Positions 1 to 36,786 of a stretch of 36,786 bases of DNA are shown here, piece after piece. The notes below the pieces were generated by a model. It saw nothing but the letters and a program-made list of their open reading frames with translations. It had not been told where the DNA came from and did not search any database. Within the stretch, counting starts at the first letter, position 1, and each line of letters opens with the position of its first letter. Made by a program: the position numbers and the translations under genes. Source of the stretch: an uncultured Gammaproteobacteria bacterium (GTDB lineage: Bacteria > Pseudomonadota > Gammaproteobacteria > Pseudomonadales > Pseudohongiellaceae); contig CAIOZF010000164.1 of assembly GCA_903862645.1 (NCBI GenBank), forward strand, positions 1 to 36,786. Direction: 5' to 3'.

Positions 1-197
1 AGTGCTCGCGAGGACGAGTCTCGACAGCGAGTTTGTAGACGCCTGCACGAGTACCGGCAAGTTAGACTCTCTGGAAGCCTATCTGGACAGGCCTGCAATT
101 CTCGGTCGCGACGACCGTGCTGGAGGCATGGTCATGAATTTTGCGAATGAGATGGTCGGTAATTATCCCTCAGATACGACTGGCCCCGGCGTTTAAT

Positions 198-540
198 TCA
201 GACGACCCAGTTCTCCAGCCGAATTTCCGGTGCATTCTCGAACTGTTTGATATTGTTGGTGACAACCAGCATGCCTTGCGAACGAGAGTGCCCGGCGATC
301 ATTTCATCACAGGGGCCGATTGGCCTACCCATTTTCTTCAACTCGGCTCTGAGTTGCCCCGGGTGAATCGCCGCGTCGTTGTCGTAGGGCAACACCTCCA
401 GGCGGGCAGCTAATCCTTCAATCTCACGCAGGTTTCGTTCGACAGCAGCAGAGGCTTCAGCCCCGTAAATCAATTCCCATGAGTGTCACCGACGAGACAC
501 ACATCCAGTAAGCATTGACCTGCGTACAACCTTTTGTTGC
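198..540 (-). pseudogene. vapC: VapC-type PIN-domain toxin remnant, frameshifted and N-terminally truncated
   Basis: The 91 codons ending at 198 match the C-terminal two thirds of VapC endoribonucleases: an IYGAE start, an ARLEVLPYD stretch, RAELKKMGRPIGPCDEMIAGH carrying the PIN acidic residues, then LVVTNN and RLENW at the end. Upstream, another frame encodes CVSSVTLM, which in this family runs straight into ELIYGAE. Removing one base from the three-C run at 476-478 restores SSVTLM-ELIYGAE, so one inserted base broke the gene. The first 35-45 residues, with the LDTN motif that carries the first catalytic Asp, are absent, and no VapB antitoxin gene lies upstream. A dead toxin relic is the best reading. 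The family call is confident; the original start is unknown. Confidence 0.75.
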
Positions 541-606
541 TTTTATGAACGGCAACTTTCCGGCCCAAAGTACAGGGATGGAGAGTGCACTTCAAAAGCG
601 TTTAGT

Positions 607-846
607 TTGTTCACGAGAGGCCCTCTGTTGCTGCTGCGCACTTGCCGTTTAATGATAGCCGTCGGTACTGGACTCGCTCTCGTAGGGGTGCTGGGACTGG
701 TGCTTGGTTTTACCGGATTAATCAATCTCGATGTGTTCGCGTTTGGGATATCGGCAGGTGCTCGTGTTGTGGGGACTCTGGCTATAACCGGTTGCCTTCT
801 GGGTGCACTTGGTTGTTTTTGGCTGGAATTCAATAATGAATCGTAA
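607..846 (+). CDS. Small two-helix membrane protein, unknown function
   Basis: This encodes at most 79 residues with two hydrophobic helices (about residues 16-38 and 48-72) joined by a short loop, and ends in a short polar tail. A TTG at 607 gives the longest form. An ATG at 652 would give 64 residues that begin exactly at the first helix, and neither has a convincing ribosome binding site. The next small gene starts 17 bases downstream, so the two may be cotranscribed. I do not recognise a family. The open frame and clean helices are the only evidence. Confidence 0.45.
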   Translation: MFTRGPLLLLRTCRLMIAVGTGLALVGVLGLVLGFTGLINLDVFAFGISAGARVVGTLAITGCLLGALGCFWLEFNNES

Positions 847-863
847 ATCTTTACAGGTGATGT

Positions 864-1046
864 ATGTTCCGAAAATCTGATTTTTTTATCATTCTGGCGG
901 TAATGGTTTCGTTCGCGATTTCCGCGTACCTCTGGTTTGTGCTGAATGACCGTGAACAGGCAATTTTTACAGCCATTTGGATTCCATCCATCTTTACTTT
1001 CGGAATCTATTTCAAATTGTGCGCGCTGATGAGTAAAACTAAATGA
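864..1046 (+). CDS. Small two-helix membrane protein, unknown function
   Basis: This is a 60-residue protein with two membrane segments (about residues 7-27 and 33-53) and a basic C-terminus (MSKTK), which predicts cytoplasmic ends. The ATG is preceded by an AGGTGAT Shine-Dalgarno-like sequence at good spacing. Its stop overlaps the start of the next ORF in an ATGA arrangement (1043-1046), so translation is probably coupled. No family is recognised. The gene is more credible than its upstream neighbour because of the binding site and the coupled gene that follows. Confidence 0.6.
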   Translation: MFRKSDFFIILAVMVSFAISAYLWFVLNDREQAIFTAIWIPSIFTFGIYFKLCALMSKTK

Positions 1047-1198
1047 GCTTAGATCTCTTACCTTTTTCGATAGGGGTTTTCCTGCTACTGATCACCGGAC
1101 TGGTTCTGACAGTGATCGAGTTCGCCGATCTGGGGAAGCAGGAAGACCAGCGGAATACCGACCGCGAGGCAAAGCAGGCTACAAAGCAGAGGGATTGA
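1043..1198 (+). CDS. 51-residue single-helix protein coupled to the gene upstream
   Basis: The ATG overlaps the stop codon of the preceding gene (ATGA). The product has one hydrophobic helix (about residues 6-25), an acidic turn, then a strongly charged Lys/Arg/Gln/Asp tail (about residues 31-51). One membrane anchor with a polar cytoplasmic tail is the likely shape. It is below the length cut-off of most gene finders. Coupling and the helix-plus-tail design argue for a real gene; function is unknown. It may form a complex with the two small membrane proteins before it. Confidence 0.5.
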   Translation: MSLDLLPFSIGVFLLLITGLVLTVIEFADLGKQEDQRNTDREAKQATKQRD

Positions 1199-1207
1199 GG
1201 ACTCTCA

Positions 1208-1372
1208 ATGGCGCACCTGGAAAGCCCTACAGATAATTCGATTGCGTTTTCTGGAGATAAAGTATGCGTTCGAGAAATGAACAAGATCAGACAGCTGGAT
1301 AACAGTGGTCAGCTGGACTTGCAGGTCATGTCGCTTCAACGGCAGCCAGGATTGGATAGAGAGAACAGCTAG
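1208..1372 (+). CDS. Small soluble ORF (54 codons) ending at a hairpin
   Basis: An ATG at 1208 lies 7-8 bases after a GAGGA ribosome-binding-like sequence that overlaps the stop of the previous small gene. The ORF runs 54 codons to a TAG at 1370-1372, and a perfect 12-bp inverted repeat begins two bases later. The product is polar, with no membrane segment, no recognisable motif and a single Cys. It may be the last gene of the small-gene cluster. Its function and even its translation are unproven. Confidence 0.35.
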   Translation: MAHLESPTDNSIAFSGDKVCVREMNKIRQLDNSGQLDLQVMSLQRQPGLDRENS

Positions 1373-1373
1373 C

Positions 1374-1403
1374 AAATGCTTTTTGTGAACGCAAAAAGCA
1401 TTT
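1374..1403. terminator. Perfect 12-bp stem-loop closing the small-gene cluster
   Basis: The arms AAATGCTTTTTG (1374-1385) and CAAAAAGCATTT (1392-1403) are perfectly complementary around a 6-base loop. There is no uninterrupted U tract after the stem, so it is not a textbook rho-independent terminator. Its place right after the last stop codon suggests transcript end formation or protection of the 3' end. Confidence 0.5.
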
Positions 1404-1550
1404 AGCTGAAATGCTCTAACGAATGCGGCTATTGAACTTTACGAGAGTTTCTCAATTTCTGAGACCTCCGGAAAATTGCAGCATAACCCCTTCTTATGGA
1501 CCAAAGGATTGCGGGGCGACAAGCCCTCGCTGTTGCTTTGTAATTTCAAT

Positions 1551-1571
1551 TGACCCACTTCCGCTGGGTCA
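1551..1571. repeat. TGACCCA/TGGGTCA inverted repeat, possible IS21-family end remnant
   Basis: TGACCCA at 1551-1557 is inverted as TGGGTCA at 1565-1571, followed by TTTCCTATGCAATTCC. The minus strand at 10302-10341 carries a closely related string (TGACCC, TTTC, GATGCAATTCC, then GTGGGTCA). Multiple GGGTCA-containing terminal repeats are characteristic of IS21-family elements. No IstA or IstB coding remnant is seen nearby, so the assignment is inference. Confidence 0.3.
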
Positions 1572-2226
1572 GTTTCCTATGCAATTCCGCAGGCCATCGT
1601 GGTCGGTTGTGTCTCCCGCGTCTAAAACACGCAACATCGCCCCAACCGCCAGATCATAATCCATCTTCTCCCCCTGCCAGCGCGCCGCCGCTTGGGGTCA
1701 GAAATTCGAACTGCTGCACATGATGCGCATCCACGTAGCGGGATTCGCAGCAGCCTGGAAAGCGGCAACCGTGATCGCGAATCTGGAGAGCACGTCGGAT
1801 AGAAGGCGGAATGGCGCGGGTCTTGCGGCCGACACTCAGCACATTGCCGCTGGAGTCCTCCAGCACTGGGACCAATGAAGCGTCGCAGCACAGACGTCTT
1901 GCAGTGGCTGGCGACAAGGGCGAGTGATGGGCACCGCTCTCGATTGAGCAATGCTGTTCATTGCCATGTTCGATGTGGAGCACCACCTGATATTTGTCGG
2001 CGGACGAAAGTGGCTGCAATCCTTCTTCCATCGTGCTCATCGCCTGCTCGGCCAACCCGAGCAACGCATCGACACGTTTCTGCGGAAACGTTTTTTCCGG
2101 AAACTTTTCCGCATCTTCATCCTGAGTGACAGGTGGATTTTGTGCGGCGTTGATGTGCCCGGCGAGACGCGTAATCTCGTCGCTGAGTGCGGCATTGTCT
2201 GCAGGGATAAGAGCGAGAGAAGAGAT
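1569..2226 (-). pseudogene. DUF222/HNH endonuclease-family gene, eroded by internal deletions
   Basis: Three collinear pieces of a DUF222-HNH (13E12 repeat) protein are readable on this strand. The first is an N-terminal piece ending DEITRLAGHINAA (about 2147-2210). The second is a central to C-terminal piece with KRVDALLGLAEQA, SPATARRLCCDASLVPVLED, SVGRKTRAIPPSIRRAL, RDHGCRFPGC and YVDAHHV (about 1710-2100). The third, in another frame, is a tail WQGEKMDYDLAVGAML (about 1620-1690). The middle of DUF222 is missing between pieces one and two. The second half of the HNH motif is missing between two and three, just after DAHH. A stop precedes the first piece, so no start remains. The catalytic core is incomplete and the gene is dead. 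Confidence 0.8.
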
Positions 2227-2557
2227 CTATGACATTACACGATTCCTTCATGAAAAGGCCACAAATGGATGTTCATAACATACTGTTTATATATACATTT
2301 TATAGCTCTATCTCGATGATTTAAATGCTAAATATCCACATATATTTTCACGAAAAAAACATTAATCCTGCGTCACCGCTATCCCCAGTTCTGGCCAGAA
2401 CGCTCTCAATCTGCAGATCATAAAAGATGATGCGTTCAACAATATCAATGATGAGAGTTTGATGCTTCTGGCCCGTACTAGGCTTTAGCATCTGCATAAT
2501 CAATTTAACCAGCCTGTCCGACACAGTTGTGCTGGAGCATGAGATCGGCTGTGATGA
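2227..2557. other. AT-rich intergenic stretch, no gene supported
   Basis: This is noticeably AT-rich around 2260-2350, unlike its surroundings. A 71-codon minus-strand ORF (2348-2563) has no recognisable motif. I see no RNA gene or clear regulatory site. Confidence 0.4.
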
Positions 2558-2773
2558 AGCCACGGACTTACTTCAGAGTGGTGGCCAACAACGCCGGGGT
2601 TCCTGCTGGCGGCCCTGCTGGATCAAGGGCTGATTCAGCGCAGGGAAGGCAAGTCTCGACACTATGTCCTGACAGACAAAGCCCGCACGGTCGGCAATGG
2701 GCTAAAGGCCTCGCAACTCGCCGCTATGCCGATCGTTGGCGTTTCCAGAGACTTCTTGATTGCGTGGACGTAA
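2558..2773 (+). pseudogene. Headless 71-codon ORF, possible C-terminal gene fragment
   Basis: This frame opens right after a stop codon and has no ATG, yet reads like a folded protein: SEWWPTTPGFLLAALLDQGL, then REGKSRHYVLTDKAR, ending VSRDFLIAWT. A DQGLIQRREG...YVLTDKAR pattern resembles the end of a winged-helix or antirepressor-like domain, where a strand follows a 'no/low-number' helix, but I cannot name a family. With vapC and DUF222 relics on either side, a truncated gene end is the most economical reading. Confidence 0.3.
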
Positions 2774-2787
2774 CGCTAGCCTGGGAC

Positions 2788-3039
2788 TCAACGCTGCTTG
2801 TACTGCGTCGGGCAGTAGCCGCGACTGATCTCAGGATTGCGCAGTTTCAGATGTTTTGAGGCACGCCCGCTGACGCGCTCACGCCACAATTCAAAGCTGC
2901 CGCGCTTCAGGGAACTGCGCATCAGAAGGATTACCTGCGACTCATTCAAGCCAAATTGCAGTTCAATCGCTTCAAACGGCGTACGGTCTTCCCACGCCAT
3001 TTCGATGATTCTGGAGTTTTCTTCTTCGGTTAACGACAT
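2788..3039 (-). CDS. TIGR03643/DUF2805 family protein
   Basis: This 83-residue protein has the family's near-invariant wording: LTEEENSRIIEMAWEDRTPF, then FGLNESQVILLMRSSLKR, then RVSGRASKHLKLRNPE and the YCPTQYK end. The helix content suggests a small helix-turn-helix-like domain. The function of the family is not established. The ATG at 3039 follows AGGA at 9 bases. It is full length and intact, standing alone between decayed genes and the amidase, with no visible partner gene. Confidence 0.9.
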   Translation of the reverse strand: MSLTEEENSRIIEMAWEDRTPFEAIELQFGLNESQVILLMRSSLKRGSFELWRERVSGRASKHLKLRNPEISRGYCPTQYKQR

Positions 3040-3434
3040 TGGTACATTCCTGCATCCACCGCATGACTGATATTCAGCATATTGCCACCATCTGCCAGGA
3101 ACAAGTAATACGGCAACAGCTCAGCGTTCGACATATCTGCAAACTCGGGGTAGAGCCCGAAAGAATCGGAAGGGAGGTCAAACAAACTCCGCTTTGCGCA
3201 GAAGCTACCATTTTATACGAACAATCAACAGACAGACATCACTCAGGCAGCCGACCTCGCCGGCTCCCGCAATAGGCAGGTCTATATCCGAAAAACCCTG
3301 CATACTCCCCCTACATTCGGCCGTACATGGACGGCAACGGACGGATGCGGCGTGGTGTGATTGCCGGACTATGCATTCTGCGGTTTGCATAGCCCGACTT
3401 TCACGTGCATCAGTTGGAGGTAGCTCGGCGCAGC
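3040..3434. other. Intergenic region between DUF2805 gene and amidase gene
   Basis: This contains the upstream region of the minus-strand DUF2805 gene and the downstream region of the amidase gene. Several short overlapping frames exist on both strands, none with recognisable residues. No terminator with a U tract was found after the amidase stop. Confidence 0.4.
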
Positions 3435-5783
3435 TTACTCCAGTGGGCCGAATGCGGCAGGTGGCACTCGGTGCCCGGTCGCCCTTTCGTAAGCGGAAGC
3501 GGCCTTTACCAGAGTTGCTTCATCGCCCGGGCCTGCCCAGAAATTGATGCTGAACGGCATCGGTTGAGCCATGAGTGATTGTGTATCGCCAGTCACCAGG
3601 GTGTAGGTTTTCTTGTCGTCGCTCAGCACATATTTGGGCTCGTAGACGATCTGATTGAAGCCGGCGGGAATTGTAATTTCCGGTGCGCCAAGCAGGTCGG
3701 TAATCGAGGGTCCGGCTGCCGTGCGGCTGTTGATCTCGGGTTCACGATCAATGCCAATCTTCCATTGCGGCACACTCATGTTGGGGTGCACGAAAAAGTC
3801 GATCTGATTCTCACGCATGACCTTGAGTATCGCCAATCTGAACACGTGCTGCATCTTGATGCGATCCATCCCTTGCGTGGCACGGGTGTCCTGCACATTG
3901 ACTGCTGCAGCATTCTGCACGCCCACCGCTTGCGAATTGGCGCGCCATTTGGAGTTGGCAGCATAACTGGCCGAATTGTTAACGCGCGCATCGCCGCGCT
4001 CCGTCAGATACTTTTCCACACTGAAGGCAGTGATGTTTGTATTGTCCAGTCCATTGATGATGCGGCGCATGTTCAACGCGGGTGACAGCGGCGCCTCTCC
4101 CAGAGCGAGTTTGACCATGTAATCTTTGGTTCTCACGTCGTAGCCAGGCACAGCGAACTCTGGTTCATCGTCTTTCATCTGGAAGAAGTACTCAGGCGCC
4201 ATGAAGGCGATTGTCTCGGCAAACGCATCCTGGAAAGTATATTCCATATTAGGCACGGAGGGATCGTCTGGATACATTGGGTCGAATGATTCCACTACCT
4301 CTGCGCCGAGCTGATCGCGCAGCACGTCCTTGATCTCCTGATCAACGCGCTCACTGATCGCCACATCGTTGGGCGTGTGGTGCACCATGTACTCCCGCAC
4401 AATACCAATACGCATGCCTTGCAGCGGCTTGGCGTTGCCTTCCAGTTCTTCCTCGCTTACCACAAATGATTCGAACGGCTCTTCTGATATCAGGCCATCT
4501 GGAATGGCCGTGAAGATGTCTTTTGAATCAAAGTAGCCACGCTCGGGGCTTTTCATCGCGTCAATAACGCGGGCGGAGTCGCCGATCGAGTGGCAAAGTG
4601 CACCGGGTCGATGATTGATGAACTGCGCCGTCATGGATCCATCTTCCGATGTCAGTCCCTTGGTGGTCACGAAGCTGGCTATTGAATTCTGGGCCGCAGG
4701 CTCCCGGCACGAGCCACCAGTGGTTTCACAAATAGCGCAGGTAACCAGGCTTGCGGATACCGATACGCCGGCGCCGCCGCTTGAGGGGCCTGCCGAGCGC
4801 TCTGTGTCGTAGGGGTTGCACACATGCCCTGCCCAGCTGCTTCTGATGGAGCCTCCGCCACCGACAAAGGATGCAGTCGGCTCAATGTCGCCATCGGCGG
4901 TGAAGTTGACCTCTGCCGCAATCGTGACCGCCAGGATTATCGCGCCTTTGTTGCGCAGTTCAGCCACTATGGTGGAATCGTCAGGAGCCGCATCCATGGC
5001 GAAGTTCACGTCGTTGCCCCCTGTGGAACGCATGTCCTTGACGTCATACCAGTCCTTCACCGAAATGGTCGCGCAGTACATTGGCAGACTGGCCAGGTCA
5101 GGTCGATTGCCGTAAAGCGCGTCCAGCTCGGCTGCGCGCTCCAGCGCATCGGGCTGCTGACGAAACTGCTCGCAGCCCTCTGGCGCACCTGCCGGCAGTG
5201 GTCCAGTCGTGGGATGGGCATCAAACTCGCCCTTGCACGTCACAGAGCGTTCACCGCGAATATTGATCGTCTCCAAGGCATTGACCTGACGGGCATTGGG
5301 GATGCCCGCCACCATGCCGTATTGCTGCAAGACACTCGGGTCCGAAATGGTGGATTCCATCCTGCCCAGGTCAAGTGGCAAACCCGCATACTCATCCAGA
5401 TTGGGAAGGTAGGTGGAAGCGGAGCGTGTCGACGTGGGAAACATAACAGGTGCTCGCGCGCGAACAGCACCCAGAGCCTGGGCAACGGGTCCGCCATCCT
5501 CCGTGACAAGCGCCGTACACACACCGTTATAGGCTGCGGCCCTGTCTATGTAAGCCTGAACGACTCCCACACAGGTGGTTTGACCGCTTTGAATAGCTTG
5601 TTGTATGTCATCAATTGAGGCTTCGGCCACTTGAAACCCGTCTGCGGCCGCTGCCAACGCGGGCGCAAGGCTCAATACCAATATTGTGCTGGCCATAGCC
5701 GACTTGAGCCAGCTGCGCGGATGCAGCTGGCGTTGTCTGTCATTGGCCGGAAGTTTTTGCATTACGTTATCGCGGTAAAACAT
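3435..5783 (-). CDS. Exported amidase of the amidase-signature family
   Basis: This 782-residue hydrolase probably cleaves an amide bond of an imported or periplasmic substrate. A basic start (residues 1-27) and a hydrophobic Ala/Leu stretch (about 28-46, ending LAAAADG) form a long signal peptide. The amidase-signature triad is present: Lys243 in SVKDWYDV, cis-Ser334 in GPSSGGAG and the nucleophile Ser358 in TTGGSCREPA. Ser334 and Ser358 are 24 residues apart, as in fatty acid amide hydrolase. The usual GTD before the nucleophile loop reads CET. Extra Cys residues would suit an oxidising periplasm. The ATG follows GGAG at 7 bases. It lies 48 bases downstream of a TonB-dependent receptor gene on the same strand, which suggests an uptake-and-cleavage operon. 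The substrate is unknown. Confidence 0.88.
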   Translation of the reverse strand: MFYRDNVMQKLPANDRQRQLHPRSWLKSAMASTILVLSLAPALAAAADGFQVAEASIDDIQQAIQSGQTTCVGVVQAYIDRAAAYNGVCTALVTEDGGPVAQALGAVRARAPVMFPTSTRSASTYLPNLDEYAGLPLDLGRMESTISDPSVLQQYGMVAGIPNARQVNALETINIRGERSVTCKGEFDAHPTTGPLPAGAPEGCEQFRQQPDALERAAELDALYGNRPDLASLPMYCATISVKDWYDVKDMRSTGGNDVNFAMDAAPDDSTIVAELRNKGAIILAVTIAAEVNFTADGDIEPTASFVGGGGSIRSSWAGHVCNPYDTERSAGPSSGGAGVSVSASLVTCAICETTGGSCREPAAQNSIASFVTTKGLTSEDGSMTAQFINHRPGALCHSIGDSARVIDAMKSPERGYFDSKDIFTAIPDGLISEEPFESFVVSEEELEGNAKPLQGMRIGIVREYMVHHTPNDVAISERVDQEIKDVLRDQLGAEVVESFDPMYPDDPSVPNMEYTFQDAFAETIAFMAPEYFFQMKDDEPEFAVPGYDVRTKDYMVKLALGEAPLSPALNMRRIINGLDNTNITAFSVEKYLTERGDARVNNSASYAANSKWRANSQAVGVQNAAAVNVQDTRATQGMDRIKMQHVFRLAILKVMRENQIDFFVHPNMSVPQWKIGIDREPEINSRTAAGPSITDLLGAPEITIPAGFNQIVYEPKYVLSDDKKTYTLVTGDTQSLMAQPMPFSINFWAGPGDEATLVKAASAYERATGHRVPPAAFGPLE

Positions 5784-5831
5784 GGCAATTCTCCGGTTCA
5801 GTCTAAATAATTTGGTTTTTTTGGATCCAAC

Positions 5832-8771
5832 TCAAAACTTGATCCTGACGCCGAACCGCAGTTCCCGGCCCAGAATGTCGTAGTAGGTTGGGTTCGATGC
5901 CGGGTCCACAGGGTTCGCGCCGAAACGGGGAAACACTTCTGGATCCTTGTCGGTCAGGTTCTGGACCACCAGAAATAGTTCGGATTCGCTATTGAGGATT
6001 TGGCTAAGCTGATAACTTACCGAGAGATCAAAAAAGACTGCGCCATCCATTTGATTGTTGTCGATGGTACGGTTGAACACCGTCGATCTCGGACAGCCGG
6101 TTTGGCATTCGACATAGGTGGCATCAATGACACCGGAGCTGAGCCCACGCCCAGTCAGACTCACCCGCAGGTCATTAAGACGGTAGGTGCCGGTCATTGT
6201 GTACTTGAGCTCGGGCGGTCCATCACCATTCGAGCCGACCGTGTCGACCACAGGGCCGGCACCAGTATCAGTGGATCTCTCAAGATACCGGGTTGCCAGT
6301 GCGCGCAATTGCACCTCTCCGGGTATGCCGGACACCAGGTTGCCGACTTCGAACGTGTAGCTGCTTTCTATGTCGACCCCGCGGTTGGTTTCAACGACGA
6401 AATTGATTGGCTGGGTTCTGACATTGTTGAGAGTGCCATCAGGGTTGCGAATGATCGATGGACAGAACTGCGTCTCGCCAGCAAAGCAGCGATCGAGGGT
6501 CGCCTGTCCACCAACTGTTCCAATAGAGTCATTGATATCAATGTTGTAGAAATCCACCGAGGCACTGAAACCTTCGAGAAGGCTGGACTGATACACCAGG
6601 CCAAATCCTGTTGAGTCGGCCACTTCAGGTTGCAGCCCGAGATTGCCGACCGTTGCGGTGTTGGCTGTGCTGACTTCATTGTTGCGGAAAGGATCGGTAA
6701 CCTGATTTCCTGCAAAGAGAGAGGTGGCGAAAAGTTCACGTCGGCTGGGCGAGCGAATGTCACGCGACAATGTGCCACGAAGAAGAATGTCTTTGAGAGG
6801 CTGAAAATTCAGACCTGCCTTCCATGTGGTGACTGTGCCAGAAGTGCTGTACTTGGCAACGCGCACAGCAGCATTCAGTGTGGTCGGCAACGGATTGAAC
6901 AGGGGGATAACAGTCTCTGCGAATCCCTCCGTTACTTCGTAGCTGCCGAAGATCGGAGACTGGTTACCAAACCAGGATTGGTTACGCCGGTTGTTGTCAC
7001 TTTCGATACCGTCGCCGTCTTCAATTCTGTTTTCAAAGCCCACCGCCAGCGACACTTCGCCAGTCGGAATATCAAATGCTGTGCCTGTAATGCGGCCAGC
7101 AAATACCTTCTGAATATTGTATTCCTTCGCATACGACCAGCCAGCCACATAGTTGACAGCTTGCGCACTGTTCACGCCGATACCAAACAGATTGTACGGC
7201 ACGCAACCATCATTCGGCGATGTCAGTGTCGAACGGCAGACCACCACATTGGAGCCTGGCACGATGACAGAATCGATTGCTCTGTTGTAGTTGTCTCGAA
7301 GAGTGTCCCAGAACTGCTTGGTATTGATCGACTCGCCATATTGATAATAACCACTGTAGGTCCAGTCTCTATCGAACATCTCGAAGTTGCCGTCGATACC
7401 AACAACGTAGCGATCCAGAGCAACATTGTTTTTTGACCGAATCGTTCCTACATCAATGTTGTAGGTCCCTATGGTGAGAGTTGTGAGATTTCTTGCAGCC
7501 ATCAGGCCGCGCACAGATGGCGGGATAAACGCATTGTCACGCTGCACCCTGAGGGTGCCAGGGTTGAACCTTACCGCGGATGCTACGAGGGAGTCATTGA
7601 CGCCAGTGCTGTATTGCGCGAACACCTCCATGTTGCTTGATATCTCGTAACTGGCCCGGGCGAATACGTTCTTGCGCATGGCGTAGGGAGAAACGGTGGT
7701 GTACTTCTGTACGCTGTTCTCAACCCAGTCACCGCCCTGGCTGAATGCAGTACCGACCAGCGAGCCATAGTTGAACTGGTAGGGCACGCCACCAGGTCCG
7801 AAAGCGGTTCCTCGCAATGGGCCTGCCGTGATGATGCCGCCAGCGGTCATATTGTTTGGCGCACTTCGGTCAACGACTATGCGTTCCGGAAGACCGTTCG
7901 TGGCGGTATACGCAGGGTTGTTGATGATGTTCCAGCCCTCAGTACAAAAATCCAGCATGCAGTCTTGAATGCCGTCTACCTTGCTGTACTCGCCACTCAA
8001 TAGAAAATGTCCACGCCCTTCAGCAAAAGAAGCCCCATAAGAAGCCGTAATTTTCTGCGCGTCGTTGTCACCATCGTCGGTCATGCCACTTTGCAACTCC
8101 AGCTTGGAGCCGGTGAATCGTCGGTCCAGCACAAAGTTGACGACACCGGACATCGCATCCGACCCATACACTGCTGAGGCGCCACCGGTGACCACATCCA
8201 CGCGCTGAATCAGTTGTTGCGGAAAAGGGTTGATATCGATCTGACCCGTGGGCTGCGATGCAACAACGCGCTGCCCGTCAAGCAGCACAAGCGTGCGGGC
8301 AGTACCAAGATTTCGCAGGTTCAGCGAACTGATTCCGGCCCCGCCAGCGCTTGTAGAGCGGCGCGTATTGACGGGCGTTTGATTGCCGGCAAATGCTGGC
8401 AACTGATTGAGATAGTCACCAATGTTCGTTCCGGAGAAGGCATCGATCTCATCGCGACTGAGCACACTCGTCGGAGTGGGGGCCGTGTAGCCATCACGCT
8501 TCACCAACGAACCCGTGACGGTGATCTCTTCAATGTCCTGCGCGATGACCGCACCTGCATCCGCAAGCAGAAACGGCAGTAAAAATGCTGTCAGACGTGG
8601 AGTCAATCTGGGGTACCTGGCGACTCGGCCGGGCTCAGTGATACATGCAGATTCGGTTTGCGCTGAAATGGATTGGTAGAGCAGCGTTTGTCTGCCAATG
8701 AACCACGGGTGCTTGCGGAGCGCTTGCTCAAGATAGTCACGTTTTGCTTGCCTCATATCGTTATGCCTCAT
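5832..8771 (-). CDS. TonB-dependent outer-membrane receptor
   Basis: This 979-residue receptor would import a large or scarce ligand using TonB energy. After a hydrophobic signal segment ending VIAQ come a TonB-box-like IEEITVTGS, the plug domain (LRNLGTARTLVLLDGQRV, then RVDVVTGGASAVYGSDAMSG) and a beta-barrel ending in RFGVRIKF with the C-terminal Phe typical of outer-membrane proteins. The annotated start leaves about 65 residues before the signal core, which is unusual. A second ATG at residue 6, or a TTG just before TPRLTAFLLPF, would give a more normal signal peptide. The large barrel and the NLRNLG plug wording are typical of marine gammaproteobacterial and Caulobacter-type receptors. 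It is probably cotranscribed with the amidase. The ligand cannot be told. Confidence 0.92.
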   Translation of the reverse strand: MRHNDMRQAKRDYLEQALRKHPWFIGRQTLLYQSISAQTESACITEPGRVARYPRLTPRLTAFLLPFLLADAGAVIAQDIEEITVTGSLVKRDGYTAPTPTSVLSRDEIDAFSGTNIGDYLNQLPAFAGNQTPVNTRRSTSAGGAGISSLNLRNLGTARTLVLLDGQRVVASQPTGQIDINPFPQQLIQRVDVVTGGASAVYGSDAMSGVVNFVLDRRFTGSKLELQSGMTDDGDNDAQKITASYGASFAEGRGHFLLSGEYSKVDGIQDCMLDFCTEGWNIINNPAYTATNGLPERIVVDRSAPNNMTAGGIITAGPLRGTAFGPGGVPYQFNYGSLVGTAFSQGGDWVENSVQKYTTVSPYAMRKNVFARASYEISSNMEVFAQYSTGVNDSLVASAVRFNPGTLRVQRDNAFIPPSVRGLMAARNLTTLTIGTYNIDVGTIRSKNNVALDRYVVGIDGNFEMFDRDWTYSGYYQYGESINTKQFWDTLRDNYNRAIDSVIVPGSNVVVCRSTLTSPNDGCVPYNLFGIGVNSAQAVNYVAGWSYAKEYNIQKVFAGRITGTAFDIPTGEVSLAVGFENRIEDGDGIESDNNRRNQSWFGNQSPIFGSYEVTEGFAETVIPLFNPLPTTLNAAVRVAKYSTSGTVTTWKAGLNFQPLKDILLRGTLSRDIRSPSRRELFATSLFAGNQVTDPFRNNEVSTANTATVGNLGLQPEVADSTGFGLVYQSSLLEGFSASVDFYNIDINDSIGTVGGQATLDRCFAGETQFCPSIIRNPDGTLNNVRTQPINFVVETNRGVDIESSYTFEVGNLVSGIPGEVQLRALATRYLERSTDTGAGPVVDTVGSNGDGPPELKYTMTGTYRLNDLRVSLTGRGLSSGVIDATYVECQTGCPRSTVFNRTIDNNQMDGAVFFDLSVSYQLSQILNSESELFLVVQNLTDKDPEVFPRFGANPVDPASNPTYYDILGRELRFGVRIKF

Positions 8772-9289
8772 GTTTCAGTCGTATTTGAAGGGATCAAACA
8801 GCGCTGTGCACATGGGCTTCGCAAGTGCCGTGCCACAAATATAAGCTAATGATTTAACAATATTTTTATGGTTTTTAAGGAATACCTTGGACCTCTATTA
8901 TGCCGTTTTCGTGCACCAAGTTATTGAACACCTTGCACAGTTAGTGCGCCTGTGGCGTCAGCCTTCACCCTTGTTAGCGATCTCCTGAATCGTGGCGCAA
9001 GCCAAAGAGAAATCATGGGGCAACTATTGCCCTGGCTTCACAGGATTGGTGCAAAGGGGAGCTTACGCATGCGTAACTATCTCAACAGGCAATCCTGTTG
9101 GCGGATGTGCTGAACCTGCGCACTAGTGCCTGAAATGGCAAGAAATTCAGGGTGTTCATTGCAGATTGGAGGTGCAGGAGTCCCAATCACATTACGGTAC
9201 TAATCCCACATGGCACCATTAATGCTTGTTGTGTTAGCCAGTACTGATTCTTAGGCCAAACAACGTGTATTTCGTGAGGCGGATGTTAG
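8772..9289. other. Divergent intergenic region between receptor and parB-like gene
   Basis: These 518 bases serve as upstream region for both the minus-strand receptor and the plus-strand ParB-like gene. An AT-rich patch around 8840-8880 could hold the receptor promoter. The only strong structure is the perfect 14-bp palindrome at 9063-9076. No coding fragment is recognised. Confidence 0.45.
9063..9076. promoter_or_regulatory. Perfect 14-bp palindrome, candidate ParB/KorB-like operator
   Basis: TTACGCATGCGTAA is perfectly self-complementary and lies 213 bases before the start of a ParB/KorB-like gene. Proteins of that family bind palindromes of about this length near their own genes; the KorB operator is TTTAGCSGCTAAA. 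The link is inference: a 14-bp perfect palindrome is expected about twice by chance in a window this size. Confidence 0.3.
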
Positions 9290-10279
9290 ATGCAGAAAAA
9301 CATTCTCAGCGAGCGTCAGGAAGCTCCGCTCTCTGAGCCTGAAGTCATAGGATCAGTGCTTAATCTTCCAGTCGCCGATGTGATTGCCAAGCCACAGGTC
9401 AGACAGTTCTTTTCCGGTATAGAGGAGCTCGCGAGCTCACTGGCAATTGAGGGGCAGCAATCGCCTATCATTGTGTATCCCGCCAATTCGCGCGGAAAGT
9501 TTCTGATACAGAAGGGCGAAAGGCGGTGGCGCGCTTGTCTGAAAGCTGGCATCAAATACATCAAGGCAATTGTCAATGATGTCCCGGCGAATCCCTTGGA
9601 AGAGACTGCTGGTGAACTTATAGAAAACATACAGCGAGAGAGCCTGACCTCGCTGGAAATTGGTCGTGCGCTCAGTTCCTTTATTGAAGCGGGCTGGAAA
9701 CAGGTCGATATCGCCGCACGAATAGGCAAGTCGAACAAGTATGTCAGCATGCATCTGGGCTTGCTGAATCTACCCCAATGCGTCGCGGACCTCTTTGAAA
9801 AGCGCGCTGTCACTGATGCCGACACACTGAATACGCTAAGAAGAATTTACGAGCTGGACAGCGAGCGCTGCCTTGAACTTTGCCAGACAGGACTCACCCA
9901 AGGTTTGCAAAGACAGCAATGCCGATATGTATTGAGGTATCTGCTGAGCAAACTGACCAAAGTCGAGAATTCCCAGACCACATCGTCAGGCGGGAGAGCG
10001 AGGCCTGCTTCGACACGCAGATCGTTTGGGAAGCCTCTCTTGAATGGATATAGGGAAGGTGCCAGTTCAGACGTGCCGTGGGTGTCTGTGCCACACGAAT
10101 CGGTGATCGTGTTGACCGAGATTCAGATTGAAGGCGCTCGCAAGGTGGTAAGACTCATTACCGACCGCATCTCATTTGACAAGAGCCTCGTGTGGATAGA
10201 GATTGAAGAGGACAACGGATCCAAGGTAGTTCGATCCGTAAACGTCGCAGAACTCAAATTGCTGTCGATCAGTGACTAA
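9290..10279 (+). CDS. Orphan ParB/KorB-like DNA-binding protein
   Basis: This 329-residue protein has the ParB layout. The N-terminal domain has LPVADVIAKPQVR and the nucleotide-binding GERRWRA (76-82), then ENIQRESL (112-119). A helix-turn-helix follows at about 136-158 (WKQVDIAARIGKSNKYVS). A basic Ser/Arg/Gly linker (about 226-262) leads to a small C-terminal beta-domain (about 268-329, VVRLITDR, LVWIEIEED, NVAELKLL) that resembles the SH3-like dimer domain of plasmid KorB rather than the chromosomal ParB C-terminus. No parA is adjacent, so it is a plasmid- or island-type ParB acting alone as a partition or transcription factor. The ATG follows GAGG at 10 bases. The lone position suggests acquisition by transfer. 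Confidence 0.82.
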   Translation: MQKNILSERQEAPLSEPEVIGSVLNLPVADVIAKPQVRQFFSGIEELASSLAIEGQQSPIIVYPANSRGKFLIQKGERRWRACLKAGIKYIKAIVNDVPANPLEETAGELIENIQRESLTSLEIGRALSSFIEAGWKQVDIAARIGKSNKYVSMHLGLLNLPQCVADLFEKRAVTDADTLNTLRRIYELDSERCLELCQTGLTQGLQRQQCRYVLRYLLSKLTKVENSQTTSSGGRARPASTRRSFGKPLLNGYREGASSDVPWVSVPHESVIVLTEIQIEGARKVVRLITDRISFDKSLVWIEIEEDNGSKVVRSVNVAELKLLSISD

Positions 10280-10282
10280 TGT

Positions 10283-10668
10283 GTTGAGTTGCACCCAGAG
10301 CTGACCCACTAACCGCAGGGAATTGCATCGAAAGCGGGTCAATATAGCGTTGAGTAGTCGCAAGACTGCTGTGACGCGAGCTCTCTTATGAAGTTAGCGC
10401 TTAGGAGATATGTCCGTAGAACAATATCAACGTCTAATCTTTTTACTTATTTTCAAGAAATCAGTCACGATCTAGATGGACAAGAGAATGATAGAAGCGA
10501 TCCCATAGCTAGCTGCAGAGTTTAAAAGCTTAGGCTCTTCATCATCCACGAAACCATAGCCAGCAAGAATTGTTGAAACCGACTAAGTTATCGCTATCGA
10601 GTAATAATATTTTCTGGGCTTTGCTATTTTTCGAAAGACGCGGATTCAACTACGAAGAGCATGCCGAT
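10283..10668. other. Intergenic region after parB-like gene
   Basis: This is AT-rich DNA without a supported gene. It contains the IS21-like repeat remnant at 10302-10341 just after the ParB-like stop. A short AGTTAGCGCTTAG string near 10393 has a palindromic AGCGCT core. Otherwise no structure is seen. Confidence 0.4.
10302..10341. repeat. TGACCC-type inverted repeat, possible IS21-family end remnant
   Basis: TGACCCACT (10302-10310) and AGCGGGTCA (10333-10341) are inverted with one mismatch. Read on the minus strand, the block resembles the block at 1551-1584, including TTTC and ATGCAATTCC. No transposase of that family is in the window. It directly follows the ParB-like gene, so it may mark one edge of a transferred segment. 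Confidence 0.3.
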
Positions 10669-12175
10669 TTAGGCGGACTTTCGCAGTGTGCCAAACAGCA
10701 GCAGCCCACCCACCTGCAGCGGGATAAGCAGCGCCAGCGTCCACACCGAGGCCGTGAAGCCCGCCAGCACATAGCCGCCGATGCACAATACCCCGTTGGC
10801 CAGCGCATAGGGCAGCTGGGTCTGGAAGTGTTCGAAGGCGTCGCAGCCCGCGCCGGTGGACGACAAAATAGTGGTCTCGGAGATGGGCGAGCAGTGGTCG
10901 CCGAACAGTCCGCCCGAGAGCACCGCGCCGATGCACACATACAGCGGCGCATCGATGGCGACGGTAGCCGGCAGCGCCAGCGGGAGCATGATGGCAAAGG
11001 TTCCCCATGACGAGCCGGTGGCGAAGGAGATGCTGCAGGACACAAGAAAGATCATCACCGGCAGCGCCCACGGTGCTGCGTTCTCGGCCGCCAGCGTGGC
11101 GACATAGACATCCCCCCCCCAGCGCCGTTGTCATGTCGCCCATGGCCCAGGCCAGCAGCAGCATGACCGCCACCAGCATCATGCGACTCATGCCTTCCAG
11201 AAATACCTGCACACTGGTCATCAAAGGCTGCGCTCCCGCGAAGGCCATCAGTAGAATCAGCGCAACGGCCGCACTCAGATAGGCTGTAGAGAGCCCCGCA
11301 CGGAAATCGGCGCCACTCACGCGCCCGAAGGGAAAGCCCAGCGGCACCAGCGTCCACAGCAGCACGATGAACAGCACCAGCAGCGGCAACCAGATAAAAG
11401 ATGCCCGCGCCTTGTCGGAAGTGCCGGGCGGCGGCGCATTCAATGCCGCATTCGCCGCTTCGTCAGGCGTCAGTCCTTCCAGCGCGGCACGGCGTTCCAC
11501 CCGCGCCATCGGCCCGAACTCCACCCCGGTCAGCGCCAGCAAAGGCACCGCCAATACTGCCAGCCAGGCGTAGAACTGGAAAGGCAGCGCCGCAACCAGC
11601 GCCTGAAAGTCTGACTGCTCGATGCCCAGCGCTGTGAACTGCTGTTCCAGCAGACTCATGATGTAGACGCCCCAGCCAATGAAGGGCACCAGAATCGCCA
11701 CCGGCGATGCGGTGGAGTCGATGATGTACGCCAGCTTGGCGCGGGACACCCGCAGGTGATCCGCCATAGGACGGAAGGTAGGGCCGACGATCAGCGGTGT
11801 CCCCAGATCGGAAAAGAAGATCACGACGCCGCCAATCCACGCCGAGATCTGCAGACGCGCTTTCGTGGTGATGTAGCGCGCGACTTTCGCTGCGAAGGCC
11901 CCGCCACCACCTGAACGCTCCATCAGCGCCACGAAGCCCCCTATGAACACCAGCAAGACCAACACGCCGGCGTTGTAGCTGTCGGTGACCTGGGGCACCA
12001 GATAGTCGCGCACCATCAGGCTCACCCCGCCCAGCAGCGCCGGCCCCTCGATCATCAGCACGCCCGCGAACAGCCCTGTGAACAGGCCAACGATGACATT
12101 GCGCAGACTGATGGAAATGAAGAGGGCAAGAAGGACGGGCAAGAGACTGAAGATATCCGGAGCAGTGACAGGCAT
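10669..12175 (-). CDS. NhaC-family Na+/H+ antiporter, frameshifted in a G tract
   Basis: This multi-spanning inner-membrane antiporter would exchange Na+ (or an organic pair) for H+. The first frame gives the N-terminal two thirds: LLPVLLALFISISLRNVIVG, then GAFAAKVARYITTKAR, SDLGTPLIVGPTF and STASPVAILVPFIGWG. It continues to MGDMTTALG and then loses homology. The second frame (from about 11110 down to 10669) continues with DVYVATLAAENAAPWALPVM, FATGSSWGTFAIMLPLALP and LFGDHCSPISETTILSSTGA, the conserved NhaC C-terminal half. The break is in nine consecutive C bases on the plus strand (11112-11120); eight would restore LGGDVYVA. I prefer the ATG at 12175 to the upstream one because it begins at the family's usual N-terminus. 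It could be a pseudogene, a phase-variable gene or a sequencing error. Confidence 0.82.
11112..11120. repeat. Nine-base C homopolymer inside the nhaC-type gene
   Basis: This is a run of nine C on the plus strand (G on the coding strand) at the exact point where the antiporter reading frame shifts by +1. Eight bases would restore one continuous frame. Homopolymers of this length are common slip sites in vivo and common error sites in sequencing. Confidence 0.85.
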
Positions 12176-12282
12176 GGGCGTTCCGCAGTGAGTGAAAGTT
12201 GTTGCGGCATCATACCCCACCGCTGTGGGACCGGGACGAGCCCGCGAACTTTTTTCTCATTGGTCGCTCGACCAGAGCATCC

Positions 12283-12290
12283 GGGGGGGG
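12283..12290. repeat. Eight-base G homopolymer upstream of the nhaC-type gene
   Basis: Eight consecutive G lie about 108 bases upstream of the antiporter start codon. Upstream tracts of this kind can change promoter spacing, but no promoter was recognised here. It is notable mainly because a nine-base tract interrupts the same gene. Confidence 0.5.
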
Positions 12291-12430
12291 CTGGCTGGCG
12301 AACCAGTCATGCCAGTGGGATCTGATCACCGCCAAATATCTGCGAACTGTTGGCCGCGGGCTGCCGCGACATCGTCGTATTTCTGATGGCGCTTATTTTT
12401 GTAGGGCTTGACCGTTGCAGGCGGGTAACC

Positions 12431-12735
12431 TCACGCGCTAATCGCTTGTGGATACAAATCCAGCCCACCGCAGTAAAAATAAATAGCGTTGCGAAATCCA
12501 CACGCCTTCCGTTTGATGCGCTGAATGCCGCTGTTCATACTTTCCGAATGCCCGTTGTGACTCTTTAACAGCACTGCGTTCAAGATTAACTACAGATGCC
12601 GCTTGATGGTCGGCCCCACTTTATTCATCGGCTCCAAGCGACAGCGCTGCACCAATCCCAACCGGCGCGCCGCATGATCCGATCCACCACGCCCCAGGAC
12701 AGATCCAACATCTGTGCTACGGCGCCTGCAACCCT
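12431..12735 (-). pseudogene. ISL3-family transposase remnant
   Basis: Two pieces of an ISL3-family transposase survive. Near 12640-12735 is the helix-turn-helix segment VAQMLDLSWGVVDRIMRRAG, followed by a stop. At about 12431-12570 is the C-terminal end with [20 protein letters not shown], then [14 protein letters not shown] and a TGA. The catalytic DDE centre between them has been deleted, so the element is dead. It lies between the antiporter gene and the TPR-oxygenase gene. No terminal inverted repeats were identified. The family call rests on the very characteristic C-terminal wording. Confidence 0.75.
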
Positions 12736-12809
12736 ATAATCTGTGCGTAAAGGTCTGTGTCTCTCTGGGGATAAGGGTCATCTACCCACTTCAAACGGTG
12801 AAGCCCCAA

Positions 12810-14351
12810 TCAGTTTATATATCGATATATGTCGAACGCGATTACACACCTTTCTGTGTCTTCGCTAAAAGGAATGGTTCTGTGAAAAAGAGAGGAAGGG
12901 AATAAAATAATATCCCCCACTTTGGGATGATGAATTTTACGAGCATAACTATCATCTAGGATGGGTAAATCATGACCGTGAAGACCCAGCTCTATTGAAC
13001 CTTCATCGGTATCTGATGAATCGATAGTTTTTAGATACACGACACCGCTTAGCCAACCCGAAGGATGATTGTGTGCTTGCTGATAACCAGTCTTAAGCAG
13101 TCGAACGAACCATCCCCTGATGTCATATTTAGCAGGCCATGATTTCATGTAATCGCAATCTTCAGACTTGAATTTGGAATGATATGACTCTATTTCCTTG
13201 CGCAGAATTCTTTCAAGAGCCTGACAGTTCTTACCAGCACCAAATATAGTGGGCGAGGTCTGAAAACCTGATCTTGTTACGCCGTGCTGAGGTTCCCAGA
13301 CCGCATTTTCGTTCGCGGCCTCGAGCATTAGAGCTTCGGCAAAGCGGCTCACATCAGCAACGTGATTATTTAAATTGCCTGCATGAAAAAAGTCTAAGGG
13401 ATTTTTACAAAATGGATACGGATCTGCGAGCCCTAGTTGATTAGTGACAAACGCACTGACGGCGGCTATCCGAAGATTGGTTTCACCTGAATTGGCAAGT
13501 ACGTTCAACCTTTGTTCTAACTCTGCATAGCGCCCTAAGAAATAAAGACATTCAAGAGCGAGAGATTTCGAGTTAAACCAGAATTGAGGGTCAGATGGGT
13601 TAATAACTGTTGCTGAGATGTAGTCAAAGTGCTCAAGGGCTTTTTCATAGTTGCCAAGTCCTTTTAACGCGTTGCCCATATTGTTATGGGCTTGGGTGGA
13701 GCCAGGCATAATCTTTATAGCATTTTTGTAACAGTCTATTGCGGCTTCCAAGTTCCCCGTATCCTGCAAGATACAACCCATATTGATGTAGGCATTGGCA
13801 TAATCTGGCTTTATCTTAAGAGCCTGCTTGTAGCTTTCCAAGGCCTCCCCTGTATCACCTAGACCTTGAAGCGCCCCTCCCATATTATTATAAGCTTCGA
13901 CGCAAGCCGGGTCGATCTTGAGCGCTTTTCTGTAGCTTTGGATAGAGCCTTCCAGGTCTCCCATGTGCTGTTGAGCGGCGCCTAAGTTGTTATGGGCGTC
14001 GGCATTGTTAGGCTCGAGCTTGACAGCCTGTTGATAGCAGTCGATGGAGAGTTTCAAGTCTCCCATATCGCGACGGGCAAGACCCTTTAGCCAATAGATT
14101 TCAACAAAGTCAGGCCTGATCTTCAGGGCACTTCGGTAACAATTTATGGTCTCTTTCAGGTCTCCTTTGCCATGCAGAAGAATGCCCAAATTGATATAAC
14201 ATTGAGCAATGACATCTAGTGTTTGGCTACCGGCAGACTTTTTTTTGTGGGATTTTAATATAGCGCGATAACATGCTTCGGCATCGTGAAGGTTACCTTC
14301 ATTATGGGCTGCAACGCCTCGGTGCAGCGCTTGAGCGGGTGTTAGATGCAC
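12810..14351 (-). CDS. TPR protein with C-terminal putative 2OG-Fe(II) oxygenase domain
   Basis: This is a 513-residue fusion. Residues about 1-245 are six to seven tetratricopeptide repeats of 34 residues (ADAHNNLGAAQ, VEAYNNMGGAL, ANAYINMGCIL), visible in the DNA as imperfect 102-bp repeats at about 13640-14290. A linker leads to a C-terminal domain (about 315-513) of the putative 2OG-Fe(II) oxygenase type (Pfam 2OG-FeII_Oxy_5): AHNHPSGWLSGVVYL at 426, GDIILFPSSLFHRTIPF with His490, and Arg501 in ERCVIAF as the likely 2-oxoglutarate contact. Candidate iron ligands are His427 or His429 and His490; the acidic ligand is not obvious. The TPRs probably present a protein substrate. No Shine-Dalgarno sequence is clear before the ATG. 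IS remnants flank both sides, so the gene may have moved with mobile DNA. Confidence 0.85.
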   Translation of the reverse strand: MHLTPAQALHRGVAAHNEGNLHDAEACYRAILKSHKKKSAGSQTLDVIAQCYINLGILLHGKGDLKETINCYRSALKIRPDFVEIYWLKGLARRDMGDLKLSIDCYQQAVKLEPNNADAHNNLGAAQQHMGDLEGSIQSYRKALKIDPACVEAYNNMGGALQGLGDTGEALESYKQALKIKPDYANAYINMGCILQDTGNLEAAIDCYKNAIKIMPGSTQAHNNMGNALKGLGNYEKALEHFDYISATVINPSDPQFWFNSKSLALECLYFLGRYAELEQRLNVLANSGETNLRIAAVSAFVTNQLGLADPYPFCKNPLDFFHAGNLNNHVADVSRFAEALMLEAANENAVWEPQHGVTRSGFQTSPTIFGAGKNCQALERILRKEIESYHSKFKSEDCDYMKSWPAKYDIRGWFVRLLKTGYQQAHNHPSGWLSGVVYLKTIDSSDTDEGSIELGLHGHDLPILDDSYARKIHHPKVGDIILFPSSLFHRTIPFSEDTERCVIAFDIYRYIN

Positions 14352-14520
14352 TATTGTGACCGCCGTAAGAATTGATAAGACACTGACTCGTTAAAGGCTT
14401 TTCTGCGATTACTACACCTTAGAAAAGAAGGCATAGTCGATGTGGGGTGGCAATCCTACCAAATAGTCAGGGTGCTCAAAAGTAGAATTTTCTCCTAATA
14501 TTACTTGAGGAGATCTCGAC

Positions 14521-14625
14521 ATGAGGACATCACGATTTTCAGGCAGCGAGATTTTGGCGATTTTGAAGCGAGCATCAAGGCAACTGGCCTCTTTGTCTCC
14601 GACAAGAGCTATGCGAAATGAGTGA
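14521..14625 (+). pseudogene. IS3-family OrfA transposase N-terminal remnant
   Basis: The ATG at 14521 follows a strong GAGGAG site and begins MRTSRFSGSEILAILKRA, the standard start of many IS3-family OrfA proteins. The similarity stops after about 18 residues, and the frame ends at 14625 inside the IS30-type remnant. The helix-turn-helix and all of OrfB are missing. The AGTAGAATTTTCTCC string near 14481 could be part of the old left end, which is inference. Confidence 0.65.
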
Positions 14626-15076
14626 CTACAAGCAACCGACCTACGAACAACGATGCCAGATTGAGATTTTAAACAAAAGCGGTTTTAGCGAGCAGGCCGT
14701 TGCAGAGGCGATTGGGGGTCATCAGTCTTCGGTCGCCAGACAACTCAGACACAACAACGGCGAGCGGGGATAACGCCACCAGCAACATGACATCCGCAGC
14801 GATCACCCTGATTGCGGGGAGGTTGCGCGAGGAGTGGAGTCCGGGCGAGGTCAGTGGATGGTGGCTGGACGAGCATGAGCAGTGCACAAGCCACGAGGCC
14901 ATCTATCAGGAGGATCGCGAAATTGGCGCTTTGCGAAGTAGACGAAATTTCATCGAGTTGAGGACGCAGCAATGGCGAAGGCAATCAAAAGACCTGACGG
15001 CAGACCCAAAAAACTGCTGCCGTTCAAAACCCCAGTGTATTTAATGCAACAACAAATGCCGGCTTTGGCAGCCTAA
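14618..15076 (+). pseudogene. IS30-family transposase remnant with nonsense, frameshift and deletion
   Basis: The ATG at 14618 opens an IS30-type N-terminus (MSDYKQPTYEQRCQIEILNK, SEQAVAEAIGGHQSSVARQL). TAA at 14771-14773 sits where the family has Tyr in RGYRHQQ, a single-codon nonsense change. Similarity continues in another frame with LREEWSPGEVSGWW and SHEAIYQ (about 14815-14910). After a large deletion of the DDE core, the gene end appears as RPKKLLPFKTPVYLM up to TAA at 15074-15076. About a third of the normal length remains. The start lies inside the IS3-type fragment, so one element probably landed in, or was deleted into, the other. Confidence 0.75.
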
Positions 15077-15116
15077 GTCGTTATTCACTTCGAAGCTGAA
15101 TCCGCATCCGCGGAAT

Positions 15117-15455
15117 CTATGAATCGAGATCCGTAAGAGTAGCTGTGATGTCTTGCTTGGATACGTCAATATCCCAGAACGTGTAAGTATCACCGTCTTC
15201 GTCTACTAGTTTTATATCGAAAACCGGGCTCTTGTATCCGTTGAGATTAACTCGCTTACTCTTGCCATCCATCAAGACCTCTGAGCCCAAAACATCTTCT
15301 TCCCATTCGCTCGATTTGTCAGGGCTTACGTATACATACTGAATCGTATAACCAGTCTTGTTGGTTATCTCAACGTAGTAATCAGCGGCTTGTGCACTAA
15401 AAGACAAAAGAGCGAAAATCACTAAAAATGCGAGTTTGAGAGATTTAATCATCAT
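15117..15455 (-). CDS. Small secreted protein, unknown function
   Basis: This 112-residue protein has a clear Sec signal peptide (residues 1-23, cleavage likely after AQA). The mature part is acidic, about 89 residues, predicted to be beta-rich: YYVEITNKTGYTIQYVYVSP, then LGSEVLMDGKS and DIKLVDEDGDTYTFWDIDV. The NxTGxxIxxVYVSP opening followed by DxLG recurs in small bacterial secreted proteins of unknown function. No Cys remains in the mature part. AAGGAA lies 5-6 bases before the ATG. The IS remnants end about 40 bases downstream. Confidence 0.75.
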   Translation of the reverse strand: MMIKSLKLAFLVIFALLSFSAQAADYYVEITNKTGYTIQYVYVSPDKSSEWEEDVLGSEVLMDGKSKRVNLNGYKSPVFDIKLVDEDGDTYTFWDIDVSKQDITATLTDLDS

Positions 15456-15787
15456 CTGGTTTCCTTAAAAATATTTGAGCTTCATTAACCACAGTAATTC
15501 TTATTTCGAATCACGGACGTCGAGCAAAATTAGATCACAGTGTGTGGAATCGGTAAAGATCTGGGTTACACTTTTGACGCGCCTGCGTTTAACAGGGCAA
15601 TTTTTACTTGGTCAGATCCTCTGCTTTTCCCTCGTCTAGCCAATCATTCCCAGTTACTCAGTTTCTCGCCATTTGAGAATTATTCCCAACGGCGGATTTC
15701 CAGGTAATGGCTGGCCGGGTTCTACCCCGACTTTTTCAGACACCCCGAAGAAGCCCCGTAACCGCCAAAAGGAGTGTTTATGTCAAA
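15456..15787. other. Intergenic region upstream of glutaredoxin-like gene
   Basis: Divergent promoters for the small secreted protein (minus) and the glutaredoxin-like gene (plus) should lie here. A strong AAAAGGAG ribosome-binding-like sequence at 15767-15774 is followed at good spacing by ATG (15780) of a six-codon frame, then by ATG 15788 of a longer one. No other structure is evident. Confidence 0.4.
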
Positions 15788-15877
15788 ATGTCACCATTGA
15801 AAAACTTGATCGTCCGTTTAAAAGGACTCATCCTCCAAAAGGCACAAGACAACAACCAAAAAAGAGGCACTGAATGA
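15788..15877 (+). CDS. Possible 29-residue basic peptide coupled to the glutaredoxin-like gene
   Basis: The ATG at 15788 opens 29 codons: a hydrophobic and Lys-rich helix (LKNLIVRLKGLILQKA) followed by a polar tail. The TGA overlaps the ATG of the next gene (ATGA, 15874-15877). An AGGAG lies 13 bases before this ATG and 5 bases before another ATG in a different frame. It may be a translated leader that couples ribosomes to the downstream gene, or a chance frame. Its function is unknown. Confidence 0.3.
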   Translation: MSPLKNLIVRLKGLILQKAQDNNQKRGTE

Positions 15878-16239
15878 CTCGACCAATTCTTCAAGAAAGC
15901 AGGGTTCATAAAGCGATAAGACAAACTATCGCAGACAATAACATCGACATTATTCAGGAGGTGGAAGCTGCCATTGCCAGCAATGCCATTGTGATTGTTG
16001 GCATGGCCCAGAATCCGGTCCCCAAGAGAGCCAGGAAACTACTCGACGGACTCGGCATTGAGTACTGCTATTTGGAATATGGGAGCTATTTCAGTCTCTG
16101 GCGTCGCCGCAATGCCCTGAAAATCTGGTGTGGTTGGCCCTCGTTTCCGATGATTTTCGTCAAAGGCACGCTCATTGGAGGCGCGGACGACTTGCAAACT
16201 TTAGTGGATAAAGCCGAGCTCATGGAGATGCTCAAGTAG
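15874..16239 (+). CDS. Glutaredoxin-fold protein lacking active-site cysteines
   Basis: This 121-residue protein has a thioredoxin/glutaredoxin fold (about residues 24-120). Where glutaredoxins have CPYC or CGFS it has AQNPVPKRARKLL (Asn47-Pro-Val-Pro50). The glutathione-binding side is kept: WPSFPMIFVKGTLIGGADDL with the cis-Pro at 92 and the GGxDDL end. An aromatic/basic insert YGSYFSLWRRRNALKIW is typical of a proteobacterial subfamily with NPVPK-type active sites. Cys65 and Cys86 are not in the catalytic place, so thiol exchange is unlikely. Binding of glutathione or a partner is possible. It converges with the RND gene, overlapping by 8 bases. Confidence 0.85.
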   Translation: MTRPILQESRVHKAIRQTIADNNIDIIQEVEAAIASNAIVIVGMAQNPVPKRARKLLDGLGIEYCYLEYGSYFSLWRRRNALKIWCGWPSFPMIFVKGTLIGGADDLQTLVDKAELMEMLK

Positions 16240-18529
16240 CGACGGAAGGTTTCCGATCAAAGCGCAAAAGCAAGGCCGGGAAGAAGGTGAGATCGAGCAC
16301 GAGAGCGATCACGACGATCGGCACCAGCAGCATGGCCGCCTGCTGAAAATAGAGAGTGCTGGCGCCGATCAGCACGCAGGTGCCCAAGGCTAGCACAGCG
16401 GTTGTGATGATCATGGCCGGCCCCGCTTTATCCAGGGCTCGGTCGATCGCTGCCGCCGGCATCATCCCGGCAGCGCGGTTCGTCTGATAGGTGCTGAGCA
16501 CGTGCACAGTGTCATCCACCACCAAACCGATACTGATGCTGAACAGCATCATCACGAAGGGGTCTATGCGCCCTACCAGCAGCCCCCACACACCGAACAC
16601 CAACACGGCAGGCAGAAGATTCGGCAGCATGCTCAAAAGCCCATAATAGACGCTGCGCATCCCGAGAATCACGGTGAGCGTAATCATCAGCAAGCTGAAG
16701 GCATAGCTCTGCAATAATTCCACTGTCACGGCTTTATCCATGCGCGCAAACAACAGAGTGCTGCTGCCATGCAGGAGTTTTGCCCCAGGCATTTGCCTTG
16801 TGAACTCCTGATCGATCCGCTCGCTCAGCTCGATGATCGCCTGATTGCTCTGTGTGTTCGTCGTCACGAACACACGTACCAGGCTGAAATCCTCATTCGC
16901 CAGCGTGTCGAGATTGAAATCTCTTGCCTGTGCCACGCTGTAATTGAACAGGGCCTCTTCCACCTCGGCCAAGGTATCTGGTATGCGGTAGAAGGCTGCA
17001 TCGTTCTCATTCATGACTTGATTGACGGTCTTCACAACTTCGACCAGGCTGGCCACGCCAAGCACCTGCTCCTGTTCACGCAGCCACTGTGCGAAGCCAT
17101 CCAATTGCTGCAGAAAATCCGGCTCGATGCTGCCCATAGGGGTGGCTAACTCGATGCCGTAACTGAGCGGTGTTCCTCTGTCCATGCGCTCACTCACCAC
17201 CGCGTAATAGTCGTGCAGGGGAGAGTCCTCGCTGATGAAGGACGCACGGTCGAAGTCAGTGCTATTTAGGAAACTGAGGCCCACAGACAACGCGCCGAGC
17301 GAACCGAACACCAACAGGAGCGCCGAGCCATGTTTAGCCACCAGTGACTTCGCGATGCGAATACTGGCATTGATGATAGCCACGCCGCCATTCGGGCCGC
17401 GCTTGCCCAGGAGAGTTGCGGGCAGCAGCAACACGAGAGCTGGCAGTACGCACAAGGTGAGGAAATAGGCGAAAGCGACCCCAATAGCAACGACGGTACC
17501 GAAGGAACTGATGGCGGGTGAGGACGCGAAGTTGAGGCTGGCGAAACCAATCAGTGTGGTGATTGTCGCGAGACTGATCGGTCGAAGATTGGACTGCAGG
17601 CTCTGCAACATCGCCGCTGGGGGGACTAAGCCCTGCTGCAATGATTGCCGGAAAATCGAGATGATGTGCACACTATTGGCCACGGCAATCGTGACAACCA
17701 CCAGCGGCGCCATTACCGAGATTGTATTGAAGTCTTGCCCTGCCCAGGTGAGCGCCCCGATGGTCATCAGCACGGTGAGTAACGCAACGCCGAGTATGCA
17801 AATGCCGAGTGCTAGAGATCGAAAGCTGAAGCAGATGATAGCCGTGCATAGCAGCAAGACCAGTGGCAACAGGAAGCTCAAATCGCTGATCATGGCATTA
17901 CGATTCGACTGCTCGTAATGCGCCTCGCTACTGACGTAAAACTGCACGCCAGGGTGGCGCTCGTGCAGACTCTGGATGAGCGCGTTACTGGCTTGCACTA
18001 TCTCCCGGCTCTGCTGCGAGTCAATACTCGTCACCCGCAGGCGCACATTCGCAAGCGTCAGATCGAAAGCTGGGGCGACATAGCCGGCACTCAGGAATGG
18101 GTCCGCCAGCACACGCTGCTTGGCATCAAGAAGATCCTGCTCGGTAAACTGAGTCCGCTCCGTCACAGTGCTTTGAAACAGGCTTTGATCTCCGAAGGGT
18201 GATTGCCATTGCAGCAGGGAGTTCAGCGAGATTGCCAACGGGATGCTGCGGAACTCTCGATTCAGATCGGCCAGCGCCAACAAGGTTTCGCGCTCGAATA
18301 CGTTCTTGGAATCCGGCAGCAAGGCAAAACTGATCTCGACCGGTGCCGGAAAGGACTCTGCCATCTGGTCGCGTTGTTGCAGATAGGGGTCGCTCTTGGT
18401 GAGCAGCACGCCTAACGAGGTGTCGAAGCCGGCGCGGGGGATGGCGAGGCCCAGCAAGACGGTAAGCACAATGCTCAATGCCAATAAAACACCGCGCCTG
18501 TGGATCAAGAAGGTCACTGCTGCCAGCAT
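16232..18529 (-). CDS. RND superfamily exporter, MMPL type
   Basis: This 765-residue inner-membrane transporter has two repeated halves, each with a first helix, a periplasmic domain and a five-helix bundle. The first half has a large periplasmic loop (about 35-210) and a sterol-sensing-like bundle (about 215-375) with APLVVVTIAVANSVHI. The second bundle (about 600-755) has ISIGLVVDDTVHVLSTY, which carries the paired Asp used for proton coupling in this superfamily. This layout fits the MMPL/'predicted exporter' group that moves lipids or other hydrophobic compounds. GAGGA lies 9 bases before the ATG. It follows the ABC ATPase gene by 100 bases on the same strand and may work with that system. 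Confidence 0.88.
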   Translation of the reverse strand: MLAAVTFLIHRRGVLLALSIVLTVLLGLAIPRAGFDTSLGVLLTKSDPYLQQRDQMAESFPAPVEISFALLPDSKNVFERETLLALADLNREFRSIPLAISLNSLLQWQSPFGDQSLFQSTVTERTQFTEQDLLDAKQRVLADPFLSAGYVAPAFDLTLANVRLRVTSIDSQQSREIVQASNALIQSLHERHPGVQFYVSSEAHYEQSNRNAMISDLSFLLPLVLLLCTAIICFSFRSLALGICILGVALLTVLMTIGALTWAGQDFNTISVMAPLVVVTIAVANSVHIISIFRQSLQQGLVPPAAMLQSLQSNLRPISLATITTLIGFASLNFASSPAISSFGTVVAIGVAFAYFLTLCVLPALVLLLPATLLGKRGPNGGVAIINASIRIAKSLVAKHGSALLLVFGSLGALSVGLSFLNSTDFDRASFISEDSPLHDYYAVVSERMDRGTPLSYGIELATPMGSIEPDFLQQLDGFAQWLREQEQVLGVASLVEVVKTVNQVMNENDAAFYRIPDTLAEVEEALFNYSVAQARDFNLDTLANEDFSLVRVFVTTNTQSNQAIIELSERIDQEFTRQMPGAKLLHGSSTLLFARMDKAVTVELLQSYAFSLLMITLTVILGMRSVYYGLLSMLPNLLPAVLVFGVWGLLVGRIDPFVMMLFSISIGLVVDDTVHVLSTYQTNRAAGMMPAAAIDRALDKAGPAMIITTAVLALGTCVLIGASTLYFQQAAMLLVPIVVIALVLDLTFFPALLLRFDRKPSVAT

Positions 18530-18629
18530 TGCATTGCGTCCTCACTCACTTGGGGATAAAGCGCGGTGAAGCATAGAATTTACGCGCCCGGATTGAAAGG
18601 AAAAATCAAGCCACCCGGACGCCACACCA

Positions 18630-19334
18630 TCAATTCTTCGTATCACTGACAATATAGCCATCCACCAGATTGATGTTGCGATCACACATCGGCGCCAGGC
18701 GAGGGTCATGTGTCACCAACAAGATTGCGCAGCCACGTTCACGATTGAAGAGCCGGAACAGTTCGAAAACTTCCGAGGCTGTGTGTGTGTCCAGATTACC
18801 GGTGGGCTCGTCGGCCAGCAGCAGTGCCGGCTCGGTGACCAGCGCCCGGGCAATCGCCACGCGCTGCTGCTGACCACCGGAGAGTTGGTTGGGCTTTGCG
18901 TCTGCATATTTTTTCAGCCCGACGGCCGCCAGCAGGTCTTGGGCACGCTGGACATCCTGAGCACAGGGTTTGCCGCGCGCGAGCATTAGCGGCATCAGTA
19001 CATTGTCGATGGCGGTGAAGGCCTGAATCAGATGATGAAACTGGAATACAAAGCCGATTGCGCTGCCACGCAGGGCCGTGAGCCCGGCATCGTCCATACC
19101 GCTGGTGGGCTGGCCACGCAGGTACAGCTCCCCGCTGCTGGGTTTGTCGAGCAAACCAATCAGATTGAGCAGCGTGCTCTTGCCTGAGCCGGACGGGCCA
19201 ACCAGCGCGGCGAAGTCGCTGCGCCCGATACGCAGATCAATGCCATGCAGCACCTCTGTCGCGTTGGGCAGGCCGGGGTTGTAGGTTTTACGCAGCGCCT
19301 CCAGGCGCAGCACTTCGATATTTGCATCAGACAT
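18630..19334 (-). CDS. LolD/MacB-type ABC transporter ATPase
   Basis: This 234-residue ATPase would power the adjacent FtsX-like permease. Walker [10 protein letters not shown] is at 46-54, the Q-loop Gln at 98 (FVFQFHHL), the signature LSGGQ at 151-155, Walker [13 protein letters not shown] at 171-182 and the H-loop His at 209. The FVFQFHHL and DEPTGNLD wording is typical of the LolD/MacB/DevA branch. I choose the ATG at 19334 rather than an upstream start because the upstream residues are Arg/Trp/Cys-rich shadow sequence of the permease gene, and because the family begins here. It overlaps the permease stop by 8 bases, which indicates translational coupling. Confidence 0.93.
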
Positions 19335-20550
19335 AACGGATAGCCACCACCGGATCCAGACGTGACGCACGCCGCGACGGCACTGCCGCCGCCAGCACGC
19401 CGGTGAGCGTTGCCAACAACAGCGACAGCGACACCAGGGTTTTGGAAAGCGGAATATAAAACAGCCCGGGGCCAAGCGTGTTGAAAACCCACACCAGTGC
19501 GTAGCTCACGGCGATCCCGATGAACGAGCCGCACAGGCCGAACACTGCGCCCTGAATCAGGAACACTTTGAGAATCTGCTCGCGTGTGGCGCCGGTGGCA
19601 CGCAGGATGCCGATTTCACGCGTGCGCTGCACCACGCTGACCGACAGCACGCTGGCGATGCCAAAGGCCACCGATATCGCCACAAACACAATGATCATAT
19701 TGGTGGACAGGCTCTGCGCGGTGAGGGCGTTCATCAGTTGGGCATTGGTCTCGATCCAACTTTCCGCGTTGAGCGATGTCAGACGCTCTATCTGCGCGGC
19801 AATAACGTCGGCCTCGAAGATATTGGCAACTGTCAGCTCAATCACCGTGACACCGCCCGGCAGCCCCAGAAGCGACTGCGCCTGTCTGAGGTCAAGATAT
19901 ACAAAGCGCGAATCCAGCTCACGCACTCCCAGTTCGAATATGCCGGCAATGTTGACCACCGCGCTGTTCTGCTGTCCTGTGTCCAGTCGCAGCTTGCTGC
20001 CAACGCGAACGCCGAGATCATCGGCCAGCAGTTTGCCGATGACCACATCATCGGCGCCAACACGCAGCTGGCCACTGACCACATAACGCTGCAGTGGAAT
20101 GATCTGTTGATAGCGTGTCAGATCGATTCCCACCAGCGCCACAGACTCCAGCGCTTCTCCACGGCGGACGAATGCGGGCCCGGACACCACCGGCGAGACG
20201 GCGGTCAGATTCGGTAATTGATCCAGGGTGGCGCTGATCTGCTGCCAGTTATTGATCGAGCGCAGGCGCTGCGCCCGCTTGTCTTCCTGCACCAGGAGCT
20301 GAGTGCCGGCGGGTGCCGGGAGCAACACGTTAACCTCATCGGAGGAGAGCAGACGGATGTGGGCCTGGGTACCCAGTGTGCGTTCGATGATGTTGGCCTG
20401 CAGGCCCTGGATCAGCGCCGTGACAAACACGATCACCGCCACGCCCACCGCAACCCCGATCATGATCATGACTGACTGCGCGCGTCCCTCACGCAGAAAA
20501 CCCATCGCGAGAATCCACTCTGTCCATAAACTTCGCAGCAGGCGCATCAA
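19327..20550 (-). CDS. FtsX-like ABC transporter permease
   Basis: This 407-residue inner-membrane subunit has the MacB/LolC layout: one N-terminal helix (about 27-50, [16 protein letters not shown]), a periplasmic domain (about 50-275), then three C-terminal helices (about 280-305, 330-355, 365-390). [14 protein letters not shown] sits between the second and third helices, the usual coupling loop to the ATPase. [15 protein letters not shown] at the end is the common end of this family. Its ATG overlaps the stop of the membrane fusion protein gene (ATGA), and its own stop overlaps the ATPase start. The gene order fusion protein, permease, ATPase is that of DevBCA-type exporters. Confidence 0.92.
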
Positions 20551-21776
20551 TCGAAGCTCACCGGCAGTTCATTGCGGGAAGCCGAGTCTACGGCGCTGCC
20601 GGGCAGCGGCGCCGGACTGGCCGTGAAACGAACCCGTGCGCCATCGGCGAGGGCTGCGGTGGGGTCTGCCAGCACGCGATCACCCGCCGCCAGCCCTGAG
20701 AGGACTTCGGACATTGCCAGACCGCGCAGGCCCAGGGTGACCTGCTGCCGATACCCCCTCCCCTCGCGCAGCACCATGACCTGCGCCTGCTCGCCCTGCA
20801 CGTCTGCAAGGGCGTCGTTTGGCACCGCCAGCGCCTGTTCACGCCGGCCGGTCTCGATATTCACCGATACGGTCATGTCCTGCCGCAGAAATTCGGGGAT
20901 CTGATCTACCGTCAGACGAACCTCCACCGTGCCGCGTTGGGAGTCGATGCTGGGGGCAATGTAGGTCATGCGGGCGGGGAAGGGATGATCGGGGTAGGCG
21001 TCGGCAACGGCGACTGCGCTCTGCTGCAAAGCCAGCAGGGACAGATTGCGCTCATCAAGCGGCACGCGGATTTCAACCTTGTCGCCAAGGGCAATGGTGA
21101 ACAGCACACGGCCGGGCTGCACTAGATCACCGGGCTCGACATTGCGGGTCAGCACGGTGCCGGCGACCTCCGCGCGCACCTCGGTTTTGGCAAGCAGTGC
21201 CTGCAGCACCGCCAGACGCTCACGCAGCAGCACCTCTTCCACTTGCCCTGGCGCCAGCGCCGCCACCGTCAGACTTGCCGCTTCCACTGCGGTGCTGGCG
21301 AGTTGTTCCTGCTGCTGCGCCTGCTCCAGCGCTTCGATGGACAGCACCGAGCGCTCCGCGAGCGCGCGCCGCCGCACGGTTTCCCGGGCGGCCTGCGCAA
21401 GCTTCGTCTGAGCATTCTCCAGAGCGAGCGTCGCTTGCGGTCTGGTCATGGTCAGCAGCTGCTCCAGCGCGGCCTCGGCCTGCCGCACCTGTGCGCCGAT
21501 GTCATCGGCCCGCAACACCAACAGGATGTCGCCGGGCTGCACCTGGTCACCCTCCTGCACCCGTCGTTCCAGCACCACCCCAGCCAACTCACTGCTGACC
21601 TGAGTACGCGACTCCGTCACAACCCTTCCCGCAGCCACGACGGTCTGCAGCAAAGGCAGCGGCGCTATCTCATAACCTTGCACCTGGGGGCCTTGCGACC
21701 AGCCCAGCACGCCGTAAGCGGCGCCTAACAACAGCACAAGGATGGCGGTCGCGCGAACGTACCGAATTGAGCGCAT
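20547..21776 (-). CDS. HlyD/MacA-type periplasmic membrane fusion protein
   Basis: This 409-residue adaptor links the inner-membrane ABC pump to an outer-membrane channel. An N-terminal anchor (about 8-26) precedes a lipoyl-type half motif (VVAAGRVV, SELAGVVLERRVQEGDQVQP). A long alpha-helical coiled hairpin rich in Ala/Gln/Leu/Arg follows (about 90-190), then the second lipoyl half (TEVRAEVAGTVLTR, EPGDLVQPG) and the beta-barrel with VRLTVDQIPEFLRQDMTVSV. The start at 21776 has GGAG 7 bases upstream. A longer frame from 21842 only adds untypical residues. A short hairpin lies directly before the binding site. No outer-membrane TolC gene is in the window. Confidence 0.92.
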   Translation of the reverse strand: MRSIRYVRATAILVLLLGAAYGVLGWSQGPQVQGYEIAPLPLLQTVVAAGRVVTESRTQVSSELAGVVLERRVQEGDQVQPGDILLVLRADDIGAQVRQAEAALEQLLTMTRPQATLALENAQTKLAQAARETVRRRALAERSVLSIEALEQAQQQEQLASTAVEAASLTVAALAPGQVEEVLLRERLAVLQALLAKTEVRAEVAGTVLTRNVEPGDLVQPGRVLFTIALGDKVEIRVPLDERNLSLLALQQSAVAVADAYPDHPFPARMTYIAPSIDSQRGTVEVRLTVDQIPEFLRQDMTVSVNIETGRREQALAVPNDALADVQGEQAQVMVLREGRGYRQQVTLGLRGLAMSEVLSGLAAGDRVLADPTAALADGARVRFTASPAPLPGSAVDSASRNELPVSFD

Positions 21777-21788
21777 AACGAAACTCCG

Positions 21789-21804
21789 CCGACTATAAAG
21801 TCGG
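21789..21804. promoter_or_regulatory. Six-bp stem-loop just upstream of a ribosome binding site
   Basis: CCGACT (21789-21794) and AGTCGG (21799-21804) form a perfect 6-bp stem with a 4-base loop. On the minus strand it ends two bases before the GGAG of the membrane fusion protein gene. It could modulate translation, or mark processing between the EAL gene and the exporter operon. Confidence 0.35.
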
Positions 21805-21842
21805 CCTCTGTTTTTGATGGATATAAACAAATTAACTAACAA

Positions 21843-22643
21843 TTATGAAGGCCGCGTTCTCAGAAACGCCTCGAAGCTCTCCAGTGGCATAGGTTCCGCG
21901 AAATGATAGCCTTGGAATTGAGTGCATCCTTCGCTCAGCAGTATCTCCAACTGCGTAGTGGTCTCCCCACCCTCCGCAATCACCTCCATCCCTAGCGTTT
22001 TTGCCATAGCGATGACCGTCCTGACAATAACAATGGCACGTCCTGTTTCTATTAGATTGCTCACGAAAGACTTATCGATCCTTAGTCGGCTGACCGGATA
22101 TTCGTGGATGTACTTCAAGGAAGTGAACCCAGTCCCCAAATCATCCAGTTCGATCAATACGCCCAGCGCAATCAAGGCGTTCATGCATTTTATTGTGACA
22201 TCGAATTTTTCAACCAGCATACCTTCCGTCAGTTCTAACCTGAGCGCACCGCTGCGGACCTTGAAATTCTTGAAAACACTTTCAACCTGCTGCACAAATC
22301 CGGCGTGACGGAACTCACGGCCACTGATATTGACGGAGACTGGCAGCTCACCGAAAACAGCATCTCCTGCCCATTGTTGCAGCTGTGCGCAGGCCGCATT
22401 GAGCACCCATCGCCCCAAGTCGCAGATTAGCGCAGACTCCGCGGCAAAAGGGATAAATTCATCGGGACTCAACAACCCCCTGTGGGGATGATTCCAGCGA
22501 ACGAGTGCCTCGACGCCAATCGCCTTGCCAGTCTCGTCTACCTGTAACTGATAAAAGAGTTTTAACTCATTGTCGGTTAGCGCAGAGCGTAGAGCAACAT
22601 CAGAGTCTGATATCTCGTATTGACCATCAATGCCTTTCTGCAT
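21843..22643 (-). CDS. Stand-alone EAL domain protein, putative c-di-GMP phosphodiesterase
   Basis: This 266-residue protein is an EAL domain alone; no GGDEF, PAS or membrane part precedes it. Motifs are the signature EALVRW at 45-50, Asn105 in VNISGRE, Glu137 in RLELTE, Asp167-Asp168 in ELDDLGTGF, Glu224 in VIAEGGET and Gln244 in FQGYHF. The conserved Lys of LKID is Arg188 (LRID), and the usual VIAEGVET reads VIAEGGET. Metal-binding residues are kept, so hydrolysis of c-di-GMP to pGpG is possible but perhaps weakened. The N-terminal wording (ALRSALTDNELKLFYQLQVD) is how EAL domains begin inside GGDEF-EAL proteins, so this may be a detached half. No clear ribosome binding site is seen. The exporter genes start 66 bases downstream. 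Confidence 0.9.
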   Translation of the reverse strand: MQKGIDGQYEISDSDVALRSALTDNELKLFYQLQVDETGKAIGVEALVRWNHPHRGLLSPDEFIPFAAESALICDLGRWVLNAACAQLQQWAGDAVFGELPVSVNISGREFRHAGFVQQVESVFKNFKVRSGALRLELTEGMLVEKFDVTIKCMNALIALGVLIELDDLGTGFTSLKYIHEYPVSRLRIDKSFVSNLIETGRAIVIVRTVIAMAKTLGMEVIAEGGETTTQLEILLSEGCTQFQGYHFAEPMPLESFEAFLRTRPS

Positions 22644-22982
22644 TACCAGTTAAATGAAAACAAGTTGACTCAACCCCCTGAATAATCATCAACCCTGGGG
22701 GTATTAGTCACACGCAGGAATGAGATAGACAATCGAGAGCAAGACAGATCAGCAATCGCTTATGCTCAAGGCGGCCCTGTCATTGGCGAACTGACGCGAT
22801 ACGAACGTAATCGCTCACGCAACGCCATGGGCACGCAACAAGCCGCTACCAGGAGCGCTGGCCGATAATCGTTTACTGAGATTCAATGCGAAAAAAAGGG
22901 CTCCCTCTGGGAGCCCTTTTTTGTTACTGCCGCCGTCAGCGTCAAGAGACTCGCTGCTCAGGCCGCACGACTACCTGCTGAC
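22644..22982. other. Intergenic region with terminator and EAL gene upstream region
   Basis: This holds the upstream region of the EAL gene and a strong terminator near 22891-22922. A five-base C/G stem (22674-22678 with 22697-22701) lies just upstream of the EAL start. No remnant of a GGDEF domain can be read here in any frame. Confidence 0.45.
22891..22922. terminator. Bidirectional rho-independent terminator
   Basis: The GC-rich arms GGGCTCCC (22898-22905) and GGGAGCCC (22909-22916) form a perfect 8-bp stem with a three-base loop. They are flanked by seven A on the left and six T on the right, so it can end transcription in both directions. It lies 60 bases after the stop of the minus-strand TonB-dependent receptor gene and separates it from the EAL gene. 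Confidence 0.95.
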
Positions 22983-25949
22983 TTAGAAGTCGTAAGTCAG
23001 GCGCGCGTAGAGAGAACGACCCATCGGGTCCTGCAGCTCGCCTATCACGCCGGCGAAATCAGGAGTACGTTGGGCTGCACGGTCGAACAGGTTGCGCGAA
23101 CCAACGCTGACGCCCATCTCGCCACCGTACAGGGCAATGCCACGGTAGGTGTAGGCCAGGTCGAAGTCGGTCCAGGCCTTGATCTGACCACCGATAAGCG
23201 ACGGGTTCGGGCTGACGCCGCCAAACTGCAGGATTTGCGGGATGTAGTTGTTGCCATCCCAGTCCAGCGCGCTCAGGTAGTGCACTGTGCCACTGACTGA
23301 GTGATTAGCCATGTTCCAGCCAAGACGCAGGTTGGCCTTGATCTCAGGCACTGCTGGCGCAGTACCCGTCAGCAAGTTGGTTATTCCAACACCATTAATC
23401 ATCGGGGAGGTCGGATTGTCCTGGAACAGGAACTCGTCCATCACGGTGGCCTGCAAGTTGATGCGGAAAGCACCCCAATCCCCCAAATCGAAGCGGTAGT
23501 TGGCGTCCACGTCAAAGGCTGTAACCTCGACCGAATCTGCGTTCACACTGCCTGGAGTCGTGACCTGCAGTATGTTGCCACTATCATCCGGGTCGCGCAC
23601 GATTAACTTGTTGCTCAGGCCACTATTCAGCCAGGCCAGACGCTGCGCCAGCGGAGGCTGGTTGGCTGCACCCACACCGCTGCCAGCGAAGCCTGACCAG
23701 GCCTTGAAGGCGGCGAACTCGTTGTTCATGACCGTTTGACCGGAGATGCCGACGATACGGTTCGCGAATACGGTATTATTCCAAGTCAGCGAGATGTCGA
23801 AATCACCGAAGGTCAGATCCGCACCAAACTGCTTCGAGGTGGAGTACTCGTTTTCCAGCAGCGGGTTACCGCCGGAGCAGGCGGTGGTAAACGCGGAGTA
23901 CGGAGAGAAGCGGTCAGTCACCGTAGACAGACCACAGCTGACCGGATTCAGTAGTTGCGTGAGCGATGGCGCAATGAACGCGTCACCGGTGGTAGCACGC
24001 AGAGTCAGCCAGTCGGTTGTCGCCCAGGTGATGCCGATTTTCGGATCAGTGGACTTTTGCTTGGTGCTGAAGCTCTCATGACGCACGGCTGCTTCGATTT
24101 CCACGGTCTCCAGGACAGGAATTGCCAGTTCGGCGAAGTAGGCATCTACTTCACGGGTACCCGTGGTAATGCTTTCCGGGAACGGGCTGCCGATCCAGGT
24201 ATCTCCACGCAATTCAGTGGTGGACGGCGTGTTGGTGTACTTGTCGTTGCGCCACTGGTAACCCACGGCTGCACCGATCACGCCGCCGGGCAGTTCGAAG
24301 CCGCCCAGCGGAATCTCGCCGTTCAGCACGATGTCCACGGTATCCAGCCAGGTCTGGGCCTGTTTACGGGTGCGGGCGGCGATGGCGTTCGCCACGTCCT
24401 TGGTGATGTTGTTGGCCTGGTCCGTCACGAAGAACGGGTTGTAGCAGGCTTTCTTGTCACGCAACACGTCGCACTTGAGGCCCTGCTTCATGGCCTCGAT
24501 GTCGTAGACCTGGTTGTTCATATAGCGCAGAACCTGTTCACTTTTGGCGTAGGCGGCCATGCCTTGCCAGCCTTCCAGGAAGGGCACTTTGAAGTCGGCC
24601 TGGAACAGCATGCGGCTGTTGTGGTCGGTGCTGCCGGACAAGTTGTCGCCGTCAGCAGTATGGCCATCTGACATTGTGTGTGTCTTGTTGAGCGGACGCA
24701 GCGAACGGGCGCGGACGTCTTCACGCAGTAGCACGCCATTGGCTGTGGTGCCGGAGACGATGTAGTCCATCAGGCCGTCTTTGTTGAGGTCTGTTGTGCC
24801 ACGGTCTGGCAGTTTGTCGCCGTTTAGGTCGACGCCGTACAACTGCAGGCCGGCAGAGTTTTTCGCCAGGAAGGGGTTGCCAGGCTGTTCACCGCGGATC
24901 GTGGGGAGTTCGCCGATGCGTGAGTTGCCTGGATTGGACGTCGAGGTGTAGGACGTCTGGTACAGACGCGCGTTAAAGACTTGCGCGCGCAGGGTCAGGT
25001 CGTCGCTCAGTTCCCAAGTGGCATTGGCGAAGACGGACGCGGTGTCGGTCGGCTCGCGATAGCTACGAGTGTCGCCGTAGTCAACCCAGCAGGTGTTGCC
25101 GACCTTCATTCCGAAGGGGTTATTGAGGGCATCGACTTTGTAGGACTTGCGCTCTGCTGCCGGGGCACAGTTCGGATCAGCCTGGGGGCCTGTTGCCCCA
25201 GTGTACTGGCCCGCAGCGTTGCGGACGGGAACTGTGTAGTTGCCCGGCGCCGAAGCGGAGTACATGGTTCCAGCCTGGGCCAGGTACGGACGTTCGTCCC
25301 AGTTGAGACGGCTGTTGGTCTTGTACTGACCCGCAAGTACCACGTCAAGGCCACCGATATCGCCGCCCCACATCATCTGTGCAGACTCTTCATCGTAGGT
25401 GTTCTGACCATCTCTCTCGCCATAAACTTCGAGCTTGGTGCCGTCATAGGACGCGTAAGGGACGAAGTTGACCACACCGGCCACTGCCTCGTTGCCGTAT
25501 AGCGCGGCCGCGCCGTCTGCCACGATGTCGATGCGCTGGATGGCGATGGTGGGCACCATCATCTGCACGTTTTCGTCAGCGACGCGCTTGCCGTCCACGA
25601 GGGTCAGGGTGGAACGTGGGCCGAGGCCGCGCAGGTCGATGGTCTGACTGCGTGAAGAAGTCCCTTGAATGGTATTCGTGGTAGAGGAAGAAGGACCGCC
25701 CACGAAAGACATGCTCTGCATGACTTCGCCGAGGTTCATCGTGCCGGTGTCGGCAAGGTCGTCAGCGTTCAGCTGAGTAACCGAGGATGCTGCTTGAAAG
25801 CCTTCAGAACGCCGGATATAGGAACCGGTAACAACGACCTCTTCCACAGCTGGGGCTGGGGCTGCAAAGCTTTGGTTGGCCAGCTGAAGCAGCGAAATGG
25901 AAACGGCTGTGCACAACAGCCTACGCTTGTGGGGAATATTGAATCGCAT
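22983..25949 (-). CDS. TonB-dependent outer-membrane receptor
   Basis: This 988-residue receptor has a classical signal peptide (residues 1-29, ending QSFAAPA) and a TonB-box-like VEEVVVTGSYI. The plug has LRGLGPRSTLTLVDGKRV and RIDIVADGAAALYGNEAVAG, followed by a long barrel ending SLYARLTYDF with the C-terminal aromatic residue. CAGGAG lies 6 bases before the ATG. It is a single-gene unit closed by a strong terminator. It is not a close copy of the other receptor (plug and barrel wording differ), so the ligand is probably different. A DLNGDKLPDRGTTDLNKDG stretch in the barrel resembles a calcium-binding loop. Confidence 0.94.
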   Translation of the reverse strand: MRFNIPHKRRLLCTAVSISLLQLANQSFAAPAPAVEEVVVTGSYIRRSEGFQAASSVTQLNADDLADTGTMNLGEVMQSMSFVGGPSSSTTNTIQGTSSRSQTIDLRGLGPRSTLTLVDGKRVADENVQMMVPTIAIQRIDIVADGAAALYGNEAVAGVVNFVPYASYDGTKLEVYGERDGQNTYDEESAQMMWGGDIGGLDVVLAGQYKTNSRLNWDERPYLAQAGTMYSASAPGNYTVPVRNAAGQYTGATGPQADPNCAPAAERKSYKVDALNNPFGMKVGNTCWVDYGDTRSYREPTDTASVFANATWELSDDLTLRAQVFNARLYQTSYTSTSNPGNSRIGELPTIRGEQPGNPFLAKNSAGLQLYGVDLNGDKLPDRGTTDLNKDGLMDYIVSGTTANGVLLREDVRARSLRPLNKTHTMSDGHTADGDNLSGSTDHNSRMLFQADFKVPFLEGWQGMAAYAKSEQVLRYMNNQVYDIEAMKQGLKCDVLRDKKACYNPFFVTDQANNITKDVANAIAARTRKQAQTWLDTVDIVLNGEIPLGGFELPGGVIGAAVGYQWRNDKYTNTPSTTELRGDTWIGSPFPESITTGTREVDAYFAELAIPVLETVEIEAAVRHESFSTKQKSTDPKIGITWATTDWLTLRATTGDAFIAPSLTQLLNPVSCGLSTVTDRFSPYSAFTTACSGGNPLLENEYSTSKQFGADLTFGDFDISLTWNNTVFANRIVGISGQTVMNNEFAAFKAWSGFAGSGVGAANQPPLAQRLAWLNSGLSNKLIVRDPDDSGNILQVTTPGSVNADSVEVTAFDVDANYRFDLGDWGAFRINLQATVMDEFLFQDNPTSPMINGVGITNLLTGTAPAVPEIKANLRLGWNMANHSVSGTVHYLSALDWDGNNYIPQILQFGGVSPNPSLIGGQIKAWTDFDLAYTYRGIALYGGEMGVSVGSRNLFDRAAQRTPDFAGVIGELQDPMGRSLYARLTYDF

Positions 25950-26241
25950 ACATCACTCCTGAGTTATTTTTTTTTTCGAATGCTTGACGAGAAAATACCG
26001 GCTATGAAATCAAGTCAGAGAACCAGTTCTCTCATGCACAGCGTCATATGTCATATATAGGTCCAGAAAAATATATGGCGTAGCTTAATGGTCGCTGACA
26101 AGCGATGAAATTGCAATAGTCTGTCACAATTTCGTAAAGAATATGCAGGACTGCAGTTCAAAATCGGGTTGTTAAAATCCATTTAATCGACTTAAAAATC
26201 AAAGATTAGGATTCCTCCAGATTTTGACGGGTTAAGCAAGA
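25950..26241. other. Upstream region of second TonB-dependent receptor
   Basis: About 290 AT-rich bases lie between the receptor start and the next stop. This should hold the receptor promoter. Direct ATATG-type repeats occur around 26047-26075 (CATATGTCATATATAG, AATATATGGCG). No gene or terminator was recognised. Confidence 0.4.
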
Positions 26242-26721
26242 CTACTGATTGATCTCATTGAGACGCCCCCTCAACATCCGCAATATCTCCCCGAGCTCCT
26301 TAAAGTACTGATTCTTGGTCGAAATCTCGTTCATTGATGCAGTAAGTTGTTCGAACTCGGGCTGCAGCTCCTTGATCAATGCATCATTTCCGATCAGCTC
26401 GTCGGTTCCCAATCGGTACTCGTTGGCATTGGCACCGCGTCGCTTGGACACAAAATTGGGTTCGCAGCCAATCTGAGGAATGTTTGATCCTGTCGGGGTG
26501 AATTTCTGACAAACGACATCAAACTCATCATTTTCATTGAGTGTATTGAACACCCGGTAGAACTCAGTTTGGATTTTTTCAATTTCGGCACGCAATTGAG
26601 GCACTGTCAAATCCTCTATCACTACCTGCGCCTCCTCAGCAGCATTCACCACCGGGGCAGCGGAAAGTGCCGTTAATCCCAGCACAATACATGCGCCAAG
26701 CATTATTCTTTGTATGTTCAT
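26242..26721 (-). CDS. Secreted protein of unknown function with helical C-terminus
   Basis: This 159-residue protein has a Sec signal peptide (residues 1-27, likely cut after VNA). The mature part begins with an amphipathic helix (VPQLRAEIEKIQTEFYRVFN). It then has a middle segment with two Cys (CQKF and IGCEP, about residues 70 and 82) that could form a disulphide, and finishes with a Glu/Leu/Arg helix suited to a coiled coil. I recognise no family. AGGACAG lies before the ATG. It is transcribed away from the oxygenase gene at 26853. Confidence 0.7.
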   Translation of the reverse strand: MNIQRIMLGACIVLGLTALSAAPVVNAAEEAQVVIEDLTVPQLRAEIEKIQTEFYRVFNTLNENDEFDVVCQKFTPTGSNIPQIGCEPNFVSKRRGANANEYRLGTDELIGNDALIKELQPEFEQLTASMNEISTKNQYFKELGEILRMLRGRLNEINQ

Positions 26722-26852
26722 CTGTCCTGTCCTCTTTAGTGGGCTGGGGGCTCGATTCCATTATGAAGCTGGACTAACGGCCGATTCAAATATATCTTCT
26801 GGCCATTCCGAAATGGCTCGCTCTAAGTTCACCCGACATAAGGTACATCTTC

Positions 26853-27452
26853 TTGGAAATCATTCCTCAACCACTATTCCCGAGCGTCGTCTGGACAACC
26901 CTGTTCGACGACCGTGCGATTTTGAACCCGAAGTTGTTGGCCCTTGCCAAGCGTATGCGCAGCAACGACCCCGCAGGCGTGGCAAATACCAATGTAAAGG
27001 GCTGGCAAAGCCCCAACAATCTGCAGGATCTCCCGGAGTTCGATGACATCAACCTGCGTATTCTGCAGGTGTGTGAGCGCATCGGCGAATCCCTGAACTT
27101 CAAGCAAAATTATACTTATGACCACCAGGCCTGGCTCAATATCAGTCCGCCCGGGGCTTCCAACAAGATCCACTTCCACGCCAACTGTCATTTCAGCGGG
27201 GTCTACTACATCAGCCTGAAAGCGCCGGAATGCGGCAGCATTTTCTTCCGAGATCCTCGGGTTGCGTCAAGGATGATGACTTACCCTGCCGAAAAACCCA
27301 CCGCCTTCACCGCCGAAGAGGTGCAGTTGCATCCGGAAGAGGGACGAATGTACGTGTTCCCCGGCTGGCTGGAACACGGGGTGGAGGAAAACACGAGTGA
27401 TCAGGACAGGGTTGGCATTAGCTTCAATGTTTTAGCAATACCACGCAGCTGA
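26853..27452 (+). CDS. Putative 2OG-Fe(II) oxygenase (TIGR02466/PF13759-like)
   Basis: This 199-residue enzyme probably hydroxylates an unknown substrate with 2-oxoglutarate and O2. It has IPQPLFPSVVW at the start, SPPGASNKIHFHANCHFSGV with His107 and His109, FFRDPR with Asp134, FPGWLEHGVEEN with His175, and Arg186 in DRVGISFNV. That gives the HxH/D...H facial triad and the Arg that binds 2-oxoglutarate. The length is normal. The start is TTG at 26853, with AAGGT 8 bases upstream and the family N-terminus right after it. A second, TPR-fused member of the same broad family lies at 12810-14351. It appears to be a single-gene transcript. Confidence 0.9.
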   Translation: MEIIPQPLFPSVVWTTLFDDRAILNPKLLALAKRMRSNDPAGVANTNVKGWQSPNNLQDLPEFDDINLRILQVCERIGESLNFKQNYTYDHQAWLNISPPGASNKIHFHANCHFSGVYYISLKAPECGSIFFRDPRVASRMMTYPAEKPTAFTAEEVQLHPEEGRMYVFPGWLEHGVEENTSDQDRVGISFNVLAIPRS

Positions 27453-27582
27453 AATAGTATCGGCCTCTATCAAACCGCTAAAAACACGCAGCGCAAAACG
27501 GCGCAATCCAAAGCATCAGCACTGGCGTATACCATTGAAAGAAAGCCTGCTTCTCAGGCACAGCTAAAGGGAATCGATCGAA

Positions 27583-28224
27583 GTGAAACCAAGAATGAAA
27601 AGAGTGCTCCCGCTGTTTTTATCAACGCTCCTTTTCGCGGCGAATGCTATGGCGATTGAAGAACCCAAGTACGAGGTTGTTGCGACTGTCGATGACATCG
27701 AGTACCGGCGATATGAGACCTACCTGGTTGCAGAAACCGTTGTGGAGGGCACAGCAGACCGGAATGACGCAACCAACATAGGTTTCAGGAGGCTGTTCGG
27801 CTACATCACGGGGGGCAATAACTCGCAGTCAAAAATCGCGATGACCGCCCCTGTTCGGCAACTGGAGGTCAGCCAGAAAATTGCCATGACGGCGCCGGTA
27901 CAACAGCGAGCTGGCGCCTCTGGATGGTCAGTGGCATTTGTCGTTCCCGGAGAGTTCTCCCTGGAAACTGTTCCTATACCCACCAGCCCACTGATCTCGA
28001 TCAGGGAGGTGCCCAGCCAACTGATGGCTGTCAATCGCTACTCAGGAAGGTGGACAGATGAAAACCTGCGCAAGCAGCAGGTGATTCTCATGGCGGCTCT
28101 TGAAAAGGCGGGAGTCGCAGTGGCAGGAGAGCCGGTGAGCGCTGCTTACAACCCACCTTTCATGCCACCTTTTATGCGCAGAAACGAAGTGATGGTGCCG
28201 GTCAGCGGACCTCCGGGGCGCTAG
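27583..28224 (+). CDS. Exported SOUL-family heme-binding protein
   Basis: This 213-residue protein has a signal peptide (about residues 5-24, ending NAMA) and one SOUL/HEBP domain. It shows [21 protein letters not shown] at the front, the duplicated KIAMTAPV motif (about residues 83-90 and 97-105), [19 protein letters not shown] and [13 protein letters not shown] proteins bind heme or tetrapyrroles; a periplasmic member may store or shuttle heme. The GTG at 27583 has AAAGGGA at 12 bases. An ATG at 27595 is an equally possible start and still leaves a full signal peptide. The C-terminus has a FMPPFMRR motif. Confidence 0.9.
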
Positions 28225-28260
28225 CCTGGGAGATCCACCCGCTGATCATGACTTCAAACC

Positions 28261-28923
28261 CTACTCCGCAAACAGTAGGCCGTACCCCATCTCCTGCGCC
28301 CGTGTCGCCGCGATAACCCCGGCCGGCACGAGGCGTGCGTTCGGAATTAAGCCGGCTGCCAGCTCTGCATACACCGCGTCAGCTGTTGAACCGGTGACTG
28401 TTGCGATAGCACCCGCCATACGCCGAGTGGCCCGACTGCAGACTGCAAACTGTACGCCCTTTTCAACCAGCTCCGGTAAGGAGTGCTGTCCGTTGTTGGC
28501 AGCCGGCACCTTCATCGGGTTGGTGACAGGCACCGGATCTGCGTTGCGCATGAAGCTGGAGCCATACTTGGCCCAAATGGCGTCGTCATATCCATAAGGC
28601 GTGGAGAGATGTCGGAAGCAAACCACCAAGGCATAGTCGGAAGGCTGACCTTCGTACTCGCTCACATGGGCGTCAATCATATTGCCCGCATTCCAGACTG
28701 CAGTGGCACCGCCTACGATGGAGGACGAATCCACAAACGCTCGATGATTACCCGGCAACTCACCCAGCCACGCATCTTTCGGATGACGCGCGGGTTGAAA
28801 GCCACCACCCCCGGTCTGGGCGGCTGCCGGTCCGGCTCCAGCCGCAATGCCTGCCACAGCTACAACACTCATGCCTGTCAGAAGGGCACGACGGCCCAGT
28901 GTTTTCTCATCACTTTCTTGCAT
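28261..28923 (-). CDS. Tat-exported DsrE-like protein
   Basis: This 220-residue protein has a twin-arginine signal: Arg11-Arg12 in LGRRALLTGMSV, followed by an Ala/Gly hydrophobic core ending AAAQ. The mature domain matches the exported DsrE/DsrF-like type: FVDSSSIVGGATAVWNAGNM, YALVVCFRHLSTPYGYDDAI, HSLPELVEKGVQFAVCSRAT. Cys in VVCFRH and VCSRAT are in strand ends where DsrE-like proteins keep a conserved Cys. The function of the exported group is unknown; a sulfur-relay or redox role is only suggestive. The start at 28923 is preferred over a longer frame because GGAGAGGGGAA lies just upstream and the Tat motif then sits at the right distance. Confidence 0.85.
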   Translation of the reverse strand: MQESDEKTLGRRALLTGMSVVAVAGIAAGAGPAAAQTGGGGFQPARHPKDAWLGELPGNHRAFVDSSSIVGGATAVWNAGNMIDAHVSEYEGQPSDYALVVCFRHLSTPYGYDDAIWAKYGSSFMRNADPVPVTNPMKVPAANNGQHSLPELVEKGVQFAVCSRATRRMAGAIATVTGSTADAVYAELAAGLIPNARLVPAGVIAATRAQEMGYGLLFAE

Positions 28924-29143
28924 TTCCCCTCTCCTGCCACTTTGGCTAAACGAGCGCGCGAAAGCTGGAGTATCTCCGTTGCAGCGTAGCACTGCAATAA
29001 TTCAAGACTGATTTCGCCTACCCCTCCCGAGAGTAAGAAATCATGCGTCTATTGTCGTGTTCGTCAGACGGGCATTGAGTGACTTCCTGCCCCGGCTCCT
29101 TTATTCTCAACCCACCAATTTGAACTGTACTCAGGAGTACAAG

Positions 29144-29974
29144 ATGCTTACTAAAAGACTAAAACTGACCGCGATCATGGTCGCCACCATGGCCATCACA
29201 ACGCTGAGCAGCACCGCTGCCATGGCAGATGACCTGCAACGCCTGCGCGAAATCAGCGAGGGAGCGCACCGCTCCGCTGCCAATATCGCGCGCAACGATG
29301 CGCGGCATCCCGCAGAAACGCTGGACTTTTTCGGGTTAAAATCTGGGATGACCGTCATTGAGATCCTCCCTGGAGGCGGCTGGTATGCCGAAATTCTCGC
29401 CCCCTTCTTGAAGGATAACGGCACTTATTACGCCGCCCATTTTTCGCCGAACTCTAAGCTCTCTTACCAGCCACCAATGCTGAAGCAGTTCCAAGACAGA
29501 GTGTCGGGCAACCCCGAAGTCTATGGTGGAACCATCATTACCCATTTGTACCCGCCCACCGAAACGGCCATTGCACCACCTGGGTCAGCCGATTTGGCAC
29601 TAACCTTCCGTAATGTGCATAACTGGATCATGGCCAGCACTCAAAAGGAGCATTTTGCAGCGTTCTATACCGCACTCAAGCCGGGCGGCATCCTCGGGGT
29701 ATCAGAGCACCGGGCACCTGCAGGCAGCTCCATGGAAGTCATGGAAACCACCGGTTATGTGACTGAAGAGTATGTCATCCAGTTGGCGGCTGAGGCAGGG
29801 TTCGAGTTCGTTGCGTCATCCGAAATCAACGCCAACCCGCTCGATACCAAGGATCACCCGGAGGGCGTCTGGACACTGCCACCTACGCTGCGCATGGGCG
29901 ATCAGGACAAAGCCAAGTATATGGCTATCGGCGAGAGTGACCGCATGACCATGAAGTTTAGAAAACCCGAGTAA
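29144..29974 (+). CDS. Exported class I methyltransferase-fold protein
   Basis: This 276-residue protein has a clear Sec signal peptide (residues 1-28, ending AMADD) in front of a SAM-dependent methyltransferase fold. Motif I reads VIEILPGGGWYAEIL (71-85), where the GxGxG-type loop is PGGGW. Later parts are ADLALTFRNVHNW (the motif IV region), YTALKPGGILGVSEHRAP (motif VI) and TGYVTEEYVIQLAAEAGF. This family is common in proteobacteria and is usually named 'methyltransferase', but SAM is not expected in the periplasm, so its reaction is doubtful. AGGAG lies 7 bases before the ATG at 29144; an upstream in-frame start would destroy the signal peptide. It diverges from the Tat DsrE-like gene. 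Confidence 0.88.
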   Translation: MLTKRLKLTAIMVATMAITTLSSTAAMADDLQRLREISEGAHRSAANIARNDARHPAETLDFFGLKSGMTVIEILPGGGWYAEILAPFLKDNGTYYAAHFSPNSKLSYQPPMLKQFQDRVSGNPEVYGGTIITHLYPPTETAIAPPGSADLALTFRNVHNWIMASTQKEHFAAFYTALKPGGILGVSEHRAPAGSSMEVMETTGYVTEEYVIQLAAEAGFEFVASSEINANPLDTKDHPEGVWTLPPTLRMGDQDKAKYMAIGESDRMTMKFRKPE

Positions 29975-29981
29975 GTCTCTC

Positions 29982-30309
29982 GTGACTGACACCCTGTTTC
30001 TGATCTTCATCTTTCTCTGTGCAGGGTAACGCCGTCCCCATCGCCGCGCGCTTCAAGCACGGTTCGGTGCCGGGTTACCTCATCGCGGGTATAGCGATCA
30101 GCCCGGTGCTGACGCTGCTCAGTGTGGATATCGTCTCGCTGCAGCACATCGCGAAATTCGGCGTGGTGATGATGCTGTACCAAGCGCCGGCCATGAAGTC
30201 GGTGCGGCGGCCGATGGTGATCGAACTCAATAAGGAATGGGCGAGACAACTCAAGATGAAGAAAGCTAAAGCCGAAGAAACGTCAACGGAGTCTGATACC
30301 AGCATTTGA
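29982..30309 (+). pseudogene. CPA2 (Kef-type) cation/proton antiporter fragment, frameshifted
   Basis: GTG at 29982 opens VTDTLFLIFIFLCAG, then a stop. The neighbouring frame continues with NAVPIAARFKHGSVPGYLIA, then PVLTLLSVDIVSLQHIAKFG and VVMMLY. Joined, they form the first two to three helices of a CPA2/Kef-type antiporter, whose full length is 550-650 residues. After VVMMLY the conserved LxGLEL is replaced by a basic, Lys/Glu-rich tail (LNKEWARQLKMKKAKAE), which may be the distant C-terminus brought close by a deletion. So there is a frameshift near 30010-30020 and a large deletion. A 96-codon second frame is still open and might be translated, but no transporter can result. Confidence 0.6.
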
Positions 30310-30497
30310 GAATGCGCCCTCTGCACCGCGGTCGCCACTTTTTTTGTATGCTCCCTGTGGCTGCAGTTGGCAGCAGACGATGCAGACCAAGTCGACGATG
30401 ACTTCATTGACGAGGTTTCATAGAGTGACTATGCTGCCCCGAGACTTTCGCACCAAGCGCAAACTGCCTGCCATCAAAAGCAAAACTGGAGAATATT

Positions 30498-30923
30498 ATG
30501 AGCACCAAACGCTGGATTTCTGCGGCCATTGCCGCAACCACAGCTGCCGTCACACTGGTGATGACACCAGTCATCGCCCATCACGCCAGTGGCCCTTTCT
30601 ACGACCCCGAAAAGCGCATAGAGATTGAGGGCACCGTCAAGCGTTTCGTATTCAAAAATCCCCACGCCTTCCTGTTTGTGGATGTTGCCGATGCCGGTGG
30701 TGCAACGGTCGAGTGGCAGATCGAGCTTGGTGCGCCAGTGGGTCTGCAGCGTACGGGCTGGACGCCGGAAACACTGCCCATGGGCATGGTGGTGAAGGTC
30801 TCCGGGCAAGCATCACGCGCCGAAGGTTCAACCGGTATATGCTGTGTGCGCATGACCCGTCAGGATGGTAGTCCGGTACTCTCCGGCGGCCGCGTCGAAG
30901 AGGCTGTGCAGCCACCACGCTGA
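30498..30923 (+). CDS. DUF6152 family exported protein
   Basis: This 141-residue protein has a Sec signal peptide (residues 1-27, ending VIA). The mature part starts HHASGPFYDPEKRIEIEGTV and continues with FKNPHAFLFVDV, the signature of DUF6152: an N-terminal HH, the EGTV strand and the NPH motif. It is a small beta-domain of about 110 residues. N-terminal HH and a conserved NPH suggest metal contact, but the family's function is not established. GGAG lies 6 bases before the ATG. The next gene starts 46 bases later on the same strand, and these two and the cytochrome b561 gene form a likely operon. Confidence 0.88.
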   Translation: MSTKRWISAAIAATTAAVTLVMTPVIAHHASGPFYDPEKRIEIEGTVKRFVFKNPHAFLFVDVADAGGATVEWQIELGAPVGLQRTGWTPETLPMGMVVKVSGQASRAEGSTGICCVRMTRQDGSPVLSGGRVEEAVQPPR

Positions 30924-30968
30924 TCGGAACACAATAACAATACCTGATATCGACACAGAGGAGAGGGC

Positions 30969-31715
30969 ATGAAGCAAACACAAAAAAAATCAGGACTGAC
31001 CCAAGGACAAGTGTTGTGTGCAGCAGTTTTTTCACTGCTGGTATGGCACGACGGCTCACCAGTGATAGCGCAAGATGCGGCGGCAATTCCCGATCTGTCG
31101 GGCCTGTGGGACGGTGGCGGTAGAGCGCGACCAGTCAACGGTGTGGATGTTCCCTGGACCTCTGAAAACTTCCCGGTGCTCAACGAGCGCGCTATCGCCT
31201 ATCAGCAGGTGTTCGAGGAAATCCTAGCCCCAAAATACGATTGCCAGCCGGCCTCGTCACCTGCCGTGCAATACGATCCCTACAACATGCAGGTGACGCA
31301 GTGGCCCGAGCGCGTCCTGTTCCGCTACGAGAAGGACGACCAACTGCGGACGGTGTGGCTGGATGGGCGCCAGCCCACGTCCGTGGACTTTAGCAATCAG
31401 GGATTCTCCGTCGGTCATTATGAAGACGGCGCCCTGATCGTGACCACGACCCATTTCCTGTTTGATATCACCGGTTTCGATGATTACAACGGCATTCCGT
31501 CCTCTGCACAGAAAGTCGTCACCGAGCGCTACTGGATGGAAGGCGAAGACCTGCACGTAACATTGACGGTGGAGGATCCGATGTTCCTGCGCGAACCCGC
31601 TTCATACACCACGCGCTGGGTCCCGGCACGAGAGGGTTATGTGCTGTCGGCCTACGAATGCGATCCGGAATCGGCCAGAGCTTCCGTGCGTTTCTTCCCC
31701 TCGAAATTCAAGTAG
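30969..31715 (+). CDS. Exported protein of unknown function, partner of DUF6152 gene
   Basis: This 248-residue protein has an N-terminal export segment (about 15-36, VLCAAVFSLLVW ending VIAQD). It then has IPDLSGLWDGGG, the 'DLSGxW' opening common in exported proteins found beside DUF6152 genes. Later parts are PPKYDCQP-like APKYDCQPASSP with one Cys, VLFRYEKDDQLRTVWLDGR and VTERYWMEGEDLHVTLTVED, a predicted beta-rich fold. A second Cys lies near the end (YECDPE). GAGGAGAGGG precedes the ATG. No enzyme motif is recognised. The setting suggests it acts in the periplasm with the DUF6152 protein and cytochrome b561. Confidence 0.8.
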   Translation: MKQTQKKSGLTQGQVLCAAVFSLLVWHDGSPVIAQDAAAIPDLSGLWDGGGRARPVNGVDVPWTSENFPVLNERAIAYQQVFEEILAPKYDCQPASSPAVQYDPYNMQVTQWPERVLFRYEKDDQLRTVWLDGRQPTSVDFSNQGFSVGHYEDGALIVTTTHFLFDITGFDDYNGIPSSAQKVVTERYWMEGEDLHVTLTVEDPMFLREPASYTTRWVPAREGYVLSAYECDPESARASVRFFPSKFK

Positions 31716-31738
31716 GAACGGAACGTGGGCGCAAGGTT

Positions 31739-32233
31739 TTGACTCTCTACGACAGCCCCAATTCGTTCGGCTGGATCTCCATCACCCTGCACTGGGCAAC
31801 GGCAGTCGCTGTCGTTGTCCTGTGGTTTATCGGCAAGAGTATTTTGTGGGTACCCGCAGGAGAGATGGAGGCCCGCCGCTCGTTGCACGTCGTCATCGGA
31901 TTGAGTGTCTGGTTATTGCTGGCCGGACGTATTGCATGGCGGCTGCGGGTCACGCATCCACGAGCTGTTGGCCAGAGCCATCGCACGCACTCCATCGCAC
32001 GCGCCGCGCATTTTCTGATGCTGGCCGCACTGGCCGTGATGCTGCTCTCGGGCCCTGTCATGGCCTGGGCACTGCCCGAGCGGACCGCGCTGGCGAGTGC
32101 AGCGCTGGCCATTCATTCAACGGCCGCCAATGTCCTGATCTTGATGGTGGTACTGCATATCGCCGGTGCGCTCAAGCACCTGATGTTTCACGATGATGAG
32201 ACTATCGCACGCATCTTTGTGCCGCGCCGTTAG
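31739..32233 (+). CDS. Cytochrome b561 family protein
   Basis: This is a 164-residue, four-helix, di-heme b membrane protein that would carry electrons between the quinone pool and a periplasmic partner. Helices lie at about 11-32, 48-68, 88-110 and 122-145. Candidate heme ligands are His18 (ITLHWATA), His50 (RSLHVVIG), His91 (ARAAHFLM) and His140 (VVLHIAGALKH). The sequence is family-like from SPNSFGWISITLHW. I choose TTG at 31739, 23 bases after the previous stop, because the family begins here; a longer frame overlaps the preceding gene. It ends directly against the stop of the convergent DUF6644-like gene, with no terminator between them. Confidence 0.9.
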   Translation: MTLYDSPNSFGWISITLHWATAVAVVVLWFIGKSILWVPAGEMEARRSLHVVIGLSVWLLLAGRIAWRLRVTHPRAVGQSHRTHSIARAAHFLMLAALAVMLLSGPVMAWALPERTALASAALAIHSTAANVLILMVVLHIAGALKHLMFHDDETIARIFVPRR

Positions 32234-32749
32234 TTAGTTTCCCGAGCCGCTGTACTGTCCTATAAATGGAATCAGCCGGCCGCACAGCAGCACAATCGTC
32301 CAAATCGCCAGCGATGCATAGGCCACCGCTTTCGCCACCGGCGGGGAATCGGAATCGGCATTCCAGTTCTCCATCACTGGATGCACCTTCCAGTAATAGA
32401 ACAAGGCGTTTAGCCCCGCGAGCACGATCAGTACCATCTTTAACTGGAACACTGCGTTGCTGGCATAGGTCACCGGATCACCATAGAAGAACAGTATCCC
32501 GGTAATGAGGTTGAGTACGAACCCAAGCAACACCATGGGAATGAGTTTGTGAGTCGCGGCAGGATTCAAAATCCGGAAATGACCAGCCAGACGCAGGTCG
32601 ATCAGGAGCAAGCCACCGATCAGCAGGGAAAGACCGAAGAAGTGGAATATCTCCAGAATCGGCCAAAGCCAGTAGGCGGAAACAATCCATTGATTGAGCG
32701 CGCTATCGGCTACATAAGGGACTATGGATTCCAACAAGAATGATTGCAA
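32234..32749 (-). CDS. Multi-helix membrane protein, DUF6644-like
   Basis: This 171-residue integral membrane protein has about five helices. It shows WPILEIFHFFGLSLLIGGLL, then DLRLAG, a loop, VLNLITGILFFYGDP, FQLKMVLIVLAGLNALFYY and a final helix ending LCGRLIPFIG. A conserved His in the first helix (EIFHFFG) and DLRLxG match the neighbouring gene at 32765-33229, so the two are paralogues. Other genes of this kind often lie near DUF6152 genes; their function is unknown. The His could be a heme or metal ligand. The start is TTG at 32749 with GGGAG 8 bases upstream. It follows its paralogue by 15 bases, so the two are cotranscribed. Confidence 0.75.
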   Translation of the reverse strand: MQSFLLESIVPYVADSALNQWIVSAYWLWPILEIFHFFGLSLLIGGLLLIDLRLAGHFRILNPAATHKLIPMVLLGFVLNLITGILFFYGDPVTYASNAVFQLKMVLIVLAGLNALFYYWKVHPVMENWNADSDSPPVAKAVAYASLAIWTIVLLCGRLIPFIGQYSGSGN

Positions 32750-32764
32750 CGTAAGAGCTCCCTG

Positions 32765-33229
32765 TCAGACGTAGGCGACTAAACGGCCGGCAATAATGGC
32801 ACCGATCCAGGTCAGTAGTGAAATCAGCGCCACCACCTTGGTGGATTTGCTAATGACGGCCCCTGCCCCGACGGCAATCTCGGCACGCATGCGTGACTGA
32901 ATAACGCCCGCCAACACCATTCCCAGAATGATCATCGATATCTTCAGCAGGAATGCCAGGTTCTCGGCAAAAATCGTCGCCTGAGACGTGAACAGCAGCA
33001 CGCCGGAAATCGCGTTGATGATGAAGCCGACCCACGCGAATTTACTCAGCGATAGAAACGCCGCCGGGTGCAGCCCCTGATACATGCCGAGCAGGCGCAG
33101 GTCGCGAATCAGAAATATCCCCACGACGATGCCCAAGCCGATGATATGCACACTGAGCAGCGCGGGATAAGCCCACAGTGACAGACTCACCCACAGCGCC
33201 ACCGGCGTCGCTTCAATCCATGCAAACAT
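32765..33229 (-). CDS. Multi-helix membrane protein, DUF6644-like paralogue
   Basis: This 154-residue protein has about four to five helices: WAYPALLSVHIIGLGIVVG with one His, then IRDLRLLGMYQGLHPAA. These are followed by WVGFIINAISGVLLFTSQA, FLLKISMIILGMVLAGVIQ and a last helix ending IAGRLVAYV. The order HxxGL, DLRLLG, INxxSGxxLF and FxLKxxxI is shared with the gene that follows. The ATG at 33229 has GGAG 6 bases before it and is preferred to the TTG four codons upstream, which lies within that binding site. The pair may form a hetero-oligomer, perhaps a heme-bearing membrane module, which is inference. Confidence 0.75.
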   Translation of the reverse strand: MFAWIEATPVALWVSLSLWAYPALLSVHIIGLGIVVGIFLIRDLRLLGMYQGLHPAAFLSLSKFAWVGFIINAISGVLLFTSQATIFAENLAFLLKISMIILGMVLAGVIQSRMRAEIAVGAGAVISKSTKVVALISLLTWIGAIIAGRLVAYV

Positions 33230-33347
33230 TACACTCTCCAAAGCGCCGGAGCCGCGAACAGCGTGCCATTGCTCATATTTCTCATGCGTGACCTGATTGT
33301 GGCGGGAGCATGAACGTTCACAATGCCTTCGGCAATAGCAGCAAGCG

Positions 33348-34301
33348 CTATTTGCTCAGGTTTTCATAATAGGCGCGAATCGGGCCGAACGGACCGAAAC
33401 GATGCTGCTCGACGGAGAATTCATCGGCATAGGGGGGATAGGGGCTGTCCACTGGCTTGGTGGTGCGATCCGGGTAGTCCTTCTCAAGATTGGCCATCTG
33501 CGGTCGCTCCTGCGCGTTGATATACCCTGCCACATCGAAGGCCTGATCGTCGGTGAGGTCAGGCTGGCCCAATGGCATACGCGCCTTGATGAACAGGGAC
33601 GCCGTCAGCACCCTGCCCATTCCTGCGCCGTTGTTGAAACTGTCCGGTCCCCACAGCGGCGGGAACAGATAGCCTTCATTGAGATCGAGCGTGGCTTGCA
33701 GCCCCTGCCCTTCGACGCCGTGGCAGACCTGACAACGCTGTTCGTAGACAACCTGCCCGGCGGCAATGTCGGCGGCACGAGCGGGCTCTTTGAAGGCGGC
33801 CGGTTCGACCGCCGCGCGGCGGCTCTCGCTCATCGCGGCATACTGTGTGCCGAGGCTCTGAATGTAGAGTTCCATGGAGATCATCTCCACGCTGTCGCGG
33901 GCCAGTTCACGTCCGTTCATGCTGCGGGTCATGCAGCCGTTGATGCGATCGCGCAGATCCCCTTCGAAGCCATCGCGCCCGGAGAAACGCGGATAGCGGG
34001 AGGCCGACTGCATCAGCGACAGCGTGCCGGGTTTGGTACCGGTGTCGAGGTGGCACGATGCACAATCCAGATGCGAACCAGTGTAGCGCTGCTCTGGATT
34101 CTCATGATTAGGCCCCATCAATGCCGCCGTGTCGCGCAACAGTCTGCGACCATAGTCCGCGGTCGCTTCCAGCGGCACCGCACCGACGTCATCGGAGGAA
34201 GGGCGCGTCAGCAACAGCGATGTGACAATGATGCCGACCCCGACTACCGCGCTGGTCAGGATGGTGATCAGCAGGCCGCCGCGTTGATTAAAGAGACTCA
34301 T
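33348..34301 (-). CDS. tsdA: Diheme cytochrome c, thiosulfate dehydrogenase (TsdA)-like
   Basis: This is a 317-residue cytochrome anchored by an N-terminal helix (about 10-31). The first c domain has CASCH (80-84) followed by DRINGCMTRSMNGREL with Cys123, matching the TsdA motif that supplies the unusual Cys ligand to heme 1. The second has CQVCH (190-194), then YLFPPLWGPDSFNNGAGM and FIKARMPLG with Lys239 and Met242, the TsdA heme 2 ligand region. TsdA joins two thiosulfates into tetrathionate, giving electrons to cytochrome c or an oxidase. GGAGGAAG lies just before the ATG, which overlaps the upstream gene by 14 bases. Being in the oxidase operon supports direct electron feed. The substrate is inferred, not shown. 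Confidence 0.82.
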   Translation of the reverse strand: MSLFNQRGGLLITILTSAVVGVGIIVTSLLLTRPSSDDVGAVPLEATADYGRRLLRDTAALMGPNHENPEQRYTGSHLDCASCHLDTGTKPGTLSLMQSASRYPRFSGRDGFEGDLRDRINGCMTRSMNGRELARDSVEMISMELYIQSLGTQYAAMSESRRAAVEPAAFKEPARAADIAAGQVVYEQRCQVCHGVEGQGLQATLDLNEGYLFPPLWGPDSFNNGAGMGRVLTASLFIKARMPLGQPDLTDDQAFDVAGYINAQERPQMANLEKDYPDRTTKPVDSPYPPYADEFSVEQHRFGPFGPIRAYYENLSK

Positions 34302-34518
34302 TGGTTCTTCCTCCATCCGCTGTCGGCGGCTGCGTGGATTGATTCTGACGTTGCTGCTCGTGGTGATCCATGCGCTGCGCATCGTACCGCTGCAGTTGCT
34401 CCTGAAAACTGTGCTTCGGCTGTTCGATCTGTCGTCGCCACGCGGGCACCAACAGATAGGCCAGCAGCATGGCGCCGGCGAAGAGCAGTGACAGCCCGAC
34501 TATCAACGTTGTAATCAT
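34288..34518 (-). CDS. Small one-helix protein in oxidase operon, CcoQ-like by position
   Basis: This 76-residue protein has one N-terminal membrane helix (about 4-25, LIVGLSLLFAGAMLLAYLLV). It then has a basic stop-transfer and a polar Gln/His/Arg tail (about 34-76). Its ATG overlaps the stop of the fused oxidase gene (ATGA), and its stop overlaps the start of the TsdA-like gene. Position and shape are those of CcoQ or another small cbb3 accessory subunit, but the sequence has no diagnostic motif, so no symbol is given. It probably helps assemble or stabilise the fused oxidase. Confidence 0.7.
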   Translation of the reverse strand: MITTLIVGLSLLFAGAMLLAYLLVPAWRRQIEQPKHSFQEQLQRYDAQRMDHHEQQRQNQSTQPPTADGGRTNESL

Positions 34519-36786
34519 TGCGTACCTCCTGCCACAGCCGTCCCGAAGAACTGTCGGATGTAGTGCGAGACAACGGTGATCTCATCATCGCTCAGCCGGT
34601 CCGTCCATGGCGCCATCGACGTTCCCGGCACACCGGTACGCAGCACACGGACACTCTCGGCAAAATCCAGACGCTCGCGGCGGAAATCACTGGGTGCCAC
34701 CGGCAACTGGCTGGCGGCAAAGCCATCGCCGGCCCCGGTGTCGCCGTGACACTCCGCACAGTTGGTCTGGTAGACCGCCTCCCCCAGTGCCAGCACCTCG
34801 CTGGTCGCGCTGACCGACAAGTCCGCTGTAGTGCCGCCTCCGAATCCACGCACAACCGCCACCAGCGCCGCGAGATCTGTAGTCGACTGATCGCGCCACG
34901 CCGGCATGGCAGTGCCATGCACACCATTCCAGAGAATATCTGCGACCAGTTCCGGTGTGTATTCGTGCAGGGTCAGGTTGGTCGGTTCCGGATCCAGCCA
35001 CTGCGCCGCCACTCCATCACCCTTTCCTGCCAGACCGTGACAGCCGCTGCAGTTATTCGCCCACAGTTGCTGCCCCCTCTCCGCGCTCGTGGGCGACGGC
35101 AGCACGGGTGCGTCGCCCCGTGGCCGCGTGCGGCCCGGGTGAGCATTGAGCAAAGGAGCCTCGAAAGCCATCTGCGCCCACATGTCATCGGGATCGGCCG
35201 CCGCCTGCGCCGCTGCATCGCCCTCTGGCCAAGCCAGCTCGCGGGCACGTCCCAGGGTCTCGATGTAGGCAAGCAGGTCACGCGCCTCCTGTTTCGGCCG
35301 GTCGGCCGCGCCGTCGAAGAGTTCAGGATACGCGGGCATGATCGAGGTCGGCACGACTGCGCGTGGCGAGTACAGGTGCAGGAGGTGCCAGTCTTCCTTG
35401 TGCGTGCCCCCAGCCCTTGCCAGATCCGGCCCAATGCGGCGTGTTCCGAGCAGATGCGGGTAGTCGAAGCGACCCTCCCATGCCAGTGTCGGCGCACCGA
35501 AGCGCGCCATGTCGGCAGCGGTGTAACGCACCTGCTGCGTGTGGCAGTAGCCGCAACCTTCGCGTGCATACACGCTGCGGCCACGCTGTTCTGACGCAGT
35601 CAGCGGCAGCGGATTCTGCGGCGCCATCGCTGCCGTCTGCAGCTCCAGCACCTGCCTCGGCAGAACTCCCAGCAACGACACCGACATGGCGAAGAAGGCA
35701 ACTCCAGCCACGGAGGCAACCACGTAGGACATTCCCAGCGCGCGCCCCGGCGCTGCTCCTGAGCCGGTCTCGACCACCTCAGGCGCAACCTGTCTGGCGC
35801 CCTGACGACGGGCGCCCTCGATAGCCAACGCGCCGGCGCCTCGCAGGCCAGTGGTCAGCCCCACCAACAGCAGTACAAAGCCAGTGGTAATCGGAATGGC
35901 GGAGAGTGTACGCACGAGCCAGTAAGGCTCGGAGGCGCGAACCGACTCCAGCCAAGGGGCACCACTCATCCACAGCTCCCCCTGCACAAGCCCGGCGAGT
36001 GTGAGGTCGAGCACCATGATGCTGATGCCCAGAGTCAGAAGCCAATAGGCCCATTCCAGCGCCCGTGCGTTGTAGCGGGCGCCAGGCATGCGCTGCCAGG
36101 CGTGAATGATCCCGCCGATGCAGGCAAAGGTCGCAAAGCCCAGCATCGCCAGATGGGAATGGCCGATTACCCAGTCGGTGAAGTGAGTCAATTGGTTCAG
36201 ACTCATGTTGGCCTGCAGCGAGCCCTGCACACTGACAATCAGGTAGAACACCACCGACATCGACACGAAGCGCAGCCCCACATCACGAGGAATCCAGCCG
36301 CAACCGCGCTGCGACAACATCAGATTGGAGACGACGATAATTACAATCACGCCGAGCAGGAAGGACGCGGTGATGGCGGCCATCTGCGCCTCCATCGGAA
36401 TCACCGAGAAGATGTAGTGATGCGTGCCATTGAGCGGATAGAGGAAGAACAGCCCCCAGAAACCCAGCATGGAGAGAAAGTGACTGTAGACCGGTCGCCC
36501 ACTGGTGGCCGGTATCACATAATACAAAATGGCCAGAGCCAGTGGCGTGACGAACAAGCCGATAGCATCGTGAATCCACAGACCGCTGAAGGCGGCACCC
36601 GCCGCCCCTGGCACCAGTTCCGGGACGATATTTCCCATCGGGTAGGAGAGCAGTGTAAACACCAGCGCACCGATGATGTACCAGCTCGACACATATAAAT
36701 TGGCGATGCCACGACGAAAGAAGCCCGGCAGGAACTGCACGGAGGCCAACACAAATGCCAAGATCACGAAGGCATCGACAATCAGC
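34515..36786 (-). CDS. Fused cbb3-type oxidase, CcoN-CcoO-CcoP-like (partial at window edge)
   Basis: At least 756 codons are open to the window edge; about 140 N-terminal residues of CcoN lie outside. Numbering here starts at the GTG at 36767. CcoN part: CuB ligand His66 (WIHDAIG), Tyr110 at the cross-link position six before His116-His117 (NGTHHY), and heme ligands His203 and His205 (IGHSHLAM). Residues 311-345 are a linker, and 346-369 a membrane helix. The CcoO-type domain has CGYCH (405-409) with HTQQVR and Met477 (IMPAYP). Two CcoP-like domains follow: CSGCH (573-577) with Met621, and CAECH (670-674) with Met718. So one chain carries the catalytic core and three c hemes. It reduces O2 to water at low oxygen. 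Separate ccoO and ccoP genes are not present downstream. Confidence 0.9.
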   Translation of the reverse strand, partial: LIVDAFVILAFVLASVQFLPGFFRRGIANLYVSSWYIIGALVFTLLSYPMGNIVPELVPGAAGAAFSGLWIHDAIGLFVTPLALAILYYVIPATSGRPVYSHFLSMLGFWGLFFLYPLNGTHHYIFSVIPMEAQMAAITASFLLGVIVIIVVSNLMLSQRGCGWIPRDVGLRFVSMSVVFYLIVSVQGSLQANMSLNQLTHFTDWVIGHSHLAMLGFATFACIGGIIHAWQRMPGARYNARALEWAYWLLTLGISIMVLDLTLAGLVQGELWMSGAPWLESVRASEPYWLVRTLSAIPITTGFVLLLVGLTTGLRGAGALAIEGARRQGARQVAPEVVETGSGAAPGRALGMSYVVASVAGVAFFAMSVSLLGVLPRQVLELQTAAMAPQNPLPLTASEQRGRSVYAREGCGYCHTQQVRYTAADMARFGAPTLAWEGRFDYPHLLGTRRIGPDLARAGGTHKEDWHLLHLYSPRAVVPTSIMPAYPELFDGAADRPKQEARDLLAYIETLGRARELAWPEGDAAAQAAADPDDMWAQMAFEAPLLNAHPGRTRPRGDAPVLPSPTSAERGQQLWANNCSGCHGLAGKGDGVAAQWLDPEPTNLTLHEYTPELVADILWNGVHGTAMPAWRDQSTTDLAALVAVVRGFGGGTTADLSVSATSEVLALGEAVYQTNCAECHGDTGAGDGFAASQLPVAPSDFRRERLDFAESVRVLRTGVPGTSMAPWTDRLSDDEITVVSHYIRQFFGTAVAGGTQ

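Follow-up and report, generated by a model that had tools for sequence, protein, structure and literature searches.

At its right end, the window (the 36,786-nucleotide stretch of uncultured gammaproteobacterial DNA analyzed here) raises the question of whether a whole heme-copper oxidase, catalytic subunit and cytochrome c domains alike, is encoded there as one polypeptide and, if so, what kind of oxidase it is and where its electrons come from. On the minus strand, a single stop-free frame of 756 codons (34515–36785) is open at the contig edge, and Pfam matches and relatives identify it as the 3′ 756 codons of a fused cbb3-like oxidase gene of the order ccoN-ccoO-cytc-cytc (34515–36786). The Pfam models fall along the frame in the order COX1 (5e-46), FixO (2e-35), Cytochrome_CBB3 (6e-27), and Cytochrom_C (2e-21), which bears out the sequence-only reading of this DNA as a CcoN part, a helix, a CcoO part, and two cytochrome c domains in a single frame. 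That reading had also proposed extending the gene at its missing end, and the first 149 codons were located on contig C69 of the same genome (G000; 254 contigs, 95% complete), where they run from a GTG start behind an AAGGAG-like site to the contig end (G000:C69:21338-21784). The terminal 19 bases of C69 are the first 19 of the window's minus strand, an overlap unique to these two ends in G000, and the joined gene encodes 899 residues. The COX1 profile accordingly finds three places in G000, a full copy on C31, the window gene, and the first quarter at the end of C69, and the FixO profile finds the window gene only, with no second FixO/CcoO in this 95% complete genome. Separate CcoO or CcoP genes upstream, named in the sequence-only reading as a finding that would count against a fusion, do not appear in the last 12 kb of C69: among 39 frames of at least 100 amino acids, the ccoN start alone matches CcoN, CcoO-CcoP, or TsdA parts, and two other frames carry a single CxxCH each and match none of the module parts. 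Just upstream of the oxidase start, on the opposite strand, C69 encodes an AhpC/TSA protein and a 69-residue frame.

In the numbering of the full protein, the CcoN-like catalytic domain within the window comprises residues 144–467 of 899 (35814–36785, minus strand) and contains CuB ligands His215, His265, and His266, the active-site Tyr259, and heme ligands His352 and His354, which are the residues first read as His66, Tyr110, His116/117, and His203/205. The first heme-b ligand, His75, is encoded on C69 and is invariant in 10 of 10 rows. There follow, all on the minus strand, a membrane helix at about residues 493–520 (35655–35738), a CcoO/FixO mono-heme domain (35250–35609) with CGYCH at 554–558 and axial Met626, a first cytochrome c domain (34857–35084) with CSGCH at 722–726 and axial Met770, and a second (34551–34790) with CAECH at 819–823 and axial Met867. 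The three axial Met residues, which are Met477, Met621, and Met718 of the 750-residue open reading frame, are invariant along with the three CxxCH motifs in 54/54 rows, and the earlier view that a catalytic subunit and three c-heme domains share one chain with their ligands kept therefore holds. Two details of that view do not. The helix had been called new and the CcoO module was thought to lack its usual N-terminal part; because the match of the fused protein to the CcoO of a solved cbb3 oxidase begins at CcoO residue 16, the N-terminal part is judged to be present, with the helix equivalent to CcoO's own anchor. The fused protein covers positions 23–153 of the 219 in the FixO profile, and the parts absent from the fusion are the C-terminal end of CcoO and the membrane helix of CcoP.

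A gene interrupted by a contig edge might be an artefact of assembly or frame that joins adjacent genes, and one relative, G031, does have a broken frame. However, in a set of 57 genomes (G000 plus 56 relatives), the fused oxidase is found in 14 and in none of the other 43, and nine relatives encode the whole fusion in a single uninterrupted frame at 62–76% identity; the genes of G000, G009, G011, and G034 are cut by contig edges. A scan of named genome records, some of them of genomes also in the 57-genome set, gave 102 stretches with 84 relatives, of which 80 loci were kept. Single frames of at least 840 amino acids with three CxxCH motifs occur at 40 of the 80, including a locus (L052) in a 6.6-Mb single-sequence record, 10 loci are cut by contig ends, and at one (L081, which shares its genome with G031) the frame is broken. 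With nine whole orthologues and these 40 single-frame loci, sequencing error or a chance frame is ruled out, the missed stop or frameshift once raised as a possible objection finds no counterpart in these whole frames, and we regard the chance of a joining artefact as negligible. The remaining 29 loci, all with acidobacterial titles, have a two-gene form in which CcoN is followed by a second protein containing the helix, FixO, and two cytochrome c domains, with the genes touching or nearly so. Five fused loci have titles outside the Gammaproteobacteria, for which binning errors are possible: L034 and L048 (Rhodospirillaceae), L061 (Acidimicrobiia), L062 (Vicinamibacterales), and L072 (Acidobacteriota). 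A search at E 1e-90 of 369 evenly drawn gammaproteobacterial genomes gave two matches, G000 itself and one Nitrospina-type fusion.

The class of the enzyme was addressed by aligning 75 window-type rows and 20 canonical rows with Pseudomonas stutzeri CcoN as the ruler. The equivalents of His207, Tyr251, His257, His345, and His347 are kept in 75/75 window-type rows, with Tyr251 corresponding to the invariant Tyr259, and the His258 equivalent (His266) is kept in 74, the remaining row having an unknown letter. The surroundings of the active site differ: Trp203, present in 20/20 canonical rows, is Gly in 75/75, and Glu323, also present in 20/20 canonical rows and which we take to be the mandatory Glu of cbb3 oxidases, is Gln in 74/75. 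His243 is Gly in all 75, although it is His in only 14 of the 20 canonical rows and replaced in the other 6. The CcoN part is about 26–31% identical to canonical CcoN, and the 899-residue protein falls below the NCBIfam equivalog cut-offs, scoring 166 bits for ccoN (cut-off 583), 110 for ccoO (201), and 58 for ccoP (180); its nearest NCBIfam model is that of the CcoNO fusion PRK14485, at 280 bits compared with a cut-off of 1080. The protein thus has the b, b3, and CuB His residues, the Tyr, and the one plus two c hemes of an authentic cbb3 oxidase while lacking Glu323 and Trp203. Since the Glu described as mandatory for cbb3 (available text of PMC5492636) was looked for and is absent, the enzyme is classed on sequence as a cbb3-like, C-family-related heme-copper oxygen reductase of a divergent branch, not an authentic cbb3. 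With Gln for Glu323 and Gly for His243, proton uptake probably differs from that of authentic cbb3, although a proton path may remain, because the equivalents of Ser240, Tyr317, and Asn289 are kept in 75/75 window-type rows. The replacements of Trp203 and Glu323 count against a firm assignment of O2 chemistry and pumping.

The same replacements, of Trp203 in 75/75 rows and of Glu323 in 74/75, could be taken to suggest that the protein acts chiefly as a nitric oxide reductase or an NO-detoxifying enzyme of the cbb3-NOR fold, and structure prediction is compatible with this insofar as NorB ranks second among the matching folds, behind CcoN. An AlphaFold2 model of a whole fusion (the L101 protein; mean pLDDT 71.6, which is only fair, with most of the CcoO part below 50) has cbb3 CcoN as its nearest fold (3mk7, TMt 0.85), followed by the NOR subunit NorB (TMt 0.81). 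NorB is without the active-site Tyr, and nitric oxide reductases have a non-heme iron site with a Glu. In the window family, by contrast, the Tyr is present in 75/75 rows and the CuB His residues in 74–75 of 75, and a TsdA accompanies the oxidase, so that a principal role in NO reduction appears very unlikely. The C-terminal part modeled alone reached a pLDDT of 85.2 and matched first a Kuenenia cytochrome protein (6h5l_B) and second, at a modest TMt of 0.57, CcoO (3mk7_B); solved CcoP (3mk7_C) matched at an E of only 0.14.

A fusion that includes CcoP-type hemes had been thought rarely described, but a fusion of all three subunits into one gene was published in 2013 for Nitrospina gracilis, whose 954-residue protein is described in the available text of PMC3578206 and mentioned again in that of PMC10839748. 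For this reason the fusion alone is not judged new. Like the window family, the Nitrospina oxidase is encoded by one gene and has one plus two c hemes and Gly in place of Trp203, but its CuB helix carries His202, Tyr205, and Tyr208 (PMC3578206, available text), whereas the window family has Ser202 (68/75 rows), Trp205 (75/75), and Asp208 (75/75) and so shares only Gly203 of the Nitrospina-type set. The full set of His202, Gly203, Tyr205, and Tyr208 is found in plasmid proteins of Phyllobacterium and Sinorhizobium meliloti, and in G297, a gammaproteobacterium in which these residues lie in a fused 976-residue frame. With the Nitrospina protein compared by its published residues, the residue patterns assign all-subunit fusions to two sister branches, with the window oxidase in the non-Nitrospina branch. 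The tree, made by a quick method, separates the 20 canonical CcoN sequences from the rhizobial pair and the window-type rows with a split support of 100; L081, L098, L099, L103, L105, and L106 (short), L130 (partial), and L110 (a near copy, 99.98% identical to L109) were left out. The very long branches between canonical and window-type rows leave the succession of fusions and splits unsure. Compared with canonical CcoNOP (3mk7, 5djq, 8smr, 6xkw), the window protein shares the fold, the heme and CuB ligands, the Tyr, and the CcoO and two CcoP-type hemes, whereas the canonical enzyme has three genes and retains Trp203 and Glu323. The Bacteroidetes-type CcoNO (PRK14485), as found in Melioribacter roseus, similarly has CcoN joined to CcoO but keeps CcoP separate and retains the mandatory Glu (PMC5492636, available text). 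No description of a fused oxidase of the window's branch was found in the literature text available. The fusion has precedent, and what is new is the subfamily, its active-site surroundings, the two-gene form, and a tight operon in which a small membrane protein and a TsdA accompany the oxidase. More informative than the fusion itself are three features absent from the sequence-only reading, namely the diverged surroundings of the active site, the small membrane frame, and the TsdA partner.

The TsdA-type protein (33348–34301, minus strand) is a diheme protein with an N-terminal membrane helix, and its best solved relatives are the thiosulfate dehydrogenases TsdA (4v2k, 4wq7; 5e-37); no NCBIfam model, and thus none for TsdA, matched it at E 1e-10. 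Like TsdA and TsdBA (5lo9), it has both CxxCH motifs and the equivalents of Cys123, Arg109, Arg119, and Ser127, the residues that bind and convert thiosulfate in Allochromatium vinosum TsdA (available text of PMC4423706), which are kept in 71/72 (Cys123), 68/72 (Arg109), 71/72 (Arg119), and 72/72 (Ser127) rows. Unlike the solved enzymes, it is encoded with an oxidase, has a helix anchor (an N-terminal hydrophobic segment is present in 71/71 proteins tested), and mostly replaces the heme-2 Lys with Arg (60/72 rows). These features together suggest that it is a thiosulfate dehydrogenase, as a predicted activity. The literature, in the text available, offers partial parallels: TsdB is the acceptor for TsdA in some bacteria and TsdA enzymes can also run as tetrathionate reductases (PMC5146829), and in Halomonas, where TsdA likewise carries a membrane segment, TsdB is proposed to feed a cbb3 oxidase (PMC9237845). 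The oxidase-TsdA gene pair is not described in the available portions of PMC9237845, PMC6018796, PMC5146829, or PMC10086054; the last reports both genes in sulfur oxidizers without describing their pairing, and PMC6018796 reports no tsdA in seven peat Acidobacteria metagenome-assembled genomes (MAGs). The available portions of PMC8115632, PMC10579370, PMC11412304, and PMC10734462 add nothing on the module.

A TsdA gene lies downstream of the oxidase on the same strand at 68 of the 80 loci, and at the other 12 the contig ends inside the oxidase or at most 83 bases past its stop. Measured from the oxidase to the first aligned TsdA residue, the median gap is 167 nt and the largest, at L095, is 978 nt. 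Because MAG contigs make up most of the loci, and close relatives many of them, the 68 linked loci are not independent events. Nonetheless, the association does not fit easily with an alternative in which bc1 feeds the protein, as an ordinary cytochrome c oxidase, via soluble cytochrome c, with TsdA co-regulated but making no direct contact. TsdA-like matches at E 1e-15 occur in 23 of the 57 genomes; 14 of these are close (59–78% identity, plus the window's own) and confined to the same 14 genomes as the oxidase, 43 genomes having neither, and 9 of these 43 hold a distant TsdA-like protein only. The linkage is kept over two phyla and has survived rearrangement, since plasmid loci of Komagataeibacter, Acetobacter, and Paraburkholderia carry TsdA upstream instead, in the order cytochrome c, TsdA, CcoN, CcoOP with a DsrE gene nearby; the cytochrome c beside this TsdA is another two-domain protein, and the stretch on Komagataeibacter pGX3 shares 99.98% identity with the Acetobacter one. 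Distances of oxidase and TsdA sequences are also correlated (r 0.735 over 70 loci, compared with a shuffled maximum of 0.194), though this is partly expected from shared descent, which alone may explain it. On the other side, three c hemes are just what a cbb3 oxidase has, gene neighborhood is no proof of contact, and canonical-type ccoN and ccoO occur as well in at least 9 of the 14 fusion genomes. On balance, feeding by bc1 seems rather unlikely. TsdA was not found in the available flanks of the sister branch (G297 and the two rhizobial loci, the latter with 5-kb flanks), so this type of oxidase does not need TsdA.

Between the two genes lies a frame for a 76-residue, single-helix membrane protein (34288–34518, minus strand), whose ATG overlaps the oxidase stop (ATGA) and whose end lies inside the start of tsdA. 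A small frame of 50–86 residues with one hydrophobic helix occurs between oxidase and TsdA at 65 of 68 loci with room for it, and all 65 of these small proteins contain the motif [VIML]E.P[KN]..[FL]. The exceptions are L061 and L062, which have no such protein, and L095, which has one about 1 kb further on; L109, L110, and L111 carry it, and the two rhizobial loci do not. Variation across its codon positions (0.20, 0.17, and 0.43 in 124 close pairs) is coding-like. No curated family matched it above cut-off, and with the CcoQ/FixQ family PF05545 the window copy gave no match and the L109 copy 16.7 bits compared with a cut-off of 29. It is thus similar to CcoQ in place and dissimilar in sequence, and it is likely a subunit in place of CcoQ.

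The reading that we favor, and consider probable, is of a self-contained one-chain oxygen reductase fed by the membrane-bound TsdA, for which we infer the following path and direction of electrons. TsdA, anchored in the same membrane, would oxidize two thiosulfate to tetrathionate and pass the electrons to the C-terminal diheme part of the oxidase, which would replace CcoP or a TsdB acceptor; from there they would move via the CcoO heme and heme b to b3/CuB, where O2 would be reduced, with the small one-helix protein serving as a subunit in the position of CcoQ. Any proton pumping, and any effect on it of the lost Glu, would be predictions of the same kind. A stronger version, which we put forward only tentatively, is that TsdA, the small protein, and the oxidase make up a membrane complex, a thiosulfate:O2 oxidoreductase in which electrons skip quinone, bc1, and soluble cytochrome c, and that the oxidase subfamily needs neither Glu323 nor assembly by CcoG/CcoH. 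Seven of the 14 fusion genomes (G000, G015, G021, G026, G030, G031, and G034) have neither FixH nor a CcoG above cut-off, and the other 7 have both. As a sign of assembly independence this is suggestive only and is not specific, because at least 3 of the 7 genomes without them keep a canonical-type ccoN and ccoO.

That absence, which would make the assembly set dispensable, could equally be cited, along with the loss of the Glu323 and His243 equivalents, for a protective module, a non-pumping scavenger of O2 or of reactive sulfur species with thiosulfate as a sacrificial donor. Such a module does not exclude a TsdA-fed reductase and differs from it in purpose and energetics. The retention of Ser240, Tyr317, and Asn289 in 75/75 rows, by which a proton path may remain, the replacement of His243 in canonical rows as well, and the weak specificity of the CcoG/FixH pattern all speak against it, and we consider protection unlikely as the main role. 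If the TsdA-fed reductase is correct, the locus would encode a minimal electron chain from sulfur to oxygen, portable and shared by uncultured bacteria of two phyla, and would offer a testable example of oxygen respiration driven by sulfur; cultured Acetobacter, Komagataeibacter, and Paraburkholderia would also carry the chain on plasmids, and there it is directly testable. In this family, nature would provide a test of whether O2 reduction and pumping require the Glu and Trp that cbb3 oxidases conserve, and the three-gene, two-gene, and one-gene forms would provide a step series for the fusion of a respiratory complex.

Finally, of the other neighbors, a TAT-signal protein (28261–28992, minus strand) is a possible accessory part only. 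It has a homologue near the module in 51 of the 80 loci and a weak match to the thiosulfate dehydrogenase model NF052225 (20.8 bits, cut-off 300). A DsrE-like identity for it was rejected, as it has no Pfam support and does not align with the acidobacterial DsrE. A total of 57/80 loci with such neighbors mixes unrelated families in overlapping counts (51 with the TAT query, 7 with the acidobacterial DsrE, and 2 with the L109 query), and the DsrE-like and TAT-signal neighbors are candidate module parts only. The DUF6644 pair, b561, ORF 30969, DUF6152, and the redoxin on C69 were rejected as module parts, each with homologues at 0 of the 80 loci at E 1e-5.

One of the protein families that accompany the module, that is, the gene for the one-chain cbb3-like oxidase followed by a small ORF and tsdA, is a TAT-signal protein (window 28261-28992, minus strand), which has homologues close to the module in 51 of the 80 loci, which matches the thiosulfate dehydrogenase model NF052225 weakly (20.8 bits; cut-off 300), and which might be a second sulfur enzyme. 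Another family, represented by L052:5124-5780 (minus strand), lies close to the module in 38 of these 80 loci and has no convincing Pfam match. The unannotated one-helix protein between the oxidase and tsdA (window 34288-34518, minus strand) is conserved across two phyla, with no match above cut-off among curated families. Two small membrane proteins in tandem (window 32234-33241, minus strand), related to DUF6644 below cut-off, adjoin a cytochrome b561, and a search of the 80 loci did not find this pair near the module.

In one relative (L081, on G031:C3), TsdA is intact and the oxidase frame is broken, either because the gene is decaying or because the assembly is wrong there. The module, with TsdA, is also present in L082, whose record title reads Candidatus Sulfopaludibacter sp. 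SbA3, whereas PMC6018796 gives tsdA as absent in the seven peat Acidobacteria MAGs of that study; L082 is a different isolate record.

A gammaproteobacterium also carries a Nitrospina-type fused oxidase, the sister-branch fusion of all three cbb3 subunits (L133:7013-9940, plus strand; a 976-aa frame with three CxxCH motifs), with no TsdA match within 6-7 kb on either side. Plasmids from acetic acid bacteria and from Paraburkholderia (L109-L111 and L114) encode the oxidase in two genes, along with TsdA, DsrE and a further cytochrome c; in pGX4 (L114), the annotation splits the second oxidase gene into two pieces.
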